64,000 bases of DNA from Sphingosinicella sp. (GTDB lineage Bacteria > Pseudomonadota > Alphaproteobacteria > Sphingomonadales > Sphingomonadaceae). The stretch covers positions 1 to 64,000 of the forward strand of contig NZ_JACESP010000013.1 in assembly GCF_013911755.1 (NCBI RefSeq), in the 5' to 3' direction. Below the pieces are notes generated by a model. It saw nothing but the letters and a program-made list of their open reading frames with translations. It had not been told where the DNA came from and made no database searches. A program made the position numbers and the translations under genes. Below are positions 1-64,000 of this stretch, piece after piece (the stretch's first letter is position 1; every line of letters starts with the position of its first letter).

Positions 1-394
1 ACTGTTTGTCGTGATAGGCAACCGCAGCAACCATGCAGCCCGGATGCGTGGTTTCCAGTTCCGCCATCATCTCGGCGAAGAGCTTCAGCCCAATGAGGAA
101 ACCATGTAGCGGATCGTCAGAGAGGTCTCGGGCGCGCGCGAAGATCGCGTCGAGCTTGGCGTTGTCGTCGTGAATGAACCGCTCCAGCAACGCTTTGGCA
201 AGATCGGTCTTGTCGCGAAAATGATAGAAAAATCCGCTCTTGGTAATTTCAGCCGCGGCGATGATCTCGTCGATCGACGTGTTGGAGAACCCTTTGGCCA
301 GCACGGAGGCTTCCGCAATCTCCAAAATGCGGTCGCGCGTCGCCTCCCCGCGCGTCATGCCCTTGCGGGACGTCAAAGTCATCGGCGCATTCAT
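1..394 (-). CDS. TetR/AcrR family transcriptional regulator (partial, C-terminus cut by window edge)
   Basis: Reading the minus strand gives MNAPMTLTSRKGMTRGEATR followed by an N-terminal TetR helix-turn-helix (TSIDEIIAAAEITKSGFFYHF) at about residues 34-54. The ligand-binding part then continues to the window edge, so the C-terminus is missing. I used the ATG at 394. An in-frame ATG at 433 would add 13 residues but lies on a palindrome that is better read as an operator. The gene is divergent from the homocysteine S-methyltransferase gene and probably controls itself and that gene. The ligand is unknown. The family call is firm; the target is inference. Confidence 0.85.
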   Translation of the reverse strand, partial: MNAPMTLTSRKGMTRGEATRDRILEIAEASVLAKGFSNTSIDEIIAAAEITKSGFFYHFRDKTDLAKALLERFIHDDNAKLDAIFARARDLSDDPLHGFLIGLKLFAEMMAELETTHPGCMVAAVAYHDKQ

Positions 395-432
395 TCGCTC
401 CCTATGCCCGATTTCAGAACCTGCGTTTACCA

Positions 433-443
433 TACCAATGGTA
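433..443. promoter_or_regulatory. Candidate TetR operator (palindrome TACCAATGGTA)
   Basis: TACCA-A-TGGTA is a perfect inverted repeat around one base. It lies 39 bp upstream of the tetR start and about 190 bp upstream of the divergent methyltransferase. The position fits autoregulation, which is inferred. Confidence 0.4.
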
Positions 444-630
444 CAGTTTGCCACTTTTCGCGGTAGCGCGCTTCGCGCGGTAAAAAAGGCCCCGGTAAAA
501 CAAGCTGCTGATCTAAAAAGAAATACCCGAAGATTAGTATTTGTGTACCACTTCCCTTCTGGAGAGGGCTCGGACTTTGGACGATGTTTAACCGCGACAC
601 GCCGACGAACGGCGCCCGGAGACCATTGTC

Positions 631-1575
631 ATGTATAACACTTTCAAGACGTTGCCGCAGCTTGCTGATCGCCTTTTCCTCACCGACGGCGGCCTCGAAA
701 CCACATTGATCTTCCACGACGGCATCGACCTGCCGCATTTTGCTGCATTCGACCTCATGCGCACGCAGGAGGGCCGCAGGGCGCTTCACGCTTACTACCT
801 CCGCTATCTCGAGATTGCGCAGGCGAACGGCACCGGCTTCATCCTCGAAAGCCCGACGTGGCGGGCAAGCCCCGACTGGGGTGTGCTTCTCGGCTACTCC
901 GAGGCAGCGCTCGCGGAGAGCAACCGCGAGTCGATCGCGTTGATGCACGAACTCAAGTCTGCGTATGCGACTGACCAGATGCCCGTCGTCGTCAGCGGCT
1001 GCATCGGCCCGCGCGGCGACGGCTACGTGGCAGATGCAATCATGAGCACTGACGCAGCCCGCGATTATCATGCCTTCCAGGCCAACATCTTCGCCGAAGC
1101 GTGCGCCGACATGGTGACGGCGATCACCATGACCAATACACCCGAGGCCATCGGCATAGCGCGCGCAGCAGAAGCTGCCGGACTTCCCGTCGCGCTGTCG
1201 TTCACGCTGGAGACGGACGGCTGCCTGCCCACCGGTCAATCACTGGCCGAAGCGATCAACGCCGTCGATGATGCGACGGGAGGGTTTCCCGCCTATTACA
1301 TGATCAACTGCGCCCATCCCGATCACTTCGCAGCTGTGCTGAAAACACGCGGCGACTGGACGCAGCGCGTGCGCGGACTGCGCACCAACGCATCGCGGAT
1401 GAGTCACGCCGAGTTGAACGAAGCGCCCGAACTCGATGATGGCAACCCCGACGAACTCGGAGCGCAGAATGCCGCGCTGCTGCGGGCACTCCCTGCACTC
1501 ACAGTGCTCGGAGGCTGTTGCGGCACCGATCACCGTCATGTCGGCGCCATGTGCGCCCACGCACTCGCGGCGTGA
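631..1575 (+). CDS. Homocysteine S-methyltransferase family protein
   Basis: A 314-residue cytoplasmic zinc enzyme of the MmuM / betaine-homocysteine methyltransferase family, which moves a methyl group from a sulfonium or betaine donor to homocysteine to make methionine. The N-terminal LTDGGLETTL is the typical start of the barrel. C227 (INCAHP) and the pair C296-C297 (GGCCGTD) match the three zinc-ligand cysteines of the family. The length is usual for a stand-alone enzyme. The gene is monocistronic and divergent from a TetR gene. The natural donor (S-methylmethionine, betaine or another sulfonium) cannot be told from sequence. Confidence 0.88.
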   Translation: MYNTFKTLPQLADRLFLTDGGLETTLIFHDGIDLPHFAAFDLMRTQEGRRALHAYYLRYLEIAQANGTGFILESPTWRASPDWGVLLGYSEAALAESNRESIALMHELKSAYATDQMPVVVSGCIGPRGDGYVADAIMSTDAARDYHAFQANIFAEACADMVTAITMTNTPEAIGIARAAEAAGLPVALSFTLETDGCLPTGQSLAEAINAVDDATGGFPAYYMINCAHPDHFAAVLKTRGDWTQRVRGLRTNASRMSHAELNEAPELDDGNPDELGAQNAALLRALPALTVLGGCCGTDHRHVGAMCAHALAA

Positions 1576-1713
1576 TCGGAAACCGGCGCCGGACCCACCC
1601 TCGCACCGGCGCCGCCAACCGATGATCGCCCGAACCGCGGCGGCGCGGGACCGTCCCTCCACGACCGCGCCGCCGCTCCATGCTTGCTCTCCCACAGCAA
1701 AGGAAAACCCATC

Positions 1714-1941
1714 ATGCGTTTCGTCAGGTTCTTCATCATTGCCGGCATCATGAGCTTTGCCACGCTCGGCGGCGCCACTTCGGTGTTTGCCGCCGCCGCA
1801 GAGTGCAAGATCGCGCCGCCTCGGCCTCACGAAGCAGGTCGCGTCACACCGCCGCGTCGGGTTTGTACGGCAGCGCAAACCGCAACCGTTGCAAAAAAGC
1901 CGGTCGTTGTCGCGGTGCGGCTCCCCGGTCGACTGCGCTAG
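1714..1941 (+). CDS. Small secreted hypothetical protein
   Basis: A 75-residue protein. The ATG at 1714 is preceded by AAAGGA and starts a signal peptide with a basic N-terminus (MRFVRFF), a hydrophobic core and a likely Ala-rich cleavage site (VFAAAAE). The mature part is short, basic and Pro-rich, with two cysteines. No family was recognised. It lies 139 bp after the methyltransferase and may share its transcript. Confidence is moderate because the gene is small. Confidence 0.5.
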   Translation: MRFVRFFIIAGIMSFATLGGATSVFAAAAECKIAPPRPHEAGRVTPPRRVCTAAQTATVAKKPVVVAVRLPGRLR

Positions 1942-1950
1942 ACGCCAACG

Positions 1951-2343
1951 CTACCCAGTCGCAGCATCATCGGACAAAGCCGTCGCCTTCCGGGCGGCCT
2001 CCGCGCGCTTCGCGGTGCAATAGTCCTCGCTCGCAGTATCGATCGGACGCAGCGCCTCGAACTTCACAAGCAACGCGGCACGCAGGCGCTCGATTTCGTC
2101 TTCGAGCCGCGCAAGCTCCCGCGCGAGCCGGAGCATCTCGGATCGGCGCACGGCCGCATCCGGGCTGATATCGAATGGGGGTCCTGCCGCCCGTGCCTCC
2201 CGCTCCCGGCGCAGCGTCGCGTCGGCATCGACGATCGCCCCGGCAAAAATCGAAAGCTGGGCTTCGGCACCGACGAGCGCCTGGCGAATATCGTCCAGTT
2301 CGTTGCGCCTCAGCCTGCGGTCATCGTCATACGGCGTCTTCAC
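1951..2343 (-). CDS. Coiled-coil hypothetical protein next to ctrA (possibly FliJ-like)
   Basis: A 130-residue, almost entirely helical and highly charged protein without signal peptide or membrane segment. The central part (MLRLARELARLEDEIERL) has heptad character. Length, composition and position next to ctrA, which sits near fliI/fliJ in several alphaproteobacteria, would suit a FliJ-like flagellar export chaperone. No diagnostic motif was recognised, so this is only a suggestion. It is transcribed divergently from ctrA and faces the small secreted protein tail to tail. Confidence 0.6.
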   Translation of the reverse strand: MKTPYDDDRRLRRNELDDIRQALVGAEAQLSIFAGAIVDADATLRREREARAAGPPFDISPDAAVRRSEMLRLARELARLEDEIERLRAALLVKFEALRPIDTASEDYCTAKRAEAARKATALSDDAATG

Positions 2344-2470
2344 AGCGCGGGCCCCCGCAGTTCCGCACGAAGCATGACTACGTCTTCAGGAATCGAGGGG
2401 CGTTGGCAGCGCATGGGGCCAATATGCCCGTGCGTAGTTAATGTCGCCTTGCCACGGAGATTCCACAACT

Positions 2471-2497
2471 GATTCAAAACGAAACAAACCGTGACTC
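2471..2497. promoter_or_regulatory. Two GANTC (CcrM) sites in the ctrA promoter region
   Basis: GATTC at 2471-2475 and GACTC at 2493-2497 are both GANTC sites, the target of the cell-cycle methyltransferase CcrM. In Caulobacter the methylation state of a GANTC site in the ctrA P1 promoter times its transcription. Here the pair lies about 150-175 bp before the chosen ctrA start. The sites are seen directly; their function is inferred by analogy. Confidence 0.5.
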
Positions 2498-2531
2498 AAG
2501 CGCCACAGGAACAATTCAAACCGCGGTCGCG

Positions 2532-2581
2532 TTAACTTTTACGCGGCGTTAACCTTTGTAACCCATAACGGGCATGGTTAA
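2532..2581. promoter_or_regulatory. CtrA-type TTAA half-sites upstream of ctrA
   Basis: TTAA occurs at 2532-2535 and 2549-2552, 13 bases apart, and again at 2578-2581 as part of ATGGTTAA (2574-2581), the reverse complement of the CtrA-type half-site TTAACCAT. This suggests autoregulation by CtrA. The 13-base spacing differs from the classic 7. Confidence 0.45.
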
Positions 2582-2645
2582 CGGTTTGTACGCGGCCGGC
2601 CGGGATTGGCTGTTTGCCGTTGGGGGACATGAAGAGGGCTACTCA

Positions 2646-3359
2646 ATGCGGGTTCTGCTGATCGAAGATGACGCGACCACGGCGAAGAGCATCGACCTGA
2701 TGCTTTCGAGCGAAGGCTTCAACGTCTATACCACGGATCTTGGCGAAGAAGGCCTCGATCTCGGCAAGCTCTACGACTACGATATCATTCTTCTCGACCT
2801 GAACCTGCCCGACATGCACGGCTATGACGTGCTGAAGAAGCTGCGGCTTGCGAAGGTCGGTACGCCGATTCTCATCCTTTCCGGCCAGAACGAAATGGAA
2901 TCGAAGGTCCGCGGGCTCGGCTTCGGCGCCGACGATTACGTGACAAAGCCCTTCCACAAGGAAGAGCTGGTGGCGCGTATCCATGCCGTCGTCCGCCGCT
3001 CCAAGGGCCATTCGCAATCGGTGATCAAGACCGGCAAGCTCGGCGTGAACCTCGATACGAAGACGGTCGATGTCGATGGTGCCCGCGTGCACCTGACCGG
3101 CAAGGAATATGCGATGCTGGAGCTACTTTCGCTCCGCAAGGGTACGACGCTCACCAAGGAAATGTTCCTGAACCACCTTTACGGCGGCATGGACGAGCCG
3201 GAACTCAAGATCATCGACGTGTTCATCTGCAAGCTGCGCAAGAAGCTCTCGGCAGCGTGCGGCGGCGAGAACTACATCGAAACCGTGTGGGGCCGCGGCT
3301 ATGTGCTGCGCGATCCCGAGACGGGATCGGCTGCAGCGACCGAAGTCGCCGCCGCCTGA
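2646..3359 (+). CDS. ctrA: Cell-cycle response regulator CtrA
   Basis: A 237-residue OmpR-type response regulator, the master cell-cycle and motility regulator of alphaproteobacteria. The receiver domain (about 1-120) has the acidic pocket (IEDD) and phosphoacceptor D51 (LLDLNLPDM), the same number as in Caulobacter. The winged-helix DNA-binding domain (about 125-225) carries [11 protein letters not shown] and the [10 protein letters not shown] wing. The protein ends in Ala-Ala-Ala; a C-terminal Ala-Ala serves ClpXP turnover in Caulobacter. I chose the ATG at 2646 because it starts directly with the receiver. An in-frame ATG at 2574 would add 24 atypical residues over a CtrA half-site. It is monocistronic and followed by a terminator. 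Confidence 0.96.
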
Positions 3360-3381
3360 TCGCGGATACGCTATCGTTCTG

Positions 3382-3414
3382 AAAGGGCGGCCTGTTTCAG
3401 GCCGCTCTTTTCGT
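3382..3414 (+). terminator. Rho-independent terminator of ctrA
   Basis: A hairpin with arms AAAGGGCGGCCTG and CAGGCCGCTCTTT around TTT is followed by a T-rich stretch (TTTTCGTTT). It lies 22 bp after the ctrA stop. Confidence 0.85.
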
Positions 3415-3687
3415 TTGGGCAGAGGCCTGATGCTCGCCGTGCCGCCCCCCGGGGCGCATCAGCGCTAATGATCAGGCACGTGTGTTGCTTTCGACACGGC
3501 AGGCCGTGAAGGCGAAGAATAGCGCCGTTCGCATGGAACTGTCGCTCGAATAGCCGGGTTCGGCCTCATCGGCGGCCCGGTTGCGTCGGCGCTTACACCC
3601 GCGAGGAGAGAAAGCCTTAACCATTCGGTGTGATTAACCAAACGAAACAATGTTGGGACATCCACCCCTTCGTTCAGGAGATCATTT
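3415..3687. promoter_or_regulatory. Intergenic region before the first TBDR, with two CtrA-like half-sites
   Basis: This stretch holds no supportable gene. It contains TTAACCAT (3617-3624) and TTAACCA (3634-3640), again TTAA-N13-TTAA as upstream of ctrA, ending about 50 bp before the receptor start. A loose inverted repeat CTGATGC / GCATCAG lies at 3427-3462. CtrA control of the receptor is inferred. Confidence 0.4.
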
Positions 3688-6180
3688 GTGAAGCGTTCGC
3701 TCTTGCTGGGTGCCGCGTGCTGCGCCCTCGCCGCCCCCGCTTTCGCCCAGGACGTCCAGACCGCTGCTGTCGAGGACGATCTCAGCGCCAACGAAATCGT
3801 CATCACGGCCACGCGCCGCGCGGAGACCGTGCAGGACGTGCCGATCGCCGTCACCGCGATCAGCGGCGATCTCATCAACAACGCCGGTGTCACCGACATC
3901 CGCGGCTTCGAGCAGCTGAGCTCAAGCCTTGAGGTCTTCACCGGCCAGTCCGCCGCGACCGGAACGTCGCTTTCCATTCGCGGCATCGGCACCGCAGGTG
4001 ACAATCCCGGCTTCGAGCCTGCTGTCGGCGTGTTCATCGACGGCGTCTACCGTGCGCGTGCCGGACTTGCGCTTGCGGAGCTTCCGCCGATCGAGCGCGT
4101 GGAAGTGATGCGCGGCCCGCAGGGTACGCTGTTCGGCCGCAACACATCGGCGGGGGCGCTCAGCATCATCACCGAAAGCCCGTCGTTTGATCTCGGCGGC
4201 TATGCCGAGGTGAGCTACGGCAATTACGATGCGATCTCGCTGAAGGGCGGCGTCACCGGCGGCGTCACGGACACGTTGGCGCTGCGCCTCGACGGCGTTT
4301 ACCGCGAGCGTGACGGCTACATCCACGACGTGAATTCGGGTCGCAGCATCAACAATCTCGATCGGTACACGCTGCGGGGGCAAGCGCTGGTCGAGAAGGA
4401 AGACCTGAAGATCCGCTTCATTGCCGACTATTCGAAGACCGACGAGCAGTGCTGCGGCGCCGTGAACGTCGTCGAGGGCCCGACGGCCCCGGCCATTCAG
4501 CTCGGTGCTTCGCTCGCCGGCCTCACCGGTATCTACACGGGCAAACCTTCCGAGCGCCGCATGGCGGCGACGCCGGGCCGCAGCTATGGCGAAGCGGTCG
4601 AGGAATGGGGTGTTTCCGCCGAAGTCACCTATGACTTCGAAGCGGTTACGCTGACCTCGATCACGGCGTGGCGCAATTGGGACGTGCGCCGCAACCAGGA
4701 CATCGACTTCTCCGGTTTCGACCGCGCCTATCGCGAGGGCTACGCGCCGGGGCTGCGCGACTTTACGCAGGAAATCCGCCTGCAGGGTTCGGCGCTCGGC
4801 GATCGTCTCGACTGGCTGGTGGGCGGCTTCTACCTCAATGAGAAGCTGACGCTGACCGACCGCGTACGCTTCGGCACGCAAGCGAATTTCTACAGCGATG
4901 CGCTGTTCGCGCCGAGCGGCTTTGAGCTGTTCGATACGTTCGGTCCCGCCGTTCCGGAATTTGGACAGGTGCTGATGGCCCTGAACCCGGCGCTTGCGGC
5001 AGCCGCCGCCGGTGACCCTGCCCTTTTCGCGCTGTTGAACTCCCCGCTCCCGGGCGGCAGCGAAGGCGACGGACAGATCAATGATCACTACCGCGTGAAA
5101 ACGGAAGCGCTTGCCCTGTTCACGCACAACGTCTTCGAGATCACCGACAATCTGAAAGCGACGCTCGGCCTGCGCTGGAACCACGAGAAGAAGACGATCA
5201 ACGCGAACCTCAACGCGGTTTCGCCGACGTGCGACTTCTATCTCGATCCCTCGACGGCGATCCTGACGGGTGCGCTCGCAGCAATGGCCCCGGACGCCAT
5301 TCTGCTGACCTGCAACCCGACGACGAACCCCGAGTTCAACGGGCTCTACAGCGGCAGCCGCAGCGAGAACGAGTTCACCGGTACGGCGAAGCTCGCCTAT
5401 ACGGTGACGCCCGACTTCATGCTCTACGGCGGCTACGATCGCGGCTACAAATCGGGCGGCTACAACCTCGATCGCGGCGGCTTCGACTCCGTCATCCTCG
5501 GCGGCGACGGCGGGCAGATCGAGGATCTGGAGTTCGACAGCGAAAAGGTCGATTCGTGGGAAGTCGGCTTCAAGTCGCAGTGGGGCCGCGCGTTCACGCT
5601 GAACGTCGCCGCCTTCTATCAGGATTTCTCGAACTACCAGCAGTTGGTGTTTTCGGGGAACAGCTTCGTCACGATGAACGTCGACAAGACGGTGTCGAAG
5701 GGCGTGGAGGCGGAAAGCACCATCCGTCCGGCGCGTGATCTCACCTTCCAGCTCGGGTACAGCCTCGTCGACGCGCGGATCAAGGACGGCAGCAATCTCG
5801 TCGGCACCCCGCTCCAGTTCGAGGCCGGCAAGCAAATGTCGCAGATCCCGCGCCACACAGTCACAGGCGCGGCAACCTGGATGCCGCCGCTCAGCGATAC
5901 GCTGAACGCGCTCGTCCACGCCGACTTCCGCTTCCAGAGCGAGCAGGTGACAAGTTCGCAGAGCCGCGGCATCGCCGACAACGAAGGCTTCGCCGTCGTC
6001 AACGCGCGCATCGGGGTTGGATCCGCAGACGACAAGTGGCGGCTTGAGGTCTTCGTCGAGAACCTGTTCGACAAATACTACCACATCGCCACGTTCGCCG
6101 TGCCGGAACAGCCGGGCACGATCGCGGCCTATCCGGCACTGCCGCGCTTCTACGGCGTGTCAGCCCGCATCGGCTTCTAA
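3688..6180 (+). CDS. TonB-dependent outer-membrane receptor
   Basis: An 830-residue outer-membrane receptor for active uptake driven by TonB-ExbBD. The GTG start at 3688 has an AGGAG ribosome site and opens a signal peptide ending near AFAQ. The TonB-box region (NEIVITATRRAETVQDVPIA) lies at about residues 35-55, followed by a plug with VEVMRGPQGTLFGRNTSAGA, then a 22-strand barrel ending in the aromatic GVSARIGF. It matches the sphingomonad receptors often tied to plant, aromatic or glycan substrates. No hydrolase is directly linked, so the substrate is unknown. A strong terminator follows. CtrA-like sites upstream hint at cell-cycle-linked expression. Confidence 0.93.
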   Translation: MKRSLLLGAACCALAAPAFAQDVQTAAVEDDLSANEIVITATRRAETVQDVPIAVTAISGDLINNAGVTDIRGFEQLSSSLEVFTGQSAATGTSLSIRGIGTAGDNPGFEPAVGVFIDGVYRARAGLALAELPPIERVEVMRGPQGTLFGRNTSAGALSIITESPSFDLGGYAEVSYGNYDAISLKGGVTGGVTDTLALRLDGVYRERDGYIHDVNSGRSINNLDRYTLRGQALVEKEDLKIRFIADYSKTDEQCCGAVNVVEGPTAPAIQLGASLAGLTGIYTGKPSERRMAATPGRSYGEAVEEWGVSAEVTYDFEAVTLTSITAWRNWDVRRNQDIDFSGFDRAYREGYAPGLRDFTQEIRLQGSALGDRLDWLVGGFYLNEKLTLTDRVRFGTQANFYSDALFAPSGFELFDTFGPAVPEFGQVLMALNPALAAAAAGDPALFALLNSPLPGGSEGDGQINDHYRVKTEALALFTHNVFEITDNLKATLGLRWNHEKKTINANLNAVSPTCDFYLDPSTAILTGALAAMAPDAILLTCNPTTNPEFNGLYSGSRSENEFTGTAKLAYTVTPDFMLYGGYDRGYKSGGYNLDRGGFDSVILGGDGGQIEDLEFDSEKVDSWEVGFKSQWGRAFTLNVAAFYQDFSNYQQLVFSGNSFVTMNVDKTVSKGVEAESTIRPARDLTFQLGYSLVDARIKDGSNLVGTPLQFEAGKQMSQIPRHTVTGAATWMPPLSDTLNALVHADFRFQSEQVTSSQSRGIADNEGFAVVNARIGVGSADDKWRLEVFVENLFDKYYHIATFAVPEQPGTIAAYPALPRFYGVSARIGF

Positions 6181-6184
6181 AAAG

Positions 6185-6219
6185 AAGGGGCGGCCCCAGG
6201 GGTCTCCGGGCCGCCCCTT
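6185..6219 (+). terminator. Rho-independent-type hairpin after the TBDR
   Basis: Perfect arms AAGGGGCGGCCC and GGGCCGCCCCTT enclose an 11-nt loop just after the stop. The T-tract is short on the plus strand. On the minus strand A/T follows (TTCTTT), so it may serve the convergent UrcA gene as well. Confidence 0.75.
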
Positions 6220-6234
6220 CCTCCGCTCGGCACA

Positions 6235-6573
6235 CTAATGGGCGGTGCCGGTAAGCATGGGGTCCGCGCGCGCAAGACTGCGCGAGCCTGAAATCACCGC
6301 GTCGACGTGCGCCTCGGCCGTCACCGACGTGTTCCGGATGCACGCGCGGCGAACCATTTCCATCGTGATGTCGGCGCTCGGCCGTGTGCCGCAAGCCGTG
6401 AGAACCGCGCCCGACACGCGCTCGCGCAGGGCGCGCTCTCCCGCGAGCGTGGTAAGATCGAGATCGGCGAGGCTGACTGCGACCGAAACCGGCTCGGCGC
6501 GCGAGGACGCGCTGAGGAGACCGACCGTTGTCGCCACCGCAAGCGCGATCGCCGTGCTTCTGACGTAAAACAT
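6235..6573 (-). CDS. UrcA family protein
   Basis: A 112-residue exported protein. It has a signal peptide (hydrophobic residues about 8-25, cleavage near SRAEP), then the UrcA pattern VSLADLDLTTLAGERALRER and two cysteines (LTACGTRP, RRACIRN) that probably form a disulfide. UrcA proteins are small periplasmic proteins common in sphingomonads; their role is not established. The gene is convergent with the TBDR and stands alone. Confidence 0.8.
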   Translation of the reverse strand: MFYVRSTAIALAVATTVGLLSASSRAEPVSVAVSLADLDLTTLAGERALRERVSGAVLTACGTRPSADITMEMVRRACIRNTSVTAEAHVDAVISGSRSLARADPMLTGTAH

Positions 6574-6750
6574 TCTGGGAAAACTCCTGTGCTGCGGGGT
6601 TCGCGAGGGGACACCGGGGAGGAAGGGCTGGGGGAACGTGTCCGCCTCGCGATGGCCCCTTATCGCCCACGCGCGTGACCGCCGCGTGAGAAGCGGGTCA
6701 AAGCAGCGTCAAAAAAGCGCGATAGAGGTGGAACGCCTCCGCCTCCGGGT

Positions 6751-6764
6751 TTGACGAAGATCAA
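6751..6764. promoter_or_regulatory. FNR/FixK-type box
   Basis: TTGAC-GAAG-ATCAA fits the FNR/FixK/Crp-family consensus (TTGAY-N4-RTCAA) exactly. It lies 64 bp before the TTG start of the downstream small gene. Oxygen or nitric-oxide control is inferred. Confidence 0.5.
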
Positions 6765-6780
6765 AGACAGCAACGTTGAG

Positions 6781-6797
6781 GGGGCGGAAAAAGCCCC
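6781..6797 (+). promoter_or_regulatory. Hairpin in the leader of the small gene
   Basis: GGGGC-N7-GCCCC forms a short stem between the FNR-like box and the start. It could be a leader structure or a chance GC repeat. Confidence 0.25.
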
Positions 6798-6827
6798 GCT
6801 GAAAGACGGCACCAATGGGGAACGGCG

Positions 6828-7025
6828 TTGATCCCGAGCGATTTCGAATATCACCTGCGCCGCGCCGACGAACACTGGCGCCTCGCCCGCGCCGCCGTGT
6901 CGCCGGAAAAGCGTGCAATGCACAGCCGCATTGCCGACGCCTATATCCGAATCGCCGAAAAATTCTGGCGCCAGCGGCGAATCGCAGGTGTACCCTCTGA
7001 TGGCGGACTCATTCGCCTGCAGTGA
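6828..7025 (+). CDS. Small conserved-looking hypothetical protein
   Basis: A 65-residue soluble helical protein rich in Arg, Ala and His (DFEYHLRRADEHWRLARAA). It resembles short alphaproteobacterial proteins built of the pattern Y/H-RRRA-x(n)-A, of unknown role. The likely start is TTG at 6828 after GGGGAACG. An ATG at 6815 lies in another frame that gives a less convincing protein. It is monocistronic and sits behind the FNR-like box. Confidence 0.55.
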   Translation: MIPSDFEYHLRRADEHWRLARAAVSPEKRAMHSRIADAYIRIAEKFWRQRRIAGVPSDGGLIRLQ

Positions 7026-7165
7026 GCGGGATCAAAATATCCCGCGTTTTGTAAGCCTGTCCGACACATCGGGCGGCGTTCATTTCCGTACTGTGACAGC
7101 TGCGTGAACTTTGTGTGAGCGGCTCGACTCATCCGAAAAATACGCCTCATAGGCGACCCCGGAAA

Positions 7166-7173
7166 ATGGTTAA
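7166..7173 (-). promoter_or_regulatory. CtrA-like half-site (reverse TTAACCAT)
   Basis: ATGGTTAA lies 17 bp before the start of the choice-of-anchor gene. It is a third instance of this octamer in intergenic DNA of the window. Confidence 0.3.
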
Positions 7174-7190
7174 CAAGGGGTCTCCGTTCT

Positions 7191-8744
7191 ATGCGCACGC
7201 TTTCCGTTCTCGCAGGTCTGCTCGCTGCAACCGCTGTCCTGCCCGCCAACGCCGCCGCCCTCAAGGTGCGCAGCACGACCAGCGTTACGCTCGGCGATGC
7301 CTCGGAAATCCCGGCCTATGACGCGAGCGGCAGCCGCGTGTTCGTCGTCGGCGTCGACGGCGACACGGCCTTCGTGAAGATCGTCGATGCGAAAACCAGC
7401 ACCGAGATCGGCACGCTCGATACGCACAGCTATTTCGCGGGCGGCGCGGCGAACAGCGTCGCGGTGGGCGGCGGCAAGGTCGCCGTCGCCATTGAGGCCG
7501 CGAACAAGACCGATCCGGGCCGTGTTCTCGTCTACGATCTCGCCAACCTGGGCGCCGCGCCGCAGTCCTTCACGGTTGGTGCGCTTCCCGATCAGCTGAG
7601 CTTCTCGGCGGACGGTTCGCGGCTCCTCGTGGCCAACGAGGGCGAACCTTCGAGCTACGGAAAGCCCGACAGCGTCGATCCCGAAGGCTCGATCAGCTAT
7701 ATCGACCTTGCCGCCGGCACCGTAAAAACCGCGGGCTTCAGCGCATTCAACGCCGTGAAATCCGACCTTCAGGCGAAGGGCGTACGCATTTTCGGGCCTG
7801 GCGCTTCTGTAGCGCAGGATCTTGAGCCCGAATACACGGCTTTCTCGCCGGATGGCAAAAGTGCGTTCGTGACGCTTCAGGAAAACAACGCCATTGCGGT
7901 CGTCGATCTCGATGGTCCGGAGCCGGTCGTCACTGACATCATTCCGCTCGGCTTCAAGAGCTACGCGCCCGGCGCCAACCGCATGGACCCGTCCGACAAG
8001 GACGGCATCAAGGGTAATCTGCAGAGCCGCGCCGGCGTTTACGGCATGTACATGTCGGACGCGATCAAGAGCTTCACCTCCAACGGCAAGACCTATTTCG
8101 TCACCGCCGATGAGGGCGATGCCCGCGAATGGGATGGCTTTGCCGAGGAAAAGCGCGCGAGCTCGTTTGGCGACTACGGTATTTTCAACCGTCTCAACGT
8201 GACAAGCACGCTCGGCGCCGAAGGTCCGGCGGACGGCGAACTTTTCGCCTTTGGCGGCCGGAGTTTCTCGATCCTCGACGAGAACGGCAACCGCGTGTTC
8301 GACAGCGGCGACGTTCTCGAACAGATCATGGCCGCGCGTTTCCCGGATGCCGTCGACGACGGCCGCAGCGACAACAAAGGGCCCGAGCCGGAAGGCATTG
8401 AGATCGGAATCGTCGATGGCCGCATGGTGCTGTTCGTAGGCCTCGAGCGCTCGAACGGCAGCAGCCTGGGCTCGGTGCTTGCGTTCGACATCACTGACTT
8501 CGGCCTCGGCGTCGCGCCGAAATATCTGGGAGCGATCATTTCAGACCTGCTCGGACGACCTGAAGGCCTCAGCTTCTTCACACGCGACGGGAAGTCGTTC
8601 CTCGCCGTCGCGGACGAAGAGACCGGCAACCTCGCCATTTACGCACTCAATGTCGTGAGCGAACCCGCCGTGATGGGGCTGTTCGGCCTCGGCCTCGCCG
8701 GGCTCGTGGCCTTGCGCCGCCGCCGCACCAAGGCCTCTTCGTAG
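7191..8744 (+). CDS. Choice-of-anchor I family secreted protein with PEP-CTERM-type C-terminus
   Basis: A 517-residue exported beta-propeller-like protein. The signal peptide covers about residues 1-23. The body has repeated beta stretches (SFSADGSRLLVANEGEPSSY, TAFSPDGKSAFVTLQENNA) and the family block EPEGIEIGIVDGRMVLFVGL. The C-terminus (SEPAVMGLFGLGLAGLVALR, then RRR) has the Glu-Pro, hydrophobic helix and Arg cluster of PEP-CTERM sorting signals, which are handled by an exosortase not seen here. Choice-of-anchor I proteins are surface or secreted proteins, some annotated as phosphatase- or phytase-like; the activity is not known. It is monocistronic with a CtrA-like half-site upstream. 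Confidence 0.85.
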   Translation: MRTLSVLAGLLAATAVLPANAAALKVRSTTSVTLGDASEIPAYDASGSRVFVVGVDGDTAFVKIVDAKTSTEIGTLDTHSYFAGGAANSVAVGGGKVAVAIEAANKTDPGRVLVYDLANLGAAPQSFTVGALPDQLSFSADGSRLLVANEGEPSSYGKPDSVDPEGSISYIDLAAGTVKTAGFSAFNAVKSDLQAKGVRIFGPGASVAQDLEPEYTAFSPDGKSAFVTLQENNAIAVVDLDGPEPVVTDIIPLGFKSYAPGANRMDPSDKDGIKGNLQSRAGVYGMYMSDAIKSFTSNGKTYFVTADEGDAREWDGFAEEKRASSFGDYGIFNRLNVTSTLGAEGPADGELFAFGGRSFSILDENGNRVFDSGDVLEQIMAARFPDAVDDGRSDNKGPEPEGIEIGIVDGRMVLFVGLERSNGSSLGSVLAFDITDFGLGVAPKYLGAIISDLLGRPEGLSFFTRDGKSFLAVADEETGNLAIYALNVVSEPAVMGLFGLGLAGLVALRRRRTKASS

Positions 8745-8866
8745 CCTTACCCAAGCCCGTCCCCTTCCCGCTTTCTTTTTCGAAGCGCGGCGAGTGTGGG
8801 CGGGCTTCCCCCTCTTCCCGCCGCGTGCCAATGTGTGCGCATCGGCACGGCTAGGGGACATCGGGC

Positions 8867-10297
8867 GTGGCAGGGAGCATTTTCGGGCGCCGCAAGGGCC
8901 TTGGCGACTGGCGGAGCTATTCCGGGAACCGCGCGCTCAGGCGCACGCTTACCTGGCCTCATCTCGTTGCGCTTGGTGTCGGCGCAATCGTCGGCACGGG
9001 TATCTACACGCTGATCGGCATTGGCGCGGGCAAGGCAGGCCCCGCGGTGATCGCCTCGTTCGCGATCGCCGGGCTCGTGTGCGCCTGTGCCGCCCTCGCC
9101 TATGCGGAACTTGCAACTATGATGCCCGCCGCTGGGAGCGCCTACAGCTATTCCTACGTTGCCCTGAACGAACCTGTGGCGTGGATGGTCGGCTGGAGCC
9201 TCGTGCTCGAATACACCGTGGTCTGCGCGGCAGTTGCGGTGGGCTGGTCCGGCTATGCCGTCGGCTTCCTCAACAGTTGGGGCCTTACCATCCCGCATGA
9301 ATTTGCAGCTGGACCGCACGCAGGCGGCATCATCAATGTGCCGGCGGTTCTCATCACCATGTTGGTCGCTGGTCTGCTCGCGCTCGGAACGCGGGAAAGC
9401 GCCTTCGTCAACACACTGCTCGTGCTGCTCAAGATGTCGGCGCTGGCGCTCTTCATCTTTCTTGCCCTGCCCGCCTTTGACCCAGCCAACCTCCAGCCCT
9501 TCGCCCCGTACGGGTGGGGCTCGAAGGAAGTGGGGGGCAACACGGTCGGCGTGATGGCGGGCGCGGCGTTGATCTTCTTTGCCTTCTACGGGTTCGACGC
9601 GGTCTCGACCGCCGCCGAGGAGGCGAAGGACCCATCGCGCGATCTCACGATTGGCATCATCGGCTCCATGCTGATCTGCACGGTCGTCTATATGGCAGTC
9701 GCAGCAGCGGCGATCGGCGCCATGCCGGTCGAGGAGTTTGCTGCGAGCGGCGAGCCGCTCGCGCACGTCCTCCGCTCGCTCGACTGGCCGGGTGCCGCGC
9801 AGCTGATCGGCGCAGGCGCGATCGTTGCGATGCCGACCGTGCTGCTCGCGTTCATGTATGGTCAGAGCCGCATCTTCTTCGCCATTGCGCGCGACGGCCT
9901 GCTCCCCGAACGGCTGTCGCACGTTAACGCCCGCACCGGCACGCCGATCCTGATGACCATGGTCACTGCCCTCGTCGTCAGCATCATCGCCGGGCTGCTG
10001 CCTCTTGGCGAGATCGCCGAGCTGGCCAACACGGGAACGCTCGCCGCGTTCATTGCCATCGGTGTCAGCCTCATCGTGCTGCGCCGCCGCGCGCCGGATG
10101 CGGAGCGGAAGTTCCGCGTTCCCTTTCACGTGCCGGTGGCGATGGCCGCAATCGGCGGCTGCCTCTATCTGTTCGTCAGCCTGCCCGAAAAGACGCAGCT
10201 TCGCTTCCTTGTCTGGAACCTGATTGGCGCGGCGGTCTATCTTGCTTATGGGATGCGGCAGAGCCTGCTCGCCGCTGCCAGCCGGAAGGAAGCCTGA
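8867..10297 (+). CDS. APC-family amino acid permease (cationic amino acid transporter-like)
   Basis: A 476-residue inner-membrane transporter with about 12 helices. The GTG at 8867 starts a short cytoplasmic N-terminus, then the APC signature LVALGVGAIVGTGIYTLIGI of helix 1 and YAELATMMPAAGSAYSYSY. Unlike eukaryotic CATs it lacks the extra C-terminal helices. It likely imports or exchanges amino acids with the proton-motive force; the substrate is unknown. Its stop overlaps the next start by one base (TGATG), so the downstream effector-domain protein is translationally coupled. Confidence 0.9.
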   Translation: MAGSIFGRRKGLGDWRSYSGNRALRRTLTWPHLVALGVGAIVGTGIYTLIGIGAGKAGPAVIASFAIAGLVCACAALAYAELATMMPAAGSAYSYSYVALNEPVAWMVGWSLVLEYTVVCAAVAVGWSGYAVGFLNSWGLTIPHEFAAGPHAGGIINVPAVLITMLVAGLLALGTRESAFVNTLLVLLKMSALALFIFLALPAFDPANLQPFAPYGWGSKEVGGNTVGVMAGAALIFFAFYGFDAVSTAAEEAKDPSRDLTIGIIGSMLICTVVYMAVAAAAIGAMPVEEFAASGEPLAHVLRSLDWPGAAQLIGAGAIVAMPTVLLAFMYGQSRIFFAIARDGLLPERLSHVNARTGTPILMTMVTALVVSIIAGLLPLGEIAELANTGTLAAFIAIGVSLIVLRRRAPDAERKFRVPFHVPVAMAAIGGCLYLFVSLPEKTQLRFLVWNLIGAAVYLAYGMRQSLLAAASRKEA

Positions 10298-10560
10298 TGT
10301 ACCGCCTGTTCGTCCTCGCCAAATGCGACCTTGGCCACGCCGCCAGTGTCGGCAACCGGATCGCGGAGATGGAGGAGGTCGCCGAGGTCTATTCGGTGAC
10401 GGGCGAGTATGACCTGCTCATCAAGGTGGGCTTTGGCGATCTGCCGGAAATCGAGGATTTCGTGCAGGAAAAGCTGCACCGGGTGCCTGGTCTCAAGGAG
10501 ACCGTGACGATGATGTCTTACCGGGTTTACGGCGAGGACATTGGGGATTTTGTGAACTGA
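10297..10560 (+). CDS. Stand-alone Lrp/AsnC ligand-binding (RAM) domain protein
   Basis: An 87-residue protein that is only the alpha-beta RAM domain of Lrp/AsnC regulators (VAEVYSVTGEYDLLIKV, then VPGLKETVTMMSY). It has no helix-turn-helix. Such proteins bind amino acids as oligomers and can modulate full-length Lrp proteins. The one-base overlap with the permease suggests it senses the transported amino acid or tunes an Lrp regulator, which is inference. Confidence 0.85.
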   Translation: MYRLFVLAKCDLGHAASVGNRIAEMEEVAEVYSVTGEYDLLIKVGFGDLPEIEDFVQEKLHRVPGLKETVTMMSYRVYGEDIGDFVN

Positions 10561-10602
10561 AATTGATGAAGTAGTCGGCGGAGGGGTCGTTTCATCTTGT
10601 TG

Positions 10603-10618
10603 TGAGACGAAAATCTCA
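10603..10618. promoter_or_regulatory. Candidate operator of the SnoaL-TetR operon
   Basis: TGAGA-N6-TCTCA is a perfect inverted repeat directly before the SnoaL gene. It is placed to be bound by the TetR protein encoded second in that operon. Confidence 0.35.
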
Positions 10619-10653
10619 TTATGAGGTTTTTGTCGAATCAACCTGACGATGAG

Positions 10654-11094
10654 ATGATGACGATGACGAGCGGACTTTTGAGCCGGGAGGAGATGGACCG
10701 GCGGATGGATGCGCATTTCGGGTTCGAGGTGCGCGATGACGTGGAGGGCGTGCTCGCGACGCTTTCGCACGACGTGGAACACGACATCGTGGGCTGGCCC
10801 ACAGGCCCGACGCACGGACGCGACGCGACGCGCGGCTTCTATGAGGCGCTGTTCCAGGACCTTTCGGACGGCCGCATCACCACGCTGCGACGCCTTTACG
10901 GGGAAAACTTCCTTGTCGACGATTCGCTTTGGGAAGGATTCGCGCCGGGCCAGCCGTTCGGCGTTTCGGGCGACGGCCGACCGCTGAAGTTCCGGCTGCT
11001 CCACGTGATCGAGTTCGCGGAAAGCGGCGACATCGCGCGCGAAAACGTGTGGGTCGACCTCGCCGCCATCCTCCAGCAACTGCCGCAACACTAA
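10654..11094 (+). CDS. SnoaL-like / NTF2-fold protein
   Basis: About 146 residues with the NTF2-like cone fold pattern (HFGFEVRDDVEGVLATL, then HDVEHDIVG, GRDATRGFYEALFQDL, and a late beta stretch with FRLLHVIEF). These are small isomerase- or hydrolase-type proteins or ligand binders of unknown substrate. The start is unsure: ATG at 10621 would overlap the putative operator, and ATGs at 10654, 10657 and 10663 are all possible, none with a clear ribosome site. The tetR gene begins two bases after its stop, so the two form an operon. Confidence 0.72.
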   Translation: MMTMTSGLLSREEMDRRMDAHFGFEVRDDVEGVLATLSHDVEHDIVGWPTGPTHGRDATRGFYEALFQDLSDGRITTLRRLYGENFLVDDSLWEGFAPGQPFGVSGDGRPLKFRLLHVIEFAESGDIARENVWVDLAAILQQLPQH

Positions 11095-11095
11095 A

Positions 11096-11683
11096 GTGGC
11101 GCGGGCGGAGCAGACGGGACGCTGGAAACAGCGACGGCGAACGCGGCAGGACATCCTGGCCGCCGCCGCCGAACTGCTGAAAACGGGCCAGAAGCCGAGC
11201 CTTGAAGAGATCGCGGACGCCGCGCTCGTCTCGCGCGCGACGGCCTATCGGTACTTCCCGAACGCCGACGCGCTGCTGGTGGAGGCGGCGCTGGAGATCG
11301 ACTTTCCGAAGATCGGCGACGTGCTGGCGGGCGCCGACGGCGACCCGGTGCGGCGCGTGGAAAAGGTCGACGCGGCGCTGCATAGGCTGATCGCGGAAAA
11401 CGAAGTGCCGATGCGGCTGATGATCGCGAGCGCGCTGGAACGCGGGGCGCGCGGCGACCTCCCCGTCCGTCAGGACCGGCGCACGCCGATGCTGAAGGAA
11501 GCGCTGGCGCCCGCGCGCGCATCGTTCAAGGCGGCCGACTACGACGCGCTAATCGCGGCGCTTTCGCTCGTCGTGGGGCCGGAAGCGATGATCGTGTTCC
11601 GCGACGTGCTGCGGCTGGACGACGCCGAAGCGGCGCGCGTGCGCCGCTGGGCGATCCGCGCCTTGATCAGCGCAGCAAGCTAG
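11096..11683 (+). CDS. TetR/AcrR family transcriptional regulator
   Basis: A 195-residue regulator with a GTG start at 11096, one base after the SnoaL stop. The DNA-binding domain lies at residues about 12-60 (PSLEEIADAALVSRATAYRY is the helix-turn-helix), followed by a helical ligand domain. Such gene pairs are usually autoregulated. It is convergent with the next gene, whose stop it overlaps by four bases. Confidence 0.88.
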   Translation: MARAEQTGRWKQRRRTRQDILAAAAELLKTGQKPSLEEIADAALVSRATAYRYFPNADALLVEAALEIDFPKIGDVLAGADGDPVRRVEKVDAALHRLIAENEVPMRLMIASALERGARGDLPVRQDRRTPMLKEALAPARASFKAADYDALIAALSLVVGPEAMIVFRDVLRLDDAEAARVRRWAIRALISAAS

Positions 11684-11985
11684 CCGCCGACGACCATTTC
11701 CAGCGTCACCGCCGCAACGGCGAACTGGCCGCGCATCTTTTCCGCGATGACGGCGGCGTCATGCTCGGTGAGGCCGGGAACGACGACGCGCATCTCCAGC
11801 TTTTCGCGGATGCGCCGCGAACGGAACATCGAGGGCACGAGATCGCGCTGCGCGAAATAGTTGAGCACTCTGAGGCTGATGTGCGGGTCCACGTTCGCAA
11901 TAATCTCGAAATGCGCGCTCCTGCTCACAAAGGCGAGATGCGGCCCGGAAGCGGCGGGCGCGGCGGCAGCAAGAGCGGTGGACAT
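11680..11985 (-). CDS. ACT-domain protein resembling acetolactate synthase small subunit
   Basis: A 101-residue protein with one ACT-like domain (FEIIANVDPHISLRVLNYFA, then QRDLVP) as in IlvH/IlvM, the regulatory subunits of acetohydroxyacid synthase that mediate feedback by branched-chain amino acids. No catalytic IlvB gene is adjacent. The gene is divergent from an Lrp/AsnC regulator, which fits an amino-acid-sensing role. It could instead be a free-standing ACT regulator. Confidence 0.65.
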   Translation of the reverse strand: MSTALAAAAPAASGPHLAFVSRSAHFEIIANVDPHISLRVLNYFAQRDLVPSMFRSRRIREKLEMRVVVPGLTEHDAAVIAEKMRGQFAVAAVTLEMVVGG

Positions 11986-12113
11986 GACATTCCTTTTTCA
12001 AGTTTGCGCCGCGCTTTTCGCACGCGCGCACAGAAAAAGGGATGCAAAGCGATTGAGCTTTAATCGATTCTGTGCATAAAAATCGTCAAATTCCATTTTA
12101 CAAAGCGAAATTT
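11986..12113. promoter_or_regulatory. Divergent promoter region between the ACT gene and the asnC-like gene
   Basis: This is A/T-rich DNA with the imperfect inverted repeat AAATT-N15-AAATTT just before the regulator start at 12114. It is the likely site of AsnC-type autoregulation. No gene is seen here. Confidence 0.35.
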
Positions 12114-12587
12114 ATGCGCCTTGACGATTTCGACAGAAAAATTCTTCGCGTTCTGCAGGAGGATTGCAGCCTTTCCACCGCGGAGATCGCCGAGCGCGTC
12201 GGCCTCTCGCAATCGCCGTGCTGGCGGCGCATCGCGGCGATGGAGGAAGCGGGCATCATCAGGAAGCGCGTGGCGCTGCTCGACAGGCGCAAGGTGGGGC
12301 TCGGTGCGCAGGTCTTCGCCAACGTGAAACTTTCGGCGCACGGCCGCGCGCACATGGCGGAGTTCGAAGCGACGGTGCGAGAGATCGAGGAAATCCAGGA
12401 ATGCTACGTGCTGATGGGCACGACGGACTTCCTGCTGCGGATCGTGACGACGGACATCGAGGCTTACGAAAAGCTGTTCTTCGAGAGGCTCTCCCGCCTG
12501 CCCGGCGTGCAGGAAATCACCTCTTCAATGGCACTTTCGGAGATCAAGAGCACCACGGCGCTGCCGGTCAGAGCCTCTCAAGCCTGA
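12114..12587 (+). CDS. Lrp/AsnC family transcriptional regulator
   Basis: A 157-residue regulator. The N-terminal winged helix has LDDFDRKILRVLQEDCSLST and GLSQSPCWRRIAAMEEAGII, and the C-terminal RAM effector domain begins near residue 65 (GAQVFANVKL). The ATG at 12114 gives the standard family start; a GTG at 12072 would add 14 residues. It is divergent from the ACT-domain gene and probably controls it. The 3' end overlaps the convergent P450 gene by 20 bases. Confidence 0.9.
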   Translation: MRLDDFDRKILRVLQEDCSLSTAEIAERVGLSQSPCWRRIAAMEEAGIIRKRVALLDRRKVGLGAQVFANVKLSAHGRAHMAEFEATVREIEEIQECYVLMGTTDFLLRIVTTDIEAYEKLFFERLSRLPGVQEITSSMALSEIKSTTALPVRASQA

Positions 12588-13995
12588 GCGGAAGGCCGTC
12601 GCGGGGCCGGGGCATGGGGAACATGGCGAAATCGGGCTTGTACCCCTCCAGCAGCACGATGCGGCGCTTGTCCAGCAGCTCGAACAGGAAGGCCTTCGCC
12701 TGCATGTAGGCGAAGTGGAGGCCAAGACACATATGGCCGCCGCCGCCGAAGGGCACCCAGGCGTATTTGTGCCGGCCCTTTGAATTTTCAGGCGAGAAGC
12801 GCGCGGGATCGAACCGGTCCGGCTCCGGCCAGAGATCGGGGAGACGGTGCGTCATCATCGGGTTGACGCCGATGTGCGTGCCCGCCGGAATCGCATAGTT
12901 CCCGAACGTGAAATCCTTGAGCGCGCGGCGCGGCAGCGCGGGCACGGGCGCGTTCAGCCGCATCGCCTCCTTGAAGGCCCACTCGGTCTTTTCGAAGCGG
13001 TCCAGCTCTGCATACGGAATCCGGTCCCCGAAATCGGCGCGCACGCCGCGCACCTCGGCGCGCAGCTCCTCCTGCCACTGCGGCGAAGCGCCCAGATAAT
13101 AGACAGTGGAGGTGAGCGAGGAGGTGAGCGTGTCGTGCGCGGCCATCATCAGGAAATTCATGTGATCGATGATTTCCTGATCGGTGAGCAGGCGCGTCTG
13201 CCCGGTCGCCTCGTCCTCATGCTCCGCATTGCAGATCTGCGTGAAGATATCGTCCCCCGCCGCGCCGCGGCGCTTCGGGATTTCCCGCCCGAAGAAGGCG
13301 CACATGAAGGCGCGGCCCTTCACGCCGCGCGCCATCGCGGTGAAGGGCAAGGGCTTCCGCACGATGCCGATGGACGCGGCGACCATATCGACGAAGCTGG
13401 TGTTGATGCGATCCGCCTCCGGCCCCCAGGGGATGCCGAGGAACGATGTGGCGGCGAGATCGAGCGTGAGCTGCTTGATCGCGGGATAGAATTTCACATC
13501 CTGCGGCCACTTGGCGACGCGCGCGGCGATGCCTTCCTGCAGCGCGCCCAGATAATTCTGCATCGGCGCGGGCTTGAAGGCGACCGACAGCGTTTTGCGG
13601 TGAACGCGGTGCTCCTCGAAATCCATGAGCATCACGCCGCGCGGGAACACACGATCGAGGATGGGATTCCAGCCCTGCTCCGACGAGAAGGTCTTGTCCC
13701 GATCCATGAAGACAAGCTCGTTCGCCTCCGGCCCGATCAGCGTGACCTGCCAGCCGCCGCCGATGTTGGGCGTGCGGTAAACGCGCCCGTAGCGATCCAC
13801 CTGATCGCGCACCAGGGTGAGCGGGTCTTTCAGAAAGCGCAGCGTGCGCAGAACCCCGCCGAGCCGCGAGCCCGGCATTTCCCCCGGCAGATGCGCAAGA
13901 TCGGCATAGCCCGTATCGCGAAGCCGCGCGAAACGCTCCGCCGGCGTCGAGCCGTCGTCGGTGCGGAACTCCTGCGGATGAACCGGCGCGTTCAT
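12568..13995 (-). CDS. Cytochrome P450
   Basis: A 475-residue soluble haem monooxygenase. The I-helix motif AAHDT is at 285-289, ExxR at E343-R346 (EAMR), and the haem loop FGGGGHMCLG at 417-425 with the axial ligand C423. The second glycine of the usual FGxG is kept. No fused reductase is present and no ferredoxin/reductase pair is next to it, so electrons come from elsewhere. The ATG at 13995 is preceded by GGGAGGG. The substrate is unknown. The length is slightly above the ~400-420 residues of CYP101-type enzymes. Confidence 0.93.
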   Translation of the reverse strand: MNAPVHPQEFRTDDGSTPAERFARLRDTGYADLAHLPGEMPGSRLGGVLRTLRFLKDPLTLVRDQVDRYGRVYRTPNIGGGWQVTLIGPEANELVFMDRDKTFSSEQGWNPILDRVFPRGVMLMDFEEHRVHRKTLSVAFKPAPMQNYLGALQEGIAARVAKWPQDVKFYPAIKQLTLDLAATSFLGIPWGPEADRINTSFVDMVAASIGIVRKPLPFTAMARGVKGRAFMCAFFGREIPKRRGAAGDDIFTQICNAEHEDEATGQTRLLTDQEIIDHMNFLMMAAHDTLTSSLTSTVYYLGASPQWQEELRAEVRGVRADFGDRIPYAELDRFEKTEWAFKEAMRLNAPVPALPRRALKDFTFGNYAIPAGTHIGVNPMMTHRLPDLWPEPDRFDPARFSPENSKGRHKYAWVPFGGGGHMCLGLHFAYMQAKAFLFELLDKRRIVLLEGYKPDFAMFPMPRPRDGLPLRLERL

Positions 13996-14220
13996 GGACA
14001 ACCCTCCCACCAAAGCCCGCATTCGGGCCGATCGTGTGCGGCGGGCACCCCTCCCACAGCGCACCCGCACGCACACAGCATCCGGCCGCGCGACTCTCCC
14101 TTCGCGCGCAAAATGCGGAGTGAGGATACGCAAAAGTGAGCTGAACGCAAATCTAATTTACACTGGGGTAAGTGGGGGTGGAGTGGTAGCCGAGGAGGAG
14201 GTTTTCGACCGCGACAACAA
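13996..14220. other. Non-coding stretch upstream of the P450
   Basis: No gene is supported here. It should carry the P450 promoter on the minus strand. An A/T-rich patch near 14150-14160 is the only candidate core promoter region. Confidence 0.3.
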
Positions 14221-14271
14221 CACGGTGGGCACGAAGCGCCGTGAATAATCCACGGTTGCGAGCCCCGCAAC
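14221..14271 (-). other. Structured 3' flank of the reverse transcriptase gene
   Basis: Three short perfect stems are packed in 51 bases: CACGG (14221-14225) or CACGG (14251-14255) can each pair with CCGTG (14239-14243), so two hairpins exclude each other. GTTGCG-AGCCC-CGCAAC (14255-14271) forms the third. There is no T-run, so a simple terminator is unlikely. It could be a 3' RNA element or a processing site; unproven. Confidence 0.35.
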
Positions 14272-14297
14272 TGACACTCCCCACCGCTCCTATCGTC

Positions 14298-15578
14298 CTA
14301 AGAGGGACGCCGCGTCGTATTTCTCGATTTATCTGCAAGAAGAACTTCCGCATCCACTCCTAGAAATTGCAAATCCATCGAAGATAGCCTCTGCAACCGG
14401 TCAACACCTAAGAGATCACGTAGGATGCTTGCTTGCGCTGCAACTGACGCCCGTTCAATTGCTTTGCGGAGATCATCGCGATTTTGCGCGGCCGAATAGG
14501 CATTTAAATACCCTTCAATAACCGACTTAAAATAGCCACCCATCGTCGTCAGAGTAACCCTCTTCTCAAGCAGGGCTGCGATGCTATTCCAACTTCCGAT
14601 CCTACTAGAAATCGTGGCAATATTGGAGGGTGCAACTCGTAGCTGATACGGGCCATGCCCTCGTCTACTCAGTTCCATACCTAAGAATGTGGCAGGTGTG
14701 TCAGGATTATAGATAACCGTCTTTGAGTCCGAGCTGCCGGGTTCGCCGATGGATAATCCAAGATGCCCTAAGGCGGATTTCAAGAAAGTATGAAAAGCGT
14801 GCGCTTCGGCCTCGGATGAGAAGAACGCCACTATGTCATCTACATAACGGGCAACGGGAACACCTCGCCTTGCCAATTGGCGATCTAGGTTCCTCAAATA
14901 CACTCCAGCATAGAAGGGAGAAAGCGGCATCCCCTGTCTGACCCCGAGCCCCCTCCGGATACCCGCCTCGGAAACGATCGAACGCCAACCTCTCTCCGTT
15001 CCATCTTCGATTTCGGTGGCGAGGAACGAATGCAAGATTGGAACGAGAGACGGCTGTCGCACGGTATTCGAGACAGCATCACTCAACTTCGTTCTTTCCA
15101 GATTGTCGAAGAACTTGTGGATGTCCGCTTTATAAACCCAAGGGTATTCGTTTCGCGCTTTGCAGGCGAACTTACGGGCCCCCAACACACTCCTCTCAGA
15201 ACCCGGCGCCAATCCGAAGGCTACTGGATTGTCCATTCCCATAGCCAATAGTCGGGGGCGAAGTTGGTTGAGAATGCTGAACTGAAGAAGCCTGTCTGCT
15301 ATGGTGGGAACGCAGATAATGCGATTGCCGCTACCGTTCTCTTTCGGCTTGGCGAATGCTAGCAGGCCGTGTGGTTTAAACCCTGAAGTCACTCTAAAGC
15401 GCAGTTCGCGAAGCTGTCGGTCAAGCGCCCGCTCAAAGACCACTCCCGATATCCTGTCGGGACCAAAACACGAATTTATCAGGCGAGCGCGCTCAGTCTT
15501 CCATACCGCCTTAAGTGCAGCGATTGAAGTACAGGCCTCAAGTCCATTCACTAGTTTCCGCCGCCCCCCCCAAGTCAT
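14298..15578 (-). CDS. Reverse transcriptase (orphan, group II-like/UG-type, without maturase or endonuclease domain)
   Basis: A 426-residue RNA-directed DNA polymerase. Motifs in order: NRIICVPTIADRLLQ (85-99), motif A KADIHKFFDNL with D152, motif B RQGMPLSPFYAGVYL with Q215-G216, motif C ARYVDDIV with D247-D248, then FLGMEL (298-303). The 120-residue helical C-terminus matches no domain I know; no X/maturase zinc or HNH motif is visible. Motif B is QGxxxSP, unlike the SQ form of diversity-generating RTs, and the retron VTG signature was not seen. The ATG overlaps the upstream small ORF (ATGA). A run of eight G lies at codons 3-5, and a GTG at 15551 could serve as alternative start. The gene is visibly A/T-richer than its neighbours, which suggests transfer. 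It could be a defence RT (DRT/UG class); this is inference. Confidence 0.9.
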   Translation of the reverse strand: MTWGGRRKLVNGLEACTSIAALKAVWKTERARLINSCFGPDRISGVVFERALDRQLRELRFRVTSGFKPHGLLAFAKPKENGSGNRIICVPTIADRLLQFSILNQLRPRLLAMGMDNPVAFGLAPGSERSVLGARKFACKARNEYPWVYKADIHKFFDNLERTKLSDAVSNTVRQPSLVPILHSFLATEIEDGTERGWRSIVSEAGIRRGLGVRQGMPLSPFYAGVYLRNLDRQLARRGVPVARYVDDIVAFFSSEAEAHAFHTFLKSALGHLGLSIGEPGSSDSKTVIYNPDTPATFLGMELSRRGHGPYQLRVAPSNIATISSRIGSWNSIAALLEKRVTLTTMGGYFKSVIEGYLNAYSAAQNRDDLRKAIERASVAAQASILRDLLGVDRLQRLSSMDLQFLGVDAEVLLADKSRNTTRRPS

Positions 15579-15913
15579 CGTGGCCGGCGGTATATTAGGA
15601 GCCGATCCATCCCATTCGGGTGGCCAGCTTTCGCCATGGTGACGAGGGCAGTGCCGCCCGCCTTAACGACGATCCGTGCACCGATCTCAACACTGGCCGT
15701 CACCGACATCACACCGGAGACTGCGCCATAGGCTATACCAACAAAGCACGCCCAAGCAAGTACGGCTCGGAACAAACCGTGAACGGCGTTCCTGGCGCGC
15801 TCAATTGTGCGCGGCGCGGCGGTCGCATTGCTCGCCATACGGTGCCGCCGCCCGGTTCCCGCCTCCCGAAGAATGTCCGATGCCCTACCGGAGCTTTGGA
15901 TGACACAAGGCAT
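15575..15913 (-). CDS. Small single-span membrane protein coupled to the reverse transcriptase
   Basis: A 112-residue ORF. The ATG at 15913 has GGAG seven bases upstream. Residues about 48-70 form one hydrophobic segment (GLFRAVLAWACFVGIAYGAV). The C-terminal 30 residues (VEIGARIVVKAGGTALVTMA and on) are encoded by copy 1 of the 94-bp repeat. Its stop overlaps the RT start as ATGA, so both are co-translated. The frame stays open upstream to 16087, through copy 2 of the repeat. No family was recognised. It may be an RT partner or may simply lie within a structured RNA template. Confidence 0.55.
   Translation of the reverse strand: MPCVIQSSGRASDILREAGTGRRHRMASNATAAPRTIERARNAVHGLFRAVLAWACFVGIAYGAVSGVMSVTASVEIGARIVVKAGGTALVTMAKAGHPNGMDRLLIYRRPR
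15598..15691 (-). repeat. 94-bp direct repeat, copy 1 (inside the small ORF)
   Basis: It matches copy 2 at 92 of 94 positions with no gap. The mismatches are A at 15642 (C in copy 2) and T at 15677 (G in copy 2) on the plus strand. In the coding frame one change is silent and one is Val/Gly. Confidence 0.95.
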
Positions 15914-15936
15914 TTGCTCAACTCCTTTTCCATCAC

Positions 15937-16030
15937 GGAGCCGATCCATCCCATTCGGGTGGCCAGCTTTCGCCATGGTGCCGAGGGCAGTGCCGCCCGC
16001 CTTAACGACGATCCGGGCACCGATCTCAAC
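15937..16030 (-). repeat. 94-bp direct repeat, copy 2 (upstream of the small ORF)
   Basis: It lies exactly 339 bp from copy 1, a multiple of three. It ends 23 bp before the small ORF start, so it is non-coding if that start is right. The same frame is open through it. Confidence 0.95.
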
Positions 16031-16259
16031 TGGAGATAGCAACAACAATCTTCGGTCGCGGGGCCCCGACGGGGTCCGCTGCCACAATCAATATATCCAC
16101 GATAACAGTCCGCGGAAAGCAACTTGTTTTCCACAAACTCAATGACTTCGGTGAAGCAGTTTCTTTCCTATACTTCACTCCGCATGGGTACCGGCTTTCA
16201 CCGGTAAGACGCAGGGAAGATTCGCAACAGTGTGGCGGCGCGCGTGCTTTCGCGCCCCC
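16031..16259. other. Leader side of the RT island, with hairpins
   Basis: No gene is supported. A strong hairpin lies at 16058-16079 (GCGG/CCGC and CCCC/GGGG arms around GAC), a perfect inverted repeat TACCGG-N6-CCGGTA at 16189-16206, and GGCGCG-N8-CGCGCC at 16237-16256 just after the dipeptidase stop, possibly its weak terminator. A/T-rich DNA at 16085-16180 could hold the RT operon promoter. Confidence 0.4.
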
Positions 16260-17408
16260 TCACCCCGCCCAAACCTCGCGGAACAGCCGGTCGAAATTCC
16301 CGCCGATCACCTTTTCGATGACGCGCGCCGGGTACTTCGCGCGGTCCATTTCGGCGGCGATGATTTCCATGCGGCGGGCGCTGTTGAGATCGGGGACCGC
16401 AACCGGGCCATCGGCCTCTCCCGGTGCGCCGATGCCCGCCTTCTGCCGCGCCTCTGCCGTCTTGCGGACGATCTCCATATAGGCGGGGGAGATGTCGACG
16501 GGGGTGATGCTCTGGTCGCTGCCGATGCCGACGTGATCCTCTCCGCACAGGCGGATCGCGTGGGTGAGGTGCTTCATGAAGAGCGCGCGCGAGGGCGAGA
16601 CGGGATCGCGGCCGAGGAAGGGCATCAGGTAAATGCCGACGACGCCGCCGGTGTTCGACACGGCGCGGAGCGCGGCGTCGGGCTGGTTGCGCTGGCTATC
16701 ATAGACGGCGCGCGCGCCGGTGTGCGAGCAGGTGATCGGCTTCGATGAGGCCGCGGCGGCGTCCAGCACCGTTTGCGGCGTGGCGTGGCCGGTATCGACG
16801 AGGATGCCGAGGCTGTTCATGCGTGCCACCGCCTCCCGCCCAAGCGGGGTGAGGCCTTCGCCATCGGGCAGAGAGCTGCCGGCGCCGAGTGCGTTGCGAT
16901 CATTGTAGGTGAGCTGCATGATCTTCACCCACAGGCCGCCGAACGTTTCGATGAGGCTCAAATCCTCGCCGATCATCCCCATGCCCTGAAAGCCGAAGAT
17001 GATGCCGAGCTTGCCCTGCGCCTTCGCGGCGGCGAGGTCCGCATGGCGCTTCACGAGCAGGAAATGATCGGGGTGCGCCTCGATATGGCGCAGCCACTTC
17101 GCGATTTCCTTCACCGTGCCCTCGAAACCGCCGGGCTTGCCCACGGTGAGGTTGACCGCGGTGATGCCCGAAGCGCGGACGTTCGCGAGCTTTTCGGGCG
17201 TGAGCTCGCCGGGGGGCGGATACGGCACGTTCCACGTATCGGGCGAGGCGAGCGCATCGATGACGATCGCCTTCCGGTAAAGCGCGGCCACCGACGCCGG
17301 GATCGCGTCGGTGGTTGCGGCGATGGCGGGGGCGGCGAGCGCGGTGAGGCCGAGGCCCGCCGCGCCGGCTGCGAACGCGCGGCGGCTGATCTCGCTGGAT
17401 CCGGTCAT
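16260..17408 (-). CDS. Membrane dipeptidase-like protein (peptidase M19), Tat-exported, atypical metal site
   Basis: A 382-residue homologue of renal dipeptidase, a dinuclear zinc enzyme that cleaves dipeptides and some D-residue dipeptides. The N-terminus SRRAFAAG plus a hydrophobic stretch is a twin-arginine signal. Family landmarks are present: LVDTGHATPQT, ITCSHTGARAV, DHVGIGSDQS. The usual DGHxD metal motif is replaced by DALAS at 51-55, so both the His and Asp ligands are missing. Catalysis may be altered or use one metal. It is third in an operon with M14 and M20 peptidases, 15 bp after the M20 gene. Confidence 0.87.
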   Translation of the reverse strand: MTGSSEISRRAFAAGAAGLGLTALAAPAIAATTDAIPASVAALYRKAIVIDALASPDTWNVPYPPPGELTPEKLANVRASGITAVNLTVGKPGGFEGTVKEIAKWLRHIEAHPDHFLLVKRHADLAAAKAQGKLGIIFGFQGMGMIGEDLSLIETFGGLWVKIMQLTYNDRNALGAGSSLPDGEGLTPLGREAVARMNSLGILVDTGHATPQTVLDAAAASSKPITCSHTGARAVYDSQRNQPDAALRAVSNTGGVVGIYLMPFLGRDPVSPSRALFMKHLTHAIRLCGEDHVGIGSDQSITPVDISPAYMEIVRKTAEARQKAGIGAPGEADGPVAVPDLNSARRMEIIAAEMDRAKYPARVIEKVIGGNFDRLFREVWAG

Positions 17409-17423
17409 GATGCCCCCTGCCCC

Positions 17424-18980
17424 TCAGCGCTTCGCGACGGCGTGGACGACGTCGACGTAGAACTTCTCCGCCTCCGTGATGCCCGCGACCTTCGTGCCCG
17501 GCTTCGGATCGATGACGATGAACTCGTTGGGCGCGTGCGCGCCCGCGCCGTAGCCGATGCCCGCCGAAACGATCGGCATCTTCAGGATATCGGTGAACAC
17601 GTAATAGGGCGCGCTGCCCGCGAGGCGGGGCATGACGCTCGGCGTGATGCCGTACTTGCGGTACGTGCCGATCACCGCCTGCACGAGCGGCTCCTTCACC
17701 GAAGACTGCGCGGGCGGATAGCCCGACAGGCGCGTGAGCTTGATGTCGGTGAAGCCCTTCGCATCAAGATGCGCGCGGATCAGGCGTTCCGACTCGTCGG
17801 GCGTCTGGTTCGGCACGAGGCGCGAATCGAACTTGGCGGTGAACTTGTGCGGCAGGATGGTCTTGGTGCCCTCCCCCGAATAGCCGCCCCAGATACCGTC
17901 CATGTTGAGCGTGGTGTTGAAGAGGTACTGCGTGATCGCCTCGCGGCCGGTCATGCCGCCGATCCACTTCTCGACGCCGAGCGACTTCTGCATCGCCGCC
18001 TCGTTCGCTTCCCAGGCGGGGAGGACGCCGTTGATGAGCTCCTGCTCTTCCTGGTTCGGCTGGCGGATCGAATCGTAGAAGCCGGGCACGGTGATGACGT
18101 TGCCGTCGGGCGAGGTGAGGCTCGCGATCGCCTGCGCGAGGCGGAGGCCCGGCGCATCGACGATGGCCTTCAGCGAACTATGGATCTCCGCATCCTTCGG
18201 GCCGCCCTGCGGGCCGCCCTGCGCCTCAAGCTCGAAATAGATGTTGCCCTTGACGCCGAGCGACATCTGAACGCCGCCCGCGAGCGTCTGCCCCATCATC
18301 GGGAAGAGGACGCCGCCGTTCGCCTGCTTCAAACGGTCCGCATATTTGGCGATGAGGTCCGGGTAGTGCGGCGAGCCAAGCTCCTCCTCGCCTTCCGCGA
18401 GCAGCATGATGTTCACGGGCAGCTTGCCCTCGGCCTTGATGATGGCTTCGAGCGCGTTGAGGAAGATGCGCTGCGGGCCCTTCTGGTTGGTCGCGCCGCG
18501 CGCCATGAGGACGCGGCCGAGCGCGTGGTCCTCCACGATCGTTCCCGCGAAGGCATCGACGTTCCAGCCCACCGGCTCGATCGGCTGCACGTCGTACATC
18601 ATGTAAACCGCGATCGTGGTCTTCGCGCCCGCGTCGTAATAGCCCCAGACGCCGGGGTGGCGCTTGGTGGGGGCAAGCTCGGCCTCCTTGAAGCCGAGCG
18701 CCTTGAGATCGGCGATCAGCATGTTCGCCATGTCGTTCACGCCGTCGTTCTGCGCGCTGATCGAACGCTGGCGCACCCAGCGCTGCACGTTCTCGATGTG
18801 CGCGGCCTTGTTGGCGTCGATGTATTTATAGGCAGCGGCGTGCTTGCCCTTGTAGGGCGCGACCTTGCCGGCGTCGTAGGCCTTCTCCGTGGTGAAGGGG
18901 AACTCGGGACGCTTCACCTCCTGCGCGGTGGCGGAAAACGCGACGGCGGAAAACGCGGCGGCGAGAAGTAGAGACTTCAT
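17424..18980 (-). CDS. Exported M20 family peptidase-like protein with substituted metal ligands
   Basis: A 518-residue protein. The signal peptide is about residues 1-20 (ends SATAQ). The M20 scaffold is clear: MYDVQPIEPVGW at 128-139, RGATNQKG at 161-168, AEGEEELGSPH at 195-205. In active M20 enzymes the first is HYDVQP and the second RGxxDDKG. Here His is Met128 and the bridging Asp is Asn165, while D130 and E198-E199 remain. It may be a weak hydrolase, or bind metal differently, or act as a binding protein. The ATG at 18980 directly starts the signal peptide. It lies 20 bp after the M14 gene in the same operon. Confidence 0.88.
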   Translation of the reverse strand: MKSLLLAAAFSAVAFSATAQEVKRPEFPFTTEKAYDAGKVAPYKGKHAAAYKYIDANKAAHIENVQRWVRQRSISAQNDGVNDMANMLIADLKALGFKEAELAPTKRHPGVWGYYDAGAKTTIAVYMMYDVQPIEPVGWNVDAFAGTIVEDHALGRVLMARGATNQKGPQRIFLNALEAIIKAEGKLPVNIMLLAEGEEELGSPHYPDLIAKYADRLKQANGGVLFPMMGQTLAGGVQMSLGVKGNIYFELEAQGGPQGGPKDAEIHSSLKAIVDAPGLRLAQAIASLTSPDGNVITVPGFYDSIRQPNQEEQELINGVLPAWEANEAAMQKSLGVEKWIGGMTGREAITQYLFNTTLNMDGIWGGYSGEGTKTILPHKFTAKFDSRLVPNQTPDESERLIRAHLDAKGFTDIKLTRLSGYPPAQSSVKEPLVQAVIGTYRKYGITPSVMPRLAGSAPYYVFTDILKMPIVSAGIGYGAGAHAPNEFIVIDPKPGTKVAGITEAEKFYVDVVHAVAKR

Positions 18981-19000
18981 GGGGGGAAACTCCTTCAGGG

Positions 19001-21733
19001 TTATTCGGCGGCGGCGATGGGCGCCGGGACGGGGGGATCGATGTCGGTGAGGCCGAGCTGCTTCCAGTTGATGAGCGCGTTGTAGAGCATCCGGAACTCG
19101 CCGAGGTTCTGCCAGCGCCACACAGGGTTCGTGGCGAACATGAGGATGCGGCCCTGGCCCTGCGGGACGTTGAGGATGGCGGCGCGGTCCTTCACCTGAT
19201 CGGCGCCGCGCATGAAGCCGCTCAGCACGCCCTCCTTGCCGCCGGGGAATTCCATCATGACGCGGCCCTTCAGCCGCTCCGGCACGCCGAACATCGCGTT
19301 CGACGCCCAGCGCACGGGCAGTTCCGCCTCGTCGTAGCCGTAGAAGACGGGGTTCTTCGGCTGCAGCACCTTCGCCTTCACGATCGGGCCCGGCGCGTAG
19401 AAATCGCCCGTGGTGCGCGTCGAGACGATGTCGCCCACAAGGCCGAACTCCACCGGCACGGCGCTCGCATCGCCCGTGGTGATGAGCGTGCCGCCCGCCT
19501 CCACGAACTTCCGAAGCTCGACCATGCCTTCAAGGCCCATGCCGCCGCGCACGTCCTCCGACGACCCGTAGTCGCCGAGGAAGCGGTAACGATCCGTCTT
19601 CGTGTACGGCAGCGGCTTCCCCTTCACGGGAATGTCGAACACGATGTCCTTCGTCGAACGGCCCTGCGTCGGCAGGATGATGACGTCGTACCTGTCGCGG
19701 AGGTTGCCGGCGCGGACCTGCTCCTTGAAGATGAGGTCGTAGGCGATCTCGTGCTGGTCGAATGCATAGCGCACCCAGCCAACCTTCTCGCTCGACCCCC
19801 ACGTGCTGAACATCGCCGTGCGCGGCAGCACGCTCTCGTGCGCAGCGGGCTTGCCGCTGACGGCGACGGCGTGGAGACCGAGCGCTTCCACCGCGGGCTT
19901 CAGAACGTCGTAGGCGCTGCCGTCGACGAGCAGCGAGCCGGCCGGGATGGCCTTGCCGCCCGCCTTGAAATCGGCCTCGGCAACACTGACCTTCGCGTCC
20001 TTCAGGCGGTAGCGGAGCGTCGCGAGACCGACCGAGCCGTGATCGAGAACCGCGTAGGTGCGCGCACCGGGACCCGAAATGCTGCCGCGCGGCGTCAGGC
20101 GATCGACTTGCGTCGTCGGAATATCGAGCGCGGCCTTGTCGTCCACCTCGACCACATCGACATGCGCCATCATGCCCATCGTCCAGGCGGCATCGTCGTA
20201 GGTGCCGAGCTTCTCGTCGGGGTAATTGTCCTGCTTGCGAAGCAGGATCTTCGCCAGGCGCCCGTAGGGCTGATCGAGCTTCACGACCAGCGAGCCGGCG
20301 GGATAGCTGACGTCCTTGAGCTTGACCGGCTTCGCAGCGCGTCCGACCTCGATGCCCTGCAGCCGCAGGAGATTGGTCACGAAGGCAACGCGCGTCTCGT
20401 CCTTGTGGCCGCCCGGGATGATGTACGCGTAAGGCGCCTTCGTCTTTCCGTTTTCGACGGCATTCGCGCTCTTCTTGTAGAAGTTTTCGAGGATGACTTT
20501 CGGGTGCTTGACGGCGAGGTCGAGCGCAGTCAGCACGCCCGTCTGCATGTAGTTGGTGTTGTTGCGCATCGACCAGACGACCTCCTTGTAGGGAGGGCTG
20601 GGGCGATACCAATCGCGCTTCGTCCAATCGCCGCCGCGCACGGAGGTCTGCACCTCGGGCGCGACATGCCGCAGCATCGTCGTCGCGCCGCCATTGCCGA
20701 AGGTTTCGTACATGCGCAGCATACCGTTGTGGTTCGACGACATGAAGGCGAGGTAGCCCGGCGTCCAGGCATCGACGAAACCGTGCGTCCAAACGCCCGG
20801 CATCCCGTATTTGGTGAGCTGCGCCATCTCGTAGTTCGCGAACCACGGCAATTCGCCGAACAGGATCGGATCGAGATCGGGGTTCTGCGGCGCCTGACCG
20901 CTGTAGGTATAGAGGAACGGCACCGATTCATGCAGCTCGTGCATCACCGGCGGGTGCCATTCCATGTAATATTTCATCAAATGGCGGGCGCTGACATCCG
21001 AGAAGTTAATGTCGCGGTTGTTGTCGTGATAAATATATTTGCCCCAGTAGGGCGGACCGCCGGGCTTGTTGCGGTCGTCGGTCTCGTCGATGAGGTTGCG
21101 GTAGTACCAGTCGACATAGCGGTCGCGGCCGTCCGCCTCCAGCACGGGGCTGAGCGCAACGACAAGATTGTCGCGGATACCGCGGATCATCTCGCCTTCG
21201 TCGGTGAGCAGGCGATAGGCAAGCTCCATCAGCATCTCGGGCGGCCCGGTTTCGGCGCTGTGGAGTCCGGCGGACAGGTGGTAGATCGGCTTCGTTCCGG
21301 CAATCACCGCCGGCGCATCCGCAGCCGGCAGACGGCGCGGGTCGGCGAGCAGCGCGAGGTTCTGCTTGTAGGTATCGAGCTTCGCCAGATTCTCCTCCGA
21401 CGAGATCATCACAACGATATTCTCGCGGCCTTCCTCGGACTTGCCGATCTCGACGATCCTGATGCGCGGCGATTTTTCGGCCAGCGCGCGATAATAGCCG
21501 ACGATCTGATCGTAATAGTGCAGCACCTTCGGCGCGCCGATGTGGCTTCCCAGAACTTGTTTCGGAGACGGAACCGTTTCGGACACGGGCAGGTGATCGA
21601 CAAGCGGACTGCTGAATTCCGGTTTCGTCGTCCAGGCTTTTACGGATTTTGCGAAATCGGGGTCCATCGGCTGTGCAGCCGCCGCCGTGCCGAGGAGCGC
21701 TGCAATCGCAACGCCGAAAGCCATTTTCACCAT
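19001..21733 (-). CDS. Exported M14 family zinc carboxypeptidase-like protein
   Basis: About 910 residues, much longer than a minimal M14 domain (~300). The signal peptide is about residues 1-20 (GVAIAALLGTAAAAQ). The M14 domain lies in the first third: RIVEIGKSEEGRENIVVM, the HxxE zinc pair in GLHSAETGPPE, and a downstream MHELHES that may give the third ligand. The long C-terminal part holds beta-rich and glutamine-amidotransferase-like stretches (VDGSAYDVLKPAVEALGL) with no catalytic motif I can name. The ATG at 21733 follows GGGGTGG; an ATG at 21724 is also possible. It is the first gene of the peptidase operon, divergent from a TBDR. Confidence 0.85.
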   Translation of the reverse strand: MVKMAFGVAIAALLGTAAAAQPMDPDFAKSVKAWTTKPEFSSPLVDHLPVSETVPSPKQVLGSHIGAPKVLHYYDQIVGYYRALAEKSPRIRIVEIGKSEEGRENIVVMISSEENLAKLDTYKQNLALLADPRRLPAADAPAVIAGTKPIYHLSAGLHSAETGPPEMLMELAYRLLTDEGEMIRGIRDNLVVALSPVLEADGRDRYVDWYYRNLIDETDDRNKPGGPPYWGKYIYHDNNRDINFSDVSARHLMKYYMEWHPPVMHELHESVPFLYTYSGQAPQNPDLDPILFGELPWFANYEMAQLTKYGMPGVWTHGFVDAWTPGYLAFMSSNHNGMLRMYETFGNGGATTMLRHVAPEVQTSVRGGDWTKRDWYRPSPPYKEVVWSMRNNTNYMQTGVLTALDLAVKHPKVILENFYKKSANAVENGKTKAPYAYIIPGGHKDETRVAFVTNLLRLQGIEVGRAAKPVKLKDVSYPAGSLVVKLDQPYGRLAKILLRKQDNYPDEKLGTYDDAAWTMGMMAHVDVVEVDDKAALDIPTTQVDRLTPRGSISGPGARTYAVLDHGSVGLATLRYRLKDAKVSVAEADFKAGGKAIPAGSLLVDGSAYDVLKPAVEALGLHAVAVSGKPAAHESVLPRTAMFSTWGSSEKVGWVRYAFDQHEIAYDLIFKEQVRAGNLRDRYDVIILPTQGRSTKDIVFDIPVKGKPLPYTKTDRYRFLGDYGSSEDVRGGMGLEGMVELRKFVEAGGTLITTGDASAVPVEFGLVGDIVSTRTTGDFYAPGPIVKAKVLQPKNPVFYGYDEAELPVRWASNAMFGVPERLKGRVMMEFPGGKEGVLSGFMRGADQVKDRAAILNVPQGQGRILMFATNPVWRWQNLGEFRMLYNALINWKQLGLTDIDPPVPAPIAAAE

Positions 21734-22083
21734 TTCCACCCCTTCTACGCCACACCGACAACACGCAACGCCGGCCTTCCGCGTCAATCGCCGAAGCCGT
21801 TTGGCATCCCCTTGCGGAGACCTGATGCTTGATAGCATCAGGATTTCATCATTTTTTCCCAATGCGCAACAATCATCTTGCCAAGTGCGTGAGCCCGACT
21901 CAGAACGGCACGGTCGGAGAGCACAAGCCTTGTTCGTGCCCTCTCTCAAAATAGACCGGACGCAAATTCGGTTGGGGGGAAACGATTAAAAACAAGGTCT
22001 TAGGGGTCCAGTCGCAGGCCCTGCCTTCACACAATTCGATGTCCGGCAGTCCGAATGCCGGCACGCGTAAAGGGAGATGTAGA
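21734..22083. promoter_or_regulatory. Divergent control region of the peptidase operon and TBDR
   Basis: This 350-bp stretch has no supportable gene. It should contain promoters for both directions. Its main feature is a perfect palindrome at 21821-21842 (listed separately). An A/T-rich stretch follows it at 21842-21862. Confidence 0.5.
21821..21842. promoter_or_regulatory. Perfect 9+9 bp palindrome, candidate operator
   Basis: Arms CCTGATGCT and AGCATCAGG flank TGAT. It is located between the divergent peptidase operon and TBDR, where a repressor or activator could control both. No regulator gene is adjacent. Confidence 0.55.
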
Positions 22084-24348
22084 GTGAGCAAGACGATCGG
22101 AATGTCCTTTTTCCTCGCCGCAACGGCGCTGACCGGAGTGAGCGGAACCGCCGCCGCGCAGGAAGCCGTGGGTGACGAAATCATCATCACCGCGCTGAAG
22201 CGCGACACGAACCTGCAGGATACGCCGATTTCGATCTCCGCGATCACCGGCGATGCCATCTCGAACTCGGGCGTCCAGAGCATCGCCGATCTCAATTCGA
22301 GCGTACCCAGCCTCACGTTCGTCGACGGCGGCCCCTCGCAGCGCCGTGTCGTCATCCGCGGCATTCAGGCCGCGGGCGAACCGACGGTCGGCACCTATTA
22401 CGACGAAACCCCGGTGACGGGCGTGATCGGCGCGGGCAACGACGCCGGCGGCTCCACCCCTGAACTGCGCCTGTTCGACGTCGAGCGCGTCGAAGTGCTG
22501 CGCGGCCCGCAGGGCACGCTCTACGGTTCGGGCTCGATGGGCGGCACGCTGCGCGTGATCTACAAGAAGCCGACGAACGAATTCGACGCCGCGATCGACA
22601 CCAGCCTTTCGGCAACCAAGCACGGCGGCGCCAACTTCGAAGCAAGCGGCATGGTGAACGTGCCGATCGCAACCGACAAGCTGGCGATGCGCGCCACGGG
22701 CTTCTACCGCAAGGCGGACGGCTACATCGACAACACGACGCTCCGCATCAAGGACATCAACGAGCAGAAATACTACGGCGGACGCCTGCTGCTGAGAGCG
22801 ACCCCGACCGACGATCTGACGATCGATGCGGCGTACTACATGAACCGGGCGCGGACGGACACGCCGTCGTGGACGCTCGAAGCGGGCAAGTACAATTCGG
22901 ACGCGCTGACGCGCCAGCCGATACGCGACGACGTGGACCTCTTCAGCCTCACGGCCGCGTATGATTTCGGCGGCGTGGTGCTGACGGCGGCGGGCTCCTA
23001 CATGGAGCGCGACATTTCGACGGTGAGCGACGTTTCGCGCTTCATCCGCTCGACGCGCACGGCGGCGGGCTGCGGTGCCCGCCTCAACGGCAGCCCGGCG
23101 ATCCCGTGCGCCGGCACCCAGCTTACGGACTATTATGCGCTCGTCGACAGCCAGTCGACGTCGGCGCTGTTCCCGCAGCAGAACATGGAAGCGTGGACGG
23201 GCGAAATCCGCCTCAGCTCTGACGGCACGGGGCCGCTCAACTGGACCATCGGCGGCTTCTTCTCGGACCGCGACATCCACGTGGAAAACCCGCAGGTGAA
23301 CGCCGATCCGGTGACGGGCGCGATCATCTATCCGCTCGAGATCGCGACGTCGCGCTACATCAACGACAGCCTTCGCCAGGTCGCGGCATTCGGCGAAGTC
23401 TCGTATGATGTGACCGACCGCCTGAACCTGACCGCGGGCGTCCGTTACTTCCGCTACGACAAGGACATCAACGGCGAGACGACGAAGGGCTCCATCCTCG
23501 TCGGCGCGGTGGTGCGCCCGCTCTCGTTCGTATCCTCGGACGAGGACGGCACGGCGTTCAAGTTCAACGCTTCGTACAAGATCACCGACGACGTGCTGTT
23601 CTACGCCGAAGCTTCGCAGGGCTTCCGCCCCGGCGGCGCGAACCAGGTGATCGGCCTTGCGCAGGAACTGACGCCGTACCAGTCGGACAGCCTGTGGAAC
23701 TACGAGGCGGGTCTGAAGACGACGCTGCTCGATCGCAAGCTGACGCTCAACATGGACGTGTTCCAGATCGACTGGTCGGACATGCAGATCAGCACGCGCA
23801 CGCCGAACGGCGCGTTCGCCTATATCGGCAACGCGGGCTCGGCGCGTATCCGCGGCTTCGAACTTGAAGGTTCGCTGCGTCCGGTCGAGGGCCTCTCGAT
23901 CTCGGGCAACCTCGCCTATCTCGACGCCAAGCTGACCGAAGACCAGCCGAACGCCGGTACGTCGATCGCCCCGGCCGCCGGTTTCGACGGCGACCGCATC
24001 CCGTTCGTGCCGAAGTTCACGGCGGGTCTTTCGGCGCAGTACGTGTGGGGCCTCGCGGAGGGGCTGAACGGCTTCCTGCGCATGGATGCCAACCATGTCG
24101 GCGGTTCGTGGTCGGACTTCCGTCCGTCCTACGTCTTCACGCGCTACATCGACGACTATGAAATCGCGAACCTGCGCATCGGCGTCGAGGCGGAAGACAA
24201 TGCCTGGGGCGTGTATGCGTTCGTGAACAACCTGTTCGACGACACGGCGATCACGCGCTCGACCTCGAACGCAATCGCGCAGAACCGCACGCTCGTGAAC
24301 AGCGTCGCGCCGCGCACGGTGGGCCTGAACTTCCGCGCCAACTTCTAA
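22084..24348 (+). CDS. TonB-dependent outer-membrane receptor (peptide locus)
   Basis: A 754-residue receptor. The GTG at 22084 with GGGAG upstream opens a signal peptide ending near GTAAAQ. The TonB-box region is DEIIITALKRDTNLQDTPIS, and the plug contains VEVLRGPQGTLYGSGSMGGT. The barrel closes with VGLNFRANF. It is divergent from three exported peptidases, so peptides are the likely substrate, which is inference from context. A strong bidirectional terminator follows. Confidence 0.93.
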   Translation: MSKTIGMSFFLAATALTGVSGTAAAQEAVGDEIIITALKRDTNLQDTPISISAITGDAISNSGVQSIADLNSSVPSLTFVDGGPSQRRVVIRGIQAAGEPTVGTYYDETPVTGVIGAGNDAGGSTPELRLFDVERVEVLRGPQGTLYGSGSMGGTLRVIYKKPTNEFDAAIDTSLSATKHGGANFEASGMVNVPIATDKLAMRATGFYRKADGYIDNTTLRIKDINEQKYYGGRLLLRATPTDDLTIDAAYYMNRARTDTPSWTLEAGKYNSDALTRQPIRDDVDLFSLTAAYDFGGVVLTAAGSYMERDISTVSDVSRFIRSTRTAAGCGARLNGSPAIPCAGTQLTDYYALVDSQSTSALFPQQNMEAWTGEIRLSSDGTGPLNWTIGGFFSDRDIHVENPQVNADPVTGAIIYPLEIATSRYINDSLRQVAAFGEVSYDVTDRLNLTAGVRYFRYDKDINGETTKGSILVGAVVRPLSFVSSDEDGTAFKFNASYKITDDVLFYAEASQGFRPGGANQVIGLAQELTPYQSDSLWNYEAGLKTTLLDRKLTLNMDVFQIDWSDMQISTRTPNGAFAYIGNAGSARIRGFELEGSLRPVEGLSISGNLAYLDAKLTEDQPNAGTSIAPAAGFDGDRIPFVPKFTAGLSAQYVWGLAEGLNGFLRMDANHVGGSWSDFRPSYVFTRYIDDYEIANLRIGVEAEDNAWGVYAFVNNLFDDTAITRSTSNAIAQNRTLVNSVAPRTVGLNFRANF

Positions 24349-24372
24349 GCGGCGCAGTCAGCCAAAAAATAT

Positions 24373-24408
24373 GGGGCGGCAACCGCTGGGTTGCCGCCCC
24401 TTTTTTTT
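24373..24408. terminator. Bidirectional rho-independent terminator
   Basis: Perfect 12-bp arms GGGGCGGCAACC and GGTTGCCGCCCC around GCTG, then eight T on the plus strand. On the minus strand the stem is followed by ATATTTTTT. It serves the TBDR and the convergent DUF917 gene. Confidence 0.93.
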
Positions 24409-24423
24409 GTGCTTTGCGCCAGC

Positions 24424-25527
24424 CTATGCGGAGGCGAACAGGCTTTCGATCGGCTGGAATTCCTCGTCGATGCCGAACATGCGCGGGCCGAGGACTTCGA
24501 GGCTTTCCGGGCGGCGCAGCATGGGGTCAGCGCTGTAACCGAACACCTTCACACGCTGGCCGTAGGTGAGCATTTCGCCCGTCAGCGGCTCGCCGGATTC
24601 GCGGTCGAGGATGCTGATGAGATCGGGGACGATCGTAATCGTCTTGCCGTTGAGACGGCAGACGAGGAATTCGTTCTGAATCTCGACGACGCATTCGTCC
24701 GATGATTCCTGAAGACCGGTCATCGTCACGCGGCCGAAGTGCCAGCCGTCGCGCGTGTCGTGCGTCACGTCGGTGATCTTGCCGTCGAACAGGATGCGCG
24801 CGGTGCGATTGTCCCAGCTGTTCAGATAATCGATCAGGCTTTCGAAGATGTCGCGCGAGTCCTCGCGTGCGGTGCGGATGGCGCGGCCGATTTCCAGCGT
24901 CTGCGTGATCGTGCGCTGGACGGCGAAGGATTTCGCCTGCTTGCCCGTCATCGGATAGAGCGCGCCGAACGACATGGCGCCCATAGCGCCGGTGACGACG
25001 CGGCAGAGGTCTTCCGCCATGCGATCGTCGACGGCTTCGATGGTGACGACGTTGCCGGAATCGTCCATCACGATGCCCGGCGTCGCCTTGCAGCCGTAGA
25101 TGCTGAACGTCGTCATCTCGATGTGCGGCACGGCGCGGCCGACGCCGTCCGCATCGAGCACGGGAATTCCGCTGATCGCGCCGAGCGCGAGCGGGAACAT
25201 CGAATTCGCGCCGCCGATTTCGGCGCTGATGAGCGCATCGACACGGCGGCCGTAAAACGCCTCGGCGCGTGCGAGGATTCGGTGCAGCGTCTTTTCGCTG
25301 ACGAGATGCTCGACGATGACCGAAGGCGCGCCGATGCCCGCGATGGAGAGCACGAAGGCGTCATCGGGAATCTCGTCGCACGAGAGGACCTTCGGGTAGC
25401 GGCCGTTCTTGATCTGCGCGCGGACGAAGAGTTCGCCCACGTAAGGGTCGCCGCCGCCGCCGGTGCCGAGGAGCACGGCGCCGCGCGCCATATCCTGAAT
25501 GTCCTGAACGCTATCGACAATGAACAT
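24424..25527 (-). CDS. DUF917 family protein (S-methyl-thiohydantoin desulfurase-type family)
   Basis: A 367-residue cytoplasmic protein. The family signature is GAVLLGTGGGGDPYVGE near the start, followed by EIGGANSMFPLALGAISGIP and a C-terminal beta domain (VPDLISILDRESGEPLTGEM). DUF917 proteins are regularly encoded next to HyuA-type hydantoinase/oxoprolinase genes, as here, 26 bp after hyuA. Pfam's later name for the family refers to S-methyl-thiohydantoin desulfurase; the true substrate here is unknown. It is last in the TBDR-hyuA operon. Confidence 0.85.
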   Translation of the reverse strand: MFIVDSVQDIQDMARGAVLLGTGGGGDPYVGELFVRAQIKNGRYPKVLSCDEIPDDAFVLSIAGIGAPSVIVEHLVSEKTLHRILARAEAFYGRRVDALISAEIGGANSMFPLALGAISGIPVLDADGVGRAVPHIEMTTFSIYGCKATPGIVMDDSGNVVTIEAVDDRMAEDLCRVVTGAMGAMSFGALYPMTGKQAKSFAVQRTITQTLEIGRAIRTAREDSRDIFESLIDYLNSWDNRTARILFDGKITDVTHDTRDGWHFGRVTMTGLQESSDECVVEIQNEFLVCRLNGKTITIVPDLISILDRESGEPLTGEMLTYGQRVKVFGYSADPMLRRPESLEVLGPRMFGIDEEFQPIESLFASA

Positions 25528-25553
25528 GATAGGCCTTTCGAAAAAGCGTGGGC

Positions 25554-27119
25554 TCAGGCGAGCGCCGCAAGCGGGCCGACGGCGCGGACCCTGATCTGGA
25601 CGGAGCCGGATTTCATGTGCGTCATCGGGAGTTCGACGATCTCGACGATTTCGACTTCGCGTTCGCGCGCACCCGCCGCAACGGCGGCATCGGTCGCTTC
25701 CTTGCGTGCCTGTTCGAGCGCGGCCTCGCGGCCCATTGCGCCGACATCATAGAGCTTGTCGACACGCCCGCTGACGAGTGCGATGGCGGCGCCGACCGCG
25801 TTCGCGACCTCGGCATGTGCGGGCTTCAACACTTCCGACGTGCCCTTGAGCGCGCGCGAGATGAGGATGCTGCCGCCGCCGACGAGAACGAGAGGGAGCG
25901 GATGGTTGCTCGTCTTGATCTGGTCGATCGCGTCTTCGATCTGCTGATGCAGATTGTCGAGCGCGGCCTCTACGGTTTCATCGGGAACGTGCGCGACCTT
26001 TGCCGGATCGCCGATTTCGGCTTGGCCCGCGCGGACGGCGATGTCGCTCGCGGTGAGCGTTTCGCCGCCGAAGATGAGGCCTTCCTCGGCGAGGCGGAAG
26101 CCCACGGAGTCCGGGCCGACCGTCCAGCCGCCCTCGCCCTTGCGAACGAGACTACCGCCGCCGATGCCAATGGAGAGCACGTCCGGCATTCGGAAATTGG
26201 TGCGGACGCCGCCGATGTAGTTCGCCGCTGTCGTCTCGCGCGGGAAGCCCCGCAGCAGGAAGCCGATGTCGGTCGTGGTGCCGCCGATGTCGGCGACGAC
26301 CGCTTCGTCGAGCCCGGTGAGGAACGCCGCGCCGCGAATGCTGTTGGTGGGGCCGGCCGAGCAGGTGAGGATCGGGAATGCCGATGCGGTTTCGGTAGTG
26401 ATGAGCGTGCCGTCGTTCTGGCTGATGTAGATGGGCGCGTTGATTTCAAGATCGGCGATAGCCGTCTGCAGCGAACCGATCACGCGTTCGGAAAGCTCGG
26501 CAAGCGTCGCGTTGATGACCGCCGCATTCTCGCGATCGATGAGGCCGAGGCCGCCGACCTTCGAGGAGATCGTGATGCGCGCGTCCGGCATCACCGCCTG
26601 CACGACGGCGGCGGCCTTTTCTTCGATATCCGGGCGGATCGGCGCGAAATTGGCGGAGATCGCGACAGCCTTCAGGCCCTTCGCGCGGGCATCCTCGGCA
26701 GCGGCGCGGAGCGCGTCTTCATCGAGCGGGGCATAGTCCTTGCCCGTGTAGAGCGCGCCGCCGCCGACCATGTAGATGTGCGAGCCGGCGACTTCGACGA
26801 GATCGTCGGGCCAGCCCGCGAGCGGCGGCACGCCGTCTGCCTTCGGCAGCGAGACGCGGAAGATCGCGACGGGCGCGAGCCCCTTGCGCTGCACGAAGGC
26901 GTTCACGAACTGCGTCGTGCCGATCATCACGGCCTCGATCGAAGCGCGGTGCTCGGGCGCCTTGTCGAGGATCATGCGCACGGCATTGACGACACCGCTG
27001 CGCACGTCCGCCGTCGTGAAGCTCTTCGCCGTCGCCAGCACCTCGCGCCCGCGCATCAGCACCGCGTCGGTGTTGGTGCCGCCGACGTCGATGCCCAGCC
27101 TGAATCCGCTGCCGCTCAT
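25554..27119 (-). CDS. Hydantoinase/oxoprolinase family protein (HyuA-like)
   Basis: A 521-residue cytoplasmic protein with the acetate-kinase/Hsp70-like ATPase fold. The N-terminal phosphate loop is GIDVGGTNTDAVL, and the second is ADIGGTTTDIGFLLRG. It fits the HyuA ATP-dependent hydantoinase / 5-oxoprolinase / acetone carboxylase beta group, which opens cyclic amides or activates carbonyls with ATP. No HyuB partner is present; instead a DUF917 protein follows, a common pairing. It is shorter than full oxoprolinases (~700 residues for HyuA alone). It lies 60 bp after the TBDR stop. Confidence 0.88.
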   Translation of the reverse strand: MSGSGFRLGIDVGGTNTDAVLMRGREVLATAKSFTTADVRSGVVNAVRMILDKAPEHRASIEAVMIGTTQFVNAFVQRKGLAPVAIFRVSLPKADGVPPLAGWPDDLVEVAGSHIYMVGGGALYTGKDYAPLDEDALRAAAEDARAKGLKAVAISANFAPIRPDIEEKAAAVVQAVMPDARITISSKVGGLGLIDRENAAVINATLAELSERVIGSLQTAIADLEINAPIYISQNDGTLITTETASAFPILTCSAGPTNSIRGAAFLTGLDEAVVADIGGTTTDIGFLLRGFPRETTAANYIGGVRTNFRMPDVLSIGIGGGSLVRKGEGGWTVGPDSVGFRLAEEGLIFGGETLTASDIAVRAGQAEIGDPAKVAHVPDETVEAALDNLHQQIEDAIDQIKTSNHPLPLVLVGGGSILISRALKGTSEVLKPAHAEVANAVGAAIALVSGRVDKLYDVGAMGREAALEQARKEATDAAVAAGAREREVEIVEIVELPMTHMKSGSVQIRVRAVGPLAALA

Positions 27120-27146
27120 GTCAACCTTTCGAAATAGAATGCGTGA

Positions 27147-27173
27147 TGGCGGGCGCCCGGAGAGCGCCCGCCA
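27147..27173 (-). terminator. Intercistronic hairpin between TBDR and hyuA
   Basis: Perfect 10-bp arms TGGCGGGCGC and GCGCCCGCCA with a 7-nt loop just after the TBDR stop. There is no T-run. It probably stabilises or attenuates the message so that the receptor is made in excess over hyuA. Confidence 0.6.
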
Positions 27174-27179
27174 AGACTG

Positions 27180-29270
27180 TCAGAACTTCACTTTCGCTTC
27201 CACACCGTAGGTACGCGGCGTGCCGCGATAGCCGATCGCGACATCGAGACCCGAATATTTCGGCTGGAAGAATTCGGAATAATACTTCTCGTTGAAGATA
27301 TTCCGCGCGAAGGCGTAGAGGCCGTAATTTCCGAACTCGACGCCCATGCGTGCGTTGAGAAGGTCATACGGATTCTGCACGGAGGCATTGTCGGCATCCC
27401 AGTATTTCTTGCCGATGTGCTGGTGTTCGATGCGGACGAACCCCGCCACGGTCTCGCTGAGCTCGCCGCGGTACTGGATCGAACTGTTGATCGAGAGCGG
27501 CACCGTGCGCGGCGAATGATTGCCGACATCGGACGGGAACAGGCTGCGCTTGATCTCGCTGTCGGTGGTGCCGACCCCGAAGCTCGCATCGAGCCCGGGT
27601 GCGACTTTCGCCATCGCCTCGATCTCGAAGCCCTTGATCTGCACCTTGTCGATCGTGTCGATGATCTGCGATGCGGTCGCGGCGTCAACGTAGAAATACT
27701 GGTAGTTCTTCACGTTGGTGAGATAGGCGGCGCCGTTCAGCGTGAGCTTGCGATCGAACCACTGCGTCTTGAAACCGACCTCGAAGTTGTCGAGCGTTTC
27801 GGCGTCGAACACGGGCACGGTGACATTCGGCGCGTTGAAGCCGCCCGAACGGAAGCCGGTGCTGTAGGTGGCGTAAACGAGACGCCCATCTTCCGGTTTC
27901 CACGTCAGCGTCACCTTGGGCTGGACGCGATCGAAAGAGGTCTTGCGGACGGCGCCGGTCACGACGTTCGTCTGCTCGCGCTTGTCTTCGTCGTAGCGGA
28001 TACCGCCGGTGAGCGTGAGCGTCGGCGTCAGGTCGTAATCGACCTGCGCGAACGCGGCGTAGGCGTTGTTGTCGTTTGTTTCATTGTTGTTGGCGATGAG
28101 CAGCGCGGTGTTATCAAACTGATCGCTGCCGTCGATGTCGATGAAGCCGCGTGTGACGAGCGCACGATCGGTGTTCAGATAATACAAGCCAACGAGCCAG
28201 CGGAACGCCTGATCGCTCGCGGAAACGAGGCGCAGTTCCTGGCTGAAGGTTTCGAGCTTTGCATTCTGCCCCTGCCCCGCCTGGAAGCCGAGACCGAAGA
28301 TGCCGCCCGGTGAATCCACGGGATTGCGGAAATCAAGATCGGCGCGGTTGTTCTGCTGGAACTTCGACCAGGCGCTGATGCCTGTGAGGGTCGCGAATCC
28401 GAAATCGTAATCGAACTTGCCGGTGAGATCGACGCTGTCGCCTTCCGCATAAGCCGGGAAATTGAACTGCGGATTCACGAAGTCACGCGGGATGCCGGAG
28501 AACACGGCCGCGTAGCTGTTGGAGCCGCCCCGGAAATCGCTGTATTCGGCGCGAAGGTCGAAGGTCAGCAGATCGGTCGGCTTCAAAATCATGCGGCCGC
28601 GCAGCGAATAGTCGTGATCGATGTAATCGACGCGGTCGCCGCGGAAATCGTTCTTGATGAGGCCGTCGGACGACGTGTAGCTGCCCGAAACGCGGACCAG
28701 GACCTTATCCTCGACCAGTGCGCCTGAGATACCGGCGGAAGCGTCGATCGTGTCACCGTTCGCATAGCCGAGATTGACGAAACCTTCGAGTTCGTTGCCC
28801 GGCGCTTTCGTCACCACGTTAATCGCGCCGCCCACGGCGTTACGGCCATAAAGCGCGCCCTGCGGGCCTTTCAGAACCTCGATGCGTTCGATATCGAACA
28901 GCGTGACGCCGAGCTGCTTCTGGTTGGTCTGCGGCACGCCGTCGAGCACGAAGGCGATGGGCGGATCGGCGTTGTTGATCTGGGTGAGACCGCGCATCGT
29001 GATGAAGTTGCTGCGGTAGGTGTCGCCGCGATCGTAGGTGATGTTCGGCACCTGCGCGATGATATCGGACGTCGACTTGATGCCGGCATCCTCGACCGCC
29101 TGCGCCGTGAACGCCGTCACCTGAATGGGGACGTTGCGGAGCGGTTCGGCACGCTGCTGCGCGGTGATGATGATCTCGTCGGTTTCGGCATCCTGCGCCA
29201 GCGCGGCACCCGGCAATATCGCCAGCGCCGCTGAGGCCAGAAAGGCCGTTCTCAGGTTACGGCTCGTCAT
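27180..29270 (-). CDS. TonB-dependent outer-membrane receptor (hydantoinase locus)
   Basis: A 696-residue receptor. The signal peptide ends near GAALAQ. The TonB-box region DEIIITAQQRAEPLRNVPIQ is followed by a plug with IEVLKGPQGALYGRNAVGGA. The barrel ends with YGVEAKVKF. It heads the operon with the HyuA and DUF917 genes and lies beside a LAL regulator, so the transported compound is probably the hydantoin-like or cyclic-amide substrate of those enzymes. Confidence 0.93.
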   Translation of the reverse strand: MTSRNLRTAFLASAALAILPGAALAQDAETDEIIITAQQRAEPLRNVPIQVTAFTAQAVEDAGIKSTSDIIAQVPNITYDRGDTYRSNFITMRGLTQINNADPPIAFVLDGVPQTNQKQLGVTLFDIERIEVLKGPQGALYGRNAVGGAINVVTKAPGNELEGFVNLGYANGDTIDASAGISGALVEDKVLVRVSGSYTSSDGLIKNDFRGDRVDYIDHDYSLRGRMILKPTDLLTFDLRAEYSDFRGGSNSYAAVFSGIPRDFVNPQFNFPAYAEGDSVDLTGKFDYDFGFATLTGISAWSKFQQNNRADLDFRNPVDSPGGIFGLGFQAGQGQNAKLETFSQELRLVSASDQAFRWLVGLYYLNTDRALVTRGFIDIDGSDQFDNTALLIANNNETNDNNAYAAFAQVDYDLTPTLTLTGGIRYDEDKREQTNVVTGAVRKTSFDRVQPKVTLTWKPEDGRLVYATYSTGFRSGGFNAPNVTVPVFDAETLDNFEVGFKTQWFDRKLTLNGAAYLTNVKNYQYFYVDAATASQIIDTIDKVQIKGFEIEAMAKVAPGLDASFGVGTTDSEIKRSLFPSDVGNHSPRTVPLSINSSIQYRGELSETVAGFVRIEHQHIGKKYWDADNASVQNPYDLLNARMGVEFGNYGLYAFARNIFNEKYYSEFFQPKYSGLDVAIGYRGTPRTYGVEAKVKF

Positions 29271-29382
29271 TTTCCTTACCCCTTTTTTGCTGTTTTCCCT
29301 GCGCGATCATATTCGCGCGGGAACGCCAGAGGCGCGACAGCCGAGTCGGGTAGTGAGAGGCGCTGTCGGGTGGCAGCGCGGC

Positions 29383-32058
29383 CTATTTCTCCTGCGCGCG
29401 CGCGACGGCGGCCTTGCGGCTGGAAACGCCGAGCTTGGCGTAGATCTTCTTGAGATGGAACTTGATCGTATTCTCGGTGAGCCCGAGACGCCGCGCGATC
29501 AGCTTGTTCGATGCACCGTCAGCAAGGTGCGCCACGATTTCCGATTCGCGGTCGCTGAGCGCATCGGGCGAAAGATACTGCGGCTTGGCTTTCAGCGCCC
29601 GCAGGATCGTTTCCGCGTGCTGCTGTTCGAGCGGGGATGCCTCGCGCTTCGCGATACGCTCCATGATCGTCCGGACGGCGCTTCCTTCCTCGACAAAGGG
29701 AGAGACGATTTCCTCCGCAAAGGCATGATGAACCGCCATCGCCATGGCATCGTCGGCACCGGCCTCGTCACCCAGCCTGTCGCGCACGAGCGACAACAAC
29801 ACATATCCCTTCACCGTGGTGACGAGACGTTCCCCTGTCCGCCCCTCTTCGATCATCGCGCGGGCACCGTCCGCCGCGGCCGCGACGCGTCCGCGCGCGA
29901 GATCAACGAGGATCCTTGCATGCATCGCGAGGTCGCGCGTCCGCCACGGAACATGGTCCGCATCCATCGAAAGCGTCCGCGCAATCGCTTCGGCACCGTC
30001 AATGCCGCCGCTGCGCAGCCGGTAGATGACTTCAAGCGCGTTCAGCAGACCGCCAACGCAGAGGAGGCCCTGATTGGCAAGGCGCGTCTTCAATTCGGCA
30101 ATCATGCGAAGCGCCGCCGGAAGCCCGCTCCGGCGCCACGCGACATCGACGATGATCGGCCACGAGACGGCATACTGGTCGTACCACGCCTCCCCCGCCC
30201 CGAACTGATCGAAGGCGACGCGGACAAGATCCGCGGCGCTTTCGCGGTAGTGACGAAGATAATCCGCCGCTGCGATCGCCATGCGCGCGGTTGCCGTCAC
30301 CGTCGGCTCGATACCGCTCGTGCCCCGACGCCGGAGCGTGGCGGCGGCAAGTTCCGAGGCGGTCTTCAGCGACCCGTGGGCGAGCGCGACGAGCACGTCG
30401 TGCGTCATCAGATGCTGTTCGGCGAAAGGCAGCATCCCGAGCGCCTGATAGGTTTCGCGCGTGCGGATCACCGACTGGCGCGCCGCGTGCAGATCGCCCC
30501 GCATCTGGTGCATGACGACCATCGTGTTTTCGCACCACGCCCAGAACAGGGGCATGTCGGGCGCGAGCGCGCGGACCTTCTCGACCTCCGCCTCGCGCGT
30601 CGGCGTGATGCCGCTGACGTAACATCCGAACAGGAGGTCGAGCGCATGGCCCTCGAGTTCGAGCTGCCTGCCGTGTCCCGTGGGGTCGTTCAGAAAGCCG
30701 CCCGTGCTCTCGCCGATGCGGCGCAGCCAGTTGCTCGCCTCCCCGAAGTGCCCCGCCTTGAAATGCGCGAGCGCCGCCATCAGCTGCAGACGCGGCTGGG
30801 CTTCCAAAACCTCCTGCGGCGTTTCGCGAAGGATCGCGCGAAGCTCGCCCGCACCGTAGGCGAGGAAGATCGAGATGAACGGAATGCCGCCGAGCGTCTC
30901 CACCATCGTCGCGCGGTCGCCAGCGACATCGTAGTGACGCACCGACGCGGCGTAGCGCTGCTGCTGCCAGAGCCAGTCCGCCGCGCGCCTGTGCAGCCGC
31001 GCGGCATGATCGGGGCTGCGACCGAGACGAGCCTGCGCGTAGTCCGACAGCAGCGGATGCAGCCGCCAGGCGGGCTCACCCTCCGATTCCGTGCGCTGAA
31101 CGAGCGTCGGGAGCTCGGCCTCGACCTCTTCGAGGAGCGCGGCACTGTCTCGCCGGTCGCGCACATGGTCGGCGAGGCTCGCTTCGACATAGTCGAACGG
31201 CGACAGTTCGGTGAGGAGCTGCTGGCAATGTTCGGGCAGCATCGCGAACACCTGCTCGGCGAGATAATCTGCAACCTCATCGACCTGCCCGCTGAAGCGC
31301 GGCATCCGCGCGGAGACACCCATCCGGTCGCGCCAAAGGCGATAAAGCTGGACGGCGACGGGCCAGCCTTCGGTCTGCTCGGCGATCGCCGCGAGTTCGG
31401 GCGCATCGGCCGGGAGGCCGAGCGCCGCACCAAGCTCTGCGTCGCTGAGGCGAAGCTCGGCCGGATCGATGATGCGGACGATCCCCTGCGTGCGCAGCAC
31501 CGAGACGGCGAGCGACGGCTTGCGCCGTGTCGCCAGCACGAGATGAACCCAATCCGGCAGCGCGTCTGCCATCTCCTCGACCAGCCGCGCGATCGCGGGG
31601 TGATCGACGCGGTCGAAATCGTCGATGATGAGCACGATCGGGCGCTCCTCGCGGTCGAGCTGCAGCAGGATCGCGTCGAGCATTGTCGCCGCCGGGCTGT
31701 CGCCGGTCTTGGGGCGCAGGGCGTCGCCCATTTCAACGCCAGCAGCGGAGAGCGAACGGGCGATCATCTCGAGAAACACATCGGGTTCGCGATCGAGATC
31801 GGATGCGGTGTACCACGCCGCCGCGATGCCCTGTCCCGTGAGCCGCTGCCACCACTGCCCGAGTGCGGTGCTCTTGCCGTAACCACGCGGGCCGACGACG
31901 ATCGTGAGCTTGCCGGCGCGGGCAACATCGAGCGAGCGCAGCACGAGTTCGCGCGTGGCGAGCGGCGCGCGCTGCACCGGCGGACGCAAGCGGCGGCGGC
32001 TTGCCCGTTCGCGCGCGCCGGACCGCTCCGTTTCGCGAGGTTCGGCCGCTTCGTTCAA
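29383..32058 (-). CDS. Large ATP-binding LuxR-family regulator (LAL/MalT-like)
   Basis: An 891-residue STAND-type regulator. Walker A is GPRGYGKST at 56-64 and Walker B is VLIIDDFD shortly after residue 120. A long helical repeat middle follows, and the C-terminal LuxR helix-turn-helix spans LSDRESEIVAHLADGASNKL and IARRLGLTENTIKFHLKKIY near 835-875. MalT-type proteins oligomerise on ATP plus inducer and activate transport and catabolic operons. The gene lies between an MFS gene (10 bp upstream) and the TBDR-hyuA operon (112 bp downstream), so that operon is the likely target. Confidence 0.9.
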   Translation of the reverse strand: MNEAAEPRETERSGARERASRRRLRPPVQRAPLATRELVLRSLDVARAGKLTIVVGPRGYGKSTALGQWWQRLTGQGIAAAWYTASDLDREPDVFLEMIARSLSAAGVEMGDALRPKTGDSPAATMLDAILLQLDREERPIVLIIDDFDRVDHPAIARLVEEMADALPDWVHLVLATRRKPSLAVSVLRTQGIVRIIDPAELRLSDAELGAALGLPADAPELAAIAEQTEGWPVAVQLYRLWRDRMGVSARMPRFSGQVDEVADYLAEQVFAMLPEHCQQLLTELSPFDYVEASLADHVRDRRDSAALLEEVEAELPTLVQRTESEGEPAWRLHPLLSDYAQARLGRSPDHAARLHRRAADWLWQQQRYAASVRHYDVAGDRATMVETLGGIPFISIFLAYGAGELRAILRETPQEVLEAQPRLQLMAALAHFKAGHFGEASNWLRRIGESTGGFLNDPTGHGRQLELEGHALDLLFGCYVSGITPTREAEVEKVRALAPDMPLFWAWCENTMVVMHQMRGDLHAARQSVIRTRETYQALGMLPFAEQHLMTHDVLVALAHGSLKTASELAAATLRRRGTSGIEPTVTATARMAIAAADYLRHYRESAADLVRVAFDQFGAGEAWYDQYAVSWPIIVDVAWRRSGLPAALRMIAELKTRLANQGLLCVGGLLNALEVIYRLRSGGIDGAEAIARTLSMDADHVPWRTRDLAMHARILVDLARGRVAAAADGARAMIEEGRTGERLVTTVKGYVLLSLVRDRLGDEAGADDAMAMAVHHAFAEEIVSPFVEEGSAVRTIMERIAKREASPLEQQHAETILRALKAKPQYLSPDALSDRESEIVAHLADGASNKLIARRLGLTENTIKFHLKKIYAKLGVSSRKAAVARAQEK

Positions 32059-32068
32059 ACCCGGTCCT

Positions 32069-33208
32069 TTACGTTCGGCCCTTCCCGGCTCCCATCAGCA
32101 GCGCGCCGATCAGGCAGGCGCCACCCGCGACCAGCCCGAAGGCGTTCCAGTCGGCATCCGCGACGAGCGGCACGGCAAGCGCCGGGCCGAGCGCGCTTCC
32201 AAGCATCAGGAACGCCGGCGCCGCGCCAGCGTGTCGCGCATCCCCGAGATTTCCGGTGCGCGCAATCACATAGGGTAAACCGAAACCAGGGAGCAAGACC
32301 AGCGCCGCAGTCGCCACCGCGAACAGCCACAAGCCCTGCGCCTGCGCGATCAGCACCACGTCCGCCGCGAGCAGCAGGCTGAAACCCAGCACCGGCACGC
32401 GCAGACCCGCGCGCTCCCCCAGCAGCCGGGAGAGCAGCGGCCCGATCATCATGACGACCGCGCACGCGGCCATGATCTTGCCCACGAGCTGCATATCGAA
32501 GCCCTTCGCAGCGCCGAGCGGGAAGATCGAGTTCCATGCCATGCTCTGCCCCACGAACATCACCGCAAGGCCGATGAGCACAAGCACCGCGCGCGGGATC
32601 GGACGAAAGCCGGCGCTGCTCTGTTCGACCTTGCCATGAAGCCTCGCCGCCATGGCGAGAAGCGCACAGAGCGCCGTTGCTGCGAGCCCTCCGAACACGG
32701 CCGCCGCGCCCGCGGCTTCCACGAGCGGCGGCAGCGCGAGGTAGAAAAGCGCGGCAAAGCAGGCGAGACCGATCTGCATCGTGGCGAGCGTCTTCTGCGC
32801 ATCGACACGCTGCGCCGCGAGCGCCGTCGCGGTCGCCAGCACCGTGCCGAGCGCAAGCCCCGACAGCAGTCGTCCCGCGATGAAAGTCGCATCAGGGGCA
32901 AGCATCGCGAGAAGGTTGGCACCAACCGCAACAGCCGCCGCGCCGATACCCAGCGGCCGTGCGCCGATCCTGCCCGCCACCGCCGCAGCGCCAAGCGTGC
33001 CAAGGCCGATCGCCGCCATTTCGCCGGACGCCACCAGGCCAGCAAGTTCGCCCCTTGCCTCCGATGCCGCAAGCCAGAGCGGGATCGCCGTCGTTCCCGA
33101 AAAACCCGCGATGTTTCCCGCGACGAGGCTGAAGACCGCGCTTTGGCGCAGCGGCGCGGGCGGCTGGGGATCAGACAAGGGCGTTCCGCCGGATGCGCCC
33201 GTCGGCAA
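32069..33208 (-). CDS. MFS transporter
   Basis: A 379-residue inner-membrane carrier with about 12 hydrophobic segments and the usual loop between halves (MAARLHGKVEQSSAGFRPIP). A substrate cannot be named. The ATG at 33208 overlaps the amidohydrolase gene by 38 bases. A TTG at 33178 would reduce this to 8 bases and may be the real start. Its place between amidohydrolase and LAL genes suggests it moves the compound or product of this catabolic locus across the inner membrane. Confidence 0.87.
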   Translation of the reverse strand: MPTGASGGTPLSDPQPPAPLRQSAVFSLVAGNIAGFSGTTAIPLWLAASEARGELAGLVASGEMAAIGLGTLGAAAVAGRIGARPLGIGAAAVAVGANLLAMLAPDATFIAGRLLSGLALGTVLATATALAAQRVDAQKTLATMQIGLACFAALFYLALPPLVEAAGAAAVFGGLAATALCALLAMAARLHGKVEQSSAGFRPIPRAVLVLIGLAVMFVGQSMAWNSIFPLGAAKGFDMQLVGKIMAACAVVMMIGPLLSRLLGERAGLRVPVLGFSLLLAADVVLIAQAQGLWLFAVATAALVLLPGFGLPYVIARTGNLGDARHAGAAPAFLMLGSALGPALAVPLVADADWNAFGLVAGGACLIGALLMGAGKGRT

Positions 33209-34391
33209 CGATCAGGGCGAGCCGGTCGTGCTGTTCGAGAACGGAAATATCTTCGAGCGGGTTGCCATCCACCAGCAGCAGATCGGCGAGCGCGCCACCC
33301 GCGATCGTGCCCAGTTTCCCCTCCATCCCGACCAGGGCCGCGTTCACCGAGGTCGCCGAACGCAGGATTTCATGAGCACTCATGATCTCGCGGCGCAGCG
33401 CGAACTCGCGCGATTGACGGTCCATGACCGAACCGAGCAGATCCGTACCAAAACCGATCTTCGCGCCCGCCTGGCGGAGGCGATCGAGCGAGGTGGACGC
33501 GAGGTCTCCGACCTCGGCCACCTTGGCGAGGGCCGCAGCGGGCAATCCCATCGACGGACCCACCGCGCGGATCGCATCGATGATCGCCAGCGTCGGCACC
33601 GCGAAGGCATCATGTTCGACGATGGCGGCGACACCGTCCGCTTCCAGCATCGTTGCGTGTTCGATCGAGCGCACGCCGTTCTGCACGCAGCGGATCGCGG
33701 CCGCATTCGTGTGTGCGTGCGCCATCACGTATGTGCGGCGCGTGGCGGCCTCTTCGACAGCGACGCGGATTTCCTCGTCGCAGAACTGGTTCATCCAGAT
33801 GGGGTCGCTCGGCGAAAGAACGCCGCCTGAAACGAACAGTTTAATCTGATGCGCGCCGCGCCGGAGCTGCTCGCGCACCATCTTGCGCATCTCGTCCGGC
33901 CCATCGACGACGACCGACAAAGACCCGCAATAGGCGCAGGCGCAGCCTTCGAAATGATCGGGATCGCGCATGTCACCGTGCCCGCCCGTCTGGCTGATCG
34001 CGAGGCCGGGGTAAAAGAGCCGCGGGCCGTTGATGAGACCCTTCGCGAGCCCCGCCGCCAGCACATGATCGCCGCCCGCTGCATCGCGCACGGTCGTGAA
34101 GCCGCGCTGCAAGGCATCTTCCATGATCCGGCGGGCGTGAAGCGCGCGGAGGCCGGGGGGCATACGATCGATGACCGCCGGATTCGCCTCTGCGCCATAG
34201 CAATGGAAATGTGCGTCGATGAGGCCGGGCATCGCGAAGCGCCCGCCGCCATCGAGGCGCTGCGCCTCCGATCCCGTCACGGGCGTGTCGGAGACTTCGC
34301 GGATCGTGTTGCCTTCAACGACGATCGACATGCCCTCGCCGAGCACGGCCTCTCCGTCGAAGACGGTCACGTTCTCGATGATCAGCGTCAT
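33171..34391 (-). CDS. Amidohydrolase family protein (imidazolonepropionase/prolidase-like)
   Basis: A 406-residue cytoplasmic metal hydrolase. The metal site is complete: HxH in DAHFHCYG, carboxylated Lys in HQIKLFVSGG, His in MAHAHTNAA and IEHATML, and Asp in GFGTDLLG. The C-terminal beta sandwich contains GGALADLLLVDGNPLEDISV. Relatives cleave Xaa-Pro peptides, imidazolones and other cyclic or acyl amides. Overlap with the MFS gene and proximity to HyuA suggest a role in the same amide catabolism. Confidence 0.9.
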   Translation of the reverse strand: MTLIIENVTVFDGEAVLGEGMSIVVEGNTIREVSDTPVTGSEAQRLDGGGRFAMPGLIDAHFHCYGAEANPAVIDRMPPGLRALHARRIMEDALQRGFTTVRDAAGGDHVLAAGLAKGLINGPRLFYPGLAISQTGGHGDMRDPDHFEGCACAYCGSLSVVVDGPDEMRKMVREQLRRGAHQIKLFVSGGVLSPSDPIWMNQFCDEEIRVAVEEAATRRTYVMAHAHTNAAAIRCVQNGVRSIEHATMLEADGVAAIVEHDAFAVPTLAIIDAIRAVGPSMGLPAAALAKVAEVGDLASTSLDRLRQAGAKIGFGTDLLGSVMDRQSREFALRREIMSAHEILRSATSVNAALVGMEGKLGTIAGGALADLLLVDGNPLEDISVLEQHDRLALIVADGRIRRNALV

Positions 34392-34466
34392 GGGTGCAGG
34401 TTCCTGTATCTTGCGCCGCGCTGCAAAGGTCGCAGCGGGTGGCGACGACGAAATCGGGGTGGCGGT

Positions 34467-36170
34467 TTAGTCAAAAGCAATCGCCACGTCGGAGGCAGGA
34501 CGCGCGCAGCAGAGCAGGATGCGGTCCGCCGCGAGCGGCATGGCGGGAGTCGGCGAATGCTCGACGCTGCCCGACACGAGCGTGCTTTCGCACGCGCCGC
34601 AGCTTCCCGAGCGGCAGCCGAACGCGGGCGCGAGACCGGCGGCTTCGGCGAGTTCGAGCAGGCTCGGGTTCGCGGCCTGCGTCCATTCCGCGACGGTGCC
34701 GCCGAAGTCCACCCGCGCCGTGGCGATGGCGGGAGCGGCGTCTGCCGCACCGGGCATAAACGATTCCGAGCGAACCTGCCCGGGCGGGACACCCATCGCG
34801 GCGAGCGTATCGCGCGCCATCGCTTCGAACGGTGCGGGGCCGCAGATGTAGATGTCGCTGAAAATGCCTTCGAGCTCGATTTCCCGGCCGAAGGGGGCGG
34901 TCTTATAGGCAGGCGCGAGGATTTCGCGCAGCCGCTCCGGCGTGAGCCGCCCTGGTTCGTGGCCCGCATCATCTTCGCGCGGCGCGGAGTAGAAGACGTG
35001 GCACAGCGCGGCATCCTTGCCCGCCGACGCGAACGCGTGCGTTTCGCCACTCCGTGTCTGGTGAATCCAGACGAGCGGCGGGGGGCTGTCTCGCCTTTCC
35101 CGGTGCGCCTTCAGCATCGCAAGCATGGGCGTGACGCCGATCCCCGCGCTGATCAGCACGACACGCATGAAGCCGTCGCGCTTGAGCGTGAAACGCCCCG
35201 CCGGGGGCCGCGCCCAGACCGTGCCGCCGCGCGCGCCGATGTCGTGGAGGAGCGCCGAGCCCGCCCCGTCCGCGAGGCGCTTCACGGTGAGGCGGTAATG
35301 CTCCGGCGTATCGGCGTGATCGGAAAGCGTCCAGCTGCGGACCGGGGCACCATCGCTGTCGCCGAGACGGACGGTGAGGAACTGTCCGGCGAGCGGCGGC
35401 GCCAGCGGAATGCCGTCGAGCGGGGTGAGCGCGAAAGATGCGATGTCCTGCGCCTCGTCGCGCCGTTTCATGACGCGGAACGGGCGCCAGCCGCTCCAGC
35501 GGCCGGTCTTGAGGCGCGCCATGTCCTCCAGTCCCGCGATGCGCTTCGCGAGCATTCCGCGCGCCTGCCCGCCGAGCCAGGGATTGGCAAGGGGCTCGCG
35601 CAGCGCCTGCGGATCGGCTTCGCGCGCGACGAGCAGGCGGGAGAGATCGCCGACGGTGATCGCCGACGGATCGGGACATTCGGCGGTGGCGGTATCCCCA
35701 GCCTCAACTCGCCCTGGCGTTTCAACCGCGAGATAGAAGCCGACATGGCCGCTTTCGATCATCGGCCCGAGCACGCTGTCGGGCTGGTCCATGCGCCACG
35801 CGAACTTGAAGCACGGGATGCGCGGCGAGGTGACGCGGAACACCGCGCCGCCGATACGCACGATATCGCCGATGCGCAGCGTGTTTTCATCGAAACCGGA
35901 CACGACGATGTTCTCGCCGAAGCGGCACCAGTCCCACGCGGCGCGATCGACGCCGAAGCGTTCCGCCCACATGACGTAGTGCTCCGCGGGCGAAGCGAGG
36001 ACGGCTTCCGTGTGGACCGCGGTCTCGTTGCCGTCCGGCCCCGCCGCGCCGAACCAGAGCGCGCCGGGCGCGGGGCTGCGCACGATCGCGGTGAAGGTCC
36101 GCTGCCCCCTTACGTCCTGCCACGCTGGTCTTGCCGTGCTGACGGCGACCACTCTCCGCTCATTCCCCAT
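34467..36170 (-). CDS. MOSC domain - flavin reductase - [2Fe-2S] ferredoxin fusion
   Basis: A 567-residue single-chain redox protein. The N-terminal MOSC domain (about 25-160) has C120 in PRIPCFKF, the expected molybdenum-ligand position. The ferredoxin-reductase module (about 230-470) contains RSWTLSDH for FAD and VLISAGIGVTPMLAML for NAD(P)H. The C-terminal plant-type ferredoxin has C519-x4-C524-x2-C527 and C554. Relatives (YiiM-type plus reductase) reduce N-hydroxylated compounds. It lies 75 bp upstream of the amidohydrolase on the same strand and may start that operon. Confidence 0.88.
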   Translation of the reverse strand: MGNERRVVAVSTARPAWQDVRGQRTFTAIVRSPAPGALWFGAAGPDGNETAVHTEAVLASPAEHYVMWAERFGVDRAAWDWCRFGENIVVSGFDENTLRIGDIVRIGGAVFRVTSPRIPCFKFAWRMDQPDSVLGPMIESGHVGFYLAVETPGRVEAGDTATAECPDPSAITVGDLSRLLVAREADPQALREPLANPWLGGQARGMLAKRIAGLEDMARLKTGRWSGWRPFRVMKRRDEAQDIASFALTPLDGIPLAPPLAGQFLTVRLGDSDGAPVRSWTLSDHADTPEHYRLTVKRLADGAGSALLHDIGARGGTVWARPPAGRFTLKRDGFMRVVLISAGIGVTPMLAMLKAHRERRDSPPPLVWIHQTRSGETHAFASAGKDAALCHVFYSAPREDDAGHEPGRLTPERLREILAPAYKTAPFGREIELEGIFSDIYICGPAPFEAMARDTLAAMGVPPGQVRSESFMPGAADAAPAIATARVDFGGTVAEWTQAANPSLLELAEAAGLAPAFGCRSGSCGACESTLVSGSVEHSPTPAMPLAADRILLCCARPASDVAIAFD

Positions 36171-36245
36171 GCGGGGAGGATAACGCCTTAGCGGGTCGCA
36201 ACAATCCGGCGCGATGGGTGATCCCTCACCGGTTCGGGTAGCAGA

Positions 36246-36506
36246 TCAGTCCCCGCTGCCGGCGCTGTCGGCGAGATCCATGAAACGGCGCGCGGCCTCG
36301 CGCTCTTCCGCATCCTCGAACGAATCGACATCGGGCGCATCGCCCAGCATGTGCATCAGCGCCCAGAGCGCGAAGCGCCGCCCGGCGTTCGTTTCGAGGC
36401 CGAAGTCGACGCGCATACGGTCAAGCCCGGCTTCGAGTGCAGACGGCATCAGCGCGTCGATCTCGGCACTGCCGAAATAGCGGAACAGAAGATCGTCGAA
36501 ATCCAT
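36246..36506 (-). CDS. Small conserved-looking hypothetical protein
   Basis: An 86-residue acidic helical protein starting MDFDDLLFRYFG, without export signal or known motif. The ATG at 36506 gives the natural start; the longer frame upstream is low-quality and basic. It lies 40 bp after trxC and may be co-transcribed with it. Confidence 0.6.
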   Translation of the reverse strand: MDFDDLLFRYFGSAEIDALMPSALEAGLDRMRVDFGLETNAGRRFALWALMHMLGDAPDVDSFEDAEEREAARRFMDLADSAGSGD

Positions 36507-36546
36507 GAACCCCCTTAGCGCAGCCGGCGCGCGGGGGCACCCGATT

Positions 36547-37011
36547 TCAGGTGCGCGCCAGTTGCTGCCGCGTCCACCCCACGATCGTATTGCGATCCAT
36601 CGCGCCCGACGTGCGCGCAACCTCACGGCCGTTCGCGAACAGGATCATTGTCGGGATCGACCGAATTGCGTAGCGCCCGGCGATCTGCTGCTCCGCCTCG
36701 GTATCGACCTTGCCGAGCCGGACGTAGGGCTCGAGATCCTGCGCCGCCGCCGCGAATGCGGGCGCCATCGCGCGACAGGGACCGCACCACGACGCCCAGA
36801 AATCCACGAGCAGCGGCAGGCTTTCAGCCTTCATCCGGCGGTCGAAGGCCGCAGCATCGAGATCAAGCGGCTTGCCGGCGAAAAGCGGAGACCTGCAACG
36901 GCCACAACGCGGCAACTGCCCGAGACGTGCGGCTGGAACACGGTTGGCAGCCCCGCAGGCGGGACAGACGATCATCAAGGGATCGGCCGCCTGCTTTACT
37001 CCGTCGGTCAT
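36547..37011 (-). CDS. trxC: Thioredoxin TrxC (thioredoxin 2 type)
   Basis: A 154-residue disulfide reductase. The N-terminal zinc finger has C16-x2-C19 and C36-x2-C39. The thioredoxin domain has the active site W75-C-G-P-C79 and the cis-Pro segment RSIPTMILF. The ATG at 37011 starts MTDGVKQAAD. It is divergent from a peroxiredoxin across a short spacer with a strong inverted repeat, which fits thiol-peroxide defence. Confidence 0.93.
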   Translation of the reverse strand: MTDGVKQAADPLMIVCPACGAANRVPAARLGQLPRCGRCRSPLFAGKPLDLDAAAFDRRMKAESLPLLVDFWASWCGPCRAMAPAFAAAAQDLEPYVRLGKVDTEAEQQIAGRYAIRSIPTMILFANGREVARTSGAMDRNTIVGWTRQQLART

Positions 37012-37020
37012 GCTTATTAC

Positions 37021-37049
37021 ACCTTTCCTGTAATTATGTAGGGAAAGGT
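37021..37049. promoter_or_regulatory. Inverted repeat between trxC and the peroxiredoxin
   Basis: ACCTTTCC (37021-37028) and GGAAAGGT (37042-37049) form a perfect 8-bp inverted repeat around an A/T-rich 13-bp core containing TGTAATTATGTA. In a 50-bp divergent spacer this would control both genes. The ArsR protein encoded after the peroxiredoxin is the nearest candidate binder. Confidence 0.55.
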
Positions 37050-37061
37050 CGCGAAGCGTCA

Positions 37062-37718
37062 ATGACGGGCGAACAGAACGTGCCGGCAGGCCCGCTCCAG
37101 ATCGGCGATGCTGCCCCCAATTTCGAAGCGCGGACGACGAAAGGCGTGATCCGCCTTTCCGACTTTCGCGGACGCTGGCTGGTCCTGTTCTCGCATCCGG
37201 CCGATTTCACGCCCGTCTGCACGAGCGAGTTCGTGGCGCTCGCCCGCGCGTCCGACCGTTTCGCGGCGCTCGACTGCGCGCTGATGGCGATTTCGGTGGA
37301 CAGCCTTTACGCGCATTTCGGCTGGATCCGCGCCATTCGCGACGGCTTCGGCATCACCATCGATTTTCCGATTGTCGAAGATCCTTCGCTCGTCATCGGC
37401 CGCGCCTACGGCATGATCTCCGATCGGTCGGTCGATGCCGCGGCGATGCGCTCGACGTTCTTCATCGACCCAGACGGCATCATTCGCGCGATCATCACTT
37501 ACCCTGCGACGATCGGCCGGTCCGTGGATGAAATGCTGCGCGTCGTGGCAGCCCTGCAGCGTGTTGACAGCGATCACATCGTGACGCCGGAGGGCTGGCA
37601 GCCGGGCGCCGACGTGCTGTTGCCACCCGATCAGGACCAGGCAGCGCTGATGGCACGCGCCGACGATCCGCTGTGGTTCTGCCGCAGCGCGCCCGACCCA
37701 GGAGCTGGGCGTGGCTGA
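37062..37718 (+). CDS. Peroxiredoxin (Prx6/AhpC-TSA type)
   Basis: A 218-residue thiol peroxidase. The peroxidatic C53 sits in HPADFTPVCTSEF (P-x3-T-x2-C), followed by AISVDSLYAHFGWIRAI and a C-terminal extension typical of the Prx6 group (VTPEGWQPGADVLLPP). A late cysteine (LWFCRSAP) might be a resolving residue. It reduces peroxides, probably with TrxC as electron source. The ArsR gene overlaps its end by 8 bases. Confidence 0.92.
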   Translation: MTGEQNVPAGPLQIGDAAPNFEARTTKGVIRLSDFRGRWLVLFSHPADFTPVCTSEFVALARASDRFAALDCALMAISVDSLYAHFGWIRAIRDGFGITIDFPIVEDPSLVIGRAYGMISDRSVDAAAMRSTFFIDPDGIIRAIITYPATIGRSVDEMLRVVAALQRVDSDHIVTPEGWQPGADVLLPPDQDQAALMARADDPLWFCRSAPDPGAGRG

Positions 37719-38073
37719 GGCATTGACGGAAACCGATCTCGCCGCCGTTGCCGACCTCATGCGGACGCTGGGACATGAGACGCGGCTGCGCCTGCTCGAC
37801 GCGCTGCTGGTGAAGGGCGAAACTTCCGTCGGCGAACTCGAAGCGCTCACCGGCATCGGTCAGCCCGGCCTGTCGCAGCAGCTCGCCATCCTGCGCAAGG
37901 CCGCGCTGGTGAATACGCGCCGCGCCGCCAAGCTCGTCTACTACAGCATCGCGCCCGAAGCGGCGGCGCCGGCAACGGCATTCCTCACGCGTCTTTCCGC
38001 CCTGCCCGAGACGGGCGGCGGGATGCCGCGCCGCGCCCGGGGTTCCGCCGCGACCTTTGCGAAAATCCTGTAA
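37711..38073 (+). CDS. ArsR family regulator without cysteines
   Basis: A 120-residue winged-helix repressor. The recognition region is VGELEALTGIGQPGLSQQLA and the wing VNTRRAAKLVYYSI. The GTG start at 37711 lies inside the peroxiredoxin gene. No cysteine occurs anywhere, so it cannot sense thiols directly or use a Cys metal site. It may bind another ligand or act as a constitutive brake on the trxC/peroxiredoxin spacer. Target and signal are inferred. Confidence 0.88.
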   Translation: MAEALTETDLAAVADLMRTLGHETRLRLLDALLVKGETSVGELEALTGIGQPGLSQQLAILRKAALVNTRRAAKLVYYSIAPEAAAPATAFLTRLSALPETGGGMPRRARGSAATFAKIL

Positions 38074-38082
38074 GCGAGGGCT

Positions 38083-38634
38083 TTAGCGAGCCCTCTCCCA
38101 GCGCACCGAGAAGGCGCCGCGAAGGTCTCCCGGCGCGAAGCCCGTCGCCGTATCATTTGGGTAGCGCTTGCGGATCGCTGCAGCGATGTCAGGCGCGACG
38201 GCCGTGCCATGACAGGTCGTGCACATCGGCTTCATCGGGATCGCGCGCATGTAGCGGAACGACGACGCTGTCGCCCCGGACCACTCGCGCGGTTTCCCGT
38301 CCGCGTCGAGCGGCGGCATGAACGTCGCCATCACGCGGCGTTCCGTGGCATCCGGCACGGCATCGGGATTGCGGTTGCGAAGCGCGGTCCTGCGAACCAT
38401 CGCGCCGCTTTCATCCGAAAGGCTGGCGGCGATCGCCGGTGCAATTTCAGCGCACACCTCCACCGCGGCAACCGGGCCGCCATCAGCGAGCGCCGCGTTC
38501 AATGCGGTGAGCAGGTCGGTCTGGAAGCGATCGACGAGTTGGCGCGCGTCCTCCGTCCGGTCCTCCATCGCGGGCTCCGGCAAACTCGCGCAGGCCGGGA
38601 CAAGCAGTGCGAAACAGAGCGCGGCGCGATTCAT
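38083..38634 (-). CDS. DUF3365 (Tll0287-like) c-type haem protein
   Basis: A 183-residue exported protein. The N-terminus is a signal peptide with a possible but imperfect lipobox at C15 (LLVPACAS). The Tll0287-like sensor domain contains EVCAEIAPAIA, LRNRNPDAVP and the haem site C138-x2-C141-H142 (CTTCH), ending in RGAFSV. Such domains bind haem c and are linked to redox or gas sensing. Its start overlaps the ArsR stop by four bases, so it is the last gene of the RND-ArsR operon. Confidence 0.85.
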   Translation of the reverse strand: MNRAALCFALLVPACASLPEPAMEDRTEDARQLVDRFQTDLLTALNAALADGGPVAAVEVCAEIAPAIAASLSDESGAMVRRTALRNRNPDAVPDATERRVMATFMPPLDADGKPREWSGATASSFRYMRAIPMKPMCTTCHGTAVAPDIAAAIRKRYPNDTATGFAPGDLRGAFSVRWERAR

Positions 38635-38960
38635 GCCTTCGCCATCTTCGCCGGGCCGCCGAAGCGGTCACAGAGCATATCGATGAGCGCATGAACACCA
38701 TCGTCTGCGAGGCGGTAGAAGATCGTCGTACCCTCGCGGCGCGTTGCGACCATGCCGCCCTCGCGGAGTTTCGCAAGATGCTGCGACACGCTCGATTGCG
38801 ACTGGCCGGTAAGATCGACGAGCGTGTTCACCGACGCCTCCCCCGCAGACAGGCGGCAGAGCACGATCAGCCGCTGCGGATGGGCGAGCAGCTTGAGCAC
38901 GGCGGCGGCGTCTTCGGCGCAGGCCGCGAGCATCGCTGCGGGTGTGTCGGCCATCATCAT
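38631..38960 (-). CDS. ArsR family regulator, SqrR/BigR-like (persulfide-sensor cysteine pattern)
   Basis: A 109-residue repressor. The helix-turn-helix is in GEASVNTLVDLTGQSQSSVS. C35 (VLCRLSAGE) and C97 (MLCDRF), plus C14, mirror the cysteines that form a tetrasulfide link in SqrR and BigR, regulators of sulfide oxidation genes. The gene overlaps its neighbours by four bases on each side. It probably controls this operon and the divergent SQR operon. Confidence 0.87.
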   Translation of the reverse strand: MMMADTPAAMLAACAEDAAAVLKLLAHPQRLIVLCRLSAGEASVNTLVDLTGQSQSSVSQHLAKLREGGMVATRREGTTIFYRLADDGVHALIDMLCDRFGGPAKMAKA

Positions 38961-41900
38961 GTCGTCGCGGGTCTCCCGTCATCCCGCAGCACCACGTAGA
39001 TCGCCGGAATGACGAGCACGGTGAGCAGGGTCGAGGACGCAAGCCCGAACAGCAGCGAGATGGCAAGTCCCTGGAAAATCGGATCGGTAAGGATCACCGC
39101 CGCGCCGATCATGGCCGCCGCCGCCGTGAGCACGATCGGCTTGAACCGGATCGCGCCCGCTTCGATCAGCACGTCACGCAGAGGCCTTTCAGGTGCCGCG
39201 CTGTGGCGGATGAAATCGACGAGCAGGATCGAATTGCGCACGATGATGCCCGCAAGCGCGATGAAGCCGATCATCGAGGTCGCAGTGAACGGCGCACCGA
39301 AGAGCATGTGCCCGAGCACGATGCCGACGAGCGTGAGCGGCACCGGGGTGAGGATCACGAGCGGTAGGCGGAAGCTGCGGAACTGCGCGACGACGAGAAT
39401 GTAGATGCCGAGCAGCGCGACCATGAACGCCGCACCCATGTCGCGGAACGTCACCCAGGTGATTTCCCATTCGCCGTCCCACAGCAAAGTCGGCACGGAC
39501 TCGTCCTCGGGCTGGCCATTGAGGCGGACGACGGGCATTGCGAGGCCCTGGGCCGCCCAGTCATGATCCTCGATGGCGCGGTTTACGGCGAGCATGCCGT
39601 AGATCGGCGCTTCATAATCCCCGGCGAGTTCCGCGGTGACCATGTCGGCATAGCGTCCGTCGCGGCGAAAGATCGCGCGGCTGCCGGCTTCCTGCCGCGC
39701 ATCGACGATCGCGCCGAGCTCGACGAGATCGCCCGCGGGCGTGACCGCGACGGGCGTGCTCGAAAGCGTTTCCGTCCAGCTGCGGTCCGCCTGCTCAAGC
39801 GCGACGCTGATCGGAAGCGGCGTGCGGCCGCCGCCGCGCGGCGCGTAGCCGACCACGGTATCGCTCATCAGCGCGCCGAGCGTATCGGAGATCTGCCGCT
39901 GCGAGAGGCCGTAATAATCGACGCGGTCGCGCTCCGGCAGGAGGCGGAGACGCGGGCGCGGCTCGCCGAAGCTGTTGTCGACATCGACGATGTAGGGCAC
40001 GGCGCGGAAGATCTTTTCGACCTCGGCCGCGGTCTTCTGGCGGGTTTCGGCGTCCGGGCCGTAAATCTCCGCAAGCAGCGTGGCGAGCACGGGCGGCCCC
40101 GGCGGGGTTTCGACGACCTTGAGCGATCCGCCGGCGGGTAGCTTCAGCGCGGCGAGGCGTTTGCGCAGATCGAGCGCGATTTCGTGGCTTGAGCGGTCGC
40201 GGTCGCCCTTGGGCAGCAGCGTTACCATCACGTCGCCCATTTCAGGCCGCGCGCGCAGGAAATAATGGCGAACGAGACCGTTGAAATTGAACGGCGCGGA
40301 GGTGCCGACATAGGCCTCCATCGCGGTCGCCTCGGGAATGCCGCGCACCACGGCGGCGACATCTTCGAGCGTGCGCGAGGTCGCTTCGAGGCTGGTTCCC
40401 TCCGGCATGTCGACGACGACCTGCACCTCCGACTTGTTGTCGAAGGGCAGCAGCTTCACCGTCACCGCCTTGAAGTAGAACATCGAGCAGGCGAGCAGCG
40501 TGGCGAGCGCAACGCCGATGAGGAAATTGCGCGCCGAGGTACGGCTGTCGATGACGCGGTGCGCGACACGCGCATAAAGCGCGCCGAGCCTGCCGCCGTC
40601 CTCGTGGCCATGTCCGGTATCGAGCGCCTTGCGGGCGAAGCGGATCATCAGCCACGGCGCGATGACCACCGCGACGAAGAAGGAGAAAACCATCGCCGCG
40701 GATGCGTTCACGGGAATCGGCGCCATGTAAGGCCCCATCAGCCCGGACACGAACAGCATCGGGAGCAGCGCGGCGACGACGGTAAGCGTTGCGACGACCG
40801 TGGGGTTGCCGACCTCCGCGACCGCCTCGATCGCCGCCTCGGTGCGGCTGCGGCCGTCTTTCATCGCCCAGTGCCGCGCGATGTTTTCGATCATGACGAT
40901 CGCGTCATCGACGAGGATGCCGATCGAGAAGATGAGCGCGAACAGGCTGACGCGGTTGATCGTGTAGCCCATCAGGTTCGAGGCGAACATGGTGAGGAGG
41001 ATCGTCGTGGGGATCACGACGGCGGTGACGCCCGCCTCGCGCCAGCCGATCGCGAAACCGATCAGCGCGACGATGGAAAGCGTGGCGAGGCCGAGGTGAA
41101 ACAGCAGCTCGTTCGCCTTCTCATTCGCCGTCTCGCCGTAGTTGCGCGTGACGGCGACATCGATGCCATCGGGGATGAGTGTGCCTTCCAGGCGCTGCAC
41201 GCGGTCCACGATGGCGTCCGACACGACGACGGCATTTGCCCCCGCGCGCTTGGCGATGGCGAGGCTGACGGCGGGCGCGCTCGACCAGTCGCCCTCGCGC
41301 TTCGCCCAGCGCCATGCGCGCGCCTGATCCTCGCGCGGTCCCTGCGTGACCGTAGCGACATCGCGCAGATAGACGGGCGCGCCGCTTGCCGAGCGCACGG
41401 TGAGCAGGCCCACCTCCTGCGCCGAGGACAGCGTCTGCCCCGCCGTGACGGCGACCGCCTTGCCGTCCTCACGGATGCTGCCGAGCGGGAAGCTGCGGTT
41501 CGCTTGCCCGGCGGCCTCGATCACGCTGCCGAGCGGCACGCCGTAGCGCGCGAGCTTCGCGGGGTCGGGCGCGATGCGGATCTGCTCCGGCCGCCCGCCG
41601 ACGAGGAAGGTGAGGCCGACATCGCCGACCTTGGCGACCTCGGTGCGCAGTTTCGCGGCGACCTCGTAGAGCGCGCCGTCGGTCCACTGGCCTGCCGCGC
41701 CGGGCTTCGGCGATAAGGTGAGGACGACGATCGGCACATCGTTGATGCCGCGCACGGTGACCTTGGGATCGGGGATGCCGACGGGCTTCCTGTCCCAGTT
41801 CGCGCGCAGCTTTTCCTCGATGCGGATGGCGGCGTCTTCCGGGTCCGAACCGACGAGGAAACGCGCCGTTACCATCACGCCGTCGTCTTCGGCCTGCGTG

Positions 41901-42157
41901 TAGACATGCTCGACGCCGTCGACGCTCTTCACGATCGTCTCGAGCGGGATGCCGACGAGTTCGACGGCATCGGCGGCGGAGAGGCCGGGCGCCATCACCT
42001 GAATGTCGACCATCGGCACGCTGATCTGCGGCTCCTCCTCGCGCGGGATCGAGAACAGCGCGATGAGGCCGACGGCGATCGCCGCCATCAGGAACAGCGG
42101 CGTCAGCGGCGAGGCGATCGTCGCGCGCGTGAGGCGGCCGGAGATGCCGAGATTCAT
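38957..42157 (-). CDS. RND efflux permease
   Basis: A 1066-residue inner-membrane proton antiporter of the AcrB-like superfamily. It has 12 helices and two large periplasmic loops; the N-terminus SPLTPLFLMAAIAVGLIALF is helix 1, and the helix-4 proton relay is GILVDDAIVMIENIARH. The subtype with FSIPREEEPQISVP differs from classic HAE-1 pumps. It is co-translated with its adaptor (four-base overlaps both sides) and set within sulfide/persulfide genes, so its cargo may be sulfur-related. The TolC-like partner is in the divergent operon. Confidence 0.92.
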   Translation of the reverse strand: MNLGISGRLTRATIASPLTPLFLMAAIAVGLIALFSIPREEEPQISVPMVDIQVMAPGLSAADAVELVGIPLETIVKSVDGVEHVYTQAEDDGVMVTARFLVGSDPEDAAIRIEEKLRANWDRKPVGIPDPKVTVRGINDVPIVVLTLSPKPGAAGQWTDGALYEVAAKLRTEVAKVGDVGLTFLVGGRPEQIRIAPDPAKLARYGVPLGSVIEAAGQANRSFPLGSIREDGKAVAVTAGQTLSSAQEVGLLTVRSASGAPVYLRDVATVTQGPREDQARAWRWAKREGDWSSAPAVSLAIAKRAGANAVVVSDAIVDRVQRLEGTLIPDGIDVAVTRNYGETANEKANELLFHLGLATLSIVALIGFAIGWREAGVTAVVIPTTILLTMFASNLMGYTINRVSLFALIFSIGILVDDAIVMIENIARHWAMKDGRSRTEAAIEAVAEVGNPTVVATLTVVAALLPMLFVSGLMGPYMAPIPVNASAAMVFSFFVAVVIAPWLMIRFARKALDTGHGHEDGGRLGALYARVAHRVIDSRTSARNFLIGVALATLLACSMFYFKAVTVKLLPFDNKSEVQVVVDMPEGTSLEATSRTLEDVAAVVRGIPEATAMEAYVGTSAPFNFNGLVRHYFLRARPEMGDVMVTLLPKGDRDRSSHEIALDLRKRLAALKLPAGGSLKVVETPPGPPVLATLLAEIYGPDAETRQKTAAEVEKIFRAVPYIVDVDNSFGEPRPRLRLLPERDRVDYYGLSQRQISDTLGALMSDTVVGYAPRGGGRTPLPISVALEQADRSWTETLSSTPVAVTPAGDLVELGAIVDARQEAGSRAIFRRDGRYADMVTAELAGDYEAPIYGMLAVNRAIEDHDWAAQGLAMPVVRLNGQPEDESVPTLLWDGEWEITWVTFRDMGAAFMVALLGIYILVVAQFRSFRLPLVILTPVPLTLVGIVLGHMLFGAPFTATSMIGFIALAGIIVRNSILLVDFIRHSAAPERPLRDVLIEAGAIRFKPIVLTAAAAMIGAAVILTDPIFQGLAISLLFGLASSTLLTVLVIPAIYVVLRDDGRPATT

Positions 42158-43164
42158 GAGGGCTTGCCCGGAACGAACAGCGTGTCGCCGGGGGCGACGC
42201 CGCTGAGGATTTCGACCGACCCAGCTTCCGATGTCGGCGCGGTTTGCACCGGCACGGCGCTGAGGCGTTTGTCGGCGGTGACGACATCGACCTGATCGAT
42301 GCCGTAGCGCGTCGAGACGAAACGGCGCGGCACCACCAAAGCCTGTCGCCGCCCGACCTCGATGGACGCCGTGACACGCTGGCCGACGAAGGCGGCGGAG
42401 AGGCCGGGCGCGGCGGCGTCGACGCGCACGCGCCCGCCGGAGACGCCCGGATAGACCTGCACGACGCGCGCCTCCCGGTCATCGCCGTCGATCAGAACCC
42501 GCGCGCCGATGCGAACGCTTCCGGCGAGCGATTCGGGAAGCGACAGGCGGACGACGGGCGGACCGGCGGTAACGGTCGCGATCGACAGGCCGGGCACGAC
42601 CGCCGAGCCTGCGGGAATGTCGGCGCGCAGGACTCGCCCATCGGCGGGCGCGAGCACGGCGCCCTGCCCGGCTGCGGCGGCGCTTGCCCCCTGCTGCGAC
42701 CGCGCGGCGGCAGCCTGCGCGTCCGCCGCGCGCGAGGCGGCGACGGCCTGATCGAGGCGCGCCTTCGCATAGACCTTGTTGTCATAAAGATCCTGCACGC
42801 GGGCGAGCTCCGCGCGGGCGCGGGCGGCTTCCGCCTCGGCTGCGGCGGCCTGCGCGCCGTAGGCCGCGGTTTCATGGCCGAGCCGCGAGTCGACGATCAT
42901 GCCGATGCGCTGGCCCTTCCTGACCGTGTCACCCGCGCGCACCGACAGGCTGACAAGCGTGCCGGGAATACGCGCCAATGCCTCCGCCTGATCGCGCGTC
43001 GCGATCTCCGCGCCTACGGCCTTCATGTCCGCGATTTCGCTGTAGGCGAGCGTCAATGTTTCGCCCGCGGGAAGTGCGGCAGTCTTTTCGGCGGGTTCGG
43101 GACTTTCGCCGCATGCGGACAGCGCGAGCGCGGCGGCAGCAAGCAGGGTGTAAATCTTCATCAA
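42154..43164 (-). CDS. RND pump periplasmic adaptor (membrane fusion protein)
   Basis: A 336-residue exported adaptor, probably a lipoprotein: the lipobox-like LALSACGES sits near residue 15-23. The lipoyl halves flank a helical hairpin (AAAEAEAARARAELARVQDL), then the beta barrel follows. It links the RND permease to an outer-membrane channel. It starts 21 bp after the rhodanese gene and overlaps the permease by four bases. Confidence 0.9.
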   Translation of the reverse strand: MMKIYTLLAAAALALSACGESPEPAEKTAALPAGETLTLAYSEIADMKAVGAEIATRDQAEALARIPGTLVSLSVRAGDTVRKGQRIGMIVDSRLGHETAAYGAQAAAAEAEAARARAELARVQDLYDNKVYAKARLDQAVAASRAADAQAAAARSQQGASAAAAGQGAVLAPADGRVLRADIPAGSAVVPGLSIATVTAGPPVVRLSLPESLAGSVRIGARVLIDGDDREARVVQVYPGVSGGRVRVDAAAPGLSAAFVGQRVTASIEVGRRQALVVPRRFVSTRYGIDQVDVVTADKRLSAVPVQTAPTSEAGSVEILSGVAPGDTLFVPGKPS

Positions 43165-43185
43165 AAGGTTCCCTGTTCCCGGCGT

Positions 43186-43518
43186 TCAGCGGACCACCGG
43201 ATAGCCCGCCGCCGCCCACGCAGCGAGACCTCCAGCAAGATGTGTATCGATCGCAGCCTTCGCCGCCGCGCAGCGATCGAGCGCCATGCCCGACCGTTTG
43301 CCGCCCGCGCATTGCAGAACGACGGCGCGCCCGCCGGCGTCTGGAAGGTCGGCGACGGCGAATCGGGAAAGCGGAAGATTGACGGCGCCCGCGATGTGCC
43401 CGGCCGCGAACTCGTTCGGCTCCCGAACGTCCACGACAAGCGCGGAGCCGCTCTCAAGCATCGCATGGAGCGCCGCCGGCGTGATTTCCTTGTGCGCCTT
43501 TCCGCCGAATCCAAACAT
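43186..43518 (-). CDS. Rhodanese-like sulfurtransferase
   Basis: A 110-residue single-domain rhodanese with active-site C70 in LQCAGGKRSGMAL and the early VVDVREPNEFAAGHI. It moves sulfane sulfur and would process persulfides made by the divergent SQR-like enzyme. It is the first gene of the minus-strand sulfur/RND operon. Confidence 0.92.
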   Translation of the reverse strand: MFGFGGKAHKEITPAALHAMLESGSALVVDVREPNEFAAGHIAGAVNLPLSRFAVADLPDAGGRAVVLQCAGGKRSGMALDRCAAAKAAIDTHLAGGLAAWAAAGYPVVR

Positions 43519-43616
43519 CGCCTTCCACCTTTCAATTTGCGTATTGCATATATCGTGTAATTCTTATATTCAGTCAAGCTAATGAATGACTGGTTTCACA
43601 CGGTGAGGAGGATGGC
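43519..43616. promoter_or_regulatory. Divergent promoter between the rhodanese and SQR-like genes
   Basis: An A/T-rich core (43541-43575) contains CATATAT and TTATATT around TGTAATTC. TGTAATT also occurs in the trxC/peroxiredoxin spacer. It is the expected site for the SqrR-like repressor; the exact operator is not defined. GAGGAG at 43605-43610 is the SQR ribosome site. Confidence 0.5.
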
Positions 43617-44903
43617 ATGAGCAGACCGCGAATCGTGGTCCTCGGCGCAGGGCTCGGCGGCACCATCGCCGCCTATGAGATACAGGCAGCCGTGAAAGGC
43701 CGCGCGGAGGTCATGACGATCTCCGATAGCGAGCACTATTCCTTCATTCCTTCAAACCCCTGGGTCGCCGTGCGGTGGCGCGAGCCTGAGGCTATCCGGG
43801 TGCATCTGCCGCCCATCTTCGCACGCAAGAAGATCGGGTTCACCGCCGTTGGCGCAAAGCGCGTCCACGCCGCCGAAAAGCGGGTCGAGCTCAACGACGG
43901 CGAGAGCATCACTTACGATTATCTTGTAATTGCAACCGGCCCCGACCTTGCCTTCGACGAGATCGAGGGCTTCGGACCGCACGCCGGCCACACGGTTTCG
44001 ATCTGCCAGACGGCGCACGCCTCCGCCGCTGCGGATGCCTTCGACCGCTTCGTCGAAAATCCAGGACCCATCGTCGTCGGCGCGGTGCAGGGCGCCTCCT
44101 GCTACGGCCCCGCCTATGAGTTCGCACTGATCCTCGACACCGAGCTGCGCCGCCGCAAGATCCGCGACCGCGTGCCGATGACCTTCGTGACCGCAGAGCC
44201 CTATATCGGCCACCTCGGCCTTGATGGCGTCGGCGACACCAAGTCGCTGCTGGAAAGCACGCTTCGCGAGCGTCACATCAAATGGATCACCAGCGCGCGC
44301 GTTGCCAAGGTCGAACCCGGCATGATGCATGTTGAGGAGATCGCCGACGGGGGCGCCGTGCTGAAGACGCACGCCCTGCCCTTCGGCTATTCGATGATGC
44401 TGCCGGCCTTTCGCGGCGTTCCCGCCGTCAGCGGCATCGAGGGGCTGACGAACCCGCGCGGTTTCATCCTCGTCGACAAGCATCAGCGCAACCCCGCCTT
44501 CCCCGAGATTTTCGCACTCGGCGTCTGCGTCGCTATTCCGCCGACCGGGCCGACGCCGGTTCCGGTGGGCGTGCCCAAGACCGGGTTCATGATCGAATCG
44601 ATGGTGACGGCGATCGCCGAAAACCTCGCCGCGATCCTGAGCGGAGAGGAACCGACCGCCGAGGCAACGTGGAATGCCGTGTGCCTTGCCGATTTCGGCG
44701 ACGGCGGCGTGGCGTTCGTCGCGCAGCCGCAGATTCCCCCGCGCAACGTCAACTGGTCAGCGAGCGGCAAATGGGTGCATCTCGCGAAGATCGGCTTCGA
44801 GAAATACTTCCTGCGCAAGGTCAGGAAGGGTGAGAGCGAGCCGTTTTACGAAAAGCTCGCGCTGCATGTGATGGGCATCCGCAAACTGCGGCTGCCGCGC
44901 TGA
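43617..44903 (+). CDS. Sulfide:quinone oxidoreductase-like flavoprotein
   Basis: A 428-residue FAD protein of the two-dinucleotide-fold superfamily, peripheral on the inner membrane. FAD motif VVLGAGLGGTIAAYE near the start and YLVIATGPD at 102-110. Three cysteines sit where SQRs have them: C130 (SICQTAH), C162 (GASCYGPAYEF) and C304 (LGVCVAIPP). The amphipathic C-terminus (KYFLRKVRKG) could bind the membrane. SQR oxidises sulfide to sulfane sulfur and reduces quinone. The divergent rhodanese and SqrR-like regulator support this role. Confidence 0.88.
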   Translation: MSRPRIVVLGAGLGGTIAAYEIQAAVKGRAEVMTISDSEHYSFIPSNPWVAVRWREPEAIRVHLPPIFARKKIGFTAVGAKRVHAAEKRVELNDGESITYDYLVIATGPDLAFDEIEGFGPHAGHTVSICQTAHASAAADAFDRFVENPGPIVVGAVQGASCYGPAYEFALILDTELRRRKIRDRVPMTFVTAEPYIGHLGLDGVGDTKSLLESTLRERHIKWITSARVAKVEPGMMHVEEIADGGAVLKTHALPFGYSMMLPAFRGVPAVSGIEGLTNPRGFILVDKHQRNPAFPEIFALGVCVAIPPTGPTPVPVGVPKTGFMIESMVTAIAENLAAILSGEEPTAEATWNAVCLADFGDGGVAFVAQPQIPPRNVNWSASGKWVHLAKIGFEKYFLRKVRKGESEPFYEKLALHVMGIRKLRLPR

Positions 44904-44919
44904 TAGAAGGAGTGACGTG

Positions 44920-45123
44920 ATGACTCTCGATCGTGCCGTGCTCGTGTTCGCAGGCTTTGTCGTGTTGCTTGGGATCGCGCTGTCGCTGACCGTGCATCCG
45001 TGGTGGATCGGGCTCTCGGCGTTCGCCGGGCTCAACATGATCCAGGCGGCGTTCACCGGCTTCTGCCCGGCAGCGATGGTCTTCAAGGCGCTGGGCGTCC
45101 AGCCGGGCACCGCGTTCAAATGA
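44920..45123 (+). CDS. DUF2892 (YgaP-type) membrane protein
   Basis: A 67-residue protein with two hydrophobic segments and the signature GLNMIQAAFTGFCPAAMVFK. DUF2892 domains form the membrane part of YgaP-type rhodaneses. Here the rhodanese is a separate gene in the divergent operon. The ATG at 44920 has AAGGAG upstream; a GTG three bases earlier is less likely. It overlaps the TolC gene by four bases. Confidence 0.87.
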   Translation: MTLDRAVLVFAGFVVLLGIALSLTVHPWWIGLSAFAGLNMIQAAFTGFCPAAMVFKALGVQPGTAFK

Positions 45124-46376
45124 AGCCCGCGCAGGGTTTGCTGGCGCTTGCGCTGGCGGCCCTTCCCCTGCCCGCCGCGGCCGTGACGCTCGATGAGGCG
45201 ATCACGGCCGCGCTTCGCCACGCGCCCGACATTGCCGCCGCAGATGCCGAGGCCGGCGCGGCAAAGGCGCGGCTCGACCAGGCCGAGGCCGGACGCCTGC
45301 CCACGGCGGCGATCAGCGGCACCTATGGTTTCGGCCGGCTCGATCCGAAGGACTTCTTCGGGCTCGGCGCCGAAAACGTGCGCCCCCGCGCCGCGCAGGC
45401 GACGATCGAGCAGCCGCTCTTTACCGGGGGGCGCGTCAGCGCCGGGATCGCGGGCGCGAAGGCGGGGCTTGCGGCAAGCGAAGCGGGACGCACCGACACG
45501 CGCAGCCGCATCGTCGCCAACGTTGCGCGCGCCTATGGCGACGTGCTTGCCGCCGAGCGGCTGGCGGCGCTGCACGCCCGCCTCGTCGACGAGACGACCG
45601 AGATCGAGCGACAGGCGAAACTGCGCTTCAAGGCAGGCGAGAGCCCGAGCACCGATGTTTCGCAGGCGACAGCGCGGCTCGCCGAAGCGCGCGCAGGACT
45701 TGCCCGCGCCGAAGGCATGACGGTTTCGGCGGCGGCGCGCTTCCGCAATCTCACCGGGCTCGACGCCGCGGGGCTGGAGCCGCTGCCCGGCAATCCGCCG
45801 CTCCCCGCGACACTCGACGAGGCGATGGACGCCGCCAAGGCGCGCAGCCCGATGCTGGCACAGGCCGAGGCGGCGCTTCGTGCCGCCGAAGCGGGCGCCC
45901 GCGGCGCGCGCGCGCAGCGCCTGCCCACAGTTGGCGCGTTCGCCGAGGCGGGCACCGTGCGCGACCAGTTCTTCCCCAATTACCGCGCGGACAGCGCCAC
46001 GGTCGGCGTCCGCGCCCGCTGGGAGCTGTTCAGCGGCGGGCGTGTCTCCGCGAAAATTTCCGAAGCGACGAGCGAAGTGCGCGCTGCCGAAGCGAGGAAG
46101 CGCGCCGCGGAAATGCAGATCGAGGAGGCCGTTATCGCCGCGTTTCAGGAGGTGCGCACCGCGCGCCGCGTGGAAAGCGCCGCCGAGGATCAGGCAGAGG
46201 CCGCCGAACGGGCGCTTTCGAGCGTTCGGCATGAAGTCCGCGTCGGCATGAAGCCGCAGCTCGACCTGCTCGACGCGGAGCGCGAGGCGCTGGGCGCGGG
46301 CGCGGCCGCAGTCGGCGCGCGCACGGACAGGATCGTCGCCGCGTACCGCCTGCTCGCGCTCATCGGCGGCAACTGA
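45120..46376 (+). CDS. TolC family outer-membrane channel protein
   Basis: A 418-residue exported protein. The signal peptide ends near LPAAAVT. Two homologous halves of long helices (LRHAPDIAAADAEAGAAKAR and the corresponding AKARSPMLAQAEAALRAAEA) with strand pairs PLFTGGRVSA and WELFSGGRVSA are typical of TolC. It is presumably the exit duct for the RND permease and adaptor encoded across the divergent promoter. The ATG at 45120 overlaps the DUF2892 stop. Confidence 0.92.
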   Translation: MKPAQGLLALALAALPLPAAAVTLDEAITAALRHAPDIAAADAEAGAAKARLDQAEAGRLPTAAISGTYGFGRLDPKDFFGLGAENVRPRAAQATIEQPLFTGGRVSAGIAGAKAGLAASEAGRTDTRSRIVANVARAYGDVLAAERLAALHARLVDETTEIERQAKLRFKAGESPSTDVSQATARLAEARAGLARAEGMTVSAAARFRNLTGLDAAGLEPLPGNPPLPATLDEAMDAAKARSPMLAQAEAALRAAEAGARGARAQRLPTVGAFAEAGTVRDQFFPNYRADSATVGVRARWELFSGGRVSAKISEATSEVRAAEARKRAAEMQIEEAVIAAFQEVRTARRVESAAEDQAEAAERALSSVRHEVRVGMKPQLDLLDAEREALGAGAAAVGARTDRIVAAYRLLALIGGN

Positions 46377-46402
46377 AACTCGACAGCACAGGAGACACGA
46401 GG

Positions 46403-46756
46403 ATGCACAAGGACTGGCCGGAAATGGCGACCGAACTTTCGGGCGCGATCAAGGAAGTGCGGCTTGGCAGCCCGGAGGTGATGAAAGCGTTTTCGGCGAT
46501 GGCGAAGGCTGCGACCGATGCGGGCGCACTCGATACCAAGACCAAGGAGCTTATCGCGCTCGCCATTGCGGTCGCGATCCGCTGCGACGGCTGCGTCGCC
46601 TTCCACGCGCAGGCCGCCGTCCGACAGGGCGCGACCCGCGACGAAGTGATGGAGACGATGGGCATGGCGCTCTACATGGGCGCGGGCCCCAGCCTGATGT
46701 ATGCCGCGCAGGCCGTGGAAGCCTACGACCAGTTCGCGGCAAAAGCCGCCGAATAA
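46403..46756 (+). CDS. Carboxymuconolactone decarboxylase family / AhpD-like protein
   Basis: A 117-residue helical protein with the AhpD-type redox site C61-x2-C64-x3-H68 (CDGCVAFH) and the GATRDEVMETMGMALYMG segment. It probably acts as a disulfide reductase or peroxidase partner rather than a decarboxylase. It lies 26 bp after the TolC gene with AGGAG, so it ends the SQR operon. Confidence 0.9.
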   Translation: MHKDWPEMATELSGAIKEVRLGSPEVMKAFSAMAKAATDAGALDTKTKELIALAIAVAIRCDGCVAFHAQAAVRQGATRDEVMETMGMALYMGAGPSLMYAAQAVEAYDQFAAKAAE

Positions 46757-46768
46757 GGCGCATCCCCA

Positions 46769-46789
46769 AGGGCGGCCCCGCGCCGCCCT
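46769..46789 (+). terminator. Hairpin after the AhpD-like gene
   Basis: Perfect arms AGGGCGGC and GCCGCCCT with a 5-nt loop. No T-tract follows, so termination is likely but not certain. Confidence 0.55.
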
Positions 46790-46873
46790 CCCCTGAATAT
46801 GCCCTGAATACCGGACAACGCCGCTTTTCCCCTGCGCAAAGCGGCGTTGACTCGTGCCTTTTCGTTGAATACA

Positions 46874-46896
46874 AACTCAATGAGTTGAAATTCAAC
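46874..46896. promoter_or_regulatory. Two overlapping palindromes before the TBDR, candidate TetR operator
   Basis: AACTCA-A-TGAGTT (46874-46886) and GTTGAA-A-TTCAAC (46884-46896) are both perfect. They end 22 bp before the TBDR start and resemble the palindrome beside the downstream tetR gene. Confidence 0.55.
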
Positions 46897-46918
46897 ATTT
46901 CATAAAAAGGGGATACAC

Positions 46919-49024
46919 ATGAAGGGATTTGCCCGTTTGTGGCTGGCGAGCAGCACGCTGGCGCTGGTGGCGCCGTATGCGGCGATGGCCGATGAGGTCG
47001 TGCCGGACGAGATCGTGGTGACGGCGCAGAAGCGCGCGCAGCCGCTGCAGGACGTACCGCTCAGCATTTCGGCGCTCACCGCCGAGCAGATCGAGAAGCG
47101 CGGCTTCGACGGCTTCACCGACTACGCGCGCAGCGTGCCCGGCCTGTCGTTCGTGGATCGCGGATCGGGGCGCAACAAGATCACGCTGCGCGGCGTTTCG
47201 ACGGGCGTCGACCAGAACCACCAGTCGCCGGTCGGCATCTATATCGACGAAACGCCGGTCAGCTTCCCGAACAACGAGCCTGACCTCCGCCTTTACGACA
47301 TCGAGCGCATCGAGGTTCTGCGCGGGCCGCAGGGCACGCTCTACGGCGCGGGCTCGATGGGCGGCACCATCCGCATGATCACGGCGAAGCCGAAGCTCGA
47401 CCGCATCGAGGCGTCGGTGAGCGGATCGCTCTCCGCCACGCGTCACGGCGACGAGAGCGTTGGGCTCAACGGCATGATCAACGTGCCGCTCGCCACCGAC
47501 AAGGTCGCGATGCGCACGGTGTTCTACTATCGCAACGAAGGCGGCTTCGTGGACAACACGCAGCTCGGCAAGAGCAATGTGAACGATGCCGAGACCTGGG
47601 GCGCGCGCGTCTCACTGAAGATGGCGCCGAGCGAGACGTTCGACGCGACCGCGAGCATCCTCCTCCAGCGCTCCGACTTCGGCGGCACACAGGAAATCGA
47701 TCCGACGCTCGCCGGCCTCTCCCAGCGGCGCGCCGTCGCCGAACTGCGCAGCGACGACCTCACCGTTTACAGCCTCGCGCTTCACAAAGATTTCGGCTGG
47801 GCGGATCTCGTCTCGACGACCAGCTATCTCGACCGCAAGATCAACGACAACCGCGACGTCACCGCCTTCCTCGGCGTGCCGGTTCCGGTGTGGCTGAACA
47901 ACGTCGTGCCGGACAAGAATTTCGTGCAGGAAATCCGCCTCGCCTCGCCGGGCGGCGGCACGGTCGAATGGATCGCGGGCCTCTATTATTCACGCCGCAA
48001 GAATTCGCTCTACCAGCTCGCGTGGCATGGCGGCCTGTTCGGCATCCCGACGACGACGCCGCTCCTCGACAGCGACATCAACAACGTGACGAAGCAGTAC
48101 GCCGCGTTCGGCGAACTCAGCGTCAACGTGAGCGAGGCGCTGAAGATCACCGGCGGCCTGCGCGCCTTCAAGGTGAAGGAGCGCTTCAGCAAGGTTTCGG
48201 ACGGCATCATCGCCGGCGGCTTCTCTTCGGATTCCGGCGGATCGAGCGAGAGCAAGATCAACCCGAAAATCAACATCTCGTACAAGGCGACACCCGACAT
48301 ACTCGTCTACGCGCAGGCCGCGCAGGGCTTCCGCGTCGGCGGCCCGAACACGACGATCCCCCCGCTCGGCGGCGTGTCGGCGCCCGCGACGTTCGATTCG
48401 GATTCGCTGTGGAACTACGAAGTGGGCGTGAAGTCCGACTTCCTTGGCGGCAAGGCGACGTTCAATGCCGCGCTATTCTACATCGACTGGACCGACATTC
48501 AGGTGACGGTGACGCGCCCGGACGGATTCTCGTACGTGACGAACGGCGACAAGGCGAAGAGCAAGGGCGCGGAGGTGGAGCTTTCGCTCCGCCCCGTCGG
48601 CGGCCTCGAACTCGGGGCGACGCTCGCTTACACCGACGCCTATCTCGCAGCGGACAGCGCGGGCGGCGCGGGCCTGAAGGGGGACCGCATTCCAGCGGTG
48701 CCGAAGTGGAGCTACGACATCTTCGGCCGCTACAGCGTCCCGCTGTCGGACGTGCTTTCGGGCTACATGCAGGCGAACATCCAGCATGTCGGCGGCAGCT
48801 ACAACGGCTTCCCGAGCGACGTTCCCGCGCCCGACCTTCAGCACAGCTACGAACTTGCGAACGCGAAGATCGGCGTCGAGACCGGCGACCTCGACATCAG
48901 CCTGTTCGTGAACAACCTGTTCGACAAGCGCGCCGAGCTTTTTGTCGATACGACGCTCGGCGACCAGCGCATCAACGTCAATCGCCCGCGCACGTTCGGT
49001 ATCAGCGCGGCTAAGCGCTTCTAA
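46919..49024 (+). CDS. TonB-dependent outer-membrane receptor
   Basis: A 701-residue receptor. The signal peptide ends near YAAMAD. The TonB-box region DEIVVTAQKRAQPLQDVPLS leads to a plug with IEVLRGPQGTLYGAGSMGGT. The barrel ends FGISAAKRF. The ATG at 46919 follows AAGGGG. It is convergent with tetR; the serine hydrolase and MaoC genes beyond that share palindromes with its promoter, so the four may act on one substrate. Confidence 0.93.
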   Translation: MKGFARLWLASSTLALVAPYAAMADEVVPDEIVVTAQKRAQPLQDVPLSISALTAEQIEKRGFDGFTDYARSVPGLSFVDRGSGRNKITLRGVSTGVDQNHQSPVGIYIDETPVSFPNNEPDLRLYDIERIEVLRGPQGTLYGAGSMGGTIRMITAKPKLDRIEASVSGSLSATRHGDESVGLNGMINVPLATDKVAMRTVFYYRNEGGFVDNTQLGKSNVNDAETWGARVSLKMAPSETFDATASILLQRSDFGGTQEIDPTLAGLSQRRAVAELRSDDLTVYSLALHKDFGWADLVSTTSYLDRKINDNRDVTAFLGVPVPVWLNNVVPDKNFVQEIRLASPGGGTVEWIAGLYYSRRKNSLYQLAWHGGLFGIPTTTPLLDSDINNVTKQYAAFGELSVNVSEALKITGGLRAFKVKERFSKVSDGIIAGGFSSDSGGSSESKINPKINISYKATPDILVYAQAAQGFRVGGPNTTIPPLGGVSAPATFDSDSLWNYEVGVKSDFLGGKATFNAALFYIDWTDIQVTVTRPDGFSYVTNGDKAKSKGAEVELSLRPVGGLELGATLAYTDAYLAADSAGGAGLKGDRIPAVPKWSYDIFGRYSVPLSDVLSGYMQANIQHVGGSYNGFPSDVPAPDLQHSYELANAKIGVETGDLDISLFVNNLFDKRAELFVDTTLGDQRINVNRPRTFGISAAKRF

Positions 49025-49031
49025 CCTCTCC

Positions 49032-49754
49032 CTACTGACCTACGGGCGCGACGGCGATAGCAGTCGCCGCGCCCAATTTTTCGCGCGGCGGGTTGGCGAG
49101 GAAGACGGCGCGGTAGGTGAGCGTCGCCAGCGCCTCGGCGAGTTGATCGCGCGACTCCACGCAGTCCGCGAGATCGGGATTCCGCTGTACGTAATATTCG
49201 TGGACGACGCCGTCCGACATCGAGCCGAGACAATAGGCCATGAGCAGGCTCGTCTTGCGATCGAGTTTCTCGGGACCGAGCGCTTCGGACAGGCGGCGTG
49301 CGAAGCTGTGCGTCCACTGGCGGTTCGAGGCCTTCCAGATCTCGCCGAATTCGGGAATCTCTTCGGAGGCTTGCAACATGCAGCGCATCAGCCCCGGCTG
49401 CTCCTCGAAATGGCCGATCAGGATCTTGTATTGCTCGCGCAGCGTTTCGAAGAGATCGTCGCTCGGCGTCACCTTGCGCGCCTTCGCGGTCATCTCGGCC
49501 ATGTAATCGGAGAGCACCTCGCTCGTCACGGCCTTCAGATCGGGGAAATAATGATAGAACAGCCCGACCGCGACGCCCGCTTCGCGCGTGACGTCCGCGA
49601 TCCGCATCTGCCGGTAGCCGATGCGGCCCAGGACGCGGATCGTCGCTTCCTTCAGGCGCGCGCGCGTTTCGACCGCCTGCTCCTTGCGGGTCAGCGCAGC
49701 CTTGCGCACTGGCGTTTTCCTGCGGCCTTCCATCGCGATCTCCCAGCTCTTCAT
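49032..49754 (-). CDS. TetR/AcrR family transcriptional regulator
   Basis: A 240-residue regulator with a basic N-terminal arm (about 25 residues). The helix-turn-helix is in MRIADVTREAGVAVGLFYHY, followed by a helical ligand domain. An in-frame ATG 21 bases downstream is a second possible start. It is divergent from the serine hydrolase gene; the palindrome at 49779-49793 is its likely operator. Confidence 0.88.
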   Translation of the reverse strand: MKSWEIAMEGRRKTPVRKAALTRKEQAVETRARLKEATIRVLGRIGYRQMRIADVTREAGVAVGLFYHYFPDLKAVTSEVLSDYMAEMTAKARKVTPSDDLFETLREQYKILIGHFEEQPGLMRCMLQASEEIPEFGEIWKASNRQWTHSFARRLSEALGPEKLDRKTSLLMAYCLGSMSDGVVHEYYVQRNPDLADCVESRDQLAEALATLTYRAVFLANPPREKLGAATAIAVAPVGQ

Positions 49755-49778
49755 CGGCAGTTAGACAGGTTTGAACAT

Positions 49779-49793
49779 GAATTCAATGAATTC
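49779..49793. promoter_or_regulatory. Palindrome between tetR and the serine hydrolase gene
   Basis: GAATTCA-A-TGAATTC is perfect over 15 bp, 25 bp upstream of the tetR start. It shares the core TCAATGA with the site before the TBDR. A further ATTGA-ATA-TCAAT lies at 49855-49867. Confidence 0.6.
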
Positions 49794-49900
49794 TCCGCCA
49801 CGTCGTCAGCGCCCGCGATTTCGATTGACAGTCGAACGGCATGAATATTTACTCATTGAATATCAATTCATCGAAACTTCGTGGTGAGGATCCAGTGCCG

Positions 49901-51859
49901 ATGCGCATTCTGAAATGGCTTGCCTGCCTTGCCGCGCTTTTGGCCGCACCCGCCATCGCAGCACCAGCCCAACCTGTTGAAGCCTGGGCCGACGCGCTGT
50001 TCGAGCCCGCGCTGAAGACGCACCGCTTCACAGGCGCGGAGATCGTCGTCGTGGAAGACGGCGCGGTGTCGTTCGCCAAGGGATACGGCCTCGCCGATCC
50101 GGCGACCGGCCGCGCGATGGACCCGGCGGCGACCGAGGTCCGCATCGGCTCCACCACCAAGGTGATCACCGCGACCGCGATTGCCCAGCTTCACGAAAAG
50201 GGCCTGATCCGCTCGCTCGACGACCCCGCCAACCGTTACCTGAAGCGCGTGCAGCTTCCCGACTGGAAGGGCCGCCCGATCACCATCCGGCACCTGCTGA
50301 CGCATCGCGGCGGTTTCGAGGACAAGGCGTTCGGGCTGGGCACGGACCGTGCCATCGCCCATCCCGTGAGCGCCGACGTGATCGCGCGCGCGATGCCGAA
50401 GCTGGTACGCGAACCGGGCACATGGTCGGTCTATTCGAACTTCGGCACCGCCGTGCTCGGCCTCATCGTCGAGGACGTCTCCGGCCAGCCGATCGACCGC
50501 TATTTCAAGGCGCATATCTTCGCGCCGCTCGGCATGGAGCGCTCGTATCTCAACCTCGCGCTCTCGCCCTCGCCCGCACATGCACGCCCCTATGCGACGT
50601 TCCCGGACGGCGCGCGGCAGGCGATCGGCTTCGTGCCGATGAACCCGTTCATCGCGCCCGCAGGCGGCGTCAGCACCACGGGGCTCGACATGGCGCGCTT
50701 CATGATCGCGCAGATCGAGGGCGCGAACGGCAAACCCTCGATCCTGTCGGCGGAGGGCTTCCGGCGGATGCAGACGCGCCACGTCGCCAACCATCCGGCG
50801 ACGACCGGCTTCGGCATGGTGTTCATCGAAGGCACGTGGAACGGCGCGCATGTCGTGGAGCATGGCGGCGGTTGGCCGGGTTTCCAGACCGTGATGGTGC
50901 TGGTGCCCGAGCGCGGCATCGGCGTGTTCGCCTCGATCGTGGGCGAAGCGCCGGTGATTGACCTCACCGAACAGCTTCGCGCGCTTGTCGGCAAGACGCG
51001 GCTTGCGGCGAACCCGGTCGAGCCGGTGCTGAATTCCGCCTTCGTCCGCGAGGCCGCGCTGACGCGCTTCCTCGGCGCCTACCGCCCGACAGAAGCGCCG
51101 GTAACGCGGCCCGCAAGCGATTTCGCCGGCACCTATTGCCGGCAGCGCCGGTCTTACAGCACCGTCGAGGCTGCGTTCGACTTTCTGGGCGCGGGCTATG
51201 CGGTGATCACGGCGGCGGCAGGCGCGGACGGCACGCTCACCATTCGCGGCGTGCCGGGCTATCGGCAGGTGGCGCCCGGCGTGTTCTTCAACCCGGATGC
51301 CGCACCGCAGGCGCTCGGCGATCCGAACACGTCAGCGCTGTTCGCGTTCACGGCACGCAACGGCAAGGCGACCGGCATGGCGCCGCTGCTGTCGGTGGAC
51401 GCGTGGGAGCGGTGCAGCGACAGCTGGAACCCGCGCACGCTCGGCATGATGCTGCCGGTGCTGCTGCTCACCCTCTTCACCGGCATCCTCTGCCTGTTCT
51501 GGCCGGGGAGCACGCGCGCCGAGCGCCTCGCCCGCTGGCTACCGCTGTTGCAGCTGGGCACGGTCATCGCCCTGCCGCTGGTGCTGCTCGGTTTCTACGC
51601 GGCGGACGACGGCATCATGTACCACGTGCTCCAAGCACAGCCGGAGCGCTTTATCGGCCTTGCGATCGCGGGCAATGTCGGCGCGCTCGTCGCCGTGCTG
51701 ACGATCGCCGCCGCAGTCGCAGCATGGCTGCGCGGCTGGTGGGGCGAAGGACGGCGCGCCCTTTTCCGGCGTGTGCATTTCAGCCTCATCGCCATCGCCG
51801 CGGCGGGCATTCTTGCCTTCCTCGCCTCGCTCAATCTTGTCGGCTGGAACCTGCCGTAA
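49901..51859 (+). CDS. Serine hydrolase (class C beta-lactamase fold) with C-terminal membrane domain
   Basis: A 652-residue exported enzyme. The signal peptide ends about residue 21 (PAIAAPA). The catalytic S84-T-T-K87 and the tyrosine motif WSVYSNFG are present, and HGGGWPGF stands for the third motif. Relatives are D-peptidases, esterases and beta-lactamase-like proteins. After a beta-rich linker, four hydrophobic segments (from about residue 525) anchor the C-terminus in the inner membrane with the catalytic part in the periplasm. The ATG at 49901 starts the signal peptide. The MaoC gene overlaps the stop by one base. Confidence 0.88.
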   Translation: MRILKWLACLAALLAAPAIAAPAQPVEAWADALFEPALKTHRFTGAEIVVVEDGAVSFAKGYGLADPATGRAMDPAATEVRIGSTTKVITATAIAQLHEKGLIRSLDDPANRYLKRVQLPDWKGRPITIRHLLTHRGGFEDKAFGLGTDRAIAHPVSADVIARAMPKLVREPGTWSVYSNFGTAVLGLIVEDVSGQPIDRYFKAHIFAPLGMERSYLNLALSPSPAHARPYATFPDGARQAIGFVPMNPFIAPAGGVSTTGLDMARFMIAQIEGANGKPSILSAEGFRRMQTRHVANHPATTGFGMVFIEGTWNGAHVVEHGGGWPGFQTVMVLVPERGIGVFASIVGEAPVIDLTEQLRALVGKTRLAANPVEPVLNSAFVREAALTRFLGAYRPTEAPVTRPASDFAGTYCRQRRSYSTVEAAFDFLGAGYAVITAAAGADGTLTIRGVPGYRQVAPGVFFNPDAAPQALGDPNTSALFAFTARNGKATGMAPLLSVDAWERCSDSWNPRTLGMMLPVLLLTLFTGILCLFWPGSTRAERLARWLPLLQLGTVIALPLVLLGFYAADDGIMYHVLQAQPERFIGLAIAGNVGALVAVLTIAAAVAAWLRGWWGEGRRALFRRVHFSLIAIAAAGILAFLASLNLVGWNLP

Positions 51860-52326
51860 TGGGAATAGACATGAAATCAAAAATCGGACAACCGCTCGGC
51901 ACCTCGCGCTGGTTCGACGTGGAGCAGGCGCTGATCACGCAGTTTTCCGCGTCCACGCTCGACGACGACCCGATGCATCTCGACCCCGCATGGGCGCGGG
52001 CGAACACGCCGTTCGGCGGCACCGTGGCGGCGGGTTTCTGGACGACCTCGATGCTGATCACCATGTCGCACGACATCGGCTTCATCGATGCGTTCGGCGA
52101 GAGTGAAGGCGGCGCCTGGTATGCGCTGAACTACGGCTTCAACCACATGCGGCTGATCACGCCCGTTCCGGTGGGAAAGCGCATCCGGGGACATATGCGC
52201 CTGCGCGACTTCCAGGATCGCGGCGAGGGCAAATTCCTGCTCACGATCGACGTGGAGGTCGAGATCGAGGGCGAGGCGAAACCCGCGCTCGTCGCCGAAT
52301 GGCTCGCGATGGTCTTGCGGTCCTAG
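51859..52326 (+). CDS. MaoC-type hotdog dehydratase
   Basis: A 155-residue hotdog-fold protein with the hydratase signature TLDDDPMHLDPAWARA and FGGTVAAGFWTTSML. MaoC-type enzymes hydrate enoyl-CoA or dehydrate hydroxyacyl thioesters. TAATG couples it to the serine hydrolase. The role in this locus may be breakdown of an acyl chain released by that hydrolase, which is inference. The stop overlaps the convergent gene. Confidence 0.87.
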   Translation: MGIDMKSKIGQPLGTSRWFDVEQALITQFSASTLDDDPMHLDPAWARANTPFGGTVAAGFWTTSMLITMSHDIGFIDAFGESEGGAWYALNYGFNHMRLITPVPVGKRIRGHMRLRDFQDRGEGKFLLTIDVEVEIEGEAKPALVAEWLAMVLRS

Positions 52327-52691
52327 CGCGAAGGCTTGCCGGGGGGCCTCGGGCGGCGCGGCTGACCGGGACGCGGCTGGCTTGGTCGCGGCGCACCGCG
52401 CGGACCGGACGGCGCGGCTGGCGGCGGACGGCGCGGCGGCGGCGCAAGATCCGGATTGAAGACGGTATAGCCTTCCTTCTGCAGCCGCGTGAACGCAACG
52501 CGCACACTCGCGAGGATCGATGCCTGCAATGCCTGCGGGAGATCGTCGAATGTCGTGTTCGGGTGAATGGCGCTGAGATCGCGAAGCAGATTGTTGGGCA
52601 CGCCGCCCGACGCCGTGCGCAGCGCGGAAACGCCGTCGATCACCGCCGCGACAATCGCCTCCCGCATCACTTCGGCCGCCGGTTTCACCAT
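52323..52691 (-). CDS. Hypothetical protein with Pro/Arg-rich tail
   Basis: A 122-residue protein. Residues 1-80 look globular and helical (EAIVAAVIDGVSALRTASGG, then NNLLRDLSAIHPNTTFDDLP). The last 40 are almost only Pro, Arg, Gly and Ala, a disordered tail that could bind nucleic acid. No family was recognised. It ends on the same CTAG as the convergent MaoC gene. Confidence 0.65.
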   Translation of the reverse strand: MVKPAAEVMREAIVAAVIDGVSALRTASGGVPNNLLRDLSAIHPNTTFDDLPQALQASILASVRVAFTRLQKEGYTVFNPDLAPPPRRPPPAAPSGPRGAPRPSQPRPGQPRRPRPPGKPSR

Positions 52692-52764
52692 GACCTTAAC
52701 TCCTGCCCGAACACCGCGAAGCGCTATACACAGCGCGGCGCAGGCACGGAACCGGAATTCGCGA

Positions 52765-53913
52765 TCAGTTCGCCGCCTGCCGGATCATCTGCTTTGCGAT
52801 GATCGTCTGCTGGATCTGCGAGGTGCCCTCGTAGATGCGGAGCAGGCGGACATCGCGATAGAAGCGCTCGACCTTGTATTCGGCCATGTAGCCCGCGCCG
52901 CCGTGGATCTGCACGGCGCGGTCGGCGATGCGGCCGACGGCTTCGGAAGCGTGGAGCTTCAAGGCCGAGCATTCGAGGCTGACCGCTTCGCCCGCATCGA
53001 ACTTGGCGGCGACCGATTGCAGCAGCGCCTCGGTCGTCAAGAGGTCCACCTTCATGTCCGCGAGCATCGCCTGCACGAGCTGGAAGTCGGCGATGCGTTC
53101 GCCGAACTGCTTGCGCTCGATTGCGTAGGCGAGGCTCATCTCGATCAGCCGGTCGCACATGCCGAGTGCGACGGCGGCAATGTGGATGCGGCCGCGGTCC
53201 AGCACCTTCATCGCGGTCTTGAAGCCGCGCCCCGGCACGCCGCCGATGATGTTCGCGGCCGGAACAACGACATCGTCGAGGATCACGTCGGTCGTGACCG
53301 AGCCTTTCTGGCCCATCTTCTTGTCGGGCTTGCCGAGCGTGATGCCGGGTGTATCGGCGGGCAGAACGAAGGCGGAGATGCCCGCCGCGCCTTTCACGTC
53401 GGCTTCGGTGCGCGCCATCAGCGTGAAGACGTTCGCGCGCGTCGCATTGGTGATGAAGCGCTTGGTGCCGGTGATGCGGTAGGTGTCGCCATCGCGCACC
53501 GCGATGGTACGCAGCGAGGCGGCATCGGAGCCCGCTTCAGGCTCGGTGAGACAGAAGCTGGCGATGGCCGCGCCGCTTGCGAACTTCGGTAGCCATTCGC
53601 GCTTCTGCGCCTCGGTGCCGTCGATGACGATGCCCTGGCTGCCGATGCCGAGCGTGGTGCCGATCACCGAGCGGAACACAACGGACGCGCGTGTCAGCTC
53701 GCGGATGAGCGCGGCCTCTTCGGACATGGTGCAGCCGAGGCCGCCGTATTCCTCCGGCACGGAAATGCCGAACAAGCCCATCTCGCGCATCTCGTCCACG
53801 ATCGCATCGGGAACGGCATCCGCCTCCTCGACCGCGTCTTCAGCCGGGATCAGGCGCTCGTCGACGAAACGGCGAATGGCCGCACGGAACAGGCCGAATG
53901 TTTCTGCGTCCAC
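52765..53913 (-). CDS. Acyl-CoA dehydrogenase
   Basis: A 382-residue FAD enzyme that makes the first oxidation of acyl-CoA beta-oxidation and passes electrons to ETF. The signature SFCLTEPEAGSDAASLRT is in the middle domain. The C-terminal IYEGTSQIQQTIIAKQ carries the catalytic Glu position of short/medium-chain types, and QIHGGAGYMAEYKVERFYRD precedes it. The length is standard. It stands alone; chain length is not predictable. Confidence 0.94.
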   Translation of the reverse strand: MDAETFGLFRAAIRRFVDERLIPAEDAVEEADAVPDAIVDEMREMGLFGISVPEEYGGLGCTMSEEAALIRELTRASVVFRSVIGTTLGIGSQGIVIDGTEAQKREWLPKFASGAAIASFCLTEPEAGSDAASLRTIAVRDGDTYRITGTKRFITNATRANVFTLMARTEADVKGAAGISAFVLPADTPGITLGKPDKKMGQKGSVTTDVILDDVVVPAANIIGGVPGRGFKTAMKVLDRGRIHIAAVALGMCDRLIEMSLAYAIERKQFGERIADFQLVQAMLADMKVDLLTTEALLQSVAAKFDAGEAVSLECSALKLHASEAVGRIADRAVQIHGGAGYMAEYKVERFYRDVRLLRIYEGTSQIQQTIIAKQMIRQAAN

Positions 53914-53978
53914 GGCGACTCTCCTCTACATGCTCGCGCCGTATGACATGCCGCGAAGCGCCGTGCGAGCCTCGCGGT

Positions 53979-54434
53979 TTAGGGAACGTCGGCTGCCCTT
54001 GCCTTGGCGGCCTGCCGCTCCGCGAACCATTGGCGCAGCATTTCCATGGTGCAGCCGGTCTGCCCGCCGGAACCGACCGCCGAGCAGCTGTTCGGCATCA
54101 TGGGACGGCTCGCCTCGTCGAGCGTGCGCACGCGCGCCGTCCACGACTGCGAGGGCGGGTCGTTCTTCTTCGTTTCGCGGAGGCGCTTGGGGATGCGGTA
54201 TTGCTCGCCCTCGGGCTCACGCGCGCAAACGACGATCTCGTCGCCATCGCCCTTAGGGCAGGGTTCATCGCCGTAGACGGTGATGTTGGTGATGCGGTTC
54301 GGCGCCTCGGCGTGCGCCGGTGATACGCACACGAGGGCAAGGAGCGCCGCGCCCAGAACATCCTTTGCGCTCACGCCCATGCCGCCGTGCTTCATGATCT
54401 CGTCCGCCATCGCTTGGGCATCCTTTGCGCCCAT
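53979..54434 (-). CDS. Conserved-looking exported hypothetical protein
   Basis: Up to 151 residues. A hydrophobic stretch (DVLGAALLALVCVSPAHAEA) indicates export, with cleavage after AHA. The mature part has paired cysteines and the motif DEIVVCAREPEGEQYRIPKR, which I associate with small sphingomonad periplasmic proteins of unknown role. Starts at 54434, 54407 or 54395 are possible. It lies 23 bp after the outer-membrane factor gene and may be in that operon. Confidence 0.7.
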   Translation of the reverse strand: MGAKDAQAMADEIMKHGGMGVSAKDVLGAALLALVCVSPAHAEAPNRITNITVYGDEPCPKGDGDEIVVCAREPEGEQYRIPKRLRETKKNDPPSQSWTARVRTLDEASRPMMPNSCSAVGSGGQTGCTMEMLRQWFAERQAAKARAADVP

Positions 54435-54457
54435 TGATGAGCGGAGGCTGAACGCGT

Positions 54458-55885
54458 TTACCGCGAGGCAGCCGCGTACGCGGCGCCGCCCGCGCTCCAG
54501 CCGCCGCCGAGCGCCTTGAACAGGTTGATCTGAGCGTCCGCGATGCCGGCGTCGATCGCGGCGAGCTGCGCCTCGGTTTCAGCGAACGTGCGCTCCGCAT
54601 CGATGAGCGCGAGGCTATCCACCTGCCCTTCCCGCTGCTGCGCGCGGACGATGCGGGCGGCCTGCCCTGCCGCGTCGCGCGCTGCCTTCAGCGCCGTGCG
54701 CCGATCAAGCGCGCTCGCATAGGCGGAGACCGCGGTTTCGGTTTCCTCGAGCGAACGCAGCACGGTGCCGTCGAAGCCCGCGAGCGCAGCGCGCGTATCG
54801 GCCTCCGCTCCGGCGACGCGCGCGCGGGCGCGTTCGTGATCAGTGAACGACCAGCTGATGAGCGGGCCGAGCAGCCAGCGCAGCGGTCCGCCACCGAACA
54901 CGTCGCCGATGTTCGGCCCGGTCGAGCCGATCGAAGCGCCGAGGCTGATGCGCGGATAGAGGTCGGCGGTGGAGACGCCGATGCGCGCGGTTGCGGCGGC
55001 GAGACGGCGTTCGGCGGCGCGGATATCGGGCCGCCGCGCGAGAAGCTGCGCGCCGTCACCGACCGGGATCGGCGTATCGAGCCGGAGCGTGGAGACCCGC
55101 TGGGCCGCGATCGGCGGCAAGTCGGCTGGCGCGCGGCCGGTGAGCGTGGCGAGGCGGAACAGCGCCGCATTGCGCTCGGAGGTGAGCACGGGGATTTCGG
55201 CCTGCCGCTGATTGCGAAGCGTGGCAATGCGCGCGACGTCGAGGCTGGTGGTGAGCCCCGCCGCGCGGCGCCTGTCCGTGACGCGGAGCGAGCGATCGAG
55301 CAACTCCACGATGCGCTCTGCCACGGCGATCTGCTCGCCCGCAGAGGCAGCAGTTGCATAAGCGCGCGTCGTTTCCGCAACGACCGAGATGCGAACCGCT
55401 TCGAGATCGGCCTCGGCGGCGCCGAGATCGCCGCGCGCGGCCTCGACCCCGCGCGAGACACGGCCGAACAGATCGACCTCGTAGGCGACATCCAGCCCGG
55501 CATCGATGGACCAATCCTCTCGCGGCGCGCCGGAACCGCGCTGGCTTTCGGGCAGGCGGCCGTAGGTGGCGCGGGCGCCGGCGCCCACGTCCGGCAGCCG
55601 ATCGGTGCGGACCTCGCGGAGCGCTGCGCGCGCTTTCTCCAGCCGCGCGACGGCAACGCGCACGTCCGTATTCGCGGTGATGGCATCGGCGACCAACTGG
55701 TCGAGCACGGGGTCATCGTAGAGCCGCCACCAATCGGCCTTCACCGGCGCGAGCGTATCGACCGCGGACGTCGCCGCGACGAACGCTCCGGCGGATGACG
55801 GCGTCTCGGGGGCCGCATAGTCGGGGCCGGTCGCGCAGGCGGCAAGCGCCAAAGCGGAAGCGGCGATCATCAGATTGCGGAACAT
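54458..55885 (-). CDS. RND efflux outer-membrane factor (NodT/OprM type)
   Basis: A 475-residue outer-membrane lipoprotein channel. The lipobox ALAACATGPDY puts the lipid on a cysteine at about residue 18. The NodT-type core has PVKADWWRLYDDPVLDQLVA, ARRPDIRAAERRLAAATARI and the C-terminal NLFKALGGGW. It completes the tripartite pump with the RND permease 15 bp upstream. Confidence 0.94.
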   Translation of the reverse strand: MFRNLMIAASALALAACATGPDYAAPETPSSAGAFVAATSAVDTLAPVKADWWRLYDDPVLDQLVADAITANTDVRVAVARLEKARAALREVRTDRLPDVGAGARATYGRLPESQRGSGAPREDWSIDAGLDVAYEVDLFGRVSRGVEAARGDLGAAEADLEAVRISVVAETTRAYATAASAGEQIAVAERIVELLDRSLRVTDRRRAAGLTTSLDVARIATLRNQRQAEIPVLTSERNAALFRLATLTGRAPADLPPIAAQRVSTLRLDTPIPVGDGAQLLARRPDIRAAERRLAAATARIGVSTADLYPRISLGASIGSTGPNIGDVFGGGPLRWLLGPLISWSFTDHERARARVAGAEADTRAALAGFDGTVLRSLEETETAVSAYASALDRRTALKAARDAAGQAARIVRAQQREGQVDSLALIDAERTFAETEAQLAAIDAGIADAQINLFKALGGGWSAGGAAYAAASR

Positions 55886-55900
55886 GAGCTTGCGCCTTTC

Positions 55901-58900
55901 TTATTCGGCGAGTTGCAATGCAGTGGACGGGCGGCGGCGCATCCGTTCGCCGAGGCTGCGGCTCGCCACATAGAACACGGGTGTGAAGACGAGGCCGAAC
56001 GCGGTGACGCCGATCATGCCGTAGAACACGGCGGTGCCGAGCGCCTGACGCAGTTCCCAGCCCGGGCCAGATCCCATCATCAGGGGCAGCACGCCGAGGA
56101 TGAAGGCGAAGCTCGTCATCAGGATCGGTCGCAGCCGGGCGCGTGCCGCCTCGACCGCCGCATCGCGGGGTGCGAGCCCCCGATCTTCGGCCTGCTTGGC
56201 GAATTCCACGATCAGGATCGCGTTCTTCGCGGCAAGCCCGATCAGCACGATAAGCCCGATCTGCGTCAGGATGTTGTTGTCGAGCCCGTGCAGGTTCACG
56301 CCCAGCATCGCCGCGAGCAAGGTCATCGGCACGATGAGAATGATCGCAAGCGGCAGCATCAGGCTTTCGAACTGCGCGGCGAGCACGAGGAACACGAACA
56401 CCACCGACAGGCCGAAGATCAGCGCCGCGATATTGCCCGCCGCCTTCTGCTGGAAGGCAAGGTCGGTCCATTCCGCCGCGAAACCCTGCGGCAGATCCTC
56501 CGCGATCGTTTCCATCCGCGCAAGCGCCTGGCCGGTGGAGGCACCGGGCGCTGTGTCGCCGTCGATCTCGACCGCCGGGAACAGATTGTAGCGCGTGACG
56601 CGGTAGGGCCCGGTGCGGTCTTCGAAGGTGGCGACGGCGCCGATCGGCACCATGCCGCCGCCGTTCGAGCGCGTCTTCAATTGCGCGATGTCGGAGGCGT
56701 CGTCGCGGAAGCGTGCATCCGCCTGCGCGGTGACGCGGAACGTGCGGCCGAGCAGGTTGAAGTCGTTCACGTAGGCCGAGCCGAGATAGACCTGCATCGC
56801 CTCGAACACGCGCGTTGCGGGCACGCCGAGCATGTCGGCCTTGGCGCGGTCGATGTCCGCGTAGATGCGCGGCGTCGCGGTGTTGAACAATGTGCGCACA
56901 TTGGCGAGTTCCTTCGCCTGATGCGCCGCGCCGATCACGCCGCCCGCTGCCTGTTCGAGCGGCTGATAGCCCGCGCCGCGACGATCCTGAACCATCATGC
57001 GCCAGCCGCCGCCGTTGCCGATGCCCTGAATGACGGGCGGCGGCACGACGAACACGAACGCCTCGTTGAGATCGGCAAGCGCGGCGCGCATGTCGTTCTC
57101 GATGGCGGCCTCGGTGCGGCCGGTCTTCGCGCGTTCGGCGAAGGGCTTGAAGGTGACGTAAGCGGCGGCGGCGTTCGACGCCTGCGTCTGCGAGGCGCCG
57201 TCGAAGCCGGAGAACATCACCGCCGCTTCGGTGCCGGGCACTTCAAGCAATTTCGCAACGGCTTTCTTGAGCACGCGGTCGGTCTGTTCGATCGAACTGC
57301 CTGGAGGGAGCTGGATCGCCGCGAGCGCATAACCCTGATCCTGCGCGGGAATGAACCCGGCCGGAGTCGCCCAGAACAGCGCACCTGCGGCAAGCACGAG
57401 CGCGCCATAGGCTGCGAAGACACGCTTCGGTGCTGCGGCGAGTCGGCGGGTGAGATTGCCGTAGCGCTCGCTCAGACGGTCGAAGTTGCGGTTGAACCAC
57501 GCCCCTGCCAGCCACAGGCGGCGGCGCCAGCCGGTTGCAGGCGCCATCTCAGCCTTCGGCCGCAGCAGCAGTGTCGCGAGCGCAGGCGACAGGGTGAGCG
57601 ACAGCACGAGAGAGATGATCGTCGCGCTGGCGATCGTGACCGCGAACTGGCGGTAGAATTCACCCGTGATGCCGGTGAGGAACGTCGTCGGCACGAACAC
57701 GGCGCAGAGCACCAGAACGATCGCGACCAGCGCGGCGGAAACCTCGTCCATGGAGCGGTGCGATGCCTCGCGCGGCGAGAGCCCGAGTTCGAGATTGCGT
57801 TCGACGTTTTCGACCACGACGATCGCGTCGTCGACGACGATGCCGATCGCGAGCACGAGCCCGAACATCGACAGCGTGTTCAGCGAATAGCCGAGCCCTG
57901 CAAGCACCGCGAACGTGCCGATCAATGAAACCGGAATCGCGATGATCGGAATGATCGCCGCGCGCCAGCTTTGCAGGAAGATGAGGATGACGACGACGAC
58001 GAGCAGCGCCGCCTCGAACAATGTCGCCTGCACCGCGCCCATCGATTCGCTGATGAATTCGGTGGGATTCCAGATGATCCGGTATTCGAGACCCTCAGGG
58101 AAACTCTTCGCGGCTTCGGCGAGTTCCGCCTTCACGCCTTCGGCAGCCGCGAGCGCGTTCGTGCCCGGGCGCTGGGTGATCCCCATGATGATCGAATCCT
58201 GGCCCGAGAGGTAGGCGTTGACGCCGTAATCCTCCGCGCCGAGTTCGACGCGCGCGATGTCGCGCACGCGGGTGATCGCGCCGGAGGCATCCGTCCGCAC
58301 GATGATGTCGGCGAATTCCTCGGCGGTCTTGAAGCGGCCCTGCGTTTCGACGCTGAGTTGCTGCGCCGCGCCCGTATCGAACGGCGGCTGGCCGATCGTT
58401 CCTGCCGCGACCTGGACGTTCTGCGAACGCAGCGCGGAAACGATTTCGCCTGCGGTGAGCCCGAGCGCAGCCGCGCGGCCGGGATCGATCCAGACGCGCA
58501 TCGCATAATCGCGCGCGCCGAACACCTGCACGTCGCCGATGCCGTCGACGCGTGTCAGCCGGTCCTTGATCTGCGTTAGCGCGTAATTGGAGACGTAGCT
58601 GCGATCGAGCGATCCATCGGGCGACAGCACGTTCACCGCCATCAACCACGACGGCGAGGTCTTGCGCACGACGACGCCCTGACGGCGCACCTCTTCAGGC
58701 AGGCTTGGCTCGGCGAGCGCGACGCGGTTCTGCACGAGCACCTGCGCGGTATCGAGATCCGTGCCGAGCTTGAAGGTGACGGTGATCGTCAGCCGCCCGT
58801 CCCCGGTCGATTGCGACGATTGGTACAGCATGTTGTCGACGCCGTTGATCTGCTGCTCGATCGGCGCCGCGACCGTATCCGCGACCGTCTCTGCGGATGC

Positions 58901-59059
58901 GCCGGGGTAATTGGCGCTCACCGTTACGGTCGGCGGAACGATGTCGGGGAATTGCGAAATCGGCAGGCCGAAATAGGCAAAGGCACCGACGATCGTGATG
59001 ACGATCGCGATCACGCCAGCGAAGATCGGCCGGCGGATGAAGAAATGACTGAAGCGCAT
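55901..59059 (-). CDS. RND multidrug efflux permease (AcrB/MexB type)
   Basis: A 1052-residue HAE-1 permease, the usual length for AcrB. It starts MRFSHFFIRRPIFAGVIAIV and has PTVTVSANYPGASAETVADT, the helix-4 relay GIVVDDAIVVVENVERN, and the late GLAAKNAILIVEFAK. It exports hydrophobic drugs or detergents by proton antiport. It is in one operon with adaptor and outer-membrane factor. Confidence 0.95.
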   Translation of the reverse strand: MRFSHFFIRRPIFAGVIAIVITIVGAFAYFGLPISQFPDIVPPTVTVSANYPGASAETVADTVAAPIEQQINGVDNMLYQSSQSTGDGRLTITVTFKLGTDLDTAQVLVQNRVALAEPSLPEEVRRQGVVVRKTSPSWLMAVNVLSPDGSLDRSYVSNYALTQIKDRLTRVDGIGDVQVFGARDYAMRVWIDPGRAAALGLTAGEIVSALRSQNVQVAAGTIGQPPFDTGAAQQLSVETQGRFKTAEEFADIIVRTDASGAITRVRDIARVELGAEDYGVNAYLSGQDSIIMGITQRPGTNALAAAEGVKAELAEAAKSFPEGLEYRIIWNPTEFISESMGAVQATLFEAALLVVVVILIFLQSWRAAIIPIIAIPVSLIGTFAVLAGLGYSLNTLSMFGLVLAIGIVVDDAIVVVENVERNLELGLSPREASHRSMDEVSAALVAIVLVLCAVFVPTTFLTGITGEFYRQFAVTIASATIISLVLSLTLSPALATLLLRPKAEMAPATGWRRRLWLAGAWFNRNFDRLSERYGNLTRRLAAAPKRVFAAYGALVLAAGALFWATPAGFIPAQDQGYALAAIQLPPGSSIEQTDRVLKKAVAKLLEVPGTEAAVMFSGFDGASQTQASNAAAAYVTFKPFAERAKTGRTEAAIENDMRAALADLNEAFVFVVPPPVIQGIGNGGGWRMMVQDRRGAGYQPLEQAAGGVIGAAHQAKELANVRTLFNTATPRIYADIDRAKADMLGVPATRVFEAMQVYLGSAYVNDFNLLGRTFRVTAQADARFRDDASDIAQLKTRSNGGGMVPIGAVATFEDRTGPYRVTRYNLFPAVEIDGDTAPGASTGQALARMETIAEDLPQGFAAEWTDLAFQQKAAGNIAALIFGLSVVFVFLVLAAQFESLMLPLAIILIVPMTLLAAMLGVNLHGLDNNILTQIGLIVLIGLAAKNAILIVEFAKQAEDRGLAPRDAAVEAARARLRPILMTSFAFILGVLPLMMGSGPGWELRQALGTAVFYGMIGVTAFGLVFTPVFYVASRSLGERMRRRPSTALQLAE

Positions 59060-59129
59060 CGGACAATGCCTTTCCTGCCGCCTCCCGCGGTGCGCGGGAG
59101 GCGTGGGTATTCGTTCGCTGGTGCGGCGG

Positions 59130-60404
59130 TCAGAGCGCGGCGATTGTCGCCTGCGAGGCCGCCGGTTCGTTTACGGGGACCACTGCTGTCGGCACCGGTC
59201 CCGGCGGATCGATTTTGGCGACGCGCTCGGTGACCTTCGCGCCGGGCTGCATCATCTGGAGGCCCTGGATCACGACCTTGTCGTCCGCCGACAGACCCGC
59301 GCGGATGCTGCGCAGGCTGCCGATCCGCGGACCGGGCGTGACCTCGCGTGCGGCGACGGTGCCATCCTTGGCGACGACGTACACCACCTTGCGTGCCTGA
59401 TCGGTGCGGACGGCAGCATCGGGAACGAGCAGTGCCTGCGCAGGTGAACCGTCCGTCAGCCGCATGTTGCCGAACATGCCGGGGGTGAGGAAATAGTCCG
59501 GATTGGCGACGACGGCGCGGGCGCGGATCGTGCCGGACTGGGCGCTGATCCCGTTGTCGGTGAAATCGACATGCCCTTTCCAGGCGTAGCCGGTTTCGTC
59601 CTGCAGCCGGATCTGGACCTGCTGCGCCCCGCCCGCCTTCTGCCGCTCACGCTGCGCTTTCAGAAACAGCGCCTCCGAACTGTCGAAGGTGAAGTAGATC
59701 GGATCGAGCGCGTTGATCGTGGTGAGCAGCGTGCCGCCGCCGGTATCGGCGGTGGACACGATATTGCCCGCATCGACGCGGCGATCCGAAATGCGTCCCG
59801 TGACCGGCGCGCGAACCTTGGTGAACTGAACGTCGAGCGCACGGGCACCGACGCGGGCCTCGGCTGCCGCGAGCGAGGCGCGGGCGGCGCGGACACGGGC
59901 GGCGAGACGATCGAGATCGCTCTGGGATACCGCATCATCCGCACGCAAGCGGTTGGCACGTTCGAGATCGGCCTCTGCCAGCGCAACATCGCTGCGGGCC
60001 TGCGCGGCGCCCGCGCGGGCTTCGGCAAGCGCGGCGTTGAAGGGGCGCGGATCGATCGTGAAGAGAAGGTCTCCCTTCTTCACGATCGCGCCATCGGCGA
60101 AATGTACCGCGGTGACAGCACCCGAGACGCGCGGCCGCACCTCGACGCTACTCGACGGTTCAAACCGGCCGACATGATCGTCCCACTCCGTCACATCGCG
60201 CACGAGCGGCGCGGCAACGGTGACGATGGGCGGCGCAGCAGCCGCGATCGCGGGGGATTCACGGTTGAGAATACCCACTGCCACCACCGCAATCACCGGC
60301 AGCGCCGCCGCGGAAAGGTGCTGCCAAAGCGGGCGATCGGTAAACCGCCGCCGCACGGGCGAAGCCGTCGCGGCGTCGGCTTCGATCTTGGTCATCATGT
60401 TCAT
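59130..60404 (-). CDS. RND pump periplasmic adaptor (AcrA/MexE type)
   Basis: A 424-residue adaptor anchored by an N-terminal hydrophobic segment (about residues 32-50). Lipoyl part VEVRPRVSGAVTAVHFADGA, helical hairpin ARAGAAQARSDVALAEADLE, and beta barrel with FTDNGISAQSGTIRARAVVA. It lies 70 bp before the permease and overlaps the upstream small gene by four bases. Confidence 0.93.
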   Translation of the reverse strand: MNMMTKIEADAATASPVRRRFTDRPLWQHLSAAALPVIAVVAVGILNRESPAIAAAAPPIVTVAAPLVRDVTEWDDHVGRFEPSSSVEVRPRVSGAVTAVHFADGAIVKKGDLLFTIDPRPFNAALAEARAGAAQARSDVALAEADLERANRLRADDAVSQSDLDRLAARVRAARASLAAAEARVGARALDVQFTKVRAPVTGRISDRRVDAGNIVSTADTGGGTLLTTINALDPIYFTFDSSEALFLKAQRERQKAGGAQQVQIRLQDETGYAWKGHVDFTDNGISAQSGTIRARAVVANPDYFLTPGMFGNMRLTDGSPAQALLVPDAAVRTDQARKVVYVVAKDGTVAAREVTPGPRIGSLRSIRAGLSADDKVVIQGLQMMQPGAKVTERVAKIDPPGPVPTAVVPVNEPAASQATIAAL

Positions 60405-60796
60405 CGGGAAATCCTTCGGTCGCGGCGCGCACGGGCGCTCGTGATGCTGCTCGCAAGCAGCGCATAGTGATCGTGGGTGAAACCGGCGCTGAGGAAGCCG
60501 CGGATCGCGGATTCAGCAATGTGATAGCCCTGATGCCACGTCAGCACGGCGATCCTGCGCAGGGCTTCGAGTTTGGAATCCGCGAGCTGCGGATTGGGCC
60601 GGCTTCCAAAGAGGGTGCCGAGCGCGACGGCGACGCGGCCGGGGGATTGCAGCGTCGAGAGGGAATCGCGCTCGGCGAGGGCCACCACAGACCATTCGAG
60701 AGCCGAAAAACGGGCGCTCGGACGGTCGGCAGCGGGGGACGAGGATAAAGTGGGAATGGCGGCGCCCAGAACATCCGTGAAGGCGAGATAGGCCAT
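60401..60796 (-). CDS. Hypothetical protein leading the RND operon
   Basis: A 131-residue soluble protein. The ATG at 60796 has AAGGAG. The middle (ALEWSVVALAERDSLSTLQS) and LFGSRPNPQLADSKLEALRR are helical, with a likely conserved AIRGFLSAGFTHDHYALL end. No family recognised. ATGA overlap with the adaptor shows it belongs to the pump operon as first gene; it may be a regulator or stress-linked protein. Confidence 0.7.
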   Translation of the reverse strand: MAYLAFTDVLGAAIPTLSSSPAADRPSARFSALEWSVVALAERDSLSTLQSPGRVAVALGTLFGSRPNPQLADSKLEALRRIAVLTWHQGYHIAESAIRGFLSAGFTHDHYALLASSITSARARRDRRISR

Positions 60797-61119
60797 GGTG
60801 CAAGTCTCCTTGATCAAGGCGCAAGCGCCGTCGTTCGCCGGGCGTCTTGACCACAGCGCTGGGTTTGAATCGCGACCACACAGCAAAGCGACGCTCTGCC
60901 AGACGATCGTCAGCTAAGGATTGCGGACTGAAATGGACGCCGGGGTCCGGAATCAGCCCTTGTGAATACCGCAGTGTCGCATCGGGTTGCCTTTCGATGC
61001 CGTGAGCCGCCGGGATGGCCGCTCAATTTCTGTACCTAGAGGTATATAAACCGCGCTGCGGTGCGTCAACAGCTTTTTGTACCGGTCGATAAAGATTTAT
61101 TTCCGGTATGCGAAAGCTG
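60797..61119. promoter_or_regulatory. Promoter region of the RND operon
   Basis: No gene is supported in these 323 bp. TACCT-AG-AGGTA (61033-61044) leads into GGTATATAA (61041-61049), also present before tetR at 61736-61744. TACCGG (61080-61085) and CCGGTA (61103-61108) form a wider inverted repeat. These are candidate TetR sites. Confidence 0.5.
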
Positions 61120-61728
61120 CTATTTCGAAGGCCACATCATCATGCTGGTTTCGATCATGCGTTCGAGATCGGCGCGCGTCGCGCCCGCCCCGGCCTGCAC
61201 GGCCATGCCCTGTAGAAGCGCGTAGAGAAAACTGGTCAGCCCCTCCACATCCACGCTTTCGGGGAGATCGCCTTCCGTCTTCGCGCGCTCGAAGCGTTCG
61301 ACGAGCGCGCGCCGCGCGACCTTGCCGCGTTCAACCACCTCGAGCCGGATGCACTCTGCCTCCGCCCCGCACGCAACCGCGCTGATCACGCCGAGGCAGC
61401 CGTGCGGCTCGCAGTTGCTTGTCTGATTCTCCATGCTGCCGTGCAGCAAATGTTCGGCGACCCCGCGGGCGGTCGGCTGCGCTAGCGACTTGCCGACATA
61501 GGCAAGCTTCTCGGTCTCGTAGAGGTCGAGCGCCTTGCGAAACAGCGCCTCCTTGTTGCCAAATGCCGCATAGAGGCTGGGGCGCGTGATCCCCATCGCC
61601 TCGGTGAGGTCGCTCAGCGACGCGCCTTCGTAGCCCTTGCTCCAAAACACGCGAAGCGCGGCGGCAAGCGCCGTATCCACGCAAAACTCGCGCGGACGTC
61701 CTTTCACCGGAGCAGTGACCGTTTCCAT
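61120..61728 (-). CDS. TetR/AcrR family regulator of the RND pump
   Basis: A 202-residue repressor. The helix-turn-helix ASLSDLTEAMGITRPSLYAA is at about 36-55, and a C-terminal domain with several cysteines (EPHGCLGVISAVACGAEAEC) follows. These could sense oxidants or thiol-reactive drugs. It is in tandem upstream of the pump operon, with shared GGTATATAA motifs before both. Confidence 0.9.
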   Translation of the reverse strand: METVTAPVKGRPREFCVDTALAAALRVFWSKGYEGASLSDLTEAMGITRPSLYAAFGNKEALFRKALDLYETEKLAYVGKSLAQPTARGVAEHLLHGSMENQTSNCEPHGCLGVISAVACGAEAECIRLEVVERGKVARRALVERFERAKTEGDLPESVDVEGLTSFLYALLQGMAVQAGAGATRADLERMIETSMMMWPSK

Positions 61729-61735
61729 AACGAGC

Positions 61736-61744
61736 GGTATATAA
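61736..61744. promoter_or_regulatory. GGTATATAA motif before tetR
   Basis: Same nonamer as at 61041-61049 upstream of the pump operon, 8 bp before the tetR start. Suggests autoregulation. Confidence 0.35.
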
Positions 61745-61793
61745 TCAAACCGTCACGGAATACAATCGTCTCGTGTCGGTGACGGAAGGAATC

Positions 61794-62258
61794 TCATTCC
61801 AGATTTTGCTGCAGACGGTTCAGAAGCCCGATCAGACGCCTGAAATCCGGAGCCGAGAAACCGCGAATCAGGCGCCGGTAGAGCGGTGCCGTCACGGCGC
61901 GCGCCGCCTTCAGCTTTTCGCGGCCCAAGGGCTTCATCGCCAGCGTCGTCACGCGGCCGTCCGTGGGGGACGGCCGCGTCTCGATAAGCCCGGCCTTCTC
62001 CATCCGCTCTGCGACGCGCATCAGCGTGGAGACGTTGATGACGGCAAGCTTCGCGACCTGGCCGATCGACTGGGGTTCCGCCTCCCCCAGAATCATGAGG
62101 ACGCGCCATGTCGGGATGTCGATACCGATGGTGCGCAGTTCCGCTTCGATGATGACGTTGTAACGGCTGACCGTGCGATTCAGCAGGTAGAACGGATAGT
62201 TATCCACGCAGAAGTCATCCGATCCCGGATCCCCCAGGGCACGCAAATCCTCGGCCAC
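61794..62258 (-). CDS. MarR family transcriptional regulator
   Basis: A 154-residue winged-helix regulator from the GTG at 62258, which has GGAG six bases upstream. The frame is open to an ATG at 62330, but that start has no ribosome site and would code through a 16-bp palindrome. Features: TWRVLMILGEAEPQSIGQVA, recognition helix NVSTLMRVAERMEKAGLI, wing RPSPTDGRVTTLAM. MarR proteins often sense aromatic acids. It is divergent from the cyclase and oxidoreductase genes, which it probably represses. Confidence 0.87.
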   Translation of the reverse strand: MAEDLRALGDPGSDDFCVDNYPFYLLNRTVSRYNVIIEAELRTIGIDIPTWRVLMILGEAEPQSIGQVAKLAVINVSTLMRVAERMEKAGLIETRPSPTDGRVTTLAMKPLGREKLKAARAVTAPLYRRLIRGFSAPDFRRLIGLLNRLQQNLE

Positions 62259-62288
62259 TTCAAGCTCCTTCGACACGCCATCGAATTT

Positions 62289-62304
62289 ACTTGCATATGC
62301 AAGT
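62289..62304. promoter_or_regulatory. Perfect 16-bp palindrome, candidate MarR operator
   Basis: ACTTGCATATGCAAGT is a perfect palindrome, 30 bp from the preferred marR start and 44 bp from the divergent cyclase start. Size and symmetry fit a MarR dimer site. Confidence 0.7.
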
Positions 62305-62347
62305 TTATCGAAGCATAGTTCGGGCTTCATGATCTGGAGGAGGGATT

Positions 62348-63127
62348 ATGTCCAGCGCGCCGATTCTTACTGGGCTTGCACACGCGTTGTCGCGCGGAGA
62401 CGTGCGGGTCGTCGATCTGACCCAGACGCTGTCGGAAGATACGCCGCTGCTGGTTCTGCCGGAGCCGTTCGGACAGACGGCGGCGTTCTCGCGGCAGGAA
62501 ATCTCGCGTTATGACGAGCGCGGCGTCGCATGGCACTGGAACAATTTCACCGTGGGCGAGCACACCGGCACGCATTTCGATGCGCCCGTCCACTGGGTGA
62601 GTGGCCGCGATCTGCCGGACAATACGGTGGATGCCGTTCCGGCCGCGAATTTCGTAGCGCCCGTGGTGGTTCTGGATTTCTCCCGCGAATGTGCGGCCGA
62701 CCCGGATTTCCTGCTGACCGCCGCGCACGTGAAGGACTGGGAAGCCGCGAACGGCCCGATCCCCGCGGGAAGCTGGGTTCTGTTCCGCACCGACTGGTCC
62801 AAGCGCGACGTCGATGCCTACACCAATCGCCGCGAAGACGGCGCGCACACGCCCGGCCCGGCGACGGACGCGATCGAATATCTGATCGCGCGCGACATCC
62901 TCGGCTTCGGCGTGGAGACGATCGGCACCGATGCCGGGCAGGCCCATCTGCTGACGCCCGCCTACCCGGCGCACACGCTGCTGCACGGCGCCGGACGCTA
63001 TGGCCTGCAGTGCCTGCAGAATCTCGATCAGCTCCCCGCGACGGGCGCGGTGCTGATCTGCCCGCCGCTGAAGATTCGCGGCGGATCGGGAAGCCCGCTG
63101 CGCGTTCTCGCCCTCGTCGAGGCGTAA
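62348..63127 (+). CDS. Cyclase family hydrolase (isatin hydrolase / kynurenine formamidase-like)
   Basis: A 259-residue metal-dependent amide hydrolase with the signature H72-T-G-T-H76-F-D78-A-P-V-H82. The family includes isatin hydrolase, arylformamidase and enzymes acting on cyclic imides or lactams. The ATG at 62348 follows GGAGGAGGG. Three bases separate its stop from the next start. An indolepyruvate oxidoreductase-like neighbour makes an indole or isatin substrate attractive, which is inference. Confidence 0.9.
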   Translation: MSSAPILTGLAHALSRGDVRVVDLTQTLSEDTPLLVLPEPFGQTAAFSRQEISRYDERGVAWHWNNFTVGEHTGTHFDAPVHWVSGRDLPDNTVDAVPAANFVAPVVVLDFSRECAADPDFLLTAAHVKDWEAANGPIPAGSWVLFRTDWSKRDVDAYTNRREDGAHTPGPATDAIEYLIARDILGFGVETIGTDAGQAHLLTPAYPAHTLLHGAGRYGLQCLQNLDQLPATGAVLICPPLKIRGGSGSPLRVLALVEA

Positions 63128-63130
63128 CCG

Positions 63131-64000
63131 GTGGCCGAGCGTTCGTTCGTTGCCGAAGCCCGGAAGCTGACAGCCGGAGCCGGTGAGACATTCACCGGCG
63201 AAGGCATTCTCGCCGTGACGAAGGCGCTGCTGCAATCAGGCGTGGCTTACGTAGGCGGCTATCAGGGATCGCCGATCAGCCACCTGATGGACGTGTTCGC
63301 GGATGCGAGCGATCTCCTCGAAAGTCTCGACGTGCACTTCGAGGCGAGCGCCTCTGAAGCGAGCGCCGCCGCCATGCTCGCGGCCTCGGTCAATTATCCG
63401 CTGCGCGGTGCGGTCGTCTGGAAGTCGGTGGTCGGCACGAACGTCGCGTCGGACGCGCTTTCAAACGTCGCGTCGGGCGGCGTGACGGGCGGCGCACTCG
63501 TCATCGTCGGCGAAGACTATGGCGAGGGTTCCTCGATCATGCAGGAACGCACGCACGCCTTCGCGATGAAGTCGCAGATCTGGCTGCTCGATCCGCGTCC
63601 CAACCTGCCGAGCATCGTGGCGGCCGTGGAACAAGGCTTCGCGCTTTCCGAAGCTTCCAATACGCCGGTGATGCTGCAGCTGCGCGTGCGATCGTGCCAC
63701 ATGACGGGGTCATTCATAGCGAAGGACAACGTGCGGCCGACACTGACGGTCGCCCAGGCCGCCGCCGCGCCGCAGCGCGATACCACCCGCATCGTCCTGC
63801 CGCCTGCGAACTTCCTGCACGAGGTGGAGAAGATCGAGAAGCGCTGGCCGGCGGGCATCGCCTATGTGCGCGACCACAATCTGAACGAACGGTTCGGTCC
63901 GGACGAGGCACACGGCATCGGCATCATCGTGCAGGGTGGGCTCTACAACAATTTGAACCGCGCGATGGAACTCTCCGGCCTTTCGAATGAATTCGGCGAC
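63131..64000 (+). CDS. Indolepyruvate ferredoxin oxidoreductase family protein (partial, cut by window edge)
   Basis: The GTG at 63131 opens a frame that stays open for 290 codons to the edge. The start matches the TPP-dependent 2-oxoacid:ferredoxin oxidoreductase family of IorA type: GEGILAVTKALLQSGVAYVG, YQGSPISHLMDVFAD, GTNVASDALSNVASGG, and VGEDYGEGSSIMQERTHAFA. Full fused members exceed 1000 residues, so most is missing. They convert aryl pyruvates to aryl-acetyl-CoA with ferredoxin. Co-transcribed with the cyclase under the MarR regulator. Confidence 0.87.
   Translation, partial: MAERSFVAEARKLTAGAGETFTGEGILAVTKALLQSGVAYVGGYQGSPISHLMDVFADASDLLESLDVHFEASASEASAAAMLAASVNYPLRGAVVWKSVVGTNVASDALSNVASGGVTGGALVIVGEDYGEGSSIMQERTHAFAMKSQIWLLDPRPNLPSIVAAVEQGFALSEASNTPVMLQLRVRSCHMTGSFIAKDNVRPTLTVAQAAAAPQRDTTRIVLPPANFLHEVEKIEKRWPAGIAYVRDHNLNERFGPDEAHGIGIIVQGGLYNNLNRAMELSGLSNEFGD

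Follow-up and report, generated by a model that had tools for sequence, protein, structure and literature searches.

A reverse transcriptase that usually lies behind a repeat-flanked membrane-protein cassette may belong to an unrecognised relative of gene-making immune systems

Introduction

What would a reverse transcriptase (RT) do with a small membrane-protein gene and two near-identical direct repeats placed just in front of it? The question is raised by a locus of Sphingosinicella sp. within a stretch of 64,000 nt (contig NZ_JACESP010000013.1, positions 1 to 64,000), which we call the window. A preliminary description made from the letters alone had suggested an undescribed RT system with an RNA template at about 15579-16206. 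The repeat pair and spacer found there recur among relatives, and they are conserved at the nucleotide level, both of which support that suggestion. Below we describe the locus, compare it with its relatives and with known systems, and set out what we think it may do.

Results

The reverse transcriptase gene. The RT is encoded on the reverse strand at 14298-15551. The listed open reading frame, 14298-15578(-), has 426 aa and begins with ATG at 15578, but the true start is probably the GTG at 15551. We prefer it because relatives align from there, because residues 1-9 counted from the ATG have a pLDDT below 50, and because the resulting 46-nt gap between the downstream repeat and the RT is in keeping with gaps of 47-57 nt in the other eight lineages. 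The catalytic residues are D152 and YVDD at 245-248, and the only Pfam match above cut-off is RVT_1 (E 2.5e-21), in line with the earlier reading of an RT with catalytic motifs and no intron-type domains. The lower GC reported for the gene is also there, at about 0.51-0.53 across the RT against mostly 0.64-0.70 on either side.

The preliminary description had in addition coupled the RT to the upstream small ORF by an ATGA overlap. These letters are present, but with the likely start at 15551 the two genes of this locus are probably not coupled in that way. Among relatives, L004 and L015 have a stop-start overlap and L028 has a longer one; L006, L009 and L010 have none.

By eye, the neighbours of the RT locus in the window are metabolic-looking genes. 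Its flanks, dipeptidase-like and P450-like (again by eye), have matches in six and five of the six genus genomes, the window's own included, with a weak dipeptidase match in G004. These flanks were not found adjacent in any other genus genome, and no clean empty site could be defined.

The repeat pair and its spacer. All features upstream of the RT are on the same strand. The upstream repeat copy, R1, lies at 15937-16030(-), followed by a spacer, S, at 15692-15936(-) and the downstream copy, R2, at 15598-15691(-). The two copies differ at 2 of 94 positions and are thus 98% identical, and they start 339 nt, or 113 codons, apart, which agrees with the 94-bp direct repeat noted before. Searching the 48-contig host genome with one copy gave no sites beyond R1 and R2. 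The 112-residue single-span protein described upstream of the RT is confirmed as an ORF at 15575-15913(-). Most of it is coded by S and its C-terminal tail by R2, and its best 19-residue Kyte-Doolittle window (1.86) gives a predicted transmembrane stretch at 15707-15763(-). A Shine-Dalgarno-like AGGAG stands just downstream of R1 at 15922-15926(-), and a possible hairpin with a 6-bp stem (CCGCCG/CGGCGG) lies between R2 and the likely RT start at 15558-15590(-); the coordinates of these last three features were set by hand.

Recurrence. The order R1, S, R2, short gap and RT is present in 11 of the 13 loci whose upstream side was read, window included, and these 11 make up nine distinct lineages. 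Because the layout is shared in this way, we consider the pair to be more than chance, and an origin in a single genome only is excluded. Most relatives collected thus keep both the neighbouring ORF and the repeat; the two exceptions are L005 and L029, in which the RT is present and the pair is not. R is 94-150 nt long, and its copies are 95-100% identical within a locus while its sequence differs strongly between lineages. The three plasmid records that carry a family RT (H55, H57, H60) are outside the loci read upstream, and for L049/L031 the contig edge was reached upstream of the RT. The genome-contig search returned two distant matches only; in viral sequences L009 had no matches and L015 matched only itself. 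Judged from these sequences, the window-type RT usually stands behind a short RNA-like cassette between two near-identical repeats, and it is rare in bacteria.

Repeats this similar and a few hundred bases apart are good substrates for recombination. One could therefore imagine a DNA switch that works by RecA-type recombination of R1 with R2, with the spacer lost or amplified as a result and the RT kept for another reason; L005 and L029, with an RT and no pair, would agree with it. However, each of the 11 repeat-bearing loci has exactly one pair, and a switch requires neither the frame-locked period nor the synonymous constraint described below. We regard it as improbable.

A Shine-Dalgarno-like motif and start codon follow R1 in eight of the nine lineages. 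The remaining one, L030, has no such combination in the spacer ahead of the hydrophobic stretch, and that stretch is the weakest of all (1.39). Going by hydrophobicity, the small protein encoded by the spacer probably spans the membrane. For eight spacer proteins Pfam gave nothing above its cut-off, and SLATT was absent from the matches listed; PADLOC gave no SLATT for them either and listed one weak match (PbeD, E 0.03).

Frame-locking. The start-to-start distance from R1 to R2 is divisible by three in all nine lineages, which show eight distinct periods (339, 342, 375, 378, 381, 387, 399 and 453 nt). When the unit R+S, which is 15692-16030(-) in the window, is closed on itself, one sense frame is free of stops in 9/9, and an antisense frame is open in only 2/9. 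Shuffled R+S sequences seldom had an open sense frame in members of low or middle GC (L004 0.0035, L009 0.001, L010 0/2000, L028 0.006, L030 0.001); in the four GC-rich members the fraction was 0.14-0.46. With a period divisible by three and a stop-free frame, tandem copying of the unit would give an endless reading frame.

The frame also runs open through R1, S and R2 in all nine lineages, as it would if the whole were an ordinary gene with two domain copies around a membrane span, kept alike by gene conversion, while the RT used some other template. In six of the nine loci a start codon (ATG in L006 and L010; GTG and TTG were also counted) stands in frame ahead of R1, so an ordinary long ORF is possible in those. 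It does not fit the other three: in L015 the frame meets a stop one codon ahead of R1, and the first ATG, GTG or TTG comes after R1, with none inside it; L004 and L009 have no start codon upstream of R1. R1 is frame-locked in these three loci despite having no usable upstream start. The Shine-Dalgarno-like motifs and starts after R1, the constraint on synonymous sites and the wide divergence of the R amino acids between L009 and L010 also argue against an ordinary gene, which we consider unlikely.

Constraint at the nucleotide level. We compared R1+S with the RT gene in three pairs of loci, and pS was 0.105 against 0.639, 0.010 against 0.217 and 0.475 against 0.863. In the first and third of these, pN drops much less than pS. 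The best-resolved pair is L006-L014 (the first), where pN is 0.055 in the cassette and 0.077 in the RT, and a recent exchange of the cassette does not fit these values. For L004-L008 pN falls as well, so there RNA constraint and recent exchange look alike. RT divergence for L009-L010, L009-L011 and L004-L030 was left out of the comparisons; the RT frame is interrupted in L010 and L011, and L030 had been read from a wrong start. With synonymous sites in the L006-L014 pair conserved far beyond those of the RT gene, R+S also looks like an RNA. In L006-L014 the conserved stretch starts about 50 nt upstream of R1 and ends at the RT start; in L004-L008 it begins about 110 nt upstream of R1. R is richer in GC than the RT gene in 9/9 lineages, and in L004 and L009 R and S greatly exceed the RT of their locus in third-position GC.

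In eight of nine lineages the gap between R2 and the RT contains a perfect stem of 6-9 bp; L030 has no perfect stem longer than 4 bp before its RT. Over six deep lineages these stems are longer than in shuffles (pooled P 1.5e-4). Locus by locus, the folding energies of the gap are unremarkable except in the trio of the window, L006 and L014. The z-scores of R1 range from -3.0 to +0.5 and are mostly unremarkable, with no strong structure in common, and in the structure alignment of the trio 57 of 180 pairs were inconsistent and 13 compensatory. From the folding energies and the trio alignment, we did not find structure on the 5' side, where hairpins had been noted, convincing.

Comparison with known systems. 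In our tree, which has a small reference set with a single UG17 reference, the RT belongs to a separate group that includes none of the references for group II introns, DGRs or UG17/DRT10. Five group II references together with L002 are separated from the family (support 97/91), the 13 RTs labelled DGR form a group without it (99/93), and the UG17 reference is outside it on a long branch.

The window RT resembles group II RTs in some respects. Its best NCBIfam model is group_II_RT_mat, yet at 128 bits against a cut-off of 300, and its nearest solved folds are the GsI-IIC and G2L4 RTs (TM about 0.6), with the GsI-IIC structure that ranks first being that of its template-switching complex. Rfam found no group II intron RNA, nor any other match, in window positions 13900-16500 at E<=1, and no group II intron RNA in seven relatives at gathering score. 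We rejected a group II intron remnant on this ground and on the position of the RT in the tree. With the ORF and the repeat kept by most relatives, neither of the outcomes that the preliminary description had named as refuting it came about. Two further models scored far below cut-off for the window RT: retron_St85 (33.6 against 235) and NCBIfam Drt2 (32.5 against 390). The PADLOC Drt2 scores were 31 bits for the window, 52 for L030, 55 for L009 and 37 for L006, and we do not place the window RT in Drt2.

An RT beside a repeat pair of about 100-125 nt is also what a DGR looks like, and in DGRs one repeat copy is at the 3' end of a gene. On this reading R1 would serve as the template repeat, and R2, at the 3' end of the gene for the small membrane protein, would be the variable one. 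The geometry agrees: R2 codes the C-terminus, the RT adjoins, and R differs strongly between lineages. The differences between copies do not agree. R1 and R2 differ at 0-5 sites. Among the 10 core differences there is no specificity for A, unlike in the 12 DGR pairs from the same searches, all of which differ almost only at A of one copy. The spacings of these DGR pairs are not frame-locked (remainders modulo three of 0, 1 and 2 in 4, 5 and 3 pairs), while those of the window family are. We rejected DGR identity on the difference spectrum and the spacing control; with the RT outside the DGR group as well, we judge DGR-like retrohoming to be very unlikely.

DRT10 has the locus order ncRNA, SLATT gene, RT, and its template follows an A-B-A' logic with realignment, with an A of 2-4 nt and, in Eco3, a repeat of 9 nt (PMC12632851). 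The window family has a long A-B-A' layout, as R1-S-R2, and likewise a probable membrane protein between the putative RNA and the RT; it differs in the length of A (R of 94-150 nt) and in the lack of a SLATT match for the spacer proteins scanned. Of the UG/DRT classes, RT_UG17 scores highest for each of the four RTs tabulated (window 95 bits, L006 112, L009 122, L030 152). However, the UG17 locus L047 scores 439, and given this and the tree we rejected UG17 membership. A retron- or DRT10-like arrangement, with R1 or the upstream leader as the ncRNA, the small protein as a SLATT-like effector and R2 incidental, would match that order and that class. It is quite unlikely in our view, given that a near-identical pair in 9/9 lineages is hardly incidental and that no SLATT was listed for the eight spacer proteins.

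DRT2 is described as an RT with an adjacent RNA, in which the template unit has a length divisible by three and no stop from one repeat to the next; the unit is 111-129 nt between short ACA motifs, the ORF is antisense to the ncRNA, and the promoter is rebuilt only in tandem copies (PMC12039810). All nine lineages here show both of these properties of the unit, in the sense frame. They differ in that the unit is 339-453 nt, sense, codes a hydrophobic span and has its repeat of 94-150 nt written in the genome. Both R-S junctions are already in the genome, so no promoter would be newly made, unlike in DRT2 as described there.

Discussion

From the anatomy, its recurrence, the frame-locking, the nucleotide-level constraint and the grouping of the RTs we infer the following mechanism, which we put forward tentatively, at a little under an even chance. 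R1-S-R2 would be transcribed as one RNA and used by the RT as its template. When the cDNA reaches R1, it would re-anneal to the identical R2, on the same or another molecule, and synthesis would go round again, giving a tandem (R+S)n DNA. Because its period is divisible by three and one frame is free of stops, a reading frame would run through this DNA without interruption and code for one membrane-spanning unit after another. Its expression would likely serve anti-phage defence through a toxic or membrane-damaging product. Realignment at R would be comparable to that of A-B-A' in DRT10, and retroviral strand transfer uses R in a like manner. The best reading of the mechanism, by analogy, may be that it lies conceptually between the endless ORF of DRT2 and the A-B-A' of DRT10.

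Some observations go against the RNA-template reading. Ordinary gene conversion could explain the identity of the repeats. L005 and L029 lack the repeat, and L030 lacks the spacer start motif and a long stem. The in-frame starts ahead of R1 in six of nine loci, the metabolic-looking neighbours in the window and the fact that no promoter would be newly made also count against it.

It is also possible, though we would hold this only loosely, that these loci form a distinct class of gene assembly. In such a class, long terminal repeats encoded in the genome, similar to the R of retroviruses, would let the RT join copies of a membrane-protein cassette into one endless gene, present only after reverse transcription.

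The RT system may be a relative, so far unrecognised, of the immune systems by which bacteria build genes out of RNA. If the mechanism is true, the making of a hidden repetitive gene out of RNA, as described for DRT2, would also occur in a second lineage of RTs, which would reach it by a different route and with the realignment repeat written into the genome. It would join the endless ORF of DRT2 with the telomerase-like repeat addition of DRT10, in a cassette whose repeat length, spacer and frame can be tested separately. For annotation, the anatomy gives a rule, which is to seek an in-frame direct-repeat pair upstream of RTs that have not been assigned.

The RT gene and its repeat pair

The RT ORF of the window lies at 14298-15578 on the minus strand (426 aa), and RVT_1 was its sole Pfam match above the cut-off. 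The preliminary description had credited it with a full set of catalytic motifs, and we agree: D152, Y245, D247 and D248 were invariant in the family alignments, with the V of YVDD replaced by A in some members. The ATGA overlap that it proposed with a small upstream ORF is probably unused, since the alignment of relatives starts at V10 (GTG at 15551) and residues 1-9 had a pLDDT <50.

Upstream of the RT on the same strand is a direct repeat, R1 (15937-16030, minus), followed by a 245-nt spacer, S, and the second copy, R2 (15598-15691, minus). This repeat, also reported earlier, held up: the two copies are 98% identical and 339 nt apart, and one copy searched against the 3.63-Mb host genome matched at R1 and R2 only. 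A direct-repeat pair sits directly upstream of the RT in 11 of the 13 loci (window counted) where we read that side, and no pair was seen there in the other two, L005 and L029; L049/L031 stops at a contig edge upstream of the RT, outside this count. Merging L004/L008 and L009/L011 gives nine distinct lineages.

R is 94-150 nt long, and R1 and R2 are 95-100% identical in each locus. A recognisable R is common to the window, L006 and L014, and R is strongly diverged between the other lineages. L009 and L010 share 24% amino-acid identity in R1, 14% in R2 and 39% in the spacer; their RTs are 63% identical across the 80% aligned by tblastn. This is concerted evolution, or else strong pressure keeping both copies alike. 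The RT frame is interrupted in L010 (A. soli) and L011 (A. baumannii), and there the repeat pair is still 97-100% identical.

RT relationships

The family formed one group of 12 in the 33-RT tree, with L049, L005 and L029 among its members (support 96/86). Five group II references plus L002 were separate from it (97/91), and 13 RTs that we labelled DGR in this analysis grouped apart (99/93). The UG17 reference and L056, both long-branched, fell just outside the family (support 95/89 for the whole set), with a reference set that is small for naming the exact sister. L056 is the RT of a viral contig of 181 kb, and its very long branch lies between the UG17 reference and the family.

The RT structure model had a mean pLDDT of 80.8 and was built from a three-row alignment; the remaining four models were far poorer. 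The closest folds to this predicted structure were GsI-IIC RT (the top rank being a template-switching complex) and G2L4 RT, followed by DRT9, DRT2 and DGR RTs.

Reading frame through the repeat and spacer

The R1-to-R2 periods of the nine lineages are 339, 342, 342, 399, 378, 387, 381, 375 and 453 nt, all multiples of three. The chance of this is (1/3)^6, or ~0.0014, with six deep lineages taken as independent (window/L006/L014; L004; L009/L010; L015; L028; L030). When R+S is closed on itself, a stop-free sense frame is found in 9/9 and an antisense one in 2/9. Against shuffles, the open sense frame had P <=0.006 in L004, L009, L010, L028 and L030 and was unremarkable in the four GC-rich members (P 0.14-0.46).

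The best fit, which we put a little short of an even chance, is that the RT would copy R1-S-R2 RNA into tandem cDNA with an endless reading frame. The leading alternative is an ordinary membrane gene with a duplicated domain, the two copies being homogenised by gene conversion. In 19-residue Kyte-Doolittle windows, the nine spacers peak at 1.39-2.68 (L030 lowest) and R at -0.7 to 0.94, and Pfam and PADLOC confidently assigned none of the eight scanned spacer proteins to a family.

Because an ordinary gene could account for the open frame, the informative stretch of it is the one that precedes the start codon of the spacer itself. In 8/9 spacers there is a Shine-Dalgarno-like motif and a start downstream of R1 (ATG, but GTG in L006 and L014), preceded by 7-33 in-frame stop-free codons. 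L015 has no in-frame ATG, GTG or TTG before or within R1. For the R1 frame of this locus to be of any use, R+S would have to be read round the repeat, or translation would need an unusual start. L004 and L009 have no in-frame start upstream of R1; within R1 they have TTG or ATG codons for which no Shine-Dalgarno was listed. L004 also has a GTG with GGAG at the extreme end of R1. The other six lineages have some in-frame start upstream of R1.

Probable RNA-level constraint

Between L006 and L014, pS was 0.105 in R1+S vs 0.639 in the RT (lowest same-length RT window, 0.473), and pN was 0.055 vs 0.077. For the window and L006, pS was 0.475 vs 0.863 and pN 0.303 vs 0.369. Cassette exchange should depress pN and pS equally, which is not so in these two comparisons. 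L004-L008, with pS of 0.010 vs 0.217 and pN of 0.003 vs 0.019, is low in both and compatible with either constraint or exchange. Scanned in 40-nt windows, L006 and L014 show 80-100% identity between a point 50 nt upstream of R1 and the RT start; identity is 60-93% within the RT gene and falls to 28-55% at >90 nt upstream.

The GC of R exceeds that of the RT gene in 9/9 lineages; at third positions, R, S and RT have 0.57, 0.42 and 0.22 in L004, and 0.41, 0.37 and 0.17 in L009. In the gap from R2 to the RT start, 8/9 lineages have a perfect 6-9 bp stem whose sequence differs by lineage, L030 being the exception. Using the likely (moved) RT starts for the window and L028, the pooled P was 1.5e-4 for the six deep lineages, and 0/20,000 pooled draws were as high for all nine. 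By folding energy, most lineages were individually not significant for this stem. Folding of R itself was not convincing; among the spacers, that of L009 was conspicuous, with a z of -5.9.

Comparison with DGR repeats

DGR RTs from the same searches are also accompanied by repeat pairs. In 12 DGR pairs, counted at >=80% identity, differences were nearly confined to A in one of the copies, whereas the 10 core differences in the family had no A bias and were all transversions (two of them, in L014, at the edge of the repeat). Divided by three, the spacings of the DGR pairs left a remainder of 0 in four pairs, 1 in five and 2 in three; the pairs are not all independent, as L019, L022 and L026 look like near-copies with similar lengths and spacings; L019 and L022 were nearly identical in the RT tree. 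The control left out L001, L002 and L020 (other pairs), L033 (no pair) and L021. Across whole aligned repeats (window, L004, L014, L015, L030), 16/18 R1-R2 differences are transversions. All-transversion differences are unlike ordinary drift.

Distribution and genomic context

The nearest RT found, L006, is 51% identical and comes from another genus of the same taxonomic family; L014 was found in the order, and L028 and L029 in the class. The system is rare, with matches, at the thresholds used and with the window's own genome included each time, in 2/298 family, 3/396 order, 3/385 class and 1/398 phylum genomes. Members occur on plasmids and in viral contigs: L005 is on an Acetobacter plasmid, L015, L030 and L049 are IMG/VR contigs, and L004, L008, L009, L010 and L011 are Acinetobacter records in a plasmid collection, those of L009 and L011 being of chromosome size (3.7 and 4.0 Mb). 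A family RT was also listed in three more plasmid records, outside the loci read. After the Acetobacter RT, an ORF (L005 6041-6356) contains a short peptide repeated many times over, encoded by a tandem repeat that is perfect at the DNA level.

L006 and L014 have tRNA genes within 1 kb, and L070 has integrase-like and resolvase-like ORFs nearby, recognised by eye. A P4-type C4 antisense RNA (L009 1159-1243) lies near this A. baumannii copy, which suggests a P4-like satellite as its carrier. A dipeptidase-like gene flanks the window element. In L072, from a genome of the window's genus (G001), the 3' end of this gene is duplicated ~7 kb downstream (1833-1982 and 9154-9253; 100 nt, 96%), as if this site were an integration hotspot.

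Known systems and likely role

For DRT2, PMC12039810 describes units whose length is a multiple of three and which have a single frame without stops, in antisense; the promoter is rebuilt when the copies stand in tandem. DRT10 has A-B-A' realignment, a SLATT partner and a UG17 RT, according to PMC12632851. A 2026 overview (PMC13213688) covers DRT1-9, with DRT1, 5 and 8 given without a mechanism, and in the portion covered no product involves a coding unit flanked by long direct repeats. We found no description of the R1-S-R2-RT architecture among the listed titles and abstract starts from the open-licence PMC literature.

We conclude that this RT system is real and recurrent and, as far as our searches go, undescribed. 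The A. soli copy has a DarT-like gene and a type I restriction system at about 2-7 kb, and neighbours of the window and G860 copies look metabolic by eye. A defence role for the system is plausible, and we infer it.
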